Shown here piece after piece: positions 1-64,000 of a DNA stretch of 64,000 nt. Under the pieces are notes generated by a model. That model was not told where the DNA came from. It ran no database searches and worked only from the letters and a program-made list of their open reading frames with translations. Within the stretch, counting starts at the first letter, position 1. Each line of letters opens with the position of its first letter. The stretch spans positions 289,436 to 353,435 of the forward strand of contig KN832556.1 in assembly GCA_000827205.1 (NCBI GenBank), in the 5' to 3' direction. The position numbers and the translations under genes were made by a program. Source of the DNA: Plicaturopsis crispa FD-325 SS-3. Taxonomy: Eukaryota; Basidiomycota; Agaricomycetes; Amylocorticiales; Amylocorticiaceae.

Positions 1-805
1 CTCGACGAACGGCGTGTGTACGGCGAACGAGGTATCAACTGTGTCTAGGTCAGAGCGGAGTGTCATCTCGTAGACAACTTCGGTCGCGTCTGCAGCACCC
101 TGAGCGATCGAAAGCGTGCCAACCGCGAGACTACCCATGATTTCGAATTCGTGGCCAAGGGAGTGGTCCAGCGGGACAGAGTAGCCGACTTTGGAATTGT
201 TGTATAGATGGGGGGCATCGATGCAGCCTAGAGAGGAGCTGTATACAGGCATGTTCTCCAGTCCAGTTTTCGCAGGCTGGTAAATACAAATGCATGAGCG
301 TTCGAACGTTCAGGCGGAACTTGGCAACGCTAGGACTCACGGTAACAGCCCATAGGACCAACTTGATCAGGCTCCATGCAAAGAAGATTCCGACCACTAT
401 GCCGATAGCTTTCCACAATAGACCGCAGCTACAATCGAGATTAGAGAGCACTTGGGCATATAAAAGAGAGCGCGTACTTGATGCCACAGCAGACGCAGCA
501 TCCCCGCTTTTTCTCTCGCCGTCGTCGGGTGGGAAGGTCTGTATTGATATTCGAATGTAAGGTGATTTCGTCGTCGTCGTGGAGAGCAACGCGGCCGCCG
601 CCTATCAGACCCTCCTCCTCGTCGGAAGAGACTTGCTTGTCTATTGGTATCGATGTAAAGCTCAGTGGACCAAGTACTAGCAGCATAATCCGTCATACTC
701 ACAGTCATCCCAACGGTCCTTCAGATGTAGCGCGGTCATTACAGCGCCGACCATTCCGATGAAGCCCAAGCGTCGCGAAAAACCTGGCGCGTCGGGGGAT
801 GCCAT
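1..805 (-). CDS. Adhesin-like single-pass membrane protein, N-terminal part (gene runs off the window)
   Basis: Four exons join on the minus strand from an ATG at 805. The protein starts MASPDAPGFSRRLGFIGM, then has an acidic and arginine-rich cytosolic stretch, a cysteine cluster (KKRGCCVCCGIKCG), one strong membrane segment (GIVVGIFFAWSLIKLVLWAV) and an outer domain with SSSLGCIDAPHLYNNS and the phrase AQGAADATEVVYEM. This layout resembles fungal DUF7330-like or adhesin-like proteins, which carry a short N-terminal tail and a beta-rich outer domain; that match is from memory of the family. The introns have clean borders (GTGAGT, GTACGC, GTGAGT donors). The reading frame is still open at base 1, so the C-terminal part lies outside. 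The membrane topology is well supported. The molecular role is unknown. Confidence 0.6.
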
Positions 806-1233
806 ATTACTGGCACAAACGAGTGAAGATACTGCAGACTAAAGAGGGTGTCCTGGGAGCGGAAAACGGTGAGAACAGAGATACTGCGGATCTATCGACA
901 TGGCCGCCTTTATAGATGTATGTTGCCGGGAGCATTTGTCGGCCTTTGGCCCTTGGGACCTGGGTAAGGCACATCGACGGCACCAGGTCGCACGATTCGC
1001 GGCACTGCTATGTAAATCCCAAGATCAAATCAGAGCGCTGAAAAGTTGAGAAACGACAAGTGAACGAGAAGGAAACAAACCGAGAAAAGTGCAAACTGAA
1101 GCTGCAGGTCTGTGACCGTCGGTGCGCGCGACGCCGCGCATTGTGATCGCCCGCGACGCGTTTCCTCGTCTCTTTCACAACCCTTACCGTTGATTTTACC
1201 GAGCACTCCAGATCCGCGTCTACAGTAACAAGA
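806..1233. promoter_or_regulatory. Divergent intergenic region between the adhesin-like gene and SSL1
   Basis: This 428-base gap lies between two genes transcribed away from each other and so must hold both promoters. I see no RNA gene, repeat or convincing TATA box. The open frames on the minus strand here have no supporting protein features. Confidence 0.4.
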
Positions 1234-2904
1234 ATGCCGCCTCGAGGAGACCCAGAATTCATGGATGTTGACTCTGATTCAGACATCTCAATCCTTGGCG
1301 AAGAGGAAGCGTCGCGTTCCAAGGCGAAGGGCAAGGGAAAAGCGTCGGCTGCTCCAACGAAGAGAAAAAAGGATGGGAAAGCGAAGGCCAAGGCCAAGGA
1401 GGTGCGCTGACATGCCAATGTGGTGTACAATGGATCTAACTTATACGCGCTACCATAGGCATACACCTGGGAGGGGTCCATTACGCGTTCATGGGACACG
1501 GTGCAGGAAGATGAGGCGGGAAGTTTGCAGGGCGCCGTGGAGGACTGGATGGCCCGTGGTCGGCGACGCAGGTACGCGTCCTTCATTTCACACTCGCAGA
1601 TGGCTCTCAACATGGCATTGACAGGTTGTTGGCCCCGGCGGCGGCCATACGGCGAACTATAATTCGACATCTTATTCTCTTGCTGGATCTTTCGGCGTCC
1701 ATGATGGACCGAGATATGAGGCCCAATCGTTTTGACCTCACCCTAGAGTATGCACGAGAATTCGTAACCGAGTGGTTCGACCAAAATCCGCTAGGTCAAA
1801 TCGGCGTCGTTGGTATGCGGGCAGGAATTGGAGAGCGCGTCGGAGACATGTCTGGTGTGTACCGTTTGTTCTCTTATCTTTCTGTCCTTTCGTTTAAATT
1901 TTCGCAGGAAATCCGCAGGAAGTCCTAAAGTCCATTGCGGATAGACACAAACTCGAACCAACCGGCGAACCGAGTCTCCAAAATGCCATAGAGATGGCCC
2001 GCAGCAGCATGAAGTACGTTATTTTCGTCTGACGTTGGCATGTTTCTCTCCAACTTTTCTAGCCATCTGCCTACACACTCGTCGCGCGAGATTCTCATCA
2101 TCTTCGGTTCGCTCACAACATGCGATCCGGGAAACATCCATGATACATTGGATGCCTGCGTCAAGGACAAGATCCGCATTTCCGTAGTCGCACTAGCGGC
2201 AGAAATGAAGATCTGTAGAGACCTCTGTGACAAAACAGGCGGTGGGTAGCGCGTCCGTTTATTCGCGTTGCCGCCTTACCGATCGCGCAAGGTAGGTCAA
2301 TTCGGTGTGGCGATGAACGAAGGCCATTTCAAAGACCTGCTGTTCGAGCTCGTCCCTCCTCCGGCGCAGCGTGCGCTGTCCCGTGCAGCCGGAGCGGGTG
2401 CTACCAACCCCGCTGCTGATCTCATGATGATGGGCTTCCCCACTCGACTGCCTGACACATCGCCGCCTAGTCTGTGCGTCTGCCACTCGGAACTGAAGAG
2501 CGAGGGATTCCTGTGCCCGCGGTGTCTAGCAAAAGTCTGCGACGTCCCAACCGACTGCGATATCTGCGGACTGATGATTGTGAGCTCTCCGCACCTCGCC
2601 CGAAGTTACCATCATCTTTTCCCGGTGAAGCCCTACGACGCAGTGTGAGTGGTTTTTACACAGCATCTCCGCGACTGCACGGCTGATACCCGGCGCCGGC
2701 TACAGTGCAACAGCCTCACCGGGATCCTCAGCAAAATGTCATGCCTGCGCCCGGGCTTTTCCTACCACAGCGATGCCGTCAGCAGCGGAAGGGATGAGCC
2801 CCCTGGGACGGTACCGGTGTCCGGACTGTTCAAACGAATTTTGCGCGGACTGTGATGTCTTCGTGCACGACGTCGTCCACTGCTGTCCTGGTTGCGGTAA
2901 ATAA
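1234..2904 (+). CDS. SSL1: TFIIH core subunit SSL1 (p44 homologue)
   Basis: Ssl1/p44 is the TFIIH core subunit that binds and stimulates the XPD/Rad3 helicase in transcription initiation and nucleotide excision repair. The ATG at 1234 opens [17 protein letters not shown] and a lysine-rich tail. Next come [19 protein letters not shown], the Ssl1-type von Willebrand A domain ([18 protein letters not shown], then [11 protein letters not shown] and [16 protein letters not shown]), then [13 protein letters not shown]. The C-terminal zinc-binding part has [23 protein letters not shown] and [15 protein letters not shown] with a final CCPGCGK. About seven short introns are needed. The order of domains and the C4-type finger leave little doubt. 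Its upstream neighbour is divergent, and no unusual residues were seen. Confidence 0.93.
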
Positions 2905-3187
2905 AATCCTGGCTCCCTATGCACTGCAGTATCTGGACCGACATAATAGCGATATAATATATGTGTATTGAAGAGAGTTGCAAAAAGTATTTGTGTAGCA
3001 GGTAAAAGTAGATAAAACGGCGCATAGATCAGAGGTTGAAGCTCCGGCGCTCCGCGCCATCTGAACTTTGCCTGCCAAACGGCGGCGGCGCAGCAACCCG
3101 ATACTGACAGCAACCGTCCTTTCCTCTTCCACGTCGTACCGTCCGTTTTCCTTCACCGTTGGCCAGGCCAGCCGTGAAATTCCGCTA

Positions 3188-4614
3188 ATGTTTTCTCTGC
3201 CGTTTACACTCTTTTTACTATCTGGTCTGGGCAACCTCGTCGACGCAGGAAGCGTCAATAAAGGCTCCAACTGCAGCGTCGCACACAATCGTCTCCAAGT
3301 CGGCACCTACCAATTCTTCTCCGACTGCGACTCCCATACGTACTGCGACCCCAACACCAGCATATGCGAGCTGAGGACGTGCAGACACGACGACTTTCCA
3401 TTTGGGTACGCTCAGGATGACAGTGGTATCCCGCCCAAATGCCCTAGCGGCCAATTTTGCCCGGACGAGATGGACGCCTGCCAGGCCTTACTCCCCGTCG
3501 ACAGTCCTTGCCAGCTAAACCGCGATGGTAGGGTGTAGCTGTTTTTGGGGGCGAATGAAATGCTTAAGGTGTATTCGTGCGCAGATCAATGTGAACCCCC
3601 GCCAAACTGGGCTCAACTCGCTGACCCAAACAACCGCGGCCTCAACTTCAATGGCTCTGTCTGTCTGAACAACGTCTGCATGTGAGTCGTATGCAACGTT
3701 TTTCTTAGCTTTCTTTCATCTGATTTCGTCTAGGTGGGCCAATGCTACTGAGGGTCAAAGTTGCACGGTGGAGAACACTGCCTACATCGCATACGGGAGC
3801 TCCGGGGAGGAATTCATCGACATTGTCTCTCGGTTAGTTCTGTTCTACCCGTCTGTGATCCTCGTGCTTACTTGCATACAGTGGGAACTGTCAAATCGGG
3901 AACTACTGCGACTCTCAGACAACCAAGTGTGTAGCCGCGAAAAACCTCAACGAGGCTTGTGATGCAGACAAGGAGTACGTCCCAACCTCCCTGACCTCGT
4001 AAAAACGTCTCGCTTATGCCGCACAGGTGCTTGTCGTACAACTGCATGTCTTCTGGCAAGTGCGGTAAGGGCGCTGATCAGCCCCGCCATGTAGGTGTAT
4101 GGGTATACGTCGTCGTAGCGATTGCGATATTGGGAGGTAGGCGCACTTATTTGTGTCAGCGTTCCGTGTACTCACCTGGTGGCTAGGCATGTTCGGGACA
4201 CTCATCACTCTCTTCATATTCCACCGACGTCAACGTGACGCGGAGCGCGATAAACGAGCGCAATATTGGCGCGAGCAGGTGCGTCTCTCGTCGTCTCATC
4301 CCGCATCCGATCACTGATAACCTTCCTTGCAGACCGCGTTCCGTCAAAACATCATGCAAATGCGGGAGACGGCGCGCGCGTCGATACTGTCGCTTCCTGA
4401 TCGGGGCAGTGGCGCCAATAGTAGGCGCAGTACCTTGTACAGTCGAGATGGCCATGCTTCTTACGACTCCTCTGCCCCGATAGTGCAGCATGCGGCCGGC
4501 AAGGGGAGCGGCCTCCGGCATTATGTTGGGGACGGGAACGACAGCGGCGAATTCGACGAGGGCATCATGATGCAGCCTACCCAGCCCGCCGAACACTATG
4601 GGAGCAGATTCTGA
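3188..4614 (+). CDS. Cysteine-rich secretory/single-pass membrane protein
   Basis: The start is the ATG at 3188, because it opens a good signal peptide (MFSLPFTLFLLSGLGNLVDA). The mature outer part has many evenly spaced cysteines (for example NCSVAHN, FFSDCDSHTYC, CELRTC, CPSGQFCPDEMDAC, QIGNYC and SSGKCGKG) across several exons, followed by one membrane segment (VGVWVYVVVAIAILGG). A basic inner tail of about 120 residues starts FHRRQRDAEREKRAQYW and ends QPAEHYGSRF. Six or so short introns break the gene. It looks like a receptor-like surface protein with a disulfide-rich ectodomain, as found widely in mushrooms without known function. I do not recognise a named family. Confidence 0.75.
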
Positions 4615-4919
4615 CGAGACAGACAGCCACGGATGGAATGGACATACAGCTTTCGAAGTCTCTTTGTTTTGTTTGCCACCTATATCCTCTCAATATATTT
4701 TAAGAGCCTGATAATATGCCTGTGTTGGTCGTGGGTGGTAGAAATGAATTTTTCAACTGTGAAACTTGGTAAACGCATATAGATTTTTTCGCGCCACAGA
4801 GCTACGGCAACCGGCAACTCTTCTTTCGTCAGTCGTCTACTTACTACATACACCACTTTTGCGCAGTATAGCTTGAGTATAGCACTGGCCTCCAACGTAC
4901 TCTAAGCGACCGCAGCCGT
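4615..4919. other. Intergenic, nothing recognised
   Basis: This stretch holds the 3' flank of the cysteine-rich membrane protein gene and the promoter of the next plus-strand gene. I see no repeat, RNA gene or conserved frame. Confidence 0.4.
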
Positions 4920-6041
4920 ATGGCCCCCACATCGTCACCGCCGCAACCTCTAGTCCTCGAATCGCTGCCTACGACACCGACAGAAGAGGATCTTGCACAT
5001 TCGCCGGCATGGATAAATTACGACGAACAGACACCCAACGGAAAGGGGAAGTCCAGATACGTCGAGGGCGTCTCTGCAGGCACCAGCGACGAGGCGTCGC
5101 AGTCGGAGGCAGAGAGCAGCAGGGGCGCAGCGGAGAGATATCCCCCTGTGAACGATGAGGAAGCGGAGACAAGGATGGTTGAAGAGGTGCGCCTTGGCTC
5201 ACACTTGGCGTGCGGGCTATGCACACAGGCTAACCGTTTATTCTCCGACACCCAGAACCTTCGGAGATGGGAAATGGCTGAGCGGCAAAGACGGAAAGCA
5301 GCGCGCGAGTCGACGTCCGCTGCTGCTGCTGGACAAACGTCGCTCGTGGGGGATGTGACCCGACGCGCGAGTATGCTCTGGCCGGGCAGGAAATCGATAC
5401 AAAACTCACGACCTGGGCTGGGTAACCATACAAAGCTCAAGTCCCAGGAATCGCTCGACGTTCTCCCGCTCGGCTCCATGAACGGGAGCCCTGGCGCGTC
5501 CGCCGCAACATCTCCGGCTGCATCTGCAACATCTATATTGGAGACACCGACCGCCGACAAAAACCCCTTCGAGCACCCTGCAGACCCCGTGTCTCCGTTC
5601 GCAGACTCCCATCGATCACCGGAGCAAGACTCGACGCTGATGAACGAGTCCTCGCTGCCGTCGACCCCTGTTGCGAAACGAGCCTCCGGGTCGAAACGCT
5701 CGCCCGACCGCCCTGTGCTCGAGGCTACGACGTCGTACACCAATCCACCTCCTCCTCTACCGCTCGGCCTTCCCCCACCGCGCTCCCCTCCACCACCGCG
5801 AGCCGACGATGTTCCCGTAGACCGACCCCCGGAGCCGACCGTGCGTCCTACTTTGGCGCAGGCGAACACATCGGATGTTGACGACGGCAAGGAGACACGG
5901 TGGTGGCATGATTGGCTATGCGGGTGTGGAGAGGGCCCCGACCGCGGTGGCGAATCCCAGGTAAGCTTATTTCCGTTCGCGCCGAGTTTATGACTCTCAT
6001 CAACCGTCGCACAGGCTGGTCGAACAAATCCCCTGGAGTAG
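4920..6041 (+). CDS. Conserved disordered protein of unknown function
   Basis: The ATG at 4920 starts MAPTSSPPQPLVLESLPTTP. Most of the protein is serine-, proline- and acid-rich and probably unfolded. A basic helix (RRWEMAERQRRKAARES) sits near residue 115, a proline run (PPPPLPLGLPPPRSPPPP) near 280, and a compact tryptophan/cysteine motif near the end (WWHDWLCGCGEGPDRGG). The last exon begins after an intron with a GTAAGC donor and adds AGRTNPLE before TAG at 6039-6041. A 69-base stretch at about 5187-5255 (GTGCGC...CTAAC...CAG) can be read as an in-frame intron or as coding; splicing joins EE to NLRRWEMAERQRR neatly, which I prefer. No catalytic domain is visible. The function is unknown. 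Confidence 0.65.
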
Positions 6042-6371
6042 TCTTGCATCTATGCTCATCCATGTCTTGGCGAAACGTCCCCTCTACGTTGATACTCCAT
6101 ACATAACTATACGACCCATAAGTTAATGTCATTTGCTCGTCGTGTTCTCTCACTGCATATCTTGTTTCCTCTCGGACGCGCTCCATACTTACACGGACTC
6201 CAATGGACAGTCGCTGCGCATGTATGAACACCGCCCATACACTCGTTTATATAATCTAGCCGAAACTTGCACGCACAAGGGAAGCCAAGAAAGTGGATTG
6301 GGACAAGAAACAAGACTTAGAGAGGGAAGGTACAAGAAATATTGCATGTTGGCCTTTGGGATAAACGTCTA
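6042..6371. other. Intergenic flank left of a MITE
   Basis: I see no coding or RNA signal here. The stretch ends with the TA dinucleotide (6370-6371) that forms the left target-site copy of the mobile element next to it. Confidence 0.4.
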
Positions 6372-6804
6372 TGGTGCGGTTCGCTTATAGACCGCAACTT
6401 TCAAACAAGCGGTGCCACACCTTCAAAAAAAATCCTTTTTTTATTTCCTCTTGCCAAACGACTCCTTTTGAGTATACAGATCGATCCCCAAGAGCGATTT
6501 TCGATATCTTCAAAACTGAGGGAGCCGAACTTTTTTGCGCCATCCAATTTGGCGAATACTGTATAAATCGGTCCTCAACTGCCCTCAAAGCATTTGAGTG
6601 GGTCGTACAGGGTGATACTAAAGACCTATTATTGCACACGGTATACAAACCTCCCCCAAGGGGAGTTTCTGCTAGACAAATTTCACCCCAATCCTCCTCG
6701 ACATGCATCCAAGTCAGTGCATATGCGCTCATCTCAAAAAAATTTCGGCCTCCGGCCGATTTGGCGACTGTTTGAAAGTGGTGGTGGGTAAGTGAACCGC
6801 ACCA
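6372..6804. mobile_element. MITE with TA target duplication (Tc1/mariner-like, non-autonomous)
   Basis: The left end reads TGGTGCGGTTCGCTTA and the right end, on the opposite strand, reads TGGTGCGGTTCACTTA, one mismatch in 16. Similarity continues inward (CCGCAACTTTCAAACA against CCACCACTTTCAAACA), giving imperfect terminal inverted repeats of about 40 bases. Both ends are flanked by TA (6370-6371 and 6805-6806), the target duplication expected of Tc1/mariner-type elements. The element is 433 bases long. The minus strand is open for 115 codons across it, but the frame has no transposase feature and uses the repeat itself, so I do not call it a gene. It lies 55 bases beyond the stop codon of the antiporter gene, probably in its 3' UTR. 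Confidence 0.85.
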
Positions 6805-6858
6805 TAGAGCGCGTCGCCATACTCCTACCGGATGTCCACGGGGGACAAGAAGCCAATG

Positions 6859-9127
6859 TTATTGGGCTGCGGGGAAGTGGACGGTTTTTGGAAGCACTTC
6901 AGCGGCGTTACCGTCAACGTCCGCAGCGGGGTGGCGTTCGCGTAGAGGACTACCGGTGTACTCTGGCTCCGCCGCATGGGAATTGGCCTGCACAAAGACA
7001 CATACATCTCAGCCATACGTTCACAACGGAAGAGGGCGCACTCACCAAGGAAGTTCCAAACCTCTCCCCAAGCCCCATCGAGGCCTCTCCAAAGACGGGA
7101 TTATCGATGTGACGTCGTTCAACCTCGATGGGTGTGCTGGACCGAGTAGGCAGTCTACCCGCCGCTTGCTCAGCGTCGGACGCTGGACTGGCTAAGCCAG
7201 AGGCGCGGCGTGTAGATACCAGCCACGAGTCAGCAAGTCGCGAGCGCGAAGTAAATGTCTGAGTCAAGCTCAAAGACCGCGAGTGGAGTTTATTCCCGAA
7301 GGTGAAGAACGGGATGCTCAGGCCATCTGGTCAAAGGTTTTAAAAAGGGTAGACCGCGAATGAACTGCATTGACAACTTACGGACGATGATGGAGCCGAG
7401 AACGACGAAGGAAACGATAGGCTGAAGAGTGACAGCCAAGAGCTCTGGCTGGTTCTGAGGCTCAGTTGTTGCACTCGGTAGACGTGTCAACGCTAGGGTC
7501 GACACAAAAACGGCACCTACGCCCATCTGTTACGCGTTAGCCTTGTTGAGTGAACAGCCTAAGCAACAACGTACCGGGCCTATAATAATTCTATGTGAGC
7601 ACGCTAGCAAGCATGGAAAATCTGCGAGTACTTACCAAAATGACCTGAGAACAATGCCTCCTTCCAACTCGAGATCTCCGGGATGAATTTATATAGTATC
7701 AATAAGCTAGGAATCCGCCTTAGTGCCAGAATGACGATGAACAGGACAACCAAGCGCCATGGTACGAGTCCTAGTTCGGGCGTATTGAATGAATCAAAGG
7801 GTAGCCATGCACCAATGTAAACGAAGCATGCACAATTGAGCACGAGGTCGACGATGGTGCTGAAGGAGTCGTCCTCAGTCTGTACGTTGAAGTAGCCGTC
7901 CCACGATACTGCACTTCCGGCGGCGAACGCAGCGAGGAGATCGTCGCTTCCGATGGTGACCGCTATTCCAATGGTGAGAAACGACAACGCCAGATACTGA
8001 GCGACGTAGGATTCCCGGTCGATAAATCCCTTCCGATGAGATAGCTTCATGACGTAGGAAAAGCCCACGCCTGCGGTAGATTAGATTACAAACTCTCGCG
8101 TCAGTGAAGGAACAGAGATCATACCGATTGCGGCCCCGAGGATAGTACCAACCACGACCTGATCTACGATGGCAAAGCGTTCAGTGTACTTATCTGGGCT
8201 ATCATTTTCAGAGATCACTCACAAACGATGAGGAACCATTGCCCAACAGGTATGTGTTGGGTCGATTCGAGGGTTAAGTAGATGGCGATATTTAGAAATG
8301 GATAAGCCAGTCCATCGTTAGCAGCCGACTCCGCAGACAGAATGCGCCGAAGATTGACAGGGACGTGCTTCAAGGCAAACTTTCCACCTACGAAATGGGT
8401 ACTTATGAGATGGTATAGAGAAGACGTGAAGATACCACTCACCAACGATGGCAGCGCATATGATAGGGTCCGTTGGTGTCAAGCACGCCGCAATAGCTAA
8501 CGACGATACATACGACAATCTGGGGAAAAGAAGGCAAATAAAACCTGCAGGAGGGGATGTCAATCGACGTACGGAGCCGTTATTAACGCGAGACTCACCA
8601 GCTACGATCACCCAGCCAAAGGCCATGGTTGGGACAACCATGATCAACAGACTTTTCGCGTGTTCGGCAAGATAAGCCTTTGGGAGTTCCACTCCTATGG
8701 CAAACAGGCCCATAGCAAGGACGATGCGTGTGACCTCGAGCGTGATGGCATCGCTCTCTGAGCCCCATGTACGAGGATTGAAAATGTTGGCTACATGCGG
8801 GCCCATGAGTATGCCGAACGCAGTACCCAGGACGACTTCATTTATGTAGAACTACATGCCAAGTCAGGTTTTGAGCGTACGGATGAAATGTGTACTATGG
8901 TCCGTACCCGTTCTTTCACGGTAAGTGAGACCAGGGAAAACTATTCAATCGGTACAAGAGTTGAGAGCACTGGTGATGGGGGAGAATGGCCAAGATACTC
9001 ACTGCGACGACGAAGCCTCCTAAGCAGATGTACGCCAAGCCTGGCGCAGAGATCTGAGTGCGGGCGAGTGGGTCACATATTTTAACAAGGCAAATTCGTT
9101 ACGGACTTCTATCACTTCGACAGCCAT
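6859..9127 (-). CDS. NHA1: Plasma-membrane Na+/H+ (K+/H+) antiporter, NHA1/CPA type
   Basis: This family exports Na+ or K+ in exchange for protons at the plasma membrane of fungi. The ATG at 9127 gives MAVEVIE, spliced over a 53-base intron to ISAPGLAYICLGGFVVA. Later exons give FYINEVVLGTAFGILMGPHV, NIFNPRTWG, LTPTDPIICAAIVGGKFA, AESAANDGLAYPFLNIAIYL with the ion-binding Asn-Asp pair, and PMGVGAVFVSTLAL. About a dozen hydrophobic segments are visible. After GSIIVHGLSIPF the cytosolic tail is short (ending TVHFPAAQ, TAA at 6859-6861), much shorter than the long tail of yeast Nha1. The first intron has an unusual GTCCGT donor. A MITE sits just beyond the stop codon. Confidence 0.92.
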
Positions 9128-9785
9128 TGAAGAGTTGGGAATGATACGTTTCCTTGAGAGATGGGTGACGACGGGGTTTCCTGTAAATTAGAAGTTGGTG
9201 TGAATGTCTGTCAGTACGCGCACTACTTTAAAAGTAGCTTGTACTTACTGGTCAGATAGCCTGAGTAGGCAGTCTTCGATAGAGAGCGACTATGCACGCC
9301 GTTTCTACAGAATTTGGGCCGTCAAGTCTCCACTTCCGGTATGACTCTGACTATGTCTTTGCTATGTCGGGCGTTTGCTAGGTGTGATCTGGGTATGTTG
9401 ACCAAAATGTTGACCAGGAAAGTGGCAGCGATAGTAGGCGTTCCATATTTGAATAATAATGATTATTTATTTATTTCCATTTCCAAGTCCGAGGCATTGC
9501 GACGCTCGCCTTGAAGCTCAGCTTGAAGAGCCGCCTTCAAGTTGAAGTTGAACGCGTCCATACTTACTCTTCCCGCCAATAATCTTGTACTCTTCTTAGT
9601 TCTAGCTGGTCTTTGTCTTGTTGCCCAAGTTTAGATCGTGGAGGCGGTCACAACTATCCTGTGGCAAAACAATGTCTAGCAGATTCAGAGGAAATAGTTC
9701 GATGGGTCCTGAACAGCCCGCTCACAAAGTCCGGGTTTCCCTCCGTCATGCAGACCAGTCGAAGTTGCCGAACTGACAATCGCAG
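9128..9785. other. Divergent intergenic region; AT-rich patch near 9450-9480
   Basis: This stretch lies between the antiporter and the PTAR1-like gene and should hold both promoters. An AT-rich run (AATAATAATGATTATTTATT) occurs near 9453. A missing first coding exon of the PTAR1-like gene may lie in 9,600-9,785, where an ATG near 9672 is a candidate, but I could not prove it. Confidence 0.35.
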
Positions 9786-11118
9786 AAACCAAGGGTACAA
9801 AACGAGGACAAAACACTAGCTGGACAGGACTTTCAATTGTTTGACGCCCTAGCGGCGTTGCTAAACACCGTACCGTAAGTGTTTCGCCTTTGCATGACGT
9901 TCACTACAGAGCGTGTCCAAGAAATCTGAACACCCCGTTTGTATCAGCATTTCTATAGAAATACTACCTGGTGATGGTAGCGAATGGCGTCCCGCTGACA
10001 CAGGCGCTCCAGCGTCGCCTTTCCTGTTTATAGAGGGTAACCTCGGCGTCCCCCAGAAATGGTTACACAAATTCTATCGAATGGCCCTGCCGATTTTTTC
10101 CACTGCCAGGAAGAATATCGCCTCACTTTCCGACTCTATCGTCAAAGATCTCTCCGCCTCGTCGGCTATCATCCTGCTTGCTAATCCTGCTCATCAGACG
10201 GCATTAAATGCACGAAAACGTCTGATCATGCACAATAAACTTGACGTTGAGAAGGAGCTAGAGCTCACTGCTGCTCTTCTCTCTACCAAAGATGGGTCAA
10301 AGCAGTCGATTCTGTGGCATCACCGGGCATGGCTACTGCCCCGACTTCCAATTACCGATGTCGTTCTATTGTCTAAGCATCCATCCACCGATGACAGATT
10401 CAAGCAGTTGATGCTCTCGTGGAGCAAAACCTCGTTGTCTCTCAAGGATCCTCCGCCTCTCGCACCCCCTGCACCCCCTCTACCACCTTTCACCGATCTT
10501 CCTGGCACGAAACTATCTCCAAAGAGGCTCGAGCACGAGTTAGGACTCACAGCTCGAGCTTGCGAAGCGTACCCGCGAAACTACCATGCGTGGGCACATA
10601 GGCGACGGTGCCTTGAGATCGCACTAGCCTCTCGAACACGGGATCCGCATTGTCCGTCCACAGCTCTGGTCATGGCCGAATTATCTGTCATTCGCCGGTG
10701 GATAGAGCAGCATATATCGGACCACTCTGCGGTTTGCTACATGGGTGTCCTGTTGGAAGCGTTTTCGATGGACCCAGAACCCTGTAAACCTTGTGGGACC
10801 GACAGTGAATCCAACAAGGATGAGGACGACGATGATGACGATGAGCCGTACCCGATACGATGGCCCAAAAACACCTCAATGCCACTCGACCATGCCTGGT
10901 CCCTTCTCAGCATGTACCCCGACCATCAATCGCTGTGGATGTCTCTCCGGCAGTCAGACTACTCGAACGATTCATCGTTTATCGACAAGTTTGTCCGTGG
11001 ATGGGCCCTCGGTGAACGGCTACCGACGTCGTTTAGTGCAGAGACACAGCGCTGGATCCAGCTTGAGGCTTTGAAGTTCTTCTATTGGAAGGGCATAAAG
11101 GTGACGCCTCTTCGTTAG
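9786..11118 (+). CDS. PTAR1-like protein prenyltransferase alpha-subunit repeat protein (5' end uncertain)
   Basis: The long exon has prenyltransferase-alpha repeat signatures: NPAHQTALNARKRLI, LWHHRAWLL and, most telling, YPRNYHAWAHRRRCLEIA, plus DHSAVCYMGVLLE. The same repeats make up RabGGTase and farnesyltransferase alpha subunits, but the spacing and the proline-rich insert (PPPLAPPAPPLPPF) fit the less studied PTAR1 group, whose human member is the alpha subunit of geranylgeranyltransferase type III. An upstream exon ending FDALAALLNT (about 9786-9869) joins in frame through a 41-base intron. No ATG precedes it in frame, so a further exon is probably missing. An acidic run (EDDDDDDE) lies near residue 300. 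The stop is TAG at 11116-11118. Confidence 0.78.
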
Positions 11119-11533
11119 TTTTTGCGAGTTCAAAGTTCTGATAAACCATGCCCAAAGAATAGTCACTTTTCGTTCGACGAGGACGAGAGCGTTGAGCGTA
11201 CAGGTTACAAATCATCCCCCTCCCCCTTCTCCGATTTAGTTCTCGCATCTAGCTTTTTCGCCGGCAAAGTGGCTGGATTGACTGAATCCATGGAATGCTT
11301 TTGGGGCTGGGGGGAATGGGCCAACGAGTGAGTCGTTGACTGGACGAGTCCCATCCTCGATTACTTCATTGCTAGCTACTACACCTCCTCTACGGATATT
11401 CATTCGCGTGCCTTGCCAATATTGGAACCAATATACCGTCGAGTCTCTACGCATCCGCACGGCTGAGTTGAGTCTCATCTGCACTAGGTCCCAGCACTCC
11501 AACCGAACTTAAAGCAGGATAAGGGACATGATA
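11119..11533. other. Intergenic between convergent genes, nothing recognised
   Basis: The PTAR1-like gene and the GH30 gene end towards each other across this 415-base gap. I see only 3' flank sequence with no repeat or RNA gene. Confidence 0.4.
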
Positions 11534-13522
11534 TTAAAAGAAAATAGTGTACATGCTCATTTCAGAAGCCTCTATTACCAGCGCACCGTCTGTGCCCAGC
11601 TGCGAGACCACAACACCAACGTAGTCGTCCTCGGGCCCACTCATAAACATGGACACCGGCTGCGTAATCTCGACGCCATCGCCTACGATGGTCATGTTCG
11701 ACGCAGCCCACTGGGCGTTCATGGCGACGATGGAGTGCAGAACGCCCTCCGGATAATCGAACGCGATAGCCCGCCAATTGTTTTCTATGCTAGCGACGGA
11801 CCTCACGATAGCGCCAACGGGCGCCGCTTTGGTGAAGTGCTGGAGGACCGTATACCGCTTTGTGAGGAAGAGCTCGTAGTAGCTTGCGTTGCTATAATCC
11901 GGGGCGTAGTATATCAAACCTGCGCACGTGTTATTTAGTCCTGTATACTGCACACATTCATGAGACAGATATTGGTCTTACCATCATCGTAGCCAACATA
12001 ATTGACGGTGGTCGCGCAAGAGGCATCGTCGGAGGGCGTGCACGAGCCAAATCCAGAGCTCAGCGCGACCCACCTATGCAATCTGATGAGCATGGCGCAT
12101 GTGTAACAGGCATTAGGGTAGGTACCAATCCCAGTGTCCATCTCCGCTGCAGATGGGACTCTTGAGTTGAGAAGGCTGAACTAGACACGATACGCTGAAT
12201 ACACGTACATGTCAAGCAAAGACTCGAAAATGAGGTTCCCCATCCTCATCGCAGAGACCATGGTGGGGTCATATTTTGCACCATATGTAATGGTGGCGAG
12301 GGGATCGTCCGCATCGGCAGCGTTGATTTCCGTGTAGCCTGCTCAGCCAAAAACATGAACACGCCGGTGTGCGTGGGGGCGGAACATGACTACCACGTAC
12401 AGCATATTTCGGTGAACCACGTTGGGGTGCCACCTGAGAGGTTTCTGGCCTGGTCACCCAAGGCTACTTGACCCGATTCAGTAGCGAATCCGTATTGATG
12501 GTGCGCGACGGCGGCGAGGGATTGACCAACACTCGGCGAAAGCCACACGGGTGCGTCGGCAGAAAAGGTGCCTAAGGCGCACGCGAATCAACGTGTATAC
12601 CATGTCTTTGCAGGAAGACGCCTTACCTGTGGACGAGGACTCATCGGCGATGACTTTCGTGTCAAGACCAGCGGCTTGAAGCGCAGCAGCGATAGTCGTC
12701 ACCACCTCTGCCCGCTGCGAGGGGAGGACCTGCATTCCTTCCTGGCCGCAGAGGGTGCTGGGATCGCCATCGTCGAAATTGTTGTCTGGTTCGCTGCGTT
12801 GCGCGAGCAGTTAAATTGAGCGGAATCTTAAGTATGTATAGCTTAAAAGAAATGGCGCACTTCATTGGCGAAACATAAGAAATATGGACGCCTTCACCCT
12901 TCCAGTGTGCGACCACATCGGTCAAGTAAGTCGCGTAGGCGCCGATGCGCTCAGTAATCAGAGTTCCGCCACAACTCTGACTATTGCTGGTGAACGTCGG
13001 AGGCTTCATGACGAGCCCCGCATGAGTGTATGCTGGGTTGGAGGGATCAAAAGGGCATATACCGCACTGTTCACAAACAGGGTTATGATGGGGACGTCAA
13101 ATCTTGCCGCCTCTCGCAGAAAATATGTCCCCTGAGGGTCGGCCGACCAATTGTATACCCCGTCACTGCGGGGGCCAAACTCCAGTCAGGCGTGGCGCTA
13201 TCGCAGCAGACAAGGTCGGATGAACGCACCTTACATAGGGTGTTTCCGCGATCCTGGAGAATGTTCCGACCCCAACGCCTCCACCACCAAGATTGTACCG
13301 GTAGTCTGTCAGGCCCAACCCCGCTGTCTGGTTGAACAGTAGCTGAGAGACGTTAGCTCGCACATCGTCCGGAAATAAAGCGAGGTCATTAGGCCACCAG
13401 GCGCCGGAAGCGCCAAACCCATGCACGGCTTGCCGAAGTTCCGACTGCACAGTGAGGGCGAGACACGGCGAGAGGGCGGGCAGCCCAAAGGCGATGAACT
13501 TTTGCGTGCGAGGTATAATCAT
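11534..13522 (-). CDS. Secreted glycoside hydrolase family 30 enzyme (endo-beta-1,6-galactanase-like)
   Basis: GH30 enzymes are retaining glycosidases; the subgroup that this resembles cuts beta-1,6-galactan side chains of arabinogalactan. The ATG at 13522 opens a signal peptide (MIIPRTQKFIAFGLPALSPC). The mature start is VHGFGASGAWWPNDLALFP, followed by GLTDYRYNLGGGGVGVG, DPQGTYFLREAARFDVP and FVNSAPPTFTSNSQSCGG. Both catalytic glutamates are present: the acid/base in PMNEPDNNF and the nucleophile in TWFTEICCY, each sitting at an exon join. The C-terminal beta domain ends EASEMSMYTIFF. About eight introns are needed. The protein should be extracellular and act in plant cell-wall breakdown. 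The exact substrate is inferred only from overall resemblance. Confidence 0.85.
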
Positions 13523-14106
13523 CGGGGCGGGGAGGTAGTGGTCGATGAAAGTTCGCCGACATTTATATGCACCGAGCAATTCGTCGTGGAATTCGAATAC
13601 CGAGGGCCTGAGGCTCTCTATCTAGGGCGATAACAGGAAGTAGAGGCATCCGCGTGGGCCATGTTATTTATGCACAGTATACGTACCGTCGCACACGAGA
13701 CTATGCCTCCAACGTTCGGAATGTTGACAGAGAGATACCGACATTAGGAATGCTTATCTTCAATTTAAGCGGAAATTCCTCGGTGCGGCAAATATAACTG
13801 CGATATGTCAACATCGACTTGGAGGCCATGGTGCAGCGCTGCGATGATTGCTAGGGATGAGCTACCATAGACACGTTGAAGGAAACGAACGTCACTTACG
13901 ATCAAGTTTCTGAGGCGCAGCTTGTGTAATCTGAGAAACATACCTGTCATGCTGCCTGCCACTGTGTGTGAAACTGATAAAGCTCTAATCTTTTGTTCGC
14001 AACGGCCGCACAGAAAAGTTGTTGATATGCGATTTGCGATCCACACTAGAATATATGTACACATTAGTCCAACACAGCGGGCGCCCAAACATAGCCAATA
14101 ATCCGT
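13523..14106. other. Intergenic, nothing recognised
   Basis: This is the promoter side of the GH30 gene and the 3' flank of the bleomycin hydrolase gene. The minus-strand frame at 13765-14088 has no protein features and is rejected. Confidence 0.4.
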
Positions 14107-15793
14107 TCAAGCAAGTGCACCCTACGCGCAGCATAAGCACATGTCCACACAAATGACCAAACGCACGCACCATCGGGTCCCAAGCGGGCAGCACGACCGC
14201 ATCCCCCTTCTCAAATACCTTGACGGCGTTGCGCGGCGCCAGCGCCTTGGGCACGACGACCTGGTACACGTACTGCTCGAACCACGCGTCCGTCATCACA
14301 AAGTAGCCCTTGTCGCCCACGGCCTCGCCCCACGAGTTCTCCACGCGGTAGCGCACGGGCCGGCCCGCCGCGTCGAGGTGCACGGCGCTGATCACCATCG
14401 CGTGCGTCATCGCCGAGTCCGCCGTCTGCAGGCGCTCGGCCTTGGTCAGCGTGAGCGAGATGTTGAACGTGTCCTGCAGGGGGGTAAGCGATGAGAAAGG
14501 GCACGGCGGACGCATGGACGGACCTCGTAGGCGTAGAGCGCGGTGTCCATGATGCCTTTGGCGCTGTCGGAGAACTTGCCGACGTCGCACCCGAAGAAGA
14601 CGGCCTGGCCGGCCTTGATCATCTTCACCACGGTCGCCTTCATGTTCTCGATCTCCGTGTTTACGTCTGCACCACGAGTCAGCGTGCTGCGGTCATAACA
14701 CGAGAGAAACACGCACAGAGGACGGGCCTGCCACCCCACACGTTCCCGAGCTTGTCGACGGTGTACAGCGTCTCGTACGCGTTGCGCGGGTCGTTGATGA
14801 GCGAGAAGCTGTCCGACGGCTGCGAGACACGATCAGCACATTCGCAAACGGGACTAAGGGAACACTCACCGCGTACTGTTTGCTCACAAACGTCTTGTAG
14901 AATTCGACCGGGGTGCCCTCCCAGTGACCGGCCTTGCCGTCCTTGTCGTAGTAGTCCCACTCAAACGCCTTGTCAGGGCTAGGGGGCGCGCCGAGCGTCG
15001 CACTCATGACGGTGTAGATGCCCTGCATCAGCTCCTCCTTCTTCGCGCGCAGCGTCCTGACCACCTCGTCCTCGCTCAGCCCGGAGTCCGCCTTGAGTTC
15101 CGATGACAGCTTCCTGAGGACCAGGGCGCACTCGCGGAGACGCGTCTTGAGCAGCGCATTGAGCGGGCTGGAGAGCGACGAGTGCGTGGACTCGGGGTGT
15201 ATCGCCTGCGGGACGACGCCGTACGTCTCGAGCAGGTTGACGACCATGTCCCACTGGCCGCCGTCAGAGATGAGGTCCGACGCGAGGTGCGTGAGCAGGC
15301 GGTCGTCGAGCGGGCGATCGGCGTGCTCGATCGAGAGCTCGAGGTAGTAGTTGGACTTGTTGAGCTTGTCCCAGAAGAACACGTACGACTGCGAGAGCTG
15401 GAACTCGCTGAGGTTGAGCTTCTTCATGATGTTGTACCGCAGGACATTCGTGGTGGCGAAGATCCAGCACCGGCCGCTGCTCTTCTGGTTGGTGACGGGC
15501 CCGGTCTTGAAGTCGACCTGGTGGTTGAAGACGTGCACGTCAGCGACGTGTGCGCTGCGCGTCTGGAGGGCGCTGCGGATGTCGGAATGGGGGAGAATCG
15601 TGCGCGCGAGCTCGATCTTGGGGTCGGCGGCGGCGGCAGACTCCCACGTCGCGACGTTGTTGAGCGAAAGGGTGCCGTTCGCGGAGAGTGGCGACGCGGG
15701 CGATATGCTCAGCGACGAGAGCCTGTTCAGAGCGCGCTTCTCGTCGTCAGTGAAGACGGGAGAAACGGTGGGTTTGGAGGCAGCTGAACCCAT
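14107..15793 (-). CDS. BLH1: Bleomycin hydrolase / cysteine aminopeptidase C1B
   Basis: This papain-like hexameric aminopeptidase trims peptides and inactivates homocysteine thiolactone and bleomycin. The ATG at 15793 is chosen because MGSAASKP follows; longer upstream reading begins at no ATG. The triad is present: Cys in QKSSGRCWIFATTN, His in MTHAMVISAVHLD and Asn in YRVENSWGE. Other hallmarks are SQSYVFFWDKLNKSNY, DGGQWDMVVNLLETYGVVP and VFFGCDVGKFS. The last exon is tiny: after AWDPM a 49-base intron is removed to give GALA and stop (14107-14109), restoring the conserved C-terminal tail that plugs the active sites. The N-terminal MGSAAS fits an N-myristoylation site, which hints at membrane attachment of one isoform. 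Confidence 0.95.
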
Positions 15794-17229
15794 GGTCGTC
15801 GAGTGAGATGGTGGTGGATACGGAGAGAGCTGCGTTTGCGGCCAGCAGGTGAGCAAGAGCCCTTGCCATGCGCCGAGATAAGGACAGGGGTTGTTGATTG
15901 GTTCGTCGGTCTTATTCGCGTGATTGACCGACAGGGGCTTTCCCCGCAATGCAGGCTGAGAGGACCGTGGAGGTCTGCAGGCTGAGAGATGAATCGAGGA
16001 CCGCTCCAGCTATGTATAAGTGTCGAGGCAAACTAGATATGCAACAAGAGTCCCACTGTTGGTGCGGTAGATGAGGGTATCGCCCAATGGCAAGCAGGTT
16101 TCTCACATATCCTGAGCGTAGTAGGATTTAGGCTCGTAAGTGACCGCTTGCTAAAGATATGTTCTGCGATCGTCACGACAGGATAGTACGAGTGCTTACC
16201 TTTTGGGACTGAGGAAAGGTCGAGTAATGTGGCTCCAAGCTGGATGCCTGCGCAGTGGGCACACCGATGGTGTCGCGTCGCGTGAATCTTCCTCTGAGCG
16301 CGTCCGTACGCGTTTGGTACGCGTCGAAAGGCGACCAGAGTAGCATGCACTGGTGCCAATTCGTTAACAAGGACGGAAGTCACGGAACGCGTGATGAAGG
16401 ATGCAGCCGTGCATACCTGTATGCTGCCCATTCTAACCATTGTGGACCCATATTCTTCAACACCTTCTCGCGCCGCGAAAGCATGTGCAGTGGCATGCCC
16501 AGTTGCGAAACAGTCACGGCTCTGAGCGTCCTGACTCGTGCGTAGTAGATATGAGACCACGAAATCAACGGGCCCGCGAGTCCTAAGGATGCTGCAGGCG
16601 ACAGTTGTAGTCACCGGTGTCCCCCGAAAAACGCGTACGTCGGTACGTATTTCCAAGTATACTTGACATTTGCTGTCCTCGAGTCGCATAAGAGTAGTCC
16701 AGCGGTCGGTAGTAGATACAGACCATGAGAGTCGAAAGCAGAAAGTGCGGCCGGACCAACTCCTGTACTTTGAGGTTGTCTTTCTTTCTACTTGCGACCA
16801 TCACTCTTCGACGATGCGTTCTAAATTTCTGGTCATTGCTGGCATCTGGGCAGCTGTACCACCTTCATGGCCTACAAGTCGCCTACATCATGAACCCAAT
16901 CGTCTGCTAGCCAATGACTTGTGCTTGCCCGTGGATTCAGAGCATACGCTCCTGTGCGTGACTCCCTCCCGCCCACAGTCTGGCCCCAAGCTAATAACTT
17001 TGACTGGCATGGTAGTACTAGCCTTGTCCAATGTCCTATCGGCCCTGGGCCGTCTTTCTGCTAAGTAGACGTATGTTGGCAGTATTTTCTGAGACGTTGG
17101 AGTCCAACGTGCATCTGATGGATCCAATTTACGGACCCGGCAGGACGACCACACCCGGTGACCTCGCTTACGCACACCGACTTATAAGAATGGCCCGCTT
17201 TTCATTCGCACCTTTGCATCCTGTGTACG
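15794..17229. other. Long divergent intergenic region with a decayed gene-like patch
   Basis: This 1.4-kb gap lies between bleomycin hydrolase and the paraoxonase-like gene. Apart from promoter sequence, it holds only the possible F-box remnant listed separately at 16170-16600. The plus-strand frames here (for example from about 16,670) show no domain. Confidence 0.4.
16170..16600 (-). pseudogene. Possible F-box-like gene remnant
   Basis: One frame at about 16380-16590 reads GPLISWSHIYYARVRTLRAV, then LSRREKVLKNMGPQWLEWAA and YRYARLHPSSRV. This resembles the region after the F-box in the large mushroom F-box/LRR families (tyrosine-rich YARxVR motif, then a leucine/tryptophan patch). The similarity seems to continue in a second frame downstream (about 16170-16370), and no F-box start is readable upstream. 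I therefore read it as a decayed copy broken by at least one frame change. The family call is from memory of the motif and is weak. Confidence 0.25.
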
Positions 17230-18770
17230 ATGCCCCGCATTCTCTTGACACTCGCAGCGCTGCTGGTCGCGGTCCTCGCTGTCGCGTACCCGCTTTTCCT
17301 GAAACCGTTACTAGCTATTCTGGGCGTGGGGCGCGTCATAACGCCGGTGGGCAATACGGATTGTATCGCTGAGACAGAGCTCCAAGCATGCGAAAGTGAG
17401 TACTAGTGAGCGGTGGTTGTTTCCTAGACCTAACAAGCCTTGATTTCGCAATATCTTGCTTTCAGAAATTGTGCTGCACCAGCCGACCGGAATTCTGTAC
17501 CTAGCGTGCTCGACCCCTGCTAGCCGTAGTGCATGGACTCCATCCGTCGACCGATTAAATGCCTCTGGGCGTTCCACCACCGACTATATCGCCACCTACG
17601 ACCCCTCCACGCGCACCATCACGCATCTGGACTTCCCCCCGCTCCCCCGCGGGCTCTCAGTCCACGGCATGGACGTTGTGCCCTCCTCGTCCGACCCCGA
17701 GACGCTTTTCATCTACGCCATCAACCACCGCGTGCCGCTGCATGGCGAGCCCGGCGCGGATTCGGCTGTGGAGGTGTTCGAGACGCGCGTGGGGGCGGCG
17801 GACGCGAAGCATATAGCCACAGTAGAGGATGCGGGCGCGATCATCACCCCGAACGACGTGGTCGGCCACCCCGATGGACGCAGTTTCCATTTCACGAACG
17901 AATACGGCGCCAAGACAGGTTTCGTGCGTTCAGCCCTCCCTCCCAGCATTCGCCCTACCACTGACGAAATGCTGATTATTGTATCTCTGGAGTAGACGCG
18001 CGTGCTGGAGAAGGCCGGGTATGTAGCGGCTTCTGTGGGATATTGCCACCTCGACGCAGGGTGCCGGATCGTGAATACGCACATGCAGTCTAACAACGGC
18101 ATCGCGCGTGCGCCGAACAACGATACGTTCTATGTGAACCACGTCGCGGCAGGGCGTATGAGCATCCTCGAACGCCAGAAGGACCAGTCGCTGGTGGTCA
18201 CAGACGTGATCCAACTCGGTACGGAAAATTACGCGTTGCTGGTAATGCGTCGGGCTGACATGCGGCCCTGTGCAGATCGGCCCATAGACAACGTGTCGGT
18301 AGACGCAGACGGTGTCGTCTGGCTTGCTGGTATGCATGTCTCTTGTGTTGCTATGAAATGCACCCGTAGCTAATCCTCCCTTACCCACAGGTCTCTCGGA
18401 TGCACTATGCTTACTCTATAAGCATTTCCCCGACCCCACTGTGCGCTGTCCATCCTCCGCAATCCGCGTGTCCATCAACACCGGGCCAAGTTCGTTCTAC
18501 GGAGAGAAATATAAGGTCGAAAAGGTCAGGACCGCTCCTCGCTGCGCATACCAGTGCTTCGATTGATTGTATTGTGCTTCAGGTCTTTGAGGATGACGGC
18601 AGCCTCGCGAGCGGCGTCACGAGTGTCGTCCACGATGCGAGACGGGGGCTGCTCTTCCTGTCTGGTGCGTATCCTCTTGTCGAGTTATGCGCGCGTCGTT
18701 TCTCGCATTTGTTAATGCCTTGGCTACGACAGGTGTCGCCTCTCCGCAATTAGCGGTGTGCAAATTCTAA
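17230..18770 (+). CDS. Paraoxonase/arylesterase-like six-bladed beta-propeller enzyme
   Basis: Paraoxonase-like proteins are calcium-dependent lactonases or arylesterases, often membrane-anchored by an uncleaved N-terminal helix. Here the ATG at 17230 opens such a helix (MPRILLTLAALLVAVLAVAY). Later exons give CIAETELQACE, LHQPTGILYLACS, SVHGMDVVPSSSDPETLFIYAINHR, ITPNDVVGHPDGRSFHFTNEYG, SNNGIARAPNNDTFYVNHV, DNVSVDADGVVWLAG and VTSVVHDARRGLLFLSGVAS. The Asn-Asp and Asp pairs of the PNDVV and DNVSVD motifs match the family's calcium site. Six or so short introns are needed, and the stop is TAA at 18768-18770. Substrate is unknown. The SMP-30/gluconolactonase superfamily is the broader alternative. 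Confidence 0.85.
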
Positions 18771-19025
18771 GATTTGCACGACCTACACGATGAAGAACGG
18801 TGAACGTCTCTAACTCACGACGACTTCCTCACGATATGTAGCCATGTATCCCCCACTCATACTCTTCGAAATACACCATATCACAGAGTCTGTAGTACTT
18901 TCGTGCAAACTGAGCCTACAAAATGAAAGTGACAGAGTTACTTTTGGCACGTGTCCGTGATGAGACGCGTATCGCGGCTCGAACTTGTCTTTGTCTTACA
19001 ATTTGCAGCTGAAACTCCTGCTACG

Positions 19026-20438
19026 ATGTCTGAGTGCGATGTTAGGTTTTCCAAAATATCCGCTGCGGAAGCTGGGTCGTTCAAAATGCTGGAACTCCCA
19101 CCAGAAATCTGCAAATTGATCGAAATAGCTCTTGACAATGCGGATTCGCGGACAAGGTGGCGTGTCTCCGTATACAAAGAAAATGCGCGCTAACATACGC
19201 GATGTAGCCTGACTATCAAGGGTGCGTCGGCGGAGGATGCTGTATTGTGCACGTCGGACAAGACATACGCACTCCGCTCGGTCGTCTTATCGAACACCGT
19301 GCTAGTCGCGACGCGCGGGGACGACGATGGTGTGGTCATCCGTGACCAACTGAACGAAATCATTGAGCTCGTTCCTGCGGTCCCAAAGCTCTACAGGCTC
19401 AACGCCCTTCTCAGAGGGATGGAATACGACGAGGGGCAAGAGGACGGGGAGGTGGACAGCGAAACCGAATCGAACAGACCGGTTCGCATTCGCACCGTTA
19501 TCTCTACCACGTCGAATTTCTGACCAGCCTGTACATGGCAGATAAGAAAACGTATTACATACGATGACGCCCGTGCAGAGATACAGGCAAGCGAAGATGA
19601 GCTCGCGCGCGGTATCAGGGAAAGACACATCCTCATTCTCAACGGTGAGCGAAGGTTTTCACGCAATTGTCCCCATTTTATTTACAGTGATCCCAGGTGA
19701 ATTGCGGCCTATAGCACCAGATCACCTGAACACGATTCTTGAACTGATACTCAACTGTCTCGTGGCACTATCCCTGCAACACGATGCTGCATCCGTCGAG
19801 GATCTGACGGCCACTCTAGCGGACGAACACGAAGTACCGCGTACAGTGTCGACACAAGTGATGGAGTGGTTTGGCGAGATTCAGCAAGGGCTCTGGAAGA
19901 TGGACATCCGAGCCGTGGCTACGCAGATGGGACTGGGTATACTCCGTCACCATAAGGTACTACTGCCTCATCTTCCCGTTGAGCCCTGTAAGATGGAACT
20001 GAATATATGGCGACAGGACGAACCTATACAGGAGCCCGAGTTCATCTCGAAGTGGAAGAAGGCGGTGGGGGACAGCTTCGAGTCCTCCATATCCCTAGAT
20101 CTATTATCCGTACGTACAAATAACATCCTCCTTCCGCAACACCCTCACACCCACTCTACCTTCAGGGAAACTACCTTTCCACAGTACCCCCGAACGCATA
20201 CCCACCCGTCGCGGTGCTCACGTACTTCCCCTCCTCCTCCCTCCCCGTCGACCCGGCAGCTCGTTTCGCCGACCTCTTCATCACGCGCTCGCGCTGGAAG
20301 AACGAGGACATCGCGCCCTTCCTGGCGGACATCGCTGTCGATGCCAAGGAGCGCGACAAGCTGCTCCTTAAGTACGCGCGCGCGACGACAGATACGCAGG
20401 GCGTCTGGTATACGGCGCGGGCAAAATACAACGGCTGA
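19026..20438 (+). CDS. DCC1: Sister chromatid cohesion factor DCC1 (Ctf18-RFC subunit)
   Basis: Dcc1 joins Ctf8 and Ctf18 in the alternative clamp loader that handles PCNA and supports cohesion at replication forks. The reading is MSECDVRFSKISAAEAGSFK with LELPPEICKLIE, then LTIKGASAEDAVLCTSDKTY and LRSVVLSNTVLVATRG, EIIELVPAVPKLYRLNALL, RYTYDDARAEIQASEDELARGI, and winged-helix parts ending FADLFITRSRWKNEDIAPFLADI. The ATG at 19026 is my choice. An ATG at 18923 could add a short exon (MKVTELLLA), but joining it needs a weak GTGTCC donor. At least five introns are required. It ends convergently with the DUF262 gene about 170 bases away. Confidence 0.88.
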
Positions 20439-20611
20439 TACTTACTTGCGGAATGCGATTGTGCGTCGAGGGTACATGGACACGGTTTATAGCGTCGATA
20501 TATGTGTAGTGAGAAACATATTACTGGTGTTACATGTCAAAAGAGTACCCTATAGTACATTCATCCTCCCTGTGGCGTACGCGCCGTGTCGCCGCGAAAA
20601 TGTTAAGCATC

Positions 20612-22269
20612 CTACCGATTTGCCGACCGAGTCTTGGGGGTCGTGCCTAAATTCCTCACCGGTGCAGGCCTATATTCATCCCCATCATCCGACTCATCGC
20701 CGCCGCCCTTTTTCCGCTTCGTCTTTTTCTTCGACGTGCCCCCATTGCTCGACCCCTGCGGCATCCCCGGCTTCGACGCGATGAACTCCCAAAGGGTCTC
20801 CCCAACGCGCTTGTTGTTGCGCACGTCGACGTGCGTGTCCCGCACATTGTGCCGCAACGCGTATATTGCGTCCGCGCGGTCTTCGTGCGGGGACTGCCGC
20901 ATCACGTACAGGAGCACGCCTGCGTCATCCCTCTCGCCTCAGGTGTTGTACGCGATATGCAGGAGAAAGCACGTACCAATGAACACGAACTCCGCGGGCG
21001 CGACGCGCTTGTCTATTTTAGTAAACCCGAAATTCAATTTGGGCTCACTCGCTATATGCAGGAACGCGCGTAGGACATCGCCGATGTCTTTCTTGAACTG
21101 CGGCGGCGGTGCGTCGACGCGCGTGAGGAACAGTTCTAGCTTGGCCGCTGTCGGGAGCAGCTGCTGAGGAGGACTACTGCGGAGACCGTCGCAGCAATAG
21201 ACCACCTGCGCGATGCATTGGAAGTCGCGTCCACGGGTTGTGTCCCATTGCAAGGTTTGCGCGAGCCCGTCGTCTGAGGCGACGAAGCGCGCCTCCAGAT
21301 CTGATATCCATTCAGCCCAAGGCGAATCGATCGCCTGCAGCTTCTCTGTGGATACCCTTAGTTGAGGAGGAAGTTATGTTAGGGATAAGAGAAAGAGGAT
21401 ACCTGCTGCGGTCAACGAGACGCCCAATTGGACTCTCTGGAAAATTTCCCGCTCTGTTCCAGGCGTCAAGCCGTGGTACTCGACTGTCACAGCGCGCGCT
21501 AATCAGAGACGTTCTGAGTTATAGACGGGGACGACAGAGCACACACCGCATGTAATTTCTTTTGCTGAGAATGCATCTTTGAAATGGTCTGGAACCTCCA
21601 GCCGCGCGCTTCGTCTCGAATCGGGGCGTGTAAAGTAATAAGCCTTTTTCGTGACTATGTCTCTGTCTGCGCACAGTCAGCCAATATCCACACGATACGA
21701 AGGCAATCCGTACGAGGAATCTACAGGGGAGATGGTACTCAGTTGTATGCGTGCAAGTGTGATGTCTGCTAGCTTACCTGGCCGTCAAAGAACTTTTGTA
21801 TAGAGGTAAGCCGCTGCTTCCCGTCGACACATACGCGCACATCCTCTCCGTCCTCGTCTTTCGACACCGCGAATATGACAGGAGGGATGTAAAAATTTCG
21901 GAATATGGAGTCAATAAGCTTGATCTGCTTCGAGTCGGGCCATACAACGTCTGTCCTCACTTCGTTGAGCCATTGCCTATCATGCAGTACGCATAAGTTA
22001 TGCTCACCTCGCTGATATGGGGGATTCAAGTCGATATGTCCCTCGTGGATTAACGCTGTACAAGAGCACGCATTATTCAGCACTGACACGCGGTTTAGTA
22101 GACAGTCAAACGCACCGTGCACCTGCTGTGTTGTATATATGCGGGCCGTAGACTTTGCGACAGGATTACGAATTTTGAAGCCGGTTGTCTCGTCATCGAA
22201 ATCAAGGCCTCCGTCCTCGTCGAGTTGGTCGACATCGTCCTTGTCCTTGTCCACGTCGTCGTGATCCAT
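20612..22269 (-). CDS. Fungal DUF262 (GmrSD N-domain-like) protein
   Basis: DUF262 is the ParB/Srx-like nucleotide-binding domain of bacterial GmrSD restriction enzymes, where a DGQQR-type motif is essential. The ATG at 22269 gives an acidic start (MDHDDVDKDKDDVDQLDEDG), then GHIDLNPPYQR joined over an intron to DVVWPDSKQIKLIDSIFRNF, YIPPVIFAVSKDEDG and VCVDGKQRLTSIQKFFDGQ. Next come EREIFQRVQLGVSLTAAEKLQAI and a helical region (FLHIASEPKLNFGFTKIDKR). The tail is basic and probably nuclear (SKKKTKRKKGGGDESDDGDEY). No HNH/DUF1524 nuclease half is present. The fungal members are widespread in mushrooms and unstudied as far as I know. A role in nucleic-acid or NTP binding is inference. Confidence 0.82.
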
Positions 22270-22647
22270 TGGCCTACTTCGTTCGAGCAAGGAGGAGGTA
22301 TAAGGCAAACCGCCGAGCGCCTTGAACTTTCCGCCACAAAAGCGCGCTTCAGGGGCTATACATGATTCACTCGTTTGCCTTCAATTTCCTTGCTGTATCG
22401 TGGCAGCACTCCGGAAATCATAGTATTCACGCTGCGTGTATCGGTTTCAAGATGAAAGCAAGTGTACCGATACAAGATTCCTGCTCGAGGGCGCCAAAAG
22501 TGCGTACAATACGGTATATTCCATGCCAAATGCGTTGGACATCTCCGCCACGGGTATGATAAATCGTATAAACATCCCTGTCATAAATAGGTCCCTAGGA
22601 TCCCCTTCATAACTTAGGGCGACGGCTGGTGGATGCGAGCTCCAATT
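22270..22647. other. Intergenic, nothing recognised
   Basis: This is the promoter of the DUF262 gene and the 3' flank of the NFKBIL1-like gene. No repeat or RNA gene is visible. If the last intron of the NFKBIL1-like gene is not spliced, its coding region extends to 22607. Confidence 0.35.
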
Positions 22648-23683
22648 CTACTTGGCCTGCGAGGATCGACCTTAGCAAGACTTCGACCAAGCGATGAGCA
22701 GGACTTACATGTCGAGTAGCGGCAGTCTCTCGCGCCATGAGATCGTTTAGGCACCTTGCGACAATACCGACACCCTCCTCGACCGCAGCCTTGTCGTGTT
22801 CAGCCACCCGGCCGAGAAGCCTTCGGAAACGATCAGGATGCCAGCGCAGCAGAGCACTCCTGATCCTGTCCTTGCGCGACTGGCCTTCCGAGTGCGCCGT
22901 GGAAAAGAGGAACATGACGATGGCAGCAGGAGTAATTGCGTTCGGTCCCGAAGGACGGCTGGCGGTTGGCCATGGAATGGTAGCGAATGTTAATGCGTCT
23001 CGAGATGCTGCGATCGCTGCCCAGCGGCGTTCGTGCTCTTTCCACGCATGCGACATGACCTTGTCCGACCGTTCCTGCTCCCGGCGCTCGTGCTCCTGCG
23101 CGCGTGCCTGCTCTTGTGCGCGCGCCTCACGCTGCCGCTGCCGTGCATGCGCCTCGTACTGCCGGTACTCGTCCTGCATAGCGCGTGTCCGCGCACGCTC
23201 CCGCTCGGCCGCGGCGCGTCGCGCCCTTTCCTGCTCGCGCATGTACCGCTCCGCCTCGACCTCGTACCCGTACATCAGCTCCTCCCACATGCGCTGCCGC
23301 AGCTCGTCCTTGCCCAGCCCGCGCTCTTCCCGACGTTTTTCCTCGTCTATGAATATCTGCTCCCGCAGTACCCACTCCTCAGTCTTGCCGCTCCGCGGCC
23401 CACGTTTCTCGGTCTCCTTCTCGAGGACCCAGGTATACGTCTGCGCCATGTGGGTCCACGGGCCGTCGGGGACGCTCGGGGCTGGCGCGCGTCGAGGATG
23501 GCCGTCTGGCCGCGGCGGGGGTTTGGGCATGGGCATGGCATTGACCGGCGCACCGTCTGTGGCAGAGCGGTACACTCTTTTTCGGGGAGGAGGCTGCGGG
23601 GGCATCGGCGGGGGCTGGGACCATGTGCATCGAGTCCTTGGTGCTGGGCGGCTGGTGCCAAACATCGGAGGCCTAGTGTCCAT
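22648..23683 (-). CDS. NFKBIL1-like (IkBL family) coiled-coil protein
   Basis: The ATG at 23683 opens MDTRPPMFGTSRPAPRT and a proline-rich lead. A long charged coiled coil follows, full of Arg, Glu and Ala (AERYMREQERARRAAAERER onward). The C-terminal domain reads RIRSALLRWHPDRFRRLLGR, then VEEGVGIVARCLNDLMARE, which matches the C-terminal signature of human NFKBIL1. The ankyrin repeats of the animal protein are absent. I end the gene at 22648 after a probable 52-base last intron (GTAAGT...CTAAG...CAG) that leaves RHAK and TAG; without it the frame runs on to 22607. The plus strand here is also open for over 300 codons because of base bias, and is not a gene. The molecular role is unclear; animal IkBL is linked to RNA processing. 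Confidence 0.7.
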
Positions 23684-24314
23684 AGCAAACTAATGCCTAA
23701 GTAGGAGATACCTGTACCGCGGGCAGGAAGTCGAGAAAGATGCAAGTTGTCCGTGCTGTTGTTGCACAAGTAAAACCACGCTCAAGCGAGGTTGGGGGTT
23801 GGTGTAGAGGTCGTTGAGGGCATGGCGAGCCTGTTCGCCCCGTGTATGCAGTTTTTTATCGAAACATGATCGCCGTGTACGTTATTTTCTGGCCTCGTTG
23901 CACCGCGAGGATCACAAAATCAAGAACGTGGACGTGCAGGCGTAGGCAGAGCTGAGAGACCCTTAAACGCAAGTTCCTTTTGTTGTCGTCACTTGACAGC
24001 AGTGGATTGGCAGAGAGTTATACAAGGACATGGCCGAACGAGATCAAGGAGCGATAAGTAGCAGGCGATAACGGCGCGGCGTGCGCATGATAGTTAGACG
24101 AGAAGAGTACATATGTAGCAAAAGGCTGAAAGATCTACTATCGCCTTCTACCGTATATCACCGGAGTGTCATGCCCATAGATGCCTGCGAGATAACATGG
24201 TGGTCTCCGCGTTGGGCAGTGACGTTGAGCTTGTAATGGCCTGGAAATAAAAGAAAAAAGAAAGAAAACGCGCCCGGAGAAGTTGCGAAACGGATGAAAG
24301 TCTAGTCATCTACC
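23684..24314. other. Intergenic, nothing recognised
   Basis: This 631-base gap lies between the NFKBIL1-like promoter and the 3' end of the CK2-like gene. I see no frame, RNA gene or repeat in it. Confidence 0.4.
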
Positions 24315-25785
24315 TCATGTCGAGCAAAACCCCGAATCGCTGAAAAAATCTCCCTTTGCAGACGTTGCTTCCAATCGTACCGAGTCTGTTAAGAGAGGTG
24401 TACAGTTGAGTTATGCACACAACGGGACGGGGGAGAGATACTCACTGAAATACACGTGGGCTTGGGCCTCCTTGGCCGTCAGCCTTTTACTGTGGTCGTA
24501 TCGGAGCAATTTGTCGAGCAAATCTATGGCTTCGGGGGTAGCAAGATGCTGGTTGTCGGCCGTGGTAAATCGACTCCACGCCTGCTTAGGATAACTGTGG
24601 CGCGCCACACGGTCAGGACAGGCGACCTAGACCCTCAAAAAATAAATGTACACACTTGCGGAGGAGACTTTCGATCTCTGTTTCGAAATGTATAGCATAC
24701 GTCTTGAGGTATACGTCGAAGTCATTTGTGCCCAAGCATTTCATGATCTTCAGGAGCTGGTCGTTGTTGTCTAGGCCACGGAAGAAATGCTCCCTCCTAA
24801 ATATCTGTACGATGGTGTCAGCACACTGCATACACTGCATAGAAGGCATCTCACCATAGATGCGAACATACACCCAACACTCCATAGGCTAAAAATGGGT
24901 CCACGTTAGAGAGGGCATGATAAAAATGGCCTAATGACGTACTCCAAGCTGTAATCGTATTTCTTGTACCCTACCAAGAGCTCTGGAGCTTTATAGTATC
25001 GGGACCCTACTCGTATGTGATACTCAACTCCAGGGTGGTAAAATTCTGCGAGGCCCCAATCGATGAGGCGAAGCTGCAGAGGCTTGTTAAAAGCTTGACT
25101 TTGAATTTATCCGTGTCGTACTTACTTTGCGGCGACGGTGGTCTATCATGACATTGCCAGGTTTGACGTCTCGATGCATAACGCCATGTGCATGTGCGAA
25201 ATCTAACGCCTTTACGATGCGTTTGAGCCGTTGATATCTTGTGTATCGAGAAAGTTAGCGTACCTGGAGAAGTTGGAACACATAGTATTTGATATCGACC
25301 TCCGTCAACCGAGGAAACATCGTTTTCCACTCTGCGCTATCCACATGTTCCATAATCAGGCTGTGGTATCGTTTCGACGGATCCCGCACGACGTCGATAA
25401 GCGCGACAATGTTGGGCCCTCCCGTGAGATTGCGCAGGACCTTGATCTCGCGCTTGATCTTCCTAGCAGCGACAGGCTTCAGGACCTTGATGATGCAGGT
25501 ATCACTATTGGCCATGTCTATGCCCTCGAAAACCTGGATGTAAAAATATCCCGTTATTATCCATCTAAAACGTATAAGTAACGGCTGGCTGAAGACGTAC
25601 TTCACTGTATCGTCCGCCCCCGATCCTACGGCAGACTTCATATCGATCTGGTACGCTCCATTCGATACTGTGATGCTCTATAGCACTGTGAGCACGCCCC
25701 CTTTTCACGAAAATATTTCGTGCACACCATAATCATGCCACGACGGTCCCAGAGCGCTGTTGACATTACTATAGACGCGAGCCAT
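24315..25785 (-). CDS. Casein kinase 2 catalytic (alpha) subunit, divergent paralogue
   Basis: CK2 phosphorylates acidic serine/threonine sites. The ATG at 25785 gives [19 protein letters not shown], then [20 protein letters not shown] with [29 protein letters not shown] with the ATP lysine, [34 protein letters not shown] with the CK2-type DWG motif, [53 protein letters not shown] and [20 protein letters not shown]. The order and DWG motif fix the family. Differences from the usual enzyme are clear: the basic run KKKK after LKPV is AARK, the RDVKPHN motif is RDVKPGN, and VASRYFKGPELL has become [12 protein letters not shown]. The tail after AHVYF is short ([20 protein letters not shown]) and ends at 24315. 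It is probably an extra copy beside a canonical CK2 elsewhere. Confidence 0.9.
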
Positions 25786-26382
25786 GCCTTGCCCGAGTAT
25801 AAGGCTGGCTGATGTGCAAGACAAGAAAGGGGGGGCAAGTGGGCTAGCTGAGACGCCGCTGTTGCATTTACCCTCGACGGTCGACAACGAGGACAACGCA
25901 CGACTCAAGTTTCTAGTCAAGAGACAAAACGTTGCCAGCTTGCTGTGTCTTGTCTCCAAATGCGGCTGTCAATAGGGGACCTTTTTTCCAGATCAAGGTC
26001 TACTGATGAAGATTTTTGACCCGTTCCTCCTCCGACGCGAGGAAAACTTTTACGATTGGCGTGGGACGCAGGGTCAGATTGCGAAAGAATGATAGTAGTA
26101 GTATTAGATTAGATGGAGCTCAAAACATAGAACCGAGTGAGTATACAACGACGGGCATAACAATGTTCGCGAATAGGAAAACATTACTGACACATAGATG
26201 AGAAAGAGCGACGGGCAAGCAGCAGATTGAACGATAGAACGATAGCAATTAAGTCTTATGATATGCAAAACCTGGTGACTGGACATCAATACCACCGTTC
26301 GGCACGGATGACAGGGACGAGCACTCACGAGTATGAAATGAGAGAAAGAACCGACCCCGCAGCACAGGGCCCCTCTCAAATG
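25786..26382. other. Intergenic, nothing recognised
   Basis: This 597-base stretch is the promoter of the CK2-like gene plus the 3' flank of the Sec7/PH gene. Short frames on either strand have no features. Confidence 0.4.
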
Positions 26383-29300
26383 CTACGACCGAAGACCATC
26401 GTCGTGCTCGGGAGCCCCGACTTGAAGAAACGCAAGAACCACGGGAATAGAGCTATTTTGTTGACATTGCAGCTCAAGCGCCTTCCCAGACCACAGCCTT
26501 CCCTCTGTGTGAGACTGCTCGCCTATCCGTGAGTCCTCGCTATCGCGCGAAGCACTTGTCTCGGCAGAGGGAACTTCGGGCTCCGTCTTCCCTGGCCCAT
26601 GCCGGTGATAGACAGCGCTGCGAGATTTGGAGCGGGCGTGCGTTGAGCCTCGAGCAGCAACAGGATCTTTCCGGGGACTCTTTGCTCCGCCTCTATAACC
26701 CGGAGAGCTATCGCCGTTGGATGGAGACCCCAACCGATAGAGAGCCTGGTCGATGGCAGACGCACGCGGAGGCCCGTGACTGACGCCCGTCCCTACCAAA
26801 GTCTCCTGCAAGACTTTGAATGCAATATCCTCAGCCGCGCGGTGGAATTTAGATGATCCGGCGGACAGGACGCTGTTCGATGTGCTTGGTGTTGCAGCAT
26901 CGATCTGGCGTCGCATTTGAACAGACCACTGATGGCGTATCAGCGGGTCGTCCACGCTGAACATATATCGACGCTTGGTCCCTGTATGGTCTGCAAACGC
27001 TGCCTGGAATGTATTCCGCATGAAGGCACGTTCAACCACCACGGGGCTGCTCAAGGGAAGCCCAGAGTACGCGAGGGCATTCGGACCCGACCGCGACATG
27101 GTCATAGTCTTCGAGCCTAGCGATGTCCCAGTTACACGGAAGGACACCTCCGAAGACTTGGCGAAATTGAGCTCAGCTGGCTCGAAGTGAAGATCTTGGC
27201 CGAAAAGGTGGATGGTCAACTGCGCGTCCGGCTGAGGTATGCGTAAGATGATGGGCTCCGACTGAATGCGATATGTGAGGCGGGGAGGCAGGGGACGTTT
27301 GATGGTTATGGTCGCGTCAGGAGGGCCGCCCAGTGCAGGATTTCGGGCCTGCGAAAGCTTCTCACGGCGGATTGAGCGGTGAAGATTGCTCAGAAGGTCG
27401 TCTGATACTAAGCCCCTCGCATCATACCGTCTGAAGGCCTCGATGAAATCGCGGTTTGTCACATTTCGCCGAGGATAGCTTGTCACGCCAGGCTCCTGCG
27501 CTACGGCCCCGTGCATGACTTCGTTGAGCTGAACAATAGCACGCACGAGCCGGACGGCGAGGTCCTTATCGTAGGCTACACTTCCAGCATTTGCTTCATA
27601 CCACCGGCTCGCAAAGGCGTCCAGTAAGACCTCTAGCGGCGGATACCCTTGAGTAGGTGTCGACGGGATGTTGATGGAATGTAGGAAGACTCGGAGGGCC
27701 CTGTCCACTCGTAAACCTGCAAAGCCAAACTCGTCCAGATATGCCTTCAGAACGAATTTAGACGTCCGTCGTGACAGATAGTCGCCTAATCGTCTTCGGT
27801 CCAAATCCAAAGTCTTGAACAAGAGCTGTCCAAGTGCGATAGGATCATCCCGACTACCCGTCTTTTCGAATAACGATGAGATAGCGTGGTCGGCGTCTTT
27901 GTCAAATTGGTGAACGAAAGTGCGTATTAGTGGATGTCGAGGAGCTGTGGCGTAATTTGGTGTTATTCGCTGTGGCTCGTCTCGGTCTGCGTTGAACCGA
28001 AGGTTCTTCAACAGAACGACGCTTTTGATCATGAACTTGCGATCTGAAGGATTGGGTTTGGACTTGTCGAGGAGTGTGTCTTGATCTTTGACGACTGGCT
28101 TTGCGATGACGAGTAGATCGGTGAAGAGGAATAGGAACCGATCCTTCACAGTGTTCGCGTTGACCACCTGTAGAACCGGCGAGGATAGGAGCAGTTTACG
28201 TGGAGGTTCATCGATGGCAGAGGCCCACATTGGACTTCGTGGGCCATGGCCTAGCATTGACTCGAGGCGCTCTATCACAACAGCACCTTGCGGTGTGTCG
28301 TAGTTACCATTGGAGTATTGCGAGGACGTGTTCGACGACGAGCCCGACGTGGAATGTGGAGGGTAATCGGAAACGGACGACAATGGATCTGGCGTTGCCG
28401 AGGAGGGTTGGTCAGATGGGGATGGGAATGGGGGCGACGAGTCTGAGTACTGATAGACGTGATTAGAAGAGCCGTTGTGCGATGATCCGTTGGCCTCTGG
28501 TATTATCTTCTTCGCTTTGGGCGTCTTCTCGACATCGCTAAGCGCCGCATGCTTCCCGTGCGGCGTGCTTAATCCACGAGTCGCCGAAGAATACTTGGCG
28601 TCACCTGCGGCATGTGGCTTCCCAGGTATTGTGCTTCCACTGGTATTCGTCGGCGTGCGTGACTTTTCGCTGCCCCCCTCCTCAACGTCAGAAATAAAGT
28701 CAGTTTCCTTGCGACCGCGCAGGAGGCCCGATAATGACGGTTTTATGATCGGGGCGCGGATTTCGACGGAGGGTGGTGAGGATGAAGAATTGGAGGCGAA
28801 TGCCGACGACTGTGACGAAAATAATTTATTCCTGCTCAACCACTTCTTGGCACCTTCGAGACTGGTTGGCAATGACTTCTGATGAGAGGAAGTTGGGGGA
28901 GAAGAGATATTGAAGTAGTCGACACGAGATGAAGCCGAAGATTGCCCAGGGGAGGAAGGGTCAAATCGTGCGAATAGTCTTGTATCAGACGCCTGGTGAG
29001 CCAGCTTCCTATCTCCTCCAACGTGCGGCGAGGTAGCAGGAGTGTTACTCGACGAAGCCGAGAGAGGGCCGAGTCCGTCGGATTCACTTCCGTTCAGGCC
29101 AAGCATAATATCAGGCGTGGATGCGGACAGTGACATCCCCCGTGTACGATTTCTTTCCTCTTCAAGGCGTTTCATGCCAGGGAAGGGGAATAATTTGGCA
29201 TTGCTCGCACTGTACTTCTGCAGATCTGCGGATGACGGAGGAGGGATAGGCGAAACACCACTACGGGATTGCGGCGCCAGTGACATGACGGATACAGACG

Positions 29301-31512
29301 CCGACGGAGACTGCATTGGTGGCGGTGGGTAGATTTGCTGATGTGCGAAGGTTCCCATAATATCTGGCTTCGGACTTGTCAAGCTTGAGCCACTCTCCCG
29401 ACTGACAGTGGAGTCTGTATGATCCCGCTGTTGCTCGCGTGCCACGATACTGTTCGAGCGTGACCGACGACCTCCGCTGGACCCGCTCCGGGTGAAGGTA
29501 CTCTTCACTTTCTCCCAAGCACTTGACGAACTCCCATCACCATTTCGTTTGAAGAAAGCATCGCCGACGGGTGATCGGCCATCTTCCCAGTCCAACTCTC
29601 CGTTCGAGGGTGACCGCTCGAAGTGCGCGGGAGACGCGACTGAGAGTCGAGCAGGGTAGACCTGAGGGGAATTGGAGCTGTCACTTGCATGGGGAGTGGA
29701 AGCCGAGTGCGACACCGCGGCAACAGATGACGGCGAGGGTGGAACGTATGAGGGGTGAACCTCTGGCGATGTCTCTACTTCCACCACCACATCCTTGGAG
29801 AATGACTCCGAGGAGTCGCGTGGATCAGAATGCTCGTATGCGCGCGGAGACAGCTCGACAGAATCATCAGCAGATTGCAAATTCTCATCTTGGTCGTCTT
29901 CTGGGGCATCCATGCCATCCAGTTCCTCGTCCTCGTAATCATCCTGTATAGGTATACGAGATTCTGGAACTTTATACGCAGTCAGCCAAGGAGAATAAAA
30001 CAAACCAAAATCAAACTGCCTACCAGGATCCGCAATCCAGCTAATTTCACGTTCGTTGTCATCATTGTACGGCGAAACGCGCCTATGACTTTCGGCCGGA
30101 TAGAGAACTTCCTCCTCTTCATCTTCCTCGCGAGCGACTTTCTCTTTGAGTGGTGTTGTGAAAGGGCTGGACGGAAACCGCTCATGCTTGGAAGGTGTCT
30201 TCTGCGTCCCCGACAAGAAGAAAGGAACGCTAGCCGAAGCATGACCAGAGTCTGTCGACGCGTTAGACGGCGCATCGGATGTGTGTGGGACTCGTAATGA
30301 AGCCATCCGTTTGGGGGTCACAGGCATGTGTGGCGGCGGGGGCGGCAATTGTGGCGGGTCGTCTGGGCCATCATCATCTTCAACGACCACACTTCTCCGC
30401 TTTCTGGGTGCCTCGTATGCAGAAGCATTCTCTCCCGTCAAAGTTGCAAAAGTATTTCCACGATTGCGGTCGAGGCTGGGTGATGCTGAGGGTGCACGTT
30501 GGAGATCAAACGGCACAGGTGTCGGAGGAAGTGGCGTAGGCGGAACTATCGGTGTGTTTGGCGTCGTCGATGGAGGTTCTGAGTCGTCGACGGGCGTCGT
30601 TGCATTTACAGATTTACCGCGAGATCTCCGTCGCCGGCGCCTATTTGGAGGGGGCGACGGAGCGCCTAGCTCTTCGCCACCGCTCGTTAAATCACCATTT
30701 CCATTAGTGCGGTTCCCCAATTGGCGGAACAGATTTTTCCGTGCGGCCGATCGTTCACCGCCAGAGACAGTGTTATTTCTCGTTACGGAAGTAGGCGAGG
30801 GTGATCCAAAAGGCGATGCAGACGGGTCATACGGCTCGCCAGTGAGCTTCGTCAGCGCCATCATACGCGCAGCAGCACTATTAGAGCGGGAAAGCCCTTC
30901 GGCTTGAAGATATTGCAGTGCTGGTAGTATTGGGGTTGACGGTGATGAGCCAGGATAGAACGCCGGTGACCCTGGGGAGATTGGTGAATTCATGAAGAAC
31001 GGAGACCGCTGCATCTCTGCCAGACGTGACGGTATTGGAGATATTAAAGGTGGTGAGGTGTTGGGAGGAGGGTCGATCATAGGAGATTCGTCTGGTGACG
31101 AGTCGTTCTCGGGGCCCGCAGAATTCGGGGTCGGCGACTGCGCGACTCTTGCCTTCCCTTTAAAATCCTTGGACGTTCGGGAACGCGACCGAGAGCGGGA
31201 ACGTCGTTTGGATCGTGTGTTGGGCCCAGGAGATGTCACTCTAGCTTCCTCCGGCGGAGCAGTCTCGCCCTTGTCCTCGGGAGGTTGAGGATCGGAGGGT
31301 GGTGCTGCCTCCTCCGCCTCCACCTCTTCCGGCTCGGTATGACCATTCTGAGAGAATGTGGTGTCGCCCTTCTCTCCCTTTTCGCCCTCGCTGACGGCCT
31401 CGGCATGCATGGGTGGTCTCCGTCCGTCCTTCATCCGAGGTAGAGATGCGGCGCGTTTGAGTTTCGCGACGGCGAATGCGCGCTGTTCAGCAGCCGACGA
31501 CGACTGCTCCAT
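26383..31512 (-). CDS. Large Sec7-domain and PH-domain protein (SYT1-like Arf-GEF family)
   Basis: Sec7 proteins load GTP onto Arf GTPases at Golgi or endosome membranes. The frame is open for 1,709 codons from the ATG at 31512. About 1,100 residues of serine/proline-rich disordered sequence come first. A PH-like strand set (VKDRFLFLFTDLLVIAKPV) lies near 1120, a Sec7 domain at about 1210-1400 (RRRLGDYLSRRTSKFVLKAY, LDEFGFAGLRVDRALRVFL, LDAFASRWYEANAG) and a C-terminal PH domain near 1480-1590 (RRYMFSVDDPLIRHQWSVQM). A likely 54-base intron at about 29978-30031 (GTAGGC, T-rich, AAAG end) keeps the frame open and would delete 18 residues. The residue that should be the catalytic glutamate appears to be leucine (KTLDLDRR), so exchange activity is doubtful. 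Confidence 0.82.
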   Translation of the reverse strand: MEQSSSAAEQRAFAVAKLKRAASLPRMKDGRRPPMHAEAVSEGEKGEKGDTTFSQNGHTEPEEVEAEEAAPPSDPQPPEDKGETAPPEEARVTSPGPNTRSKRRSRSRSRSRTSKDFKGKARVAQSPTPNSAGPENDSSPDESPMIDPPPNTSPPLISPIPSRLAEMQRSPFFMNSPISPGSPAFYPGSSPSTPILPALQYLQAEGLSRSNSAAARMMALTKLTGEPYDPSASPFGSPSPTSVTRNNTVSGGERSAARKNLFRQLGNRTNGNGDLTSGGEELGAPSPPPNRRRRRRSRGKSVNATTPVDDSEPPSTTPNTPIVPPTPLPPTPVPFDLQRAPSASPSLDRNRGNTFATLTGENASAYEAPRKRRSVVVEDDDGPDDPPQLPPPPPHMPVTPKRMASLRVPHTSDAPSNASTDSGHASASVPFFLSGTQKTPSKHERFPSSPFTTPLKEKVAREEDEEEEVLYPAESHRRVSPYNDDNEREISWIADPGRQFDFGLFYSPWLTAYKVPESRIPIQDDYEDEELDGMDAPEDDQDENLQSADDSVELSPRAYEHSDPRDSSESFSKDVVVEVETSPEVHPSYVPPSPSSVAAVSHSASTPHASDSSNSPQVYPARLSVASPAHFERSPSNGELDWEDGRSPVGDAFFKRNGDGSSSSAWEKVKSTFTRSGSSGGRRSRSNSIVAREQQRDHTDSTVSRESGSSLTSPKPDIMGTFAHQQIYPPPPMQSPSASVSVMSLAPQSRSGVSPIPPPSSADLQKYSASNAKLFPFPGMKRLEEERNRTRGMSLSASTPDIMLGLNGSESDGLGPLSASSSNTPATSPHVGGDRKLAHQASDTRLFARFDPSSPGQSSASSRVDYFNISSPPTSSHQKSLPTSLEGAKKWLSRNKLFSSQSSAFASNSSSSPPSVEIRAPIIKPSLSGLLRGRKETDFISDVEEGGSEKSRTPTNTSGSTIPGKPHAAGDAKYSSATRGLSTPHGKHAALSDVEKTPKAKKIIPEANGSSHNGSSNHVYQYSDSSPPFPSPSDQPSSATPDPLSSVSDYPPHSTSGSSSNTSSQYSNGNYDTPQGAVVIERLESMLGHGPRSPMWASAIDEPPRKLLLSSPVLQVVNANTVKDRFLFLFTDLLVIAKPVVKDQDTLLDKSKPNPSDRKFMIKSVVLLKNLRFNADRDEPQRITPNYATAPRHPLIRTFVHQFDKDADHAISSLFEKTGSRDDPIALGQLLFKTLDLDRRRLGDYLSRRTSKFVLKAYLDEFGFAGLRVDRALRVFLHSINIPSTPTQGYPPLEVLLDAFASRWYEANAGSVAYDKDLAVRLVRAIVQLNEVMHGAVAQEPGVTSYPRRNVTNRDFIEAFRRYDARGLVSDDLLSNLHRSIRREKLSQARNPALGGPPDATITIKRPLPPRLTYRIQSEPIILRIPQPDAQLTIHLFGQDLHFEPAELNFAKSSEVSFRVTGTSLGSKTMTMSRSGPNALAYSGLPLSSPVVVERAFMRNTFQAAFADHTGTKRRYMFSVDDPLIRHQWSVQMRRQIDAATPSTSNSVLSAGSSKFHRAAEDIAFKVLQETLVGTGVSHGPPRASAIDQALYRLGSPSNGDSSPGYRGGAKSPRKDPVAARGSTHARSKSRSAVYHRHGPGKTEPEVPSAETSASRDSEDSRIGEQSHTEGRLWSGKALELQCQQNSSIPVVLAFLQVGAPEHDDGLRS

Positions 31513-32675
31513 TTCAGTCGTGTAGCTCCAATATTCCCGCGCGTAGGACTGTGCCCTCTAGTTTGCTCAAACATCAGCTGCAGTGCTCACAGGGGTACAA
31601 GGAAGGAAACGGACTTCGCTCACTATGAGCCCACCGACTCCCCTTCCGACGATGTGGAATTAGCTTGTGAGTTCTGCGGTAGTCTCTTTGGTCAGTTCGC
31701 GTAGAGAACAAGGTAAAGACGGGCTACAAACAGGACAGCAGAGGAGAAAGGCAAGAGGGCAGTTGATAAGTAGAAAGGGCGCTTGAAGTCTTCGAGACCA
31801 CTTGAAAAGTAACTACGTTGACCGGAACTAATTGCGGACTTCGGATCTTTTTTTTCTTTCCTCTGCTCACGCCGTCATGTCCTGTTGAAACGGCCTCGCG
31901 GTTTCCTCGAGGATCGCTGCGAAAAATATGGCGGGCAGCTCTGTATCCTCCTCATAACTCGAGGTACACGTTCAAATCACTCCGGGGGCACTTTAACGGT
32001 CAAGTCCTGACGAAACACGCCCTGTCCGCCTGGTGTGCACTGCCCAATGCGTTTCCCCGTGTAAGGTTGTACCCACAAATGTTTCCCCATCGCAGAGCGG
32101 TCATAATATTGAGGACGTCATATTTGCATCCAAAGGTCGTCTTCACCTTCCGTTTGGCCTTGAGGCGAATATATTTGACCTGACTACTTAGTAGGCGCCG
32201 TTAACTCCTGTCAAGAGACTTTCATTGACCTATTCTCATGTTACGGTCCATACACCAAGGTTGGCTTAATGCTACTCCGCATTAGCCTCCCTTGGGGTTC
32301 TTCGAACAGACCCGCGCGCTGCGCTGTCTCGGTAGGTCCCTGCTAGACGCCCAAAGGGCGTTTCCTGGTAAGGGGTTCCAAGAAGCAGAAGGACAAGAGT
32401 CTTGTACTAAAAGCCTTGACTACGGTGATACAACTCATCTCCGTGAGTCCCTCGAACACTTGTGTGTATTGTATTCTCCTAAAACGCTACTAACTCAAAA
32501 CCTCAATGTTGTTTTTCACCTAGCCGGTAGTCGCGCATGACCATTGTTTTCGTCTGTGTTACGTATGGACTACAACGATGCTCTGTCCAAGGGCGCATCA
32601 CCGTCGCATCGCCTTTCCACTATTTGCTTTACCTTAGCTGATGGATAACAGTTTAGATAACATCGATCAGCGCCC
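31513..32675. other. Long intergenic region, nothing recognised
   Basis: This 1.16-kb gap is the promoter region of the Sec7/PH gene and the 3' flank of the flavin reductase gene. Plus-strand frames at 31818-32183 and 32292-32540 lack any domain or good splice context. No inverted repeat or RNA gene was found by eye. Confidence 0.4.
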
Positions 32676-33973
32676 TCAACTGCGGAAAGCATCCTTCATG
32701 TTTTTCCATGACGCCCGTGGAAGGTCGAAACCTTCCCCAATCCGTGCATAGGTCATTCCCCCAAGTCTGGAAACGGCCCTCAGCTTTTGCGGATCGACCG
32801 TGCCGTCGTCCATATTCATCACGGCTCCCCGAACATGCACAGTCTTTATTAAACCAAGTACGAGCGTATTCGTCGGGTCTGACGAACCCGGCGGGCGAAT
32901 GTCGTGGGATTGGTACAGCTGAAGTGAAAGAAGTGAAGTGTTTTTGTTAGCCACGATCATAGCCGAAACGATCTGTTCTAACCTCGCATTCTAGATGAAT
33001 TGCGCTTTCCTTGACCCGAGGAGGCTTGACAGTTATCTGGAGAACCAAATGAGTAAAAGGGGTATATGTGAGTCAAAGCCTTGCATAGGGCCGTGCCGAC
33101 ACTTACGCTAGGCTCTTTTGTGAGTCCACTGACCAACCACTCGTCGACCTCTGCTGGTGCATCCACTGAGGTGGAGTTGGCCGCCTCCACGAAAGGTTCA
33201 CTGATGATATTCACAGTGAACTCTTTCGTCGCCAGAATGTTTTCCCTGGTGTCCTTGGGCTTCTTCGGGGACAGCGAGAAGCAAACGCTTAATAAAGGTG
33301 GGTTGTGGGAGACCTACACCCAGATCACAGTTCACAGTCAGGTGAGCCAAACGTAGATTAGAGCCTCGAGGCCTTACCATCGAGAAATAGCTATCGTCCC
33401 TGGTAAGTCGGATTCATTGTATGCAACAAAGCCGGTCCGTCTGCTTACCTGAACGGTGCTAAATTCGAGATTCCGTCGGCAGATAGTGAAGATACAAGAG
33501 CTATCGGTCGTGGCACAATGGCACTCGTCAATAGACGGTACGTATCCCTGTGGGCCCGGATATTCAGTAGCTACCTTGTGAGGCTCCTTTACACGCGGTC
33601 CTGTCATGCTAGAAGAGTCGACTTACTTGGAGGATGTTTCGACCAACTCCCATGTTTTCCACCCGCTCGCCTCCTCATGCCCCCATTGCTGTGCTGCAAC
33701 GCCGCCCCCTGCGAGACCTTGTCCCAGCTTCCAGGCCGGATTCGGTGGCTCCGTTATGCTGAAAGCAGGTGACACGTTGAATGTGGGCAGCCTCGAGGAA
33801 TTGTCTTTGGGACCGGCATCATTGCGAGATGAAATGCGGCTGGTGGAAAATCGTGCACGTCCCGTAAATGTTGTTGCCCGTGCAGTGCGGTGCACCTCGC
33901 CTCTTGCCCACATGCCATCCCCTTGAACTTTGTATCTGCTTCCCTTCATCGCGTGCATAATGCGCGTTGACAT
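32676..33973 (-). CDS. Flavin reductase-like FMN-binding split-barrel protein
   Basis: Members bind FMN in a split beta-barrel and reduce flavin with NAD(P)H or act as flavoprotein oxidoreductases. Reading down the minus strand: LPTFNVSPAFSITEPPNPAW, KLGQGL, ETSSK, then IVPRPIALVSSLSADGISNL with APF, then SYFSMVSHNPPLLSVCFSLS, KDTRENILATKEFTVNIISE, VDEWLVSGLTKEPS, VKESAIHLECE, LYQSHDIRPPGSSDPTNTLV and LRAVSRLGGMTYARI. These are the core motifs of the fungal family (IVPRPIAxVS, NLAPFSYF, NPP, DTxxNI). The ATG at 33973 is the outermost start, with another at about 33952. The arginine-rich start could be a mitochondrial signal. Six or so introns are needed. Substrate is unknown. Confidence 0.85.
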
Positions 33974-34338
33974 ACTTAGTCGTCCTTTGAATGGATTTTG
34001 TTGCTCGTTCGAACGTGTTATCGTCTAAGTAAGTTAGTAATTACTTGCTGGTCGTCTCGCGTCGTCGACGATCGAATCTCGGCTAGACTTGTCTGTTACC
34101 AGTGCTTCAGAACTTGCTTTCGAAATCCAACTCTTAGGCTGCAATAAAGCTCTTTGCTCTCAGACCACTGAGATATGTTGCATGCTAGGAATGGGTATCC
34201 GTTTCCCACCCACTGGTCACGCATTCCGAATCCACGGACTATGAGATATGACGAATAGTGCAGCTGAATAATCGGAGTCGACTGGGGACGCACCGACGAT
34301 TGCCAGTAACTCACATCTCAATCTCTATCCCGGAAACG
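33974..34338. promoter_or_regulatory. Divergent promoter region between flavin reductase and Fe-ADH genes
   Basis: These two oxidoreductase genes start away from each other across 365 bases, so this gap should hold both promoters. Shared regulation is possible but not shown. No known site was recognised. Confidence 0.35.
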
Positions 34339-35914
34339 ATGTCTGCACTTGACAGGACTCAGTATGGTTCGAGCGCACTCGAAGGTTACTACGGATGGAC
34401 CGATACTCTCAAGGGTGTGTACTACGGACCAGGGTCCGTGAGCACCGCGCTTCCGAAGTTGCTGCAAACCCTCCAGGTGAAGAAAGCCCTGGTCGTGACC
34501 GGGAGGAGCTTGTACGAAAAGGTGCGGCGTGGTTATCGTCAAGTCTCGCAGGGAAGTATACAAATGCTAATCTCTGTGCGCCCTCAGACGGATGTAGTTC
34601 GCAAAGTAGAGCAAATTCTCAAAGATCATGGCGCATACGGAGCGACCTTCTGGGAGATCGGTCAACACGCACCCGTTGCTGGCATCAGGAATGGCATCCA
34701 GCATTTCAAGGACGCAGGCGCGGACGTGATCGTTGCCGTCGGGGGAGGCTCACCGATCGATGCGTCCAAAGCAATCATCTACAATTTACAGCAAGAAACC
34801 GGGGGAGATTTCGTTAAGCAAATCGCCATCCCGACAACCCTAAGTGCAGCAGAGTATACTGTGAGTCGATGGTCGTGATATAATCACTGCATAATGCTCC
34901 ACCTAAACAAATGAGACTAGGTCGGGGCAGGTTTCACCAACGATGAAGGTGCCAAAGTGTCCGTCAGCTCACCACAGTTGGCACCGGCCGGCATCATCCT
35001 TGACGCTGAACTAACGCTAGCAACTCCAGAACGCCTTTGGTACGTCATTTCCACCTCTTGAATTATCACCGCTAATTAGCGCAGGTTGTCGACTGGTCTT
35101 CGAGCCCTTGATCATGCGGTCGGTAAGCTTGTTTGCAAGCAATGGAAAACCCCATCTTATTGACACTGCGGGCAGAAAATTTATATCGTCCATTGGTCCC
35201 GCCTCCGATGAAACTGCTGTGCTACGGAGCAATTGCAGACCTATTCAAGTATCTCCCGGAGTCCAAAGCAAATCCGAAGGCTGTCGATGTCCGACAAAAA
35301 CTCCAGATAGCTTCATGGCAAAGTTTGTGGCCGATTAGATTTGAGAAATATAGGTGCGCATCTCGCGCTTGGTTAGCGCATTGTCAGTACCCTAATCTTT
35401 TCCTCGCTCTACTCTATTATGCTAGTGCTATTGGTCTCTCGCATGCCCTAGGACACAAGCTTGGTGCTGCGTACGGTATTCCACACGGGATTACTTCTGT
35501 AGGTCGTATCGTAATGTGCGGTGGAAACCCTACTCACCGGATATTCTGCCGCAGTGCCTGACCCTCGCCCCGACAGTTGCGTTGAAAGCCGAAATCGCTT
35601 CCAACGAGGATAAAGAATATCTCGGAAAGGCACTGTTCTACCTCAACGAGCCCTCTACAGGTTCCATAGACGGTGATGTGCGCAAGCTGTCTGCTCTAAT
35701 TGCGGGGTGAGTGGTGCCGGCTCCTGCCCATCCTCTGCCCGTTGTCTAACCCGCCATGTCACGCAGACTGGTCACCAGTCTTGGGCTCAAGAGTACTCTC
35801 ACGGAGTATAAAGTGCCGGCCGGTGACATCCCCGGCATCGTCGAGAAGGCTCTCGGTAGCAAGGAAGATACTACCTTTCCCGAGGTCGTCAAATTGCTGC
35901 AGACGCTCTACTGA
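34339..35914 (+). CDS. Iron-containing alcohol dehydrogenase / maleylacetate reductase-like enzyme
   Basis: The family uses NAD(P) and a metal to oxidise alcohols or reduce maleylacetate. The ATG at 34339 gives MSALDRTQYGSSALEGYYGW, YYGPGSVSTALPKLLQTL and ALVVTGRSL. The nucleotide motif is intact (DVIVAVGGGSPIDASKAI), followed by IPTTLSAAEYT, VGAGFTNDEGAKVSVSSPQL, PAGIILDAELTLATPERLW and STGLRALDHAVE. Metal-binding histidines are visible in GLSHALGHKLGAAYGIPHG. The C-terminus is VPAGDIPGIVEKALGSK and KLLQTLY, with TGA at 35912-35914. At least seven short introns interrupt the gene, including one between DHAV and ENLYRP. The lack of a second domain and the overall pattern favour the maleylacetate-reductase side of the family, but the substrate is not provable here. 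Confidence 0.88.
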
Positions 35915-36539
35915 AACAAATCAACAAGAAGTTGTTTGTGCGACTAATATATGTACAGTATATGACATCGTGTGATTTTACCACAGCCTTTACGCGTCAC
36001 GGAACCCACATACTTTGCAACCAGACTGATAAAACCTACGTATGGCGCGTTGAGCGCTTAGATTAACAGCATGGGTAACTGGTAAGTTACAACTTAGGCT
36101 AGGCTATCGCTGCTTACTTAGAGTTATTAAATATTAAATATTTAATTTAATCCCCAAGTCTCTTTTTTGGGATCCAATTTAGCGCCCGCTTCGCTTGCAA
36201 TTTCGCCCATATGCTTCAGAACTTGCACAAAGCCTTCACAAAACCTACAAAATCGTGGTACGCTTTCCTCGGGGAGCATCCTAAAGACGGCGGAATCACG
36301 CCTTTACTATCGGAGACAAATCTATCCGCGTAGTTCGCACCATCAGCTACCAATAGGGAGCACAGTTTTGCCTTGCATCCAGACCGACGACCGACAAATA
36401 ATGTGAAGAGAAATACAACTTAGATCTGACCTTCAACAAGGGCCAACGCCAGACAACACCTCGTAGCGATCGCAGCAACCCTGGCGGCCCTCAGAACTTG
36501 TAGAGGAAACGACGTGCCTTTGATTTTCTCATAGTTTTG
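35915..36539. other. Intergenic region with an AT-rich palindromic core
   Basis: Bases near 36120-36156 read TTATTAAATATTAAATATTT and onward, much more AT-rich than the surroundings and locally palindromic. A small hairpin (GTAACTGGTAAGTTAC) lies near 36076. I found no flanking duplication that would make it a transposon. It may simply be promoter sequence of the CDF transporter gene. Confidence 0.35.
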
Positions 36540-38282
36540 ATGCTTCAGTTCGGACGCCGCCATGTTTCCAGTGCGCTCGGTTGCACTCACAAAACCGAGC
36601 TCAAGACTGGCATAGTTTCTCCAAGTTTCGCTCTGGACCACCCCACGGTCGTCGTGTCTTACAGACGTTCCACGAGTTCCCACCGTCTGTCGCCATTTCT
36701 CCGGTCGCTCGCAAACCCAGCAGCAGCGTCGCTGCGGAGAAAGCTCGCACAGTACTATAGTTACAGGCCCCTCAGCTCGCTTTCCCCATTTTCTAGACCC
36801 CCGCCCTCTCATATTTCCCCTGGAATGTCCTCGCGGCGTGCACACTCAACGAACGGTCCACTCGGTGACAAAGACACAAACGGACACGCGCACGCGCACG
36901 AACATAATCATGAGCACGGAGCAGAGCACGCGCATGAACATGCGCACGACCATTCCCATTCTCACTCGTTATTTAGCGTGCATACGCACTCGCATGCAGA
37001 GGGAGGAGAAAATGCGGAGAAGCTGGTTGAAGCTCTGCAGGGCCGAGGTCCGTGTCATTTCGCCCTCACACTGTCGCCAACACTAATACATTGACGCGAT
37101 AACAGGAGACAGAGGAAGCCAAATCACACTAGTGGGCCTTAGTGCCAACATCGTGTTGACCGCGGCCAAGGGCACGGCGGGATGGTATATGCACTCTGCC
37201 TCCCTCCTCGCCGAAGCTGGCCATTCCATGGGCGGTACGTCTCCGTTTCTGAGCCCTATCTGCATCTCGTCTCACACGCGCACCACAAAGATCTGCTCGG
37301 CGATTTTGTTACGCTCTTTTGCTGGCGCCTTTCTCGCCGACCGCCGACTGAAAAATACCCGTTCGGTTTCGCGAAATTCGAGACTCTGGGCACCACAACG
37401 GTCTCGCTCCTCCTCATTGGCGGCGCGCTCGGGATCGGCTTCCACTCGTACCACCTGCTCGTCGATGCGCTCAGCCACACAGCCGCCGCCATGCCCGCGG
37501 GCCCCATGCAAGACATCCTGCAGAACGTCACCTCGACGGCTCAGCATGTCCCCGTCCTTGGACACGCACACAGTCATGGTCACGGACATGCAAGCGACCT
37601 CGACCCCAACGCGGCCTGGTTCGCAGCGGTGAGTATCTTCGCGAAAGAGTGGTTGTATCGCGCGACGAAGAAGGTCGCGGATGCGGAGAATAGCCCAGTG
37701 CTGCTTGCCAACGCTATACATCACAGAAGCGACGCGTACTCGAGCACGGTCGTCCTGTGCGCGATCATGGGCAGCTGGTACTTCCCCGCGCTGCCTCTTG
37801 ATCCTATAGGAGGTATGCTAGCTTCTCCTGAATGAATGCCAAACGCGCCATTGACAACGATATGTACTCTAGGTGTTCTCGTGTCCATTTTGATCTTGCG
37901 CCAAAGCTGGGGCGTCTTGGTCGGCGCGCTGGGTGATCTTACTGATGCGAGTGTCGCGCCTAGCACGCAACGCGCCATGGCAAAAGTCCTGGAGCCCCTT
38001 CTCCCGCACCATTCGAGCACAGCGTCCATTTCGCAGTCGCAAATTGACAATCACACAGAAGACCTACTGGCCATTCGGTACCTCCGCGCAAAACGGGCTG
38101 GCTCCCATGTCACCGTCGACCTCACTGCCGATGTTCCTCGTTCGCTCGATATTGCGCGGGCATCTATGCTGGAGGAAAAAATCGCAGAGACGTTGAGGGC
38201 GGCGCGCAAGGAGATTCGGGATGTGAGGGTAAAATTCCATCCGGTGGATGTGCCTGCGTCTGACGATACTGTTCCACGATGA
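36540..38282 (+). CDS. CDF (cation diffusion facilitator) metal transporter, mitochondrial MMT1/MMT2-like
   Basis: CDF proteins exchange Zn, Fe, Mn or Co for protons; yeast Mmt1/2 do so for iron in mitochondria. The ATG at 36540 opens a serine/arginine-rich lead (MLQFGRRHVSSALGC, then RRSTSSHRLSPFLRSLANPA) that looks like a mitochondrial import signal, then a histidine-rich stretch (HAHAHEHNHEHGAEHAHEHA). Membrane parts carry both metal-site motifs: HSMGDLLGD (first HxxxD, split by an intron with a GTACGT donor) and HHRSDAYSS (second HxxxD). RRPPTEKYPFGFAKFETLGT and a second histidine loop (GHAHSHGHGHASD) follow. The cytosolic or matrix C-domain ends VRVKFHPVDVPASDDTV. Mitochondrial location is inference; the metal cannot be told from sequence. 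Confidence 0.88.
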
Positions 38283-38430
38283 TGGTTGGGACTATGCGGG
38301 ATTTCATGATGTACTGTACAATTATCTATCCATTTATTATTTCTATGATCGGCGACGATATGATGATTATTCGAATACTGCAGCACGAGGATCCCCTCGT
38401 CCTTGGTGTATGGGGTCATTGACAGACCGT

Positions 38431-40484
38431 TCACAGAGTCTGCAACCCATCGTTGGGGTCCCTGCCATGGCGCTTCGACATGGCAAATTGTTCGTGGATC
38501 ATAGTCCCTCCATACAGCGCGCGAACGAAGTAAGGGACCGAATTTTCCATAGAAGCCCGCATTTTCTGTATATTGCGCATCCACTCATCGCGTCCCACCG
38601 GGCTGTCGCCGTGTAGGGAAGCGGCGAAATCGGGGTCGTCGTAGCGTTTCGTTAAGACGCGAGGTTTGAGGCCGCACGTGTAGTCAAATATCCACACGGT
38701 ATCAGGAATGCCTCCAGCCTGCTTCTCGACGAGGTCCTCAATGGGTCCCTTTAGATGGTTGACCCAATCGAAGGTGGAGAGATGCGACCAATAGTTGTTA
38801 TCTCGCCTTGATAAATGCACACCATGGGGGTCTGCACCGACCGCGGAAGCGATGAGTACAGGTCAGCCTGATAGAGGTGCCATGGAAGACGCTCACCGGA
38901 TAGCCGTAGTGCCCGCACCTGATTGCACAACTTCCGATGGCGACCTTCTTGCCAATCCAACTTCTGACATTCGCGCGAGCAGTAAACTAGATCGCATTCA
39001 GGGCATTTCCTAAACGTGTCCGCTTCACCAGTGCGATAGCACTAAAGAGATAGGATTAAGACCAGATGACACCTGATATAACCGATGAACTACAACTTAC
39101 TTTTATGTACGAACAATGGTCGATGTCGTTCGTATCTATGAGCACCTTCATCCTGTGACGGTCTTCCAGCAGGCTGTCGAAGTCCATGATAGCTTGGTAC
39201 AGCCGTGGAGGTATCTGGTCCTTCGGGAGTCGATTCGGTGTATATCCTGTTTTGGTTGCAGTGACGCTAGCCTTAAACACAACACTAACAGTGGACCTGA
39301 ATGCCAGATACGGAGGAAGAGTGGCAGTCAACATGTCGATGCAAGACTGTTCTGCCACAGGTGACAACGGCATCGTCGCGCAACGTTTCAAAGCCGGGAC
39401 GAGACCACCTGCGAGGGATTGGCGGATCCATTTCATCTCCGCAGTCAATTGGAAACAATTGGTGAGATATGTTAGGCAAAGGTGAATCACGTCCGAGTCG
39501 GGAGGGCCGTCGAGGTCACCATCAATTGCATTTCGGAATACGCGCGTTACGACGGGTGCCGCAGTATTGTTCGCAAACGCCATAGCGTCTGCCTTGGCTT
39601 TGGTCAACGCCAGTAGGGCCTTCAAGTCCACGAGCCATCTTCGATCATCTGGTGGAATCCTGTTTCGCACGTAGGCATCTAGACGGTGCAGGACAAGCGA
39701 CGCGAGCTCCTCCGGACGGTCGGGGATCTGCAGCTTTACGTCGTACGCCCAACCCCTCGGCCAGTCCGGATCCCCACAAAAGATCCATTCCATCGCGGTC
39801 GGGGATAACATAGCATGGACATAACGATGTGGAAGTTTTGCCTCGGTTAGCCACACGTTAATGAGCATTGTCGACACTCCGCTAACCCGCAGAAAACCAG
39901 CGAAGGCTACGTGGTTCTGGAGGTTCACCATGAAGTCGATGATGGTGGAATGAACCGTAAGGTCAAGAGTGGCATCGGGGAATGGTGATATAGCTGCGGC
40001 ACGCATGACTGGATCCTTTCGGTGGAAGAATTCAACCCAAGCCCAGAGGCTGTCCCAGTGGTTCCGGAACGCAGCTAGTACGGTATACGTGTCTCGGGCG
40101 TTCAGGTCACGCCTGATGATCGTGGTTATGGCTTGGAAACTTGTAAACGCAGCAACCACGACAGGATTCGCGAAACCTTTCGCCTGCCCACGAGACCCTT
40201 TCGCCTGCCCACGAGATGGGATTTTCCTGAAGGAAAGACGGGTATAGAAGACAGGCAGCAGGGAGACGTCGTACTGGCTCGCGTCTGGAGCATAGGCTGG
40301 ATCAACAAGGCGCAAAAGTTGCTTTAGATCCTCTAGAGATCCGCTCAGCGCGCGGGTAGCAACCGTCTACAAGAAACGGTAAGCGAGAATCGTATCGGAC
40401 GGCGGACGTTGTCATTGGACTCGCCTGTACGTTGGCTGGGATAGATTTGAGTGCATCAGAGCTGACTGTCTGGGATAGAGACAT
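38431..40484 (-). CDS. MYND-type zinc-finger protein
   Basis: MYND fingers are protein-interaction modules. This gene gives a short first exon (MSLSQTVSSDALKSIPAN), then TVATRALSGSLEDLKQLLRL, a long helical region of about 400 residues without a named domain, and near the end the finger CYRTGEADTFRKCPECDLVY with CSRECQKLDWQEGRHRKLC, which has the expected C-x2-C, C-x3-C and H-x3-C pattern. A final exon continues for about 125 residues (FDYTCGLKPRVLTKRYDDPD). This layout is a large mushroom family with many copies per genome and no assigned job. The first intron can be read as GC-AG (CAG|GCGAGT) or with a GTACAG donor. A 21-base unit is tandemly doubled near 40180-40220 (GQAKGSRGQAKG). Confidence 0.8.
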
Positions 40485-40870
40485 AGCACTCGCGAGACCA
40501 TCCAAAGAATTTCCGAAAGCAGTCAGTATAACCGCGTTGGAGGTGTACGCGTCAAGGAGGCCAAGTTATCGGAAACGACAGCGTGTTAGCGTGTCATGCG
40601 CGCGCAGTATTGTTGAGAAGAAAGTGTCGCGTCCGAAAAAAAAAATCAAAAATCTTGGGAAGGTATTGGAAAGCACAACACGCTGAATGTCGAGCTCGTC
40701 GTTGAAACCAGCGAGCAAGCAGCGGATCGGAAATCGGCTACGTACACTTTTTTTGCGGAGTTTGTATTTGCGTAAAGCCGATGCCGTTCCCGCTGCGTCA
40801 GATTTCAGTCAGCAGAGTGCTCCTTGCTTAAAACCTTTTCGCTGTCGCTTTCCCGCCCACCAAACGCGCC
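40485..40870. promoter_or_regulatory. Divergent promoter region between the MYND gene and MIA40
   Basis: These 386 bases separate two start codons pointing away from each other. A run of ten adenines (CGTCCGAAAAAAAAAATC) lies near 40637. No RNA gene or repeat is visible. Confidence 0.35.
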
Positions 40871-41720
40871 ATGTTTCGCCCGCTTGCACGTATGTCGCTG
40901 CGCCGAGCAGTCCACACAGCGGCGCCCCGTTCGCAGACGCGAAGTCGAGTGGGGCTCGCACTCGGTGCATCGACGGTACTTGTCGCATATACTTCCTGGC
41001 GGCTCATGGACGGCGAGCAGCGCATCCGCATGGATGCACGCGTTTCACGTAAGCCCTTAGAACTATCTCTCCCTGACATAACGTATGACGAGGCATACAG
41101 CCTCAGAAAAGGTCGACGCGTCGCGTAAGACATTGGCATCGACATCTGCACCCTCGACATCCACCGGCACCCCCAATTTTCAGCCAGAATTGTCGCCTGT
41201 ATCCGAGTCTACACCAAGTTCTGCCCCGCCGCCACCCTCTTCACCCGATGACGCCTCCGAGCCCGTGGAAGCGCCCGCCGGCGAAGACCAAGACGGCGAG
41301 AATGGTGGTGGTGGCGGCGGTGGCGCATACAACCCTGTTACCGGAGAAATCAACTGGGACTGCCCCTGCCTAGGCGGCATGGCCCATGGCCCATGCGGGC
41401 AGGAGTTTCGCGAGGCCTTCTCATGTTTCGTTCATTCCGAGGAGGAACCAAAAGGAATTGAATGTGTCGAGAAATTCAAGGGCATGCAGAACTGCTTCCG
41501 GGAGCACCCCGATGTATATGGAGAGGGTGAGCTAGTTCACTCATACATCCATTGCAGCTAAGCTGAGTATAAATCATGTCTAGATATAATGGACGACGAT
41601 GACGAAGAAGATGGAAAAGTCCCTGCGGAGGGGTCATCAAATCTATCAGATGCGCCCGACGCAAACGTGACGCCAGACAGCTCTTCGACTGCGCGGACAC
41701 CAGAAAAACCTTCGATATGA
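40871..41720 (+). CDS. MIA40: Mitochondrial intermembrane space import and assembly protein MIA40
   Basis: Mia40 is the oxidoreductase that folds twin-CX9C and CX3C proteins in the mitochondrial intermembrane space, working with Erv1. The ATG at 40871 opens an arginine-rich import signal ([20 protein letters not shown]) and one membrane anchor ([16 protein letters not shown]). A long serine/proline linker follows. The catalytic CPC is in [15 protein letters not shown], and the two CX9C pairs are [11 protein letters not shown] and [11 protein letters not shown], with the substrate-binding helix between and after them ([11 protein letters not shown]). An acidic tail ([20 protein letters not shown]) is in the last exon, after a GTGAGC...TAG intron. 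The long membrane-anchored form is the fungal type, unlike the short animal CHCHD4. Confidence 0.96.
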
Positions 41721-41935
41721 AGGACGCTACGTACTTTATTCACAGGGCATTACTTATATCTCGTACTCATCCATATATTGCATCTATACATCACCACTCC
41801 AATGATTCAAAACCTTAGACGAATCGTTAGGACGCGACGTTCATTCAAAAGTGAGATATTACAACAGAGTCTACACACAAGTAGCAGCATGATAGCAAGA
41901 CAGACAAAAATAATTGACACAGACCACTCGTTCGC

Positions 41936-44900
41936 TCACGCATCATCGTCCCTCCTGAATCGTTTCTCGATAACGCTGCCGTTGAGTTTATACCCGTTGG
42001 TGGAGAACAGCTTTGACCGTAGGAATGACGCCGTATCGAATATATCGTGCTCCTTAGCCTGTGTTCATAGTTGGTGAAATCGCTATAATTTCATAACGTT
42101 TCGCGACGTACCCTTTCGTCGAGCTCGGAGACCTTGACTGAGACGAGCTCAGGCTGCTGGTGGCGTTGCAATTGATAAAACCGCGCCTTGTCTTTGACGA
42201 GCCCGCCTAGAATAAACGCGAGCAGTTCCTCGTGGTCTCGCGCCTGTGTCAAATACTTCCTGAATCCCTATTTGCGCATAGCATCAGCTGTATAGCTCCC
42301 AGCGCACACGAGCAAACACGTACCCGCTCGAGGGTCTTCTTGATGCTCATCTTCTGCGCGCTGACGAAGCTGCCAACGGCGACGCTGATAGCAAGGTCGA
42401 TGTCGTCTGCGCGAACATACTCGCGCAGGGCCATCTTCGCGCTCGCCTCGGCCATGCGGATCATGCTCTCGAGGTGCCGGGCGGTGATTGGGTACGAGCC
42501 CGTAGCCATCGACTCGCGTCGCAGATCGGCGAACAGCCGCGCCAGTTTGTCCTGGTCCATGTGGTATAGCTTTGGACGGACCTTCTCGCGGGCGTACATG
42601 ATATATTTACGGAGGATATCTTGGGGTATAATCTGAGCAGCTCGTCAGTTATAAGTCAGAACAATGTGACATAGCTAACGTACGTCCGCATCCAAAGTCG
42701 TCCCCACGTCCATTTCCTCCTTCTCCTCAAAGCCGGGATGGCTTCGGAGATGACTGCCAACAACGAAGCGCGCAAGTAGCTCGTCCTTGACAGGGTCTAC
42801 GCCATCTTTGACCACGCACAACACGTCGAACCTACTCAGGATCGGTTCCGTGAGCTCCACGTTCTGGCTGAACGGTATCGTCGGATTGTACCGGCCGCGA
42901 ACAGGATTGGCGGCGGCAATGATTGCGCAGCGCGCCTGGAGCGTTGTGATGATGCCCGCCTTGGAGATGGAGATGGTCTGCTGCTCCATCGCCTCGTGGA
43001 TCGACGTCCGGTCCGCATCGTTCATCTTGTCGAACTCGTCAATAAGGCAGGTTCCCTTATCTGCCAGCACAAGCGCGCCGCCCTCGAGCGTCCACTCCTG
43101 TGTCACAGGATCCTTGCGCACACTGGCGGTAAGACCGACGGCGGATGCGCCTTGGCCAGTGGCGAAGACCGAGCGATGCGCAGTCTTCTCGACGTACTTG
43201 AGAAACTGAGATTTGGCGGTACCGGGGTCACCGAGCAGGAGTACGTTAATGTCACCACGGATTCGATGTTTGCCGTTGATATCCTTTGCAACGCCACCGA
43301 AGAGACTGAGCGCAAGGGCAGTCTTGATATCCTCGTGGCCATAAATACTGGGCGCGATACTCTTGATGATGCGCTTGCGGATACGCTCGTCGCGGGAGAG
43401 CAAGCGCATCTCCTTCTCATCTTCCTCAGTAAGGCGGAATGCGGCGAAGAGATCCTCCTTTTTGTTAACGTGGTTTGCCTCGATGATGGTGCTGAAGACG
43501 GGGAATCCGTTCTTCGAGTTGAGGGACGCGTCGAAGTTGTTGCGGTAGACACCGGTAATTTCCTGTGATAATGTTTTCAAGACCTTGTAACATAGATAGT
43601 CTGGTTGCTACCTACCACCTCGTCTCCCGGCTTCGCGGTGTCGATCAAATCCCAAAGAAGAATAACTTCACGGTGTCTAGGGAGGCGGCCAGCGGGCACA
43701 GAGCCTGGACTTTCTTGTAGAGTCATTTTTTGATAATTGCGGTATATCGTCTGTCGAATCATGGTAAGCAGCCTGAAGAGAGACTATCACCAGGTCACGC
43801 ACCTGCTCTGAGTTGATGGAGAAAGGGCCCTTGCTTTCGCAAGTTGCGCAAAAGCTGACTCGCACTTCCTCCGTCGCACCTTGGTAGAATGGTCCCAACA
43901 CCTCCCCGCATTTGCGGCAGTCGAACTTGACATATTTTAGTTGTGGGAATACACCGCTACGACGTGTGACAACGCCAGTCACTCGGACGAGGTTGTTGAG
44001 GTTGGCTCTCCGAAGGTCCCGTAATGACGAGGATAGCGGTAGATCGGATATGCGGACATGCACCTCCGAGTGGATGCGCTCGTAAGATGGGTAGTATACA
44101 AGGATCGCAGACAGGGCGACCTCGTCAAATATTGCGAGCATAGCTGTCGGTGAGTTGGTCAAGAAATAGGCGAGGATAGGTTTGGAAAGCGCGAGGTGCA
44201 GATAAGACACTTCAAGGGACTCGGAGTTCGCTGCAGTTCGATGTTAATTCCAGTGCCACACATTTTCCAGTCTGTACTCACTTTCGCCGAGATTACGGAT
44301 GCGCTGGCCGTATACCGAGGCACCATGCTCGTCGACATAGGTCATCAGGAACTGCCTAAAATGCCGTACAATGGACCGGCGGACACGGTCTGTAGCAATC
44401 CATTCCACGATAGATTTAGCTTTGATATCGCTAAGCTGCTCCAACGGTATCTCCTGCAGAAATTGTGAGCCAGCAAATGGAATGCGGGAGCACATCGCCT
44501 ACATCTTCAATTCCTTCCAGATCATCCAAGTCTCGCCTTTCATCATACTGTCGCCTGGTCCTGCGTTTCATCTTTGCAAGGCCCATACCATCTTCATCCT
44601 CGTCTTCGTCGTCGCTCAGCATATAAGCCGGTGCGCGACTACGACGTGCTGCACGCTGTCCGCGTTTCCCGCCACGTTGCTCCTGGCGATCGCGTCGTGC
44701 CATTTTTGCTTCGGCTGCGCGACGGGTGGCTGGGTCCATCTGTTCAAAATCGTTTTCGTCGTCGATATCGGCATCGGAGTATCTGTCCAAGAGCTCATTC
44801 GGCGCATAGTCACTGTTTGTATCTCAAGGCGTTAGAGGACATCCCGAAAAAGACGTGGCTAAGAACGCACACTTCTATATTCTCTGCGAACAGGTCCTCG

Positions 44901-45131
44901 CCATCATCTTCCTCGTCCTGCTCCTCGTCATCAACATCTTGTACGGCATCTCTATCGTCTATGCTCTCGTCCGTGTCTGAAAATGGCGGGGGAGAAGATG
45001 ACGGCGGGAGCGCCGAGTGGGACCTACGACGCGTCGGTGTAGGACGCGGTGCTGCCGCGGGTGACGACCCAGCAGGCGGAGATCTTGGGCGTTTACTTCC
45101 TCGGGGATTTGGCTGAGACTTTTGTGACCAT
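41936..45131 (-). CDS. MCM2: DNA replication licensing factor MCM2 (start codon unresolved)
   Basis: Mcm2 is one of the six subunits of the replicative helicase and also binds histones H3-H4 by its acidic tail. The N-terminal tail is basic, then acidic ([35 protein letters not shown]). The Mcm2-type zinc finger is CRKCGEVL...CATCES. The helicase core has [19 protein letters not shown], Walker [10 protein letters not shown], Walker [30 protein letters not shown] and the arginine finger ILSRFDVL. The C-terminal winged-helix part ends [16 protein letters not shown] (TGA at 41936-41938). No ATG lies in frame upstream of [14 protein letters not shown] near 45131, so the start codon is probably in a small unrecognised first exon. 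At least seven introns are needed. Confidence 0.93.
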
Positions 45132-45753
45132 CAGCACACGCGATGCTTCAGAAAAACACGATTTATCTACCATTTCGCTTGGACAAGACGGTGGGGAAAG
45201 ACAACGAGGAGGAACGCGACGTCGACGCCAATGAAACGGAGTTCGAAAGCGTGTTTTCTCGTGCCTATCCGGGATGCATTTAACCCCTGAGTCCTGCTAT
45301 GTATCGAGTCGCTGTGTGTTTTTTACGCACAACTGTTCGCAGCAAAGGATCTATTGCAAGGATTTATGTGTCCGATACGATGAGAGTCAATAAGTATAGG
45401 ATTTTCTGTTGAAAATGGCCGGAGCATATTTCGAGGTTGTCTCTATATGATTATCTGCATTGACTGTAAGATGAGATACAGCTACGGCGGAAGCACAGAT
45501 TGAACGTTGCTAGAACGCCTAACTTCGCACTATGGAGGATCATAAGCAACAGTGCAGAGGAGAGCAACGAGAGCTGGAATGGCCTGAGTTTTCCAAGGGT
45601 TGCATTTGATATGTGCCCGATGAGTAAATGCAATGTGCCGCAAACGGCTAAGGCGGCTCAGCAGAACGTGCCCCCTTTGCCATCGTTTGCGCTATTGTGA
45701 ATGCCAGAGGGATAGTTCGTGATGGGTTCTCTGCATGAACGTAGAAGATTAAG
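45132..45753. other. Intergenic, possible first exon of MCM2
   Basis: This is the 5' side of MCM2 and the 3' flank of the EMI1-like gene. The missing MCM2 start exon may lie in 45,132-45,300, where the minus strand has several ATGs but none that I can splice cleanly. Nothing else was recognised. Confidence 0.35.
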
Positions 45754-46183
45754 TCAGCTTTCTTTCTGTGCCAGTGATTGGCCAGTGACGTCAGAAACGC
45801 ACGTCCGTATATCCCATACATCCTCACTGCTCTTCGACAACCGACGTTGGGCCCACCACTCCGCACGACGACGTATCCAGGCGTCCCTTTTCTCCTCTGG
45901 ATGCAATGATTTAATGCTCATGCAAAATTTGAAGTCCTCCATTTTCGGCGCGCAGACCGACGTATGGCCGAACCTATAGAGTGACTTCAACTGAACACCG
46001 AGAACTGAACGATTATGAGTATACGGTTGGCAAAAAGAAGTAGAGGGTGCAGGACACACCATTGCATAGCAGAAAATCGTCGAAGAGCGTGATGCACCCG
46101 GGTATGTCCTCTGGGGTGGGGTGCACTGCGCGAAGGCGTTGCTCCTCCTGTCTCACTGCCGTTTGAAAGTCGACATTCGACAT
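45754..46183 (-). CDS. DUF3128 / EMI1-like small protein
   Basis: Emi1-type proteins are small conserved cysteine proteins, linked in yeast to mitochondria and early meiotic gene induction. The ATG at 46183 gives MSNVDFQTAVRQEEQRLRAV, then PGCITLFDDFLLCN. A 55-base intron (GTGTGT...TTCAG) joins this to VLGVQLKSLYRFGHTSVCAP, followed by MEDFKFCMSIKSLHPEEKRD and WIRRRAEWWAQRRL, then SSEDVWDIRT. The four cysteines (GC, LC, CAP, FC) are spaced as in the family. The total is about 120 residues, a usual length. The gene is on the same strand as MCM2, about 600 bases upstream of it. Confidence 0.85.
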
Positions 46184-47689
46184 TACTCGGCAATGTTAAA
46201 CAGATGCTGAAACAATTCAGAGGCTCTGAGAGTAAGATATGACGAAATCAAGACTTTGCTCGTGAGTGCAAAGTAGTGCGCAAGTTCGAAAGGAAGGCTG
46301 AAACGTCGGCGCGGCGTCGCGGTTTTAGAGTAGTCTCCCTTAGCATCCGTCGAAACAATTCCTCGCGGGCTCGGATATCCTTGTCTGACGTCTGCTTTCC
46401 GACGCGCCTCCTTACTGATGGGTCGGTCGCCGAGCTTCGGCACGTCACGTTTTGAGCCAAACACGACCAAAAAATCTCAAGCCGCGAGATGCCGCATCAA
46501 GCCGCTGCCTGCTCAATCGCGTCCGAGTCCGCACGAGTCGTATGTACCCATAATAATATAGTCGTATTATGGATGTTCAAGACAGTCAATGTTCAATGAA
46601 ATCATTATTTAGTGTATGGTGTAGGACAGATGAAACCACAGGACCAAAACACGCGGCGGGACATCGTGAAAAACTCGTTCGTGCGCACCGTGTAACCTTC
46701 GTTTCATCAAGAACCGCACTGTCTGAGGTTTCGGCATAGCAAGGAAATTGGAGATATCCGCTTGATGTTGCTGTCTTGTCAGCTGGGCAACATACGACAA
46801 GGAGACGCACAAACTAATGATACAGCACGGGGCCCTGGCTAAAGCCAAGGGTTTGCACACTCTACAGCGTGACGGCGAGATGGCCTAAAAGTGTATAACA
46901 TTTATAACGAGCCTAAGTCAGCGAGACGATGTATATTACATACCTTCACGCGCGCTCAGCGCAGGCGTAGTCGTCATGTTGAGCATTTTGAACAAAACTG
47001 TTGCATCTAATTGAGCAAGTTGTGCGTCGAGTAGCAACATCTGGGACTTACTTCTGCGAGATTTCCCAGCATGGTTGAGTCCTTTTTATGCCACAGGAGA
47101 TAGACCTATGCCTCAAGCATAGTAGCCGGACTCAGCAGGCTTGCGATCTGCGGTGCTGTTTTCGAGCCAAGTAATCTTTCTGAGCCTACCACGTCACAGC
47201 AATACGGGGAAAGAGCACGAAGGCATGCTTACCATTTTCGTCTGGGATAGCACTAAATACAGTGAATAGCACGTCGTATCACGTCAGTTGCACACTGTGT
47301 TTGGCATCCCTCGTCGTCGGTCGGGGCTCGGGTAGTTTGGAGTCGCTGTACGCAAATGCCTCCCTTAAATTCTACGCAAGGGATGTTTAAGGCATCGATT
47401 TGCATCCAGGAAAGAGCGCGCGCACGTTGAAAGCAGACATATAGGGCGTGGACGGCATGTAGAGGTGATACAATGCTTGCAGAGGCTGCAAATATGACCA
47501 CTTTGAGCCCCGCGGCCCTGTTCAAGCTCCGATTAAAAAAAACGACCTCCCACTAAGGTCGCGCGTCGGGTAGTAGACTATTTTAGAGCACTTTTAGAGC
47601 TCGCGCCAACGACGAGCAACGCGCCCTTCGCGCGTGAATATTCCATGTTTCTTCCTCCCCTCATTAACGTTCCCTAATGGTTCTTGCCT
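46184..47689. other. Gene-poor stretch of about 1.5 kb
   Basis: Minus-strand frames at 46586-46860 and 47253-47525 have no ATG in good context, no splice structure and no recognisable domain. A small hairpin (CGACCTCCCACTAAGGTCG) lies near 47546. No transposon ends were found. Together with the decayed hydrolase next to it, this marks a relaxed part of the region. Confidence 0.4.
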
Positions 47690-48720
47690 GGCTACTCAGA
47701 CCCTGTTCAGACCACTGCAAGACCACTCTTGACATGTGCCAAAAAGTTCGAATTTCAAGTCGGCATTTTGGTTGGAAGTCGATCGAAACTTGCAATGTAC
47801 TCTCTTCATCGATGTCGCCGCCAGCTGCTACCACGAGCCCATCTGGGGTATTGCATGCGTCCTCTCCACCACTATTGTGCGTGTCTTCGAGGATGGTGAT
47901 ATCTTAACTTCGTGATAATGCTTTTGGGCATGTCATGCTCTTGCGAAGGGAGCAAATTTCGAAGGTATGCACGATTCAGAACAGCCCCCATTGTGTCAGA
48001 GCTGCTCATCACAAGCGTCAGACCGCGGCTGTCTCCTGGCCACTGGCTCGTTCCACAGCGATGATATCCTCTTGACGATGAAGTTGTACTTTGTGCGGAG
48101 CATGAGCGCTCCCTGGCTCCATGCGGAGCAACCCATTTCTTCCCTGCCACTCTTTGAATGCTCTGGCGAGCTATAGCTACCTTGTGGGCAAAGTTGGCTT
48201 TGCCCCTGAGGACATCGTCGTCGAAAGTGGTTCGGCCGGCGGGTATCTCACACATGTGCTCACGCGCTAAGTACTTCGCTGAGCATCGGAACAACTTCGC
48301 AGGGCTGCCACCTCCTCTGGGCGCTATCATCTTACTCCCCTGGGGCAGGCTTGGGGAACTCGCACGTATGCCGTGCTTCAGAGTCTCAGGCTTCAAAACA
48401 CATTCGATGCAGAGTTTACATTCGTTAAGCCTTTGCTGCTCAAATACCACTCCGTCCTTACCGCCCCTTACACGCAAATTCGACGTCGATTTTTTGAGTC
48501 TCACAAGTGACACGGGTGTTAATAGACCTAAATCAGGCAGTACAAGGTGGGTGGGTAACATCCACGTTTAATATAAACCCGCAGCAACTGACTCTAACCG
48601 TATTCTTGGGTGGTGCGTACAGGATGAAGGATGAACTAGGAAATAAGCTCACCTATTTCGAGGCACCGGGCACTTGGCATGACCATCTGGTTTCCATTGG
48701 CGCCAACCGGTGAAACACAA
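47690..48720 (+). pseudogene. Decayed alpha/beta hydrolase (esterase/lipase fold-3 type)
   Basis: Fragments in order and on one strand match a fungal alpha/beta hydrolase: ILLTMKLYFVRSMSAPWLHA (about 48068), then YLVGKVGFAPEDIVVESGSA with GGYLTHVLT (about 48178-48270), AEHRNNFAGLPPPLGAIILL with PWG (about 48281-48342), and a C-terminal piece FLGGAYRMKDELGNKLTYFE with APGTWHDHL (about 48610-48690). The nucleophile elbow normally reads GDSAGG but here reads ESGSAGG, and the final His motif WHD is kept. The pieces lie in more than one frame with stop codons between them (for example the TAG after GELL near 48175 and the TAA near 48270), and no start or full core is readable. I take it as a dead copy. 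The family is established; the parent gene is unknown. Confidence 0.6.
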
Positions 48721-49028
48721 CTCGCCATTGGCTATTGCAGATTGGACCGTTCCTGCTAATTAACGCCCTCTACATCCAGAAGCAGGAGCACTCGGATACA
48801 TGTTCACGCTGTCCACCAGCATCAGCCTGCCCGGCGTTACCGGAATGTCTGGGCGTGGTTGACAGCATTTCAACTTCATCTCCGTGGCCGCGTTCGATTC
48901 CTGACTGCTGACCTTCGTGTTGAGTCTCGATCGCAAGCTTATGTCTCGCGTTTGGGTACCTTCTTGCGCACCGGATACATAAGGAGTCGCCCTCCAAAAT
49001 CGTGGAAAACATCCCATACGCCCCCCTC
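48721..49028. other. Short intergenic stretch, nothing firm
   Basis: This is the 5' flank of the phosphatase gene. It may contain more debris of the decayed hydrolase, but no motif is clear. Confidence 0.3.
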
Positions 49029-49783
49029 ATGGCCCTCACAATGATGAAACCCTTCCATCTCGACCCGCATGCGAAATTCGTTCCTTCTCGGGTACGTTTC
49101 CTCGATGTCTTGATACCGTACTTAGCAAGCTAACACTACTATATATATATCTATGACAGGCATCGTCGAGTACACCTTCTCCCGCGCTGCCAGCCTTGGT
49201 CAATAAATCGTTGACTCTCGATGAAGACTACTTCGAGCGCAGGACGCTCCGGCTCCTCTGCACCCAGGTAATTCCTTGGGCAGACTGCGACTTTCCACCA
49301 CAAGCTTCGCTCGTTGTGCCAGGTTTGTATATCTCCGACATGTACACCGCTACCTCGCCCGTCGCGCTATCACGGCTGGGAATCACGCACGTCGTCTCTG
49401 TCGTCCGGGACCCCCACTATCGATATCCGGCCGGCGTCCGGAATCTCGTGATACCGGTGGACGATACGAGCACAGCGGATCTTGCGCGCTACCTCGACGG
49501 TGCTGTCGCATGGATCAAACGTGCCCTTCAGCCGCCAGCGGGGAAGACAGCCTCGGGCGAAGCAAAAGAAGGGCGCGTTCTGGTGCATTGCATGTGGGGG
49601 ATGAGCAGGAGCGCGAGTATCGTCCTCGCCTACTTGATGCAGGAGACAGCCATGACCCTGGAAGATGCGATGGCATTTCTCAAGGCACGGCGCGCCGTGG
49701 TTTGCCCAAACCGAGGGTTCTTGATGCAGCTTAGTCGGTTCGAGGCGAGGATCAATCAAGGGAAGAAACGCCACCTTCGGTGA
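49029..49783 (+). CDS. Dual-specificity protein phosphatase
   Basis: These enzymes remove phosphate from Tyr and Ser/Thr of MAP kinases and other proteins. The ATG at 49029 gives MALTMMKPFHLDPHAKFVPS, then over one intron (GTACG...ATGACAG) ASSSTPSPALPALVNKSLTL and the phosphatase domain: PGLYISDMYTATSPVALSRL, ITHVVSVVRDPHYRY, VIPVDDTSTADLARYLDGAV, with the general-acid aspartate in VDD. The P-loop HCMWGMSRSASIVLAYLMQE carries the complete HCx5R signature, and VCPNRGFLMQLSRFEARI closes the domain. No separate kinase-docking domain is visible. It ends with TGA at 49781-49783, convergent with the membrane-protein gene. Substrates are unknown. Confidence 0.92.
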
Positions 49784-49916
49784 CGTGGGGGGTGACCGTG
49801 CTGGACGCGTGTACGGATTCTGGGAAATGTACTCAATGATACTATTGATACAGCAGGTGCGAAAGAAAAGGATCGAATACAAATTGGGATAGGTATGCTA
49901 TCGGGCCGTGTGGGAT

Positions 49917-51671
49917 TCATGTCGAGGAGCGTGGTCTTGGGGGGCAAGGGAATTCATCCAGGTCGACGGTAGAGAAGGAGGTTCCGCTTTCATTCGAGCG
50001 AAGGCTGGTGGAACTAGCGTCTGCAACGACAAGCCCGGACAACGGCGTGTACATGCGCCATGTCGCCTGGATGTCGGTTACATCACTCTCGGACTCGGAC
50101 TCTGGCTCGGGGTTGCGTACTGGGGACGACGGTACATCGAGCCCGGCACTCAATGAAGGACTGGAGACCAACACCGTAGGCACACCCATCGAGAGCAGAA
50201 CACCCCTCTTCATGTCCGGGCTAGAAGCCTGTACTCTCGTCGCCTGGAACACCTCCGCTTCCTCTGTTTCACTTCTCAATTCCTCGGCGCTCGGGCTCTC
50301 CTCAAAGTTGGCATCCGATCCCAAGCTCGCCAGGGACGTTGCGCTCGACCCCATCGACTGGTTATCATCAAAAGGTTCTAGGTCGACTACCGTGGCGTCT
50401 GTAGCGTTGGAGCCCTGTCGCGGTCTACCGATCGTCGTCGAGAAACGGCTCTCTCGCTCCCCTAGACTTTCCACTCCTGCTTGCAGCGCGAGAGCGGTCA
50501 ACACGTGGGCATCGTCTTCGAGGTACTCTTGCTCGGGGCATGACAGCTGCGAACTACGGCTTGACCTCGTGGTGAGTGTGGACGATGCGAATGGATTTTT
50601 GCCGAGGGTGAAACCAAGATTGTCGGCCTCATATCGGCAATTCTCCTCCGCAATTGGTTCCAGCATGGCGCTCATTGTTTTCCTCGCGGCCTCGATTTTA
50701 GGTTGGTGCGCGGACCCAGTGGGCAGCGGCATTGACATCGATCTTGCGGCCTCCATCCGGACCTCAATATCATTCTGCCTCGAGTGTTGCTCGTATGCCG
50801 CCGCCGCCGACTGACGCTTGCTACCACCGGCGAGCCAGAAGTCACCAAATGAGATGGTATCTCCGTACGACTGCGACGTTCTGCATGCGTTTGCTAGGTC
50901 CTCGATCGTGCTGGTGCTCTCGGTAGTTCCCCAGCTTTCGTCCTTGTGCAATGTAGGCGTTGCCCAGGTCTTGTCGTCGTACACATCCTTGCCCCCTTCT
51001 TTTCCGGCAAAAACGAGCTTCCAGTCTATCTCGCTTTTGACTCTCCGCCGTACGCTCCAAAACCTCATCCATCGAGGGACTTTGATGAACTTTCTCGTGT
51101 GTTTTCGCATGGACCAGGCAATGGCTGCGCTTGCGACGATGAACAAAACACCGAATATGACGGCCGTCAGGATTGCGAGCTGTGTATTGGAGAGGCCGTG
51201 GTGCTGATGAGATGGAGGGCTGGCGGCAACCGAGCCAGCTACTGGAGCCGTGATGGCGGCGTGGAGTGGAATTGGCGGCGTGTATGCGGGCGGCGGGGAG
51301 TCAATTGCGATTGCTTGCGCGTCGTCGTCTTCGGGTGGTGCGACTGGTGTTGGGGCCGTATCTGAGGACGAGTCAGGCGTTGCCTTGGCTGGTCCGCGTG
51401 CCCGCCGGCCTACCAGGCGGTTCCGCGACTGAATCCGTAACGGGGCCGGGCGTAAACTGGACATGGCTGTCGGGCTAGGGATATAATCGTCCGGGGGATG
51501 TATTCTTTCTCCATCTGCGGTAAGCGGGTACGTAGTTTGCAGAAGCGGCGTGCTCGGTTCGATTGCAGATGTAGGCTGTGCCGAGGGCTCGACGCAGCCT
51601 GAGGGTGGGTCCAGGAGGAAACCTCCCTTCCCGACGTAGATCCCGCGCAGATCGCCTTTGGCGGGTGCCAT
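49917..51671 (-). CDS. Single-pass membrane protein with long disordered tails
   Basis: The frame is open for 584 codons from the ATG at 51671 (MAPAKGDLRGIYVGKGGFLL). No signal peptide is seen. One strong membrane segment lies near residues 163-188 (NTQLAILTAVIFGVLFIVAS), followed by a basic stop-transfer run (RKHTRKFIKVPRWMRFWSVR). Before it the chain is proline-rich (DSPPPAYTPPIPLH); after it a long serine/glutamate-rich tail runs to RPRSST. No domain was recognised. A short in-frame intron cannot be excluded. Similar wallside or plasma-membrane anchored proteins are common in mushrooms, and the function is unknown. Confidence 0.7.
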   Translation of the reverse strand: MAPAKGDLRGIYVGKGGFLLDPPSGCVEPSAQPTSAIEPSTPLLQTTYPLTADGERIHPPDDYIPSPTAMSSLRPAPLRIQSRNRLVGRRARGPAKATPDSSSDTAPTPVAPPEDDDAQAIAIDSPPPAYTPPIPLHAAITAPVAGSVAASPPSHQHHGLSNTQLAILTAVIFGVLFIVASAAIAWSMRKHTRKFIKVPRWMRFWSVRRRVKSEIDWKLVFAGKEGGKDVYDDKTWATPTLHKDESWGTTESTSTIEDLANACRTSQSYGDTISFGDFWLAGGSKRQSAAAAYEQHSRQNDIEVRMEAARSMSMPLPTGSAHQPKIEAARKTMSAMLEPIAEENCRYEADNLGFTLGKNPFASSTLTTRSSRSSQLSCPEQEYLEDDAHVLTALALQAGVESLGERESRFSTTIGRPRQGSNATDATVVDLEPFDDNQSMGSSATSLASLGSDANFEESPSAEELRSETEEAEVFQATRVQASSPDMKRGVLLSMGVPTVLVSSPSLSAGLDVPSSPVRNPEPESESESDVTDIQATWRMYTPLSGLVVADASSTSLRSNESGTSFSTVDLDEFPCPPRPRSST

Positions 51672-52250
51672 TTCCTGTGTTCAAGTCAAGTAGTAGCGAC
51701 AGTCGGTACAGAGGATGCGACGGCAAATCGAAGGTTGGGAAAAAGTAAGTGTGCCAGTTGTTTTCCAAACGTTGAGTAGAGAGTGGCTGACAACTGGGCA
51801 TAGTATCGAAAGTCGATCCTACCAGTGTATCTACTGCCTATAAGCTAACACAGCATATCGCCACAGATTTCGGAAGCGGAAAAACTTGGTCGGATTTGGC
51901 ATTTCCGTGAGATATTCCCACATCCATCCAAGTCGCGTTCTGCTCTCCGCGATATCCTCGACAATCTCGCATCTGCCTACATTTTCCTAGCTGAAAAATC
52001 ACCGTCGTGACTTAGCAATGCAATCATGAGTTTCGTTTGGTCGCGCGCGCCTGAAGTAAGTCAGTCAGTCGCGTCTCTGCTCAAACCTCCATCTCCGCGC
52101 GCTGCGACGCGTGCACTGCGTCTTGTGCTGGCCAGCTACCAGTTTTTCATTCCAGATTCTGTCACAGTCAAGCTGCTGTGTGCCCCGTGAGTTTGGTGGG
52201 CGTCGCATGAGCCAATATCGTGCAAAGTGGGACGACACATTGCCTTAAAC
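51672..52250. other. Divergent intergenic region at the edge of the transposon block
   Basis: This gap separates the last host gene from the first transposase. It holds the left copy of a 17-base inverted repeat (51815-51831). A CACTA-type end could not be seen. Confidence 0.4.
51815..51831 (+). repeat. Left copy of a 17-base inverted repeat flanking the Tnp2 gene
   Basis: GATCCTACCAGTGTATC here is the exact reverse complement of bases 56437-56453. The two copies bracket the Tnp2 transposase gene, 436 bases before its ATG and 61 bases after its stop. Chance alone is unlikely for a 17-base perfect match over about 5 kb. I found no matching target duplication just outside, so terminal-repeat status is unproved. 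Confidence 0.55.
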
Positions 52251-55200
52251 ATGGCACCCGAGCTTCGGATTCCCTGCAGGTGCGCCCGTTGCTCAACGAA
52301 ATACGGTGGATATGCTCTCCAGACAAAAGGACTCGCTGCCCGACATGCAAAGAAATACCCTATAGGGTCGAATCTGGCTCTTTCTCGGCCTCCACATCCT
52401 TTGGACCCTCCTCAGGACGACGGCGGACTTCCTGACCATCCACACGAACTTTCTGTAGACGGTATGCGACCACAGGGAAACACTCGAGGTGGATTTCTAC
52501 GACGAGGGGACAGCAACGGTCCCCATGATCACCAACGCGCACGGTCCCCTACGGTTGCCGCTGCGCAGCACCGTCGTGCGAGGGGCCTGCATCCTCTATC
52601 CCGCGCCATGTCCCGCGCTCGCGCTCTTTCTCGGCATCTCTCTGGGTCTCAGCAGGGGTCTCGTAGTGCTCGCTCTCGGCCACCTTCGCTCAGCCAGGAC
52701 CACGGCCGCTCTCGCTCGGATTCCAGGATACGTGCCACACATTCGCAGTCCCGATCTTCTGCCCGCGCGCGCTCACGGTCTCCCTCTGGGGCACGTTCAA
52801 GAGGTCGATCTAGGGCTCGGTCCTACACGCGCGTTCGGACGCGTTCTCTGTCTCCGCCTCATGCGCGTTCCCGATCTGGCTCTCGTTCTCGATCACGGAT
52901 GCGTTCTCCGTCCCCGGCCCATGTTCCCGAAGAAGTCTTCAAGCGCGTCGATCCACCCGATATCCCGGACCCTGGAATCGACCGCGAGCAGATGGACGCA
53001 CCGGCAGTAAGGATTCCTGCACTACAAGAAGAGCCGTATGTACGGCTGGCGTACCTGCAAGCCGTTATGGCGAATGTATTCGGGCATGTACCGGTAGAGC
53101 GCGCTACGAAACAGCTTAACGGCACCCTGGACTGCCTGAAGCTCGCTGGAGTCCTCCCCGTTCTGCCAAAACCTGTGCGCACGCTCGCAAGTGCAAAACG
53201 GCGACTCGGGATCGACCCCGATCAGTGGATAATAAAATATGCAATCTGTCCGGTGTGCTGGAAACACCACAACCCTGCCGAGCTCGCTAATCTGGCCTCT
53301 GATGAGTGTACAGTCCCCGGATGCGACGGCAAGATATTCGACACGGTGAACCACAAGCGCATCGCAAGACTGATTAACCCGCAAGTCTCGATAATCGACA
53401 GCTTGCGGCGGATGTTTATGCGACCGGGCTTCGCGAAAAAGGTCGAGAAAAAACCCGAGCACACCCCTGGACGGAACAACAACGAGGATTTTGTCATGAC
53501 GGACATGCAAGACGGCGAAGCGTGGTACAGAAACACGACAGGCACGGTTCGCGAGGTTGGTGACCGTGGTACTGTCCGCGATGTCCCTGGAAACGGTGAC
53601 CCGATGCCTACAAGACTATTTTCGCATCGGTTCGGACTACAGCTCACCATTAATATGGACGGGTAAGTGTCCCGTACCTTCTTCGCAGTCGCTTGCTAAC
53701 TTTGTGCGTGTTCAAGTTTCGGTATCATCGGCGGACGCCCCCATTCCTGCCATGCTTCATACATCTCGATCAACAATCTCTCTCGCGAAGAGCGCTATCT
53801 TCAAGTAAACGTCATTTGCAACAACACGATGCCCGGACCACATGAACCAACCCAACAGCAACTGAATCATTCGATGGAACCGGTCACGAAGGACATGATA
53901 CGGCTCAATAATGGTGAGTGCATCGAAGCCATCGAAGCAATGCATTAATCCTCAACCTTTGCAGGTGTAGAGATGGAGATCTATGGAGAAGAGCCCGACG
54001 ACGTGTTCGCAGACTGTGTCTGCGCCAATTGCGATACACCGACCGCCCGCAAGATGAATGGGACCGCTGGCCATACCCATGACCTCCATCCGTGCCCGTA
54101 CTGCCACGTCGATGTGCTGGATCTCAATCGTGTAGAGGGCTTCAATTACAGTAAGCATTCATTTGTTTTTATGCAGTAGCACATCTGATACGACGATCTG
54201 GATGCTGCTAGCCTCAGAAGATAAGGACGACTACAAAATGCTCCGGCGCGCGTTCGAATCAAGAGTATCCGGCGCTGCCCACCAACTGGTTCTTCTGCGG
54301 GATTACGGGGTTCGCTGGGTCACCTTGAATCTCCTTTCAGGTTGGCTTCCGTCGACGAAGACGGTGCTGGACTTCATGCACAATGTGTTTCTCGGTACCG
54401 TCATCCTTGCATGCTGATATATAATGGCGATACTGATGTTCTGACGCATTATTAGGTCTTATTTGCCATATTTTCATGGAGATCCTCTTCAAGGCCTATA
54501 TGTTCTCCGGTGTCGGAGGGTCGTCGTCGGAAAAACAACACTTCGAAGACATCATCAACGCGGTCCGATGGCCCAGTCACATCACACGTCTGCCAAAGAA
54601 TGTATGTACATCTATAGTACGCGGCTTTGATTCCGCTGATTACCTTGCTCATGTAGCTCGGCGAGAACCAGTCGCTGAAGAAGGCCGATGAATGGCGGCG
54701 CCTGCTTGCCATCACGCCGGTCATACTTTGGCATACCTGGACCCGAGGCCCGCACGACGCAATACCACTGGGTGCACCTCCCATTCCCGCGAACGCGGCT
54801 CGAAACCCAGGTCACTCCCGTAACTATCGAGCGATCTACTCTGCCATACTCTTACTGTGCACAGGTGTCCGAATCTTGGCTTCGCGGAAGATCTCTTTGG
54901 CGCAGGCTCGCATCGGTCAAGATTTTCTTTCGCAATACTGTCGAACTTTACAGGCACTCGGCATTCACATGACAATAAATCACCATCTTGCTATGCACTA
55001 TCTCAAGTTCATCAAGCTTTTTGGACCGGTCTATGCCTGGTGGCTCTTCGCGTTCGAGCGCTTCAACGGTATGCTTGAGAAGGTCAAACATAACGGCCAC
55101 GACGGTGGGCGAATGGAGCTCACCCTCATGCGGCAATGGGTGATGACACACCTTCTTTATGAGTATCTCCTTGCCCTCCCGGTCATCGGAGATCCTACCG

Positions 55201-56375
55201 AACGAAACTACATCGACCAGATCATCCGCAAGGAAGCTCGGGATGAGCGGGGAGGAATGATGACCGAGCTTGCGATATATCGTAGCGAGGCATCAGCGGG
55301 CATGTGTTTTTTTGGCAGCGCACTCAAATACTTGCTGATGCATTGTTTCAGATAACATATCGCTTCCAAAACGAATGCCAAAGCTCATCAACCTTCGTGG
55401 GATACTACCGGCAGGGAGAGTATATGAGCTTTCCGTCCGATACTTTCAACAACTCTGGCCGGCCCTCAACATCATCAGCGACTCGAGCCTCGAAGACGGG
55501 ACGCCGCTGTATGCATCTCAGGTCGCACGGTTGCTTACATACATCCGCAAGGACGGTATTCGGTATGGCTCTGCATCTAATAAGCGGACACAAGCAGATC
55601 GCTATGCCTTTATCTCGGACGGGGCGGGTGGACGGTACCCAGCCGAGATATCAGCCCTGCTGTCTTTCAAGTTAGCAGCAAAACCTGTGCATGTCTGCGC
55701 GGTGATCCGCAGGATGTACGCCGACGATGATATCCCCGTGTTTCCATGGGATCTATAGTAAGTCCGCCATATTCGAATTCCCAGACGACCCTGTGTTGAT
55801 TGTGGATATTAGAGTGTATCAGATGCGCCTTGCGAGACAGTTTTGTTTTTTTGAAGACGAGGTAGTTTTTAACCGACGCTTACGACCTTCAAGTTCGAGA
55901 AGTTCGTCCGAGCGGCGACCTCTGAGCGCACGGTTTTTGCTTTCGGAGAGGTCAAGACAAGTACCGACGACTTGACGAAGGCACGAAGGCGCTGTAAGCG
56001 TCGGTAAAAAACTCGGCAAAAACGACAACGAGCTCTCCGTTTTTTCAGAAAAACGAGCTTGAAAAACCGCGTCTGATACACTCTATTCTTTCACACTAGC
56101 GCTTCCACGCTCGGCCTTCATGTGACCTATGCCGACCGCTACGATGACTATCAAATTATTCCTGTGCGCCTTATTGAGGGACCTTTGGCACTCGTTCCAA
56201 TTCATTCACAGCGCATTAATCGTGATCTCTGGGTCTCAGTTTCGTTTGACCACGTTAGTCATTTTGTTTTGCTATCGGATCACAAGATTATACTGAATAT
56301 AATGTCTTCAAATAGACGGGCAATGAGCCGGATTTACTGGATGACGACGACGACGAGCTTCAAGATGTTGTCTAG
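52251..56375 (+). CDS. Tnp2-type (CACTA/EnSpm-like) DNA transposase with an RS-rich domain
   Basis: The ATG at 52251 starts MAPELRIPCRCARCSTKYGG, a cysteine/histidine motif usual at the start of mushroom Tnp2 proteins. An arginine/serine-rich domain follows (about residues 110-230; for example RARSRSPSGARSRGRSRARS). The core has AICPVCWKHHNPAELANLAS, ADCVCANCDTPTARKMNGTA with GHTHDLHPCPYC, WVTLNLLSGWLPSTK, VLDFMHNVFLGLICHIFMEI and ALGIHMTINHHLAMHYLKFI. The last exons give LGLHVTYADRYDDYQIIPVR, LVPIHSQRINRDLWVSVSFD and a D-rich end (LDDDDDELQDVV). Eight or so introns can be joined without a stop, so it looks whole. One intron may use a GC donor (about 55299), and another holds a MITE. Confidence 0.8.
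55811..56084. mobile_element. MITE nested in an intron of the Tnp2 transposase gene
   Basis: The ends are AGAGTGTATCAGATGCG on the left and, on the other strand, AGAGTGTATCAGACGCG on the right. The arms stay partly complementary further in: TTTTTAACCGACGCTTACG near 55868 against CTGTAAGCGTCGGTAAAAAA near 55990. The element is 274 bases long, and ATT flanks both sides (55808-55810 and 56085-56087) as a 3-base target duplication. This fits a PIF/Harbinger-like or similar small DNA element. It sits between a GTAAGT donor (about 55758) and a CACTAG acceptor (about 56099), so it lies wholly within an intron of about 65 bases that it enlarged. Joining across the intron gives DLYASTLGLHVTYADRY in frame. 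Confidence 0.8.
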
Positions 56376-56436
56376 ACTTGACATGTAAGTGGACCGTTTC
56401 TGAAATAAGTGATTGCGGAGCACTCACGGTGCATGC

Positions 56437-56453
56437 GATACACTGGTAGGATC
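56437..56453 (-). repeat. Right copy of the 17-base inverted repeat
   Basis: GATACACTGGTAGGATC on the plus strand, exact reverse complement of 51815-51831. It lies between the stop codons of the Tnp2 gene and the accessory gene. See the left copy for the argument. Confidence 0.55.
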
Positions 56454-56461
56454 AACCGGAC

Positions 56462-58133
56462 TTACTCGTCCATCAACACATCCGAATCTTCAAGATCCAC
56501 CGTACTCGCCCGCTGCTTCCCTTTGCCTGCCGCCCCCTTCCTCTTCGCCGCTGCCTTCTTCGCCTTCTTTTTCGGTTTCTTTGAGCCCTCACCAGCGCTT
56601 TCCTTGGGCTCAGCCAGCCTCTTCTTCTCCTTCTTTGCTATATCACCCTTCACGTCTTTTACCCGCGACCGATACTTTATTCCCACCTCCGGCTCTTCAC
56701 GATCTCCCCAGGCCACTCCACTAGCCATGATCCGCTTCTCTATGTCGTACTGATGGTTGTCGGGATTCTGTAGCCACTCCGCATCGACCATCCAACGCCG
56801 CGCGCGGTACTCGAGCACTGTCGATGCTTTCGGCGGCTCGAATTGTGGTTCCCCGACGACACGGACTGTGTACTTCGGTTGCGGGTCGGGGTCACTAGTT
56901 GCATCAACGGCGGCTAGAAGCGCTTTCATCTGAAATGAGACCGTGAGTGGTGCCATGCTCGCACGTACAGGACATGAATACTCACCTCTTCGCTCCTGTA
57001 GGCTGGTGGCCTCGTCACGTATTTACCGGTGCGTTTACCGTCTTTATACTCATCCTCGTCGTCTGACATCGCACTCACAATGAAGGCAGTATCGTACTTC
57101 TTGTCACGGTAGGGAGACTCAGCTGGCAATGCACCCCGCTGGCGCACGCGGACTGCAAGTTTCTATCGGTATGTGTCAGTAATCGTGTTTTGTAAAATGC
57201 TGTCGGACTTACCCCCCGAGCTCTGCTAGCTAGAGTCGCCTTCGAAACGACGCCTGGAGCAGCCGGAACGGCCGCCAATGTAGGTTCGATATCAGCGTTC
57301 TCACCGCTAGGTGGCACGGCACCTGATACAGCAATCCCTGGCATCAGCTTCGCGGCACGGAGCTCCTTCTGTAAGCCCTTGTATTTGGCCACAACGCGCT
57401 TCTGGAGGTCATCCTCGCTGATGCCCTTGATCGCTGTAGCTGCTGCCGGAATCAATCCGGTTCCGTGGCGCTTTATATGCCCGACGAGCATCCTGATCGC
57501 GTAGTAGTTGTCGCCATCGTCGTTCCAAGGCTGCTCCCACCGGAAGCGAAGGAGGCGGGTCCTGCCATCGGAGCCAACTTCCATGGGCCACTCCTCTACG
57601 TTGACCGGATACATTGGAAGACTGGCCGCCTTGAGTTTGGCAACGCCCAGGCGGACACGGAAGCACTCGCGGACGAGTTCCTGCCACTCCGTGAGTCTGC
57701 AGTCCTCATGATAACAGCTTGTTCTAACCTTCATGATGTTGTCCGCATATGCAGCCACACTCCTCTTGATTCTCTCGCGGTCTTCTTCTGTCACCACCTC
57801 GTCTGAGTCCACCGAGCTCGCGTCGTCGCCTTCGGCATTCTCGTCGAGCTCCTCCTCGGTGCTCGCCTCTTCGTCAAGCCTCCTCTCTGCCTCTGCCTCT
57901 AATTCCTTGAGCCGCACTGCAACAGCATTCACAACATCCCGGCCCTGCCTCATCTCTCTCTTCACCGAGGCAAGCTCCCCTCGTACGTCTTCTACTTCAG
58001 TTTCGAGTGCCGTAATCTTCAATTTTGACTCGCCTATTGCAGCTAGGATATGAGACACTCGCATAGGTGTACCCTTTGGTATTGCCGGACTGCTCGACGC
58101 TGCCGTAGATGAGGGGTGCGGGGGAGAAGACAT
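56462..58133 (-). CDS. Coiled-coil accessory protein of the transposon block
   Basis: The ATG at 58133 gives MSSPPHPSSTAASSSPAIPK, then a coiled coil (LKITALETEVEDVRGELASV, KRLEELEAEAERRLDEEAS-like run), an acidic patch, RTSCYHEDCRLTEWQELVRE, a globular part (YPVNVEEWPMEVGSDGRTRL, RFRWEQPWNDDGDNYYAIRM) and, after an intron with a GTAAGT donor, RGALPAESPYRDKKYDTAFI with MSDDEDEYKDGKRTGKYVTR. The last exon has a lysine-rich tail (KKPKKKAKKAAAKRKGAAGK) and ends DSDVLMDE. It is convergent with the Tnp2 gene, their stops about 90 bases apart. I recall similar proteins beside mushroom transposases, but know no function. DNA or chromatin binding would fit the basic tail; that is a guess. Confidence 0.65.
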
Positions 58134-58727
58134 CGGAGCGGCTTTGTGATTACCTGACCGTCGCACTGTGTTATAAGTACTAGCTATTAACTACTGCCCT
58201 GCCGCTGATCATGCACAGCATCAGGAAAACGGTGGATTCTTAATTCCTCTAATCTGACTTAATTATCGGAAATTAAGCCACATTAGCGGGAATTAACAGT
58301 AAAAAAAATTAGAGGTTTTAGCTACCCCCCCCTCTACTTTAGCATCAAATTAGAGGCTGTAATGGATATTCGTAGCAGTTATCTACAACATACACTAACT
58401 CAGCATGTATCTGATTGAATTTGAGTCTACTCAACACATAATCCAACTTACAGCCATATCATATGGAAGCAGTTTTGTGGAACATGGTACAAGTCAAGGC
58501 GAAGTCAAGACGATCAAATCAATTATATTGGCGAGTACCGCTAAATCACGAAGCCCAATTCAAATTGAGGTGAATGTATAAGTCCGAGAATTATGGAGAG
58601 AGTACTAAGGCTAGAAAAGAGATGTGGTTTGAGCTGTAAGGAAGACGAGAAACAAGCTGAGTGGACAGATAAGCGACTAAAAGAGTGGATAAGAAGTATA
58701 GGAACGGATAACCGTGTAGAAACCAAA
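58134..58727. repeat. AT-rich inverted-repeat cluster between two transposon modules
   Basis: CCTCTAAT at 58247 and ATTAGAGG at 58309 form an imperfect palindrome of about 70 bases, and another AATTAGAGG occurs near 58347. Short runs of AATTAAG and GGAATTAAC lie between them. The stretch separates two gene pairs of the transposon block and is much more AT-rich than both. It could hold subterminal repeats or the joined ends of two elements. No clear target duplication was found. The rest of the interval up to 58727 is 3' flank of the DUF6532 gene, with nothing else recognised. Confidence 0.4.
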
Positions 58728-61683
58728 CTACTCCTCATCAGAGTTAATCGGCATGTGATCAACATCCATCAAGTTCACGGCGTCGTCGTCGGCGTAGTCG
58801 ACGGATGAAGATGAAGCCCTGTGGAAACTGTGAGATAGCGCAACATTGAAATGCGGAAAGAACCTTACACGGTCAGCTTGTAAAGTCTTGAAAGCAAAGC
58901 GCGGTGAGCTTGCGAATTCTTGACGCGCACACGATCGATGATTCGCAGGTGCGTATCATATGTATTCTTGTAGCGGTCGTGGTCAAAACTGATATCCTGG
59001 TGAGGTCCGTTGCCACGTTCTTCAATGCAGCAACACATCTAAAAAACAGAGTCAGCGATGATGAGAGTCACGTATAGGGAACGCTATACCGCCGTCGCAA
59101 TGAATGCTAATAGCTCCGGGGGAAGCAGCTGTTTGGCGCCAGTCGTAGTGTCCCCCGGCTGCTGGAGTTTTTCGCGTACGAGATCAACCGTTTCGGTTTT
59201 GGTAGCAAAGAACGCCACGAGCGCTGCCGTGACCGCGGGATGATAGTACCCCCGTGCCGTGTCTGATTTGCCAGCCTGGGTCACGGTTTAGCATTCAGCG
59301 GACAATACCAGAAGTGTTACATACCAGTATATCTCCTGGATATATGAACGACTGCCCATTAATCAGGGCCCGCGCCAGCTTCTTTGTGCGGTCGGTCAGC
59401 CCATAGGAGCCGAGAACAGCGCTTCGGATAGCAGCCTTGACACTCGAGCGGTAGTTTGAGAAGCGATTGTACGGCTGAATAGAGAGGTAAGTAGACATGA
59501 CGGAAGCCGAACGAAGTTGGGGGACTTACGATCTGGATGATGTATCTGCGATACGTGGCATCCTGTCGAACACGGTCCCTAACGTCGTCCATGCTCAGTG
59601 ATCGCGTTGCTTTGATAATTGCCTCCAGTGAGAGGAGTTGTAGGTCCTTCCTCGGAGCGAATGGGTTTACGAGCAATGCACTGCTGTTCAAAATGGGCAT
59701 AGCCGCACGGATTAGTTCCCTGATTTTCGGATGCTGCTGTCCAAGGCATAGATTCCCGGGTTTCGAGGGGAAGACAATGTCAGGGGCACCAGGCCATGAC
59801 TCCTCAGAGGACTCGTCGTTTGCATCACTGTCATTGTCAGCTGACGAGCTTGAGCGGCGTTGAGTGGGCTTCTTCGCGACGGTGGTGGACGAGCTTGAGC
59901 GGTGATGAGTCGGCCTCTTCGCAACGGTAGTGGACGAGCTTGAGTGGTGATGAGTCGGCCTCTTCGCGGCGGGAGCGGACGAACTTGAACGATGATGAAT
60001 TGGCCTCTTCGCGGCGGGAGCGGACGAGCTGGAGCGGCGTTGAGCTTGCTTCTTGGCGGTTGGATCACGTTCAACCGAACGGCTCCTGTTGCGGGGGTGA
60101 CTAACATCACGGGCCTGGTCTTGGTCCTGGGCTTCATCCTCATCGGATTGCCATGTCGGACGCTGGAACAGCAGGGCATCAAAGAAGGGGCAACGAAATA
60201 ATTGAATAAAACATACCTCGGTGTTGCGACGTTCCTGGTGCTTTGCTCCCTGAGTTTAGGATTAGACACTGACACTGCAGCAAGACCATGCGAGTAGATC
60301 GAAGACAATATGCGTACCGATTTTCCTGAACGCCTCCGTTTTGAGGATTGTCCTCGGTTGTTGCCGCGTGTATCCTCGTCTCCGTTGTCGTTGTCGTCCA
60401 AGTCCATGCCGTCGTTGTGTTCGTCCGTGCCGTCGTTGTGTTCGTCCATACCGCCATCGTGTTCGTCCATACCGCCGTCGTGCTCGTCCATGCCGTCGTA
60501 GCCGGATGGACCCTCTTCCGAGTTGGCATTGGTACCATCATTCAAGGCTGCATGGCCGTCGTCTCCGGCACCTACATATAGCCATTTAAGCAACCTATAA
60601 AGTCATAAGGAAAATGATACAGACCGGGGGAGGGAGAGCGGCTCATGCGCCCGCGCTGAGGAGGACGAGGAGCATCAAATTGGGGCTCATGGTGTGCACT
60701 TTCTCTCTGAGAATCTCTCCAGGACGGAATCTAGCAGCAGGGTTCAGGACAAATAAGCGACGAGCGTGAAAATGCACGCACGTATCCCTTGTTAGAGCCA
60801 GAATCCTCCGGTACGTCTTGTTCCTCGTCCTCGGGGTCATGAGGACCACTGTGTGCGATCTCCTGGGTGGGCGCCGGTTGACCGTTATTCGGTGGGTCAC
60901 TGTCGTCCTCGGAATCCTCGTATTGTACGCGAGGCGCTTTCCTATGTTTCGTTTCGGCTAAGAGTGATGTTTAGCGACAAAAAATGTTTTATCTTATCTT
61001 GGATGGCACTCACAAGTCTTTGCACGGTCTCTATCCTGATCCGAATCTTGCTCGAGGATGGGAGGAGGTAAGAATGCGTTGGGCGCCTTGCCTGCACAGC
61101 GTGTGAACATTAAACACTTGACTTCCCAAATCGGTCGACTGACCTTTCTTGCCGCTACTTTTGCTTGGTTTCCCACCTGTCGACGACGACTGTGTGCTGC
61201 CACCCTCAGGCTCGGCTGTTGCAACCGCGTAAGGCCCATGCTAATTTGAAGATGGAACCAATGTACTTAAGGTCCTTGGTTGTTTCGCAGGTTTTGCTGA
61301 TGTGCTTGACGCGATGTCTTCAGTCCCTTCCGAGGGCCGCTTCGGTCTGCGCAGCGGCGCAGGCGTTGCAACAGCAGGGTTTTGCCAGACTGGGAAAAGG
61401 TACATCGGTCAGCATAATGTTGTTATTTGTAAGAAGCAAGCATCATTGCTTACCAGGAGCTGTTTTGTTCCTTGAAGGGCGTGGTCCTGCCGTGTTCAAC
61501 GACAGTGAGGTGAGCAAAATGAATTGGCCAAGAGCAGGCCACATCATTACCTTGAACGCTCATCAGTCTCTCTGCTTCTTCAGCCTCCGCGGCGAGTTTC
61601 CTGGCCTTATTGAAGGCCCGTCGCTCCGCCTGGGACATGTTCTGAACCTGCAACAGATCTATATGCTGTGGTTTCGGCGGCAT
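58728..61683 (-). CDS. DUF6532 protein paired with the Plavaka transposase
   Basis: The ATG at 61683 gives MPPKPQHIDLLQVQNMSQAE and a helix (RRAFNKARKLAAEAEEAERL). About 500 disordered residues follow over several exons, including a MDEHDGG/MDEHNDG repeat and five copies of a 15-residue RSSSSAPAAKRPTHH-type repeat. The folded C-terminal domain is DUF6532: IRELIRAAMPILNSSALLVN, LQLLSLEAIIKATRSLSMDD, YRRYIIQI, RTKKLARALINGQSFIYPGD, GYYHPAVTAALVAFFATKTE and LLPPELLAFIATAVY. Near the end is FDHDRYKNTYDTHLRIIDRV. The last exon ends MPINSDEE with TAG at 58728-58730. DUF6532 genes are abundant in mushroom genomes, often near transposons. The head-to-head layout with the transposase suggests that it belongs to the element. 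Confidence 0.75.
59843..60067. repeat. 45-base tandem repeat (five units) inside the DUF6532 gene
   Basis: Units begin GACGAGCTTGAGCGGTGATG and vary by a few bases each, with the fifth partial. On the coding strand they give a 15-residue repeat of the form RSSSSAPAAKRPTHH, a serine patch plus a basic patch. Because 45 is a multiple of three, gain or loss of a unit keeps the frame. Confidence 0.75.
60408..60491. repeat. 21-base tandem repeat (four units) inside the DUF6532 gene
   Basis: Units read GCCGTCGTTGTGTTCGTCCAT and close variants. They encode a seven-residue acidic repeat (MDEHDGG/MDEHNDG). The unit length keeps the reading frame. Confidence 0.75.
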
Positions 61684-61917
61684 GGCCCCAGACGGAGTAA
61701 GCTTGTGAAATCTCGGAGTATGGAAGGATGAAGAGGGTAGAAATGGCAATACGGGGTAGAAAGAAACAGGAGAAATTTCCAGGTGCGTTGCGCCACGTCA
61801 ACCGCATTTTCTTTGTTTACTCAACTCTCGAACCCACAGATCTTCTGGGCCGATCTACCGCTACGCTCTACAAATCACCACCTCGCCTTACTTGTGGCAA
61901 TTATCTACAAGAATTTC
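61684..61917. promoter_or_regulatory. Short bidirectional promoter between DUF6532 and Plavaka genes
   Basis: Only 234 bases separate the two start codons, which point away from each other. This is the typical layout of a shared promoter in a compact element. No motif was recognised. Confidence 0.5.
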
Positions 61918-64000
61918 ATGGCTATACACTGTCTGTCCTGCAAACGGCTTGTTGCAAATCGGCGAGGACTTGCGCTCCACCGCTGTCGACCATCTCGCCA
62001 CAGCCGTACTCGACAGCGCCATAACGACGACATCGACAATGAGACTGCAATGAATATCGACCCTTCCGACGAGGAGCCACTTCCCGCAGATATGTCAGAC
62101 GGAGGCTCGGACGGCCAGCCCATGGCTGTCGATCCAGCTCGGGCAGCTAGCGAACCGATTGCTATCGCAGACGACATCCCCAATTCACCTGGGCATTTCA
62201 ACGGCGACTTTTTTGGGGAGCACTACGAGGACGGGGATTTTGATGGTGACATCCCAGACCTAGCCTCGGACACCTCTGACGACGAGTACTGCGAGAACTC
62301 TGACTCTGATTCCGATTCATCGGAGTCGGATGAGGATGTCGAGTATGACGAAGAGCCTTGCGCGGACCCAGACTCTCGCGACAATATTGCGGAGGCGAGT
62401 AGCGCGCAGGAACGCAACCGCTTGGCTGAGCATCGTGCCGCCGTTGAAGAGCGTTACCTTTCGCCTCCACATGTCCAAGAGTTTCCGGGCCGCGCTGGTG
62501 AGCGCTTGCAAACAGCGAAGGAGGATTCGGGCTATCACAAGTACAAAGATTGGCTGGGGGACGATTGCATGTGGGCACCGTTCGCCTCTCGTCTAGAATG
62601 GGAGGTTGCGCGTTGGGCAAAAACGCGTGGTCCGGGGTCCACAGCCTTCACGGAATTGCTCTCCATTGAGGGTGTAAGTTCACATCCTTTTTAGCTTATT
62701 GGAGACCATCACTGATCATTCGTGCAGGTCCAGGAGAAACTCGGGCTTTCCTTTGCGAATACAAAGCAGCTCAACAAGATAATCGATAACGACCTACCGA
62801 AACGTCCGCGCTTCCACCCCCGATCCATCAAAGTCGCTGGGGAAACGTACGATGTATACTTCCGCGATGTTCTTGAATGCGTCAAAGCACTGTACGGGGA
62901 TCCCGAATTTGCTCGCCATCTCGTATTTGCCCCCGAACGTCACTACACCGACGCCGACCGGACAGTGCGCATGTTCCATGACATGCACACCGGGAAATGG
63001 TGGTGGGAGACGCAAGTAAGTGTCCGTAATACATGCCATCCATTATGTAGCCAATCTAATATTTTCTCTGCTCTAACAGAAGGCAGTAGAGGCTCGTACA
63101 CCTGGGGCAACTATCGCACCCATCATCATCTCTTCCGACAAAACTCAGATTACATTATTCCGCAACAAAACTGCTTACCCCGTCTACATGACCATCGGCA
63201 ACATTCCTAAGGATATCCGGCGCAAGCCCTCTCGCCGTGCATATGTCCTCCTCGGCTACCTTCCTACCTCTCGCCTCGAGCACATTACCAATAAAGAATC
63301 TCGTCGCCGCACCCTCGCAAACCTTTTCCACGCGTGCATGCGACGCATACTACACCCTCTAAAGATCCCCGGACAGAGCGGAATTCCTATGTCCAGTGGC
63401 GACGGAGTGGTCCGACGTGTGCATCCCATTTTCGCTGCGTTCGTGGGCGACTATCCCGAGCAGGTACTCGTCACCGGTGTCAAGAACGGTGACTGTCCGA
63501 AATGCGAGATTGCGCGGCCCGATCGTGGCGACGGTGACGCAGAATTCGAGTTTCGTGATCTGGAGCGTGTTCTCGACGCTTTACAGCAGTTCGACGACGA
63601 CAACTTTGAGAACATCTGTAAAGAAGCAGGTGTCAAACCACTGTTCCACCCGTTCTGGGAGGACCTTCCATACGTCGACATCTACCGTTCTATAACACCC
63701 GACGTGCTGCACCAGCTGTACCAGGGTGTTATCAAGCATCTCATCGAGTGGGTTACAAAGGCGGTGGGGCCTGACGAGGTCGACGCGCGCTGTCAGCGAC
63801 TGCCGCCAAATCATAACATACGCCTCTTCATGAAAGGGATCACAGGCCTCTCGCGAGTAACGGGCGAAGAGCACAATCAAATGTGCCGGTTCCTCATGGC
63901 CCTTGTAGTCGACGTGCGATTGCCTGGTGGTCCGAATGCGAGGGCGCGGCTTGTGCAGGCTGTCCGAGCCCTGCTCGACTTTCTCTACCTCGCGTGTTAC
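61918..64000 (+). CDS. Plavaka-type transposase (partial, runs off the window)
   Basis: Plavaka transposases belong to the CACTA/EnSpm-related DNA transposons of basidiomycetes. The ATG at 61918 gives a cysteine/histidine motif (MAIHCLSCKRLVANRRGLAL, then HRC), an acidic disordered part (SDEEPLPADMSDGGSDGQPM, NSDSDSDSSESDEDVEYDEE), then SGYHKYKDWLGDDCMWAPFA with SRLEWEVARW, FAPERHYTDADRTVRMFHDM, HTGKWWWETQ, and after an intron IIISSDKTQITLFRNKTAYP with VYMTIGNIPKDIRRKPSRRA. Later parts are HPIFAAFVGDYPEQVLVTGV, CPKCEI, the linked PDVLHQLYQGVIKHL and PPNHNIRLFMKGITGLSRVT. Two introns join in frame and no break is visible up to the edge. It looks whole so far and could be young. Confidence 0.85.

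Follow-up and report, generated by a model that had tools for sequence, protein, structure and literature searches.

Plant CACTA elements are delimited by CAC..GTG ends and flanked by a 3-bp target duplication. For fungal EnSpm elements, CAC..GTG ends with a 3-bp duplication are likewise given in the available text of PMC12730594, which reports CATCA..TGATG termini for PlavakaB (Kojima 2025, PMC12730594) and describes other Plavaka elements with TET/JBP genes thought to counter silencing. The window analysed here, a 64,000-nucleotide stretch of the Plicaturopsis crispa genome, holds two modules of a transposase gene and a partner gene. The right ends of both lie beyond the window end, on the same contig (C3).

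According to our reading of the C3 sequence, both modules are complete DNA transposons, and one lies inside the other (Table 1). The initial annotation had placed them side by side; the ends and target duplications instead reveal a PlavakaB element nested within a Tnp2 element. The spacings noted at that time were reproduced, with approximately 86 bp between the stops of the convergent Tnp2-type and coiled-coil genes (about 90 previously) and an unchanged gap between the divergent start codons of the inner element. In both modules, the partner lies together with its transposase within common terminal repeats and target duplications, as the proposed association had implied, and it is well shown that the partner genes belong to their transposons.

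We favor, with a probability of roughly 60%, a reading of the locus as two nested, autonomous-looking CACTA-like (CMCT) cut-and-paste elements, each with a transposase and an end-binding or anti-silencing second protein. The outer EnSpm-like element would be a two-gene unit of a Tnp2-type transposase and a coiled-coil protein, and the inner PlavakaB element one of a Plavaka transposase and a DUF6532 protein encoded on the opposite strand. Each transposase would cut and join, and the second protein would bind the ends of its own element and help to bring them together, and/or guard the element from silencing. For both roles TnpA of maize En/Spm serves as the model, and a cofactor of this kind is the most likely function of the partners.

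Table 1. Features of the nested elements and related loci; positions refer to the window unless a contig is named.
Feature	Position	Strand	Description
Outer element	51849 to C3:355106		EnSpm/CACTA-like
Outer left end	51846..51870	+	TAA target duplication 51846-51848, then inverted repeat CACAGCATATCGCCACAGATTT
Outer right end	C3:355085-355106		matches left inverted repeat; TAA directly after
Tnp2-type transposase gene	52251..56375	+	several exons, splice sites partly by eye; stop ~56375
MITE-like insertion	55810..56085		~276 bp; TA at both edges, 18-bp inverted repeats
Coiled-coil partner gene	56462..58133	-	lysine-tailed; stop 56462-56464, ATG 58133
Second copy of outer element	C13:1009367-1015580		same two genes
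Inner element	58219 to C3:354803		PlavakaB
Inner left end	58217..58243	+	AG target duplication 58217-58218, then 25-bp inverted repeat CATCAGGAAAACGGTGGATTCTTAA
Left-end stretch	58219..58352	+	11 further genomic matches: 10 of ~134 bp at 82-86%, one of 93 bp
DUF6532 gene	58728..61683	-	ATG 61683; divergent from Plavaka gene
DUF6532 exons (modelled)	60255-59530, 59474-59325, 59275-59090, 59038-58869, 58818-58728	-	
Inter-start space	61684..61917		234 bp; putative shared promoter region
Plavaka transposase gene	61918..64000, last exon on to C3:354287	+	ATG 61918; C-x2-C..H finger-like start
Inner right end	finishes C3:354803		identical 25-bp repeat; AG directly after
Enclosed DUF6532 pairs	C3, C9, C6:1559255-1566408, C17:129855-137211		both ends and 2-bp duplication

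The ends of the inner element, revealed by wider flanks after short flanks had given none, start with CATCAGG and carry the CATCA..TGATG termini of PlavakaB, and the AG duplication agrees with the 2- or 3-bp duplications of this group. The Plavaka transposase domain (PF18759) reached 308 bits in one exon at a cut-off of 26.3, and the gene contains DKT, GDYPEQ, CPKC, HFLRH, and NTEYTERLH stretches. CPKC followed by HFLRH, between the second D and the last E, provides the C(2)C and H(3-4)H pattern in the window copy. CxxC and HxxxH were found in all seven Plavaka copies, and the D and E patterns, which were self-written and follow our own assignment of the catalytic acidic residues, were complete in two of the seven (C3, C15). 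No relatives of the Tnp2 or Plavaka exons were found in viral contigs.

The domain of the DUF6532 gene is split by introns of approximately 50 nt, all GT..AG; further upstream, between 60256 and 61683, exons were assigned by eye. After splicing, the domain of the window protein matched positions 2-193 of the 194 in the PF20149 profile with 102 bits, above the curated cut-off. Searches of solved structures returned no credible relative of either DUF6532 (best E 0.038) or the coiled-coil protein (best E 0.34), and no DNA-binding domain was found above cut-off in either, the weak matches being low-complexity or coiled-coil. The two partners belong to different protein families. In the second proteins of both elements, tails rich in Lys or in Ser/Arg flank a core that seems helical on visual inspection.

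The pairing of Plavaka genes with a partner was counted across one fungal genome, the window's own. Plavaka matches were grouped into 37 loci, 23 of them strong (140 summed bits or more, a threshold chosen once the list had been seen). A divergent partner within 4 kb was present at 18 of these 23, compared to a chance expectation of about 0.0014 per locus and 0.03 over all of them. It was DUF6532 at 11 loci and a second family at 7, with the call at C7:720199 resting on a weak match (E 7.7e-4). Leaving out the window's locus and those on C5 and C23, from which the second family was initially identified, 15 of 20 strong loci were paired. The recurrent pairing expected beforehand was found at most strong loci and failed at five: three had no detected partner (C7:1664351, C1:3138584, C17:119552), one had its sole partner at a distance of 10.6 kb (C7:286065), and one carried DUF6532 in tandem instead of divergently (C17:99037). 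Upstream DNA was read at C7:1664351 only among these five. No partner was detected at the 14 weak loci.

In the opposite direction, 35 DUF6532 match pieces were grouped into 16 loci. A Plavaka match lay near 12 of them, and the other four (C7:1583981, C10:544813, C5:300551, C5:1955072) had none nearby. Locus C5:1955072 is located close to a contig end. If correctly oriented Plavaka-type ends are considered in addition to Plavaka genes, 15 of the 16 loci are accounted for, with C5:1955072 as the exception, and no free host DUF6532 family is therefore evident.

The 11-base terminal motif of the window element, its length set after the ends of other elements had been seen, occurred downstream of 10 of the 15 other DUF6532 loci in the right orientation with at most one mismatch; 299 shuffled motifs gave a mean of 0.19 and a maximum of 2, and the wrong strand gave 1 of 15. 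Four of eight DUF6532 pairs examined were enclosed by both ends and a 2-bp duplication, which was TT, TG, or AA at the three elements other than that of the window; the C17 element has a second possible left end. On C15, where the ends are ambiguous, an end-like pair that lacks the CATCAGGAAA consensus scored equal to the C6 and C17 ends and was left uncounted, and the C6a, C7, and C8 pairs showed no full set of ends and duplication. TGT..ACA (PlavakaA) ends were also tried for the DUF6532 pairs and yielded no convincing pair.

DUF6532 and Plavaka distances correlate (Mantel r 0.93, p 0.0014) for 7 of 11 pairs, as C6a was left out because its transposase frame is short, and no full transposase sequence was available for C24, C28, and C47; without C7, the correlation was r 0.81 (p 0.0097). 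The partner genes have diverged further than the transposases they accompany. This higher divergence would also fit a purely anti-silencing or regulatory role of the second proteins, like that of VANC and outside the cutting complex, in which they would bind repeats of the element and keep its promoters unmethylated. The divergent, putatively shared promoter region fits such self-regulation, VANC proteins are a precedent in plants, and the TET/JBP genes of other Plavaka elements point in the same direction as far as the accessible text describes them (PMC12730594). However, the frequent pairing and the divergence in step also fit an essential cofactor, and putative binding repeats are clear in just one of four elements: near-end repeats, which a TnpA-like binder would be expected to have as targets, are conspicuous in C9 and borderline in C3, with none in C6b and C17. 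We consider a purely anti-silencing or regulatory role rather unlikely.

Since some Plavaka loci have no detected partner, the partner may be dispensable, and it could even be a passenger or captured host gene that adds nothing to movement. We regard this as improbable, because diverse lineages hold the partner in the same divergent position, the divergence of DUF6532 tracks that of Plavaka over deep distances, and nearly all DUF6532 loci are associated with a Plavaka gene or end.

For the outer element, CACAGC..GCTGTG termini in both copies (C3 and C13) provide the CAC..GTG ends of EnSpm/CACTA, and both copies are flanked by 3-bp target duplications as expected for this group (TAA at C3, GGG at C13). 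These ends were not top-ranked by their first 12 bases in the end search and were picked because they begin with CAC, have a 3-bp duplication, match at 21 of 30 bases, and recur in the C13 copy. The distance from codon 25 of the coiled-coil gene to the right end came to 458 nt in the window when the Plavaka insert was excluded, compared to 460 nt on C13. Octamer repeats are not conspicuous at the ends of either copy. An inverted repeat at 51812-51831 and 56437-56456 was rejected as the ends of the Tnp2 element: it was not found in the C13 copy, has no other genomic copy with fewer than three mismatches, and places one arm outside the outer element.

The outer transposase is of the Tnp2 type, judged by a core exon that matches stretches beside 7 of the 11 PF02992 loci of the genome at 27-38% identity. 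Transposase_21 (PF02992) itself gave no match at the locus in a six-frame search, nor in the hand-spliced stretch, and a DUF4218 match was weak and below cut-off. The MITE-like insertion interrupts an intron close to the 3' end of the gene, has a 76% relative at C3:2219101, and shows no counterpart at the corresponding place in the C13 copy. The only coiled-coil relative found in the genome adjoins the Tnp2-type gene on C13, so that the pairing holds for both copies (2/2). A sequence search detected no coiled-coil relative at any of the 11 PF02992 loci, and inspection of short flanks at six of the other Tnp2 loci made nothing of the kind evident. Between C3 and C13, the coiled-coil gene has a dN of 0.51 and a dS of 1.78 (NG86), and its protein is fast-evolving; two Tnp2 exons have a dN of 0.11 and 0.25, with dS saturated and not computable (NG86).

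The occurrence of the Tnp2 lineage and its coiled-coil gene in two copies only in this genome, and protein-changing differences that are few relative to silent ones, would be compatible with domesticated host genes of transposon origin that serve the host. This is very improbable, considering that ends and target duplications are still readable at both copies, that four further pairs of similar ends exist elsewhere in the genome, and that the window copy is interrupted by the Plavaka element and the MITE. Chance neighborhood of unrelated genes, for which no support was found, can be dismissed given the pairing at 18 of 23 strong Plavaka loci against 0.03 expected, the 2/2 pairing of Tnp2 and coiled-coil genes, and ends common to both genes.

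The second Plavaka partner family gave neither a DUF6532 (PF20149) nor another Pfam match for two members. A comparison with DUF6532 by hhalign had a probability of 2.4% (single-comparison P 0.019) and a score of 22.3, while shuffles averaged 13.1 and 1 of 150 reached 22.3, which is no more than suggestive of a possible remote relationship. Tentatively, and at slightly less than even odds, we propose that DUF6532 and its remote relatives form one ancient family, a general divergent Plavaka partner that travels and diverges with the transposase and is required for end recognition or silencing escape, and that an unrelated coiled-coil partner serves a Tnp2 lineage. If this is true, transposition by two proteins would be the norm among these fungal elements. 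DUF6532, a curated family without an assigned role, is now tied to one kind of mobile element, and our data suggest that fungal Plavaka and EnSpm-like elements, like the CACTA elements of plants, have a two-protein mode of movement, in which the partners appear to evolve faster than the enzymes they serve. In annotation, a DUF6532-type gene close to Plavaka should be assessed as a potential transposon gene before being assigned to the host.

With regard to known systems, the window protein matches the whole Pfam profile of DUF6532 (PF20149), whose entry gives no role, and a link between DUF6532 and Plavaka was not met in the accessible parts of the literature searched. In Arabidopsis VANDAL/VANC, a transposon-encoded second protein acts against silencing on the element's own sequence, as is proposed here. 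VANDAL/VANC belongs to another superfamily than the elements of this locus. The inner element shares with PlavakaB the Plavaka transposase domain, the CATCA..TGATG ends, and the 2-bp duplication (PMC12730594); in the available text of that work, some Plavaka elements carry TET/JBP and others do not, and neither DUF6532 nor any other divergent partner is named. Maize En/Spm resembles our elements in its two element-encoded proteins, one of which is a Tnp2-type transposase (the TnpA/TnpD system). According to the accessible text on En/Spm (PMC1636069), however, both proteins derive from one alternatively spliced unit, whereas in the elements described here they are encoded by two separate, oppositely oriented genes.

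The gene content of the window (Plavaka, DUF6532 and Tnp2-type genes, with short introns) would be consistent with a mushroom-forming fungus. The gene order, orientations and spacings given in the initial annotation were borne out when read from the sequence. The Tnp2-type transposase gene (+) and the coiled-coil gene (-) converge with their ends approximately 86 bp apart, and the starts of the divergent DUF6532 (-) and Plavaka transposase (+) genes are separated by 234 bp. The frame of the DUF6532 domain is open across four GT..AG introns, and the spliced domain matches the PF20149 profile with 102 bits. Tandem repeats of 45 bp (59843-60067) and 21 bp (60386-60490) lie in this gene region, the former encoding the RSSSS/KR repeats of the protein. 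An intron of the Tnp2-type gene carries a MITE-like insertion (55810-56085) with TA at each edge and nested palindromes, and a relative (76%) was found at C3:2219101 on the contig containing the window.

We consider it very likely, with a probability of roughly 95%, that each transposase gene and its paired gene travel together. A paired-end search on either side of the DUF6532/Plavaka pair delimited an inner element of 7,150 bp from end to end, which encloses both genes and leaves the coiled-coil gene outside. Its ends and duplication agree with the PlavakaB features (CATCA..TGATG termini, 2-3-bp duplication) reported by Kojima (PMC12730594). The outer element ends emerged once the Plavaka insertion had been taken out in silico together with one of the two AG copies. 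At the window alone, other end-like pairs scored about equally, and the listed ends were chosen because they begin with CAC, are flanked by a 3-bp duplication and agree between the C3 locus and the second copy on C13. By search match, both copies contain the transposase gene together with a convergently oriented coiled-coil gene, and no third coiled-coil family member was found in the genome at E 0.01. From coiled-coil codon 25 to the right end, we counted 458 nt in the window (insert removed) and 460 nt on C13, a spacing that fits the end positions and the nesting of the Plavaka element within the Tnp2-type element.

Ends of the two nested elements and of related sequences (plain numbers, window positions; C numbers, contigs of the same genome)
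Feature	Position	End sequence	Flank or basis
Inner element, left end	58219	CATCAGGAAAACGGTGGATTCTTAA	AG outside
Inner element, right end	finishes C3:354803	inverted copy of CATCAGGAAAACGGTGGATTCTTAA	AG outside
Outer element, window copy, left end	51849	CACAGCATATCGCCACAGATTT	TAA outside
Outer element, window copy, right end	finishes C3:355106	CACAGCACAACGTCGCTCATTT	TAA outside
Second Tnp2 copy, ends	C13	CACAGCGCATCATCGCAGATTT and CACAGCGCAACGCCACAGATTT	GGG on either side
Further end pairs resembling those of the outer element	C4:650789-654513, C5:416427-418424, C13:922567-924750, C23:201113-203486		pattern match

A pattern drawn from the outer element's ends matched the genome 20 times at ≤3 mismatches (control pattern, 4). 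Four matches were the ends used to draw the pattern or their partner, eight formed the four further pairs, spaced 2.0-3.7 kb and probably representing non-autonomous relatives, and the other eight were single, each with 3 mismatches. In a 20-nt inverted repeat (51812-51831 / 56437-56456, 19 of 20 bases matching), one arm falls 17 bp beyond the limits of the outer element and the other lies between that element's two genes; the repeat was not found in the C13 copy, and the genome holds no other close copies.

Across the genome (33.2 Mb, 49 contigs), we grouped profile matches into 16 DUF6532 loci. At 11 of these, a Plavaka gene lies divergently 2.2-3.5 kb away, and at C17:94847 one is near on the same strand. 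The genome search gave no Plavaka match near the remaining four. Three of these, C10:544813, C5:300551 and C7:1583981, lie close to a copy of the terminal motif; at the fourth, C5:1955072, which is close to the end of its contig, a motif with 1 mismatch is present in the wrong orientation. The Plavaka-type ends beside DUF6532 at C10:545757 and C5:301495 possibly mark partner-only derivatives. The window's terminal 11-mer (≤1 mismatch, right orientation) occurs downstream of 10 of the 15 other loci; 299 shuffled motifs averaged 0.19 and never exceeded 2, and the wrong strand gave 1/15. Both ends and a 2-bp duplication were found at four of the eight pairs with flanks examined (C3, C9, C6:1559255-1566408 and C17), a count that leaves out an ambiguous end pair on C15; no full set was found around the other C6 pair or those on C7 and C8. 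The C7 and C8 loci are 80% alike along 6.6 kb, the similarity ending at CATCTGGAAAA on the DUF6532 side and continuing beyond the compared stretch on the other. The first 134 bp of the inner element (58219-58352) have 11 other genome matches, ten nearly full length at 82-86%, and the three inspected begin CATCAGG. One match, C2:438709, is followed after about 2.3 kb by a Plavaka locus with a weak score (C2:441176), raising the possibility that elements whose transposases differ appreciably have ends in common. The small C6:615153-616936 segment, which lies at the 3' end of one Plavaka gene, is bounded by two Plavaka-type ends, has AC on each side and looks like a nested non-autonomous copy.

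Plavaka loci lacking DUF6532 on C5 and C23 have another divergent gene just upstream, and searches with these genes gave matches beside Plavaka genes on C10, C1, C7:720199 (weak), C6:578017 and C12; a further match, at C7:297811, has a Plavaka gene 10.6 kb away. No partner was evident in the DNA examined at C7:1664351, which also lacks DUF6532. Counting either family, a divergent partner lies ≤4 kb away at 18 of 23 strong Plavaka loci, or 15 of 20 once the three search-prompting loci are removed. The second family does not match Pfam DUF6532 and resembles it by eye in pattern and splice sites; hhalign gave 2.4% probability, with a score reached by 1 of 150 shuffles, and a common origin is possible. 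An AT-hook match in one member falls slightly short of the cut-off.

DUF6532 and Plavaka distances correlate over seven pairs (r 0.93, p 0.0014; without one close pair, r 0.81, p 0.0097), DUF6532 being the less similar in 21/21 comparisons. Between the C3 and C13 copies (NG86), Tnp2 gave dN of 0.11 and 0.25 with saturated dS, and the coiled-coil gene dN 0.51 and dS 1.78, protein-changing differences being few relative to silent ones. This co-divergence and these substitution estimates fit retention of the partner proteins for the element's use.

Repeats close to the ends, where a partner would be expected to bind, are clear in the C9 element, borderline in the inner element and absent in two of the four Plavaka elements examined. 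In the accessible portions of the open-licence literature on Plavaka, DUF6532 and fungal CACTA/EnSpm second proteins, no statement assigning DUF6532 or a divergent partner to Plavaka was found; in PMC8955403, DUF6532 is mentioned together with Plavaka as one of the additional domains that two Ganoderma species encode. The partner is likely a transposition cofactor, by analogy with the En/Spm system, which requires both TnpA and TnpD (PMC1636069): the transposase would cut and join, and the second protein would handle the element ends or counter silencing.
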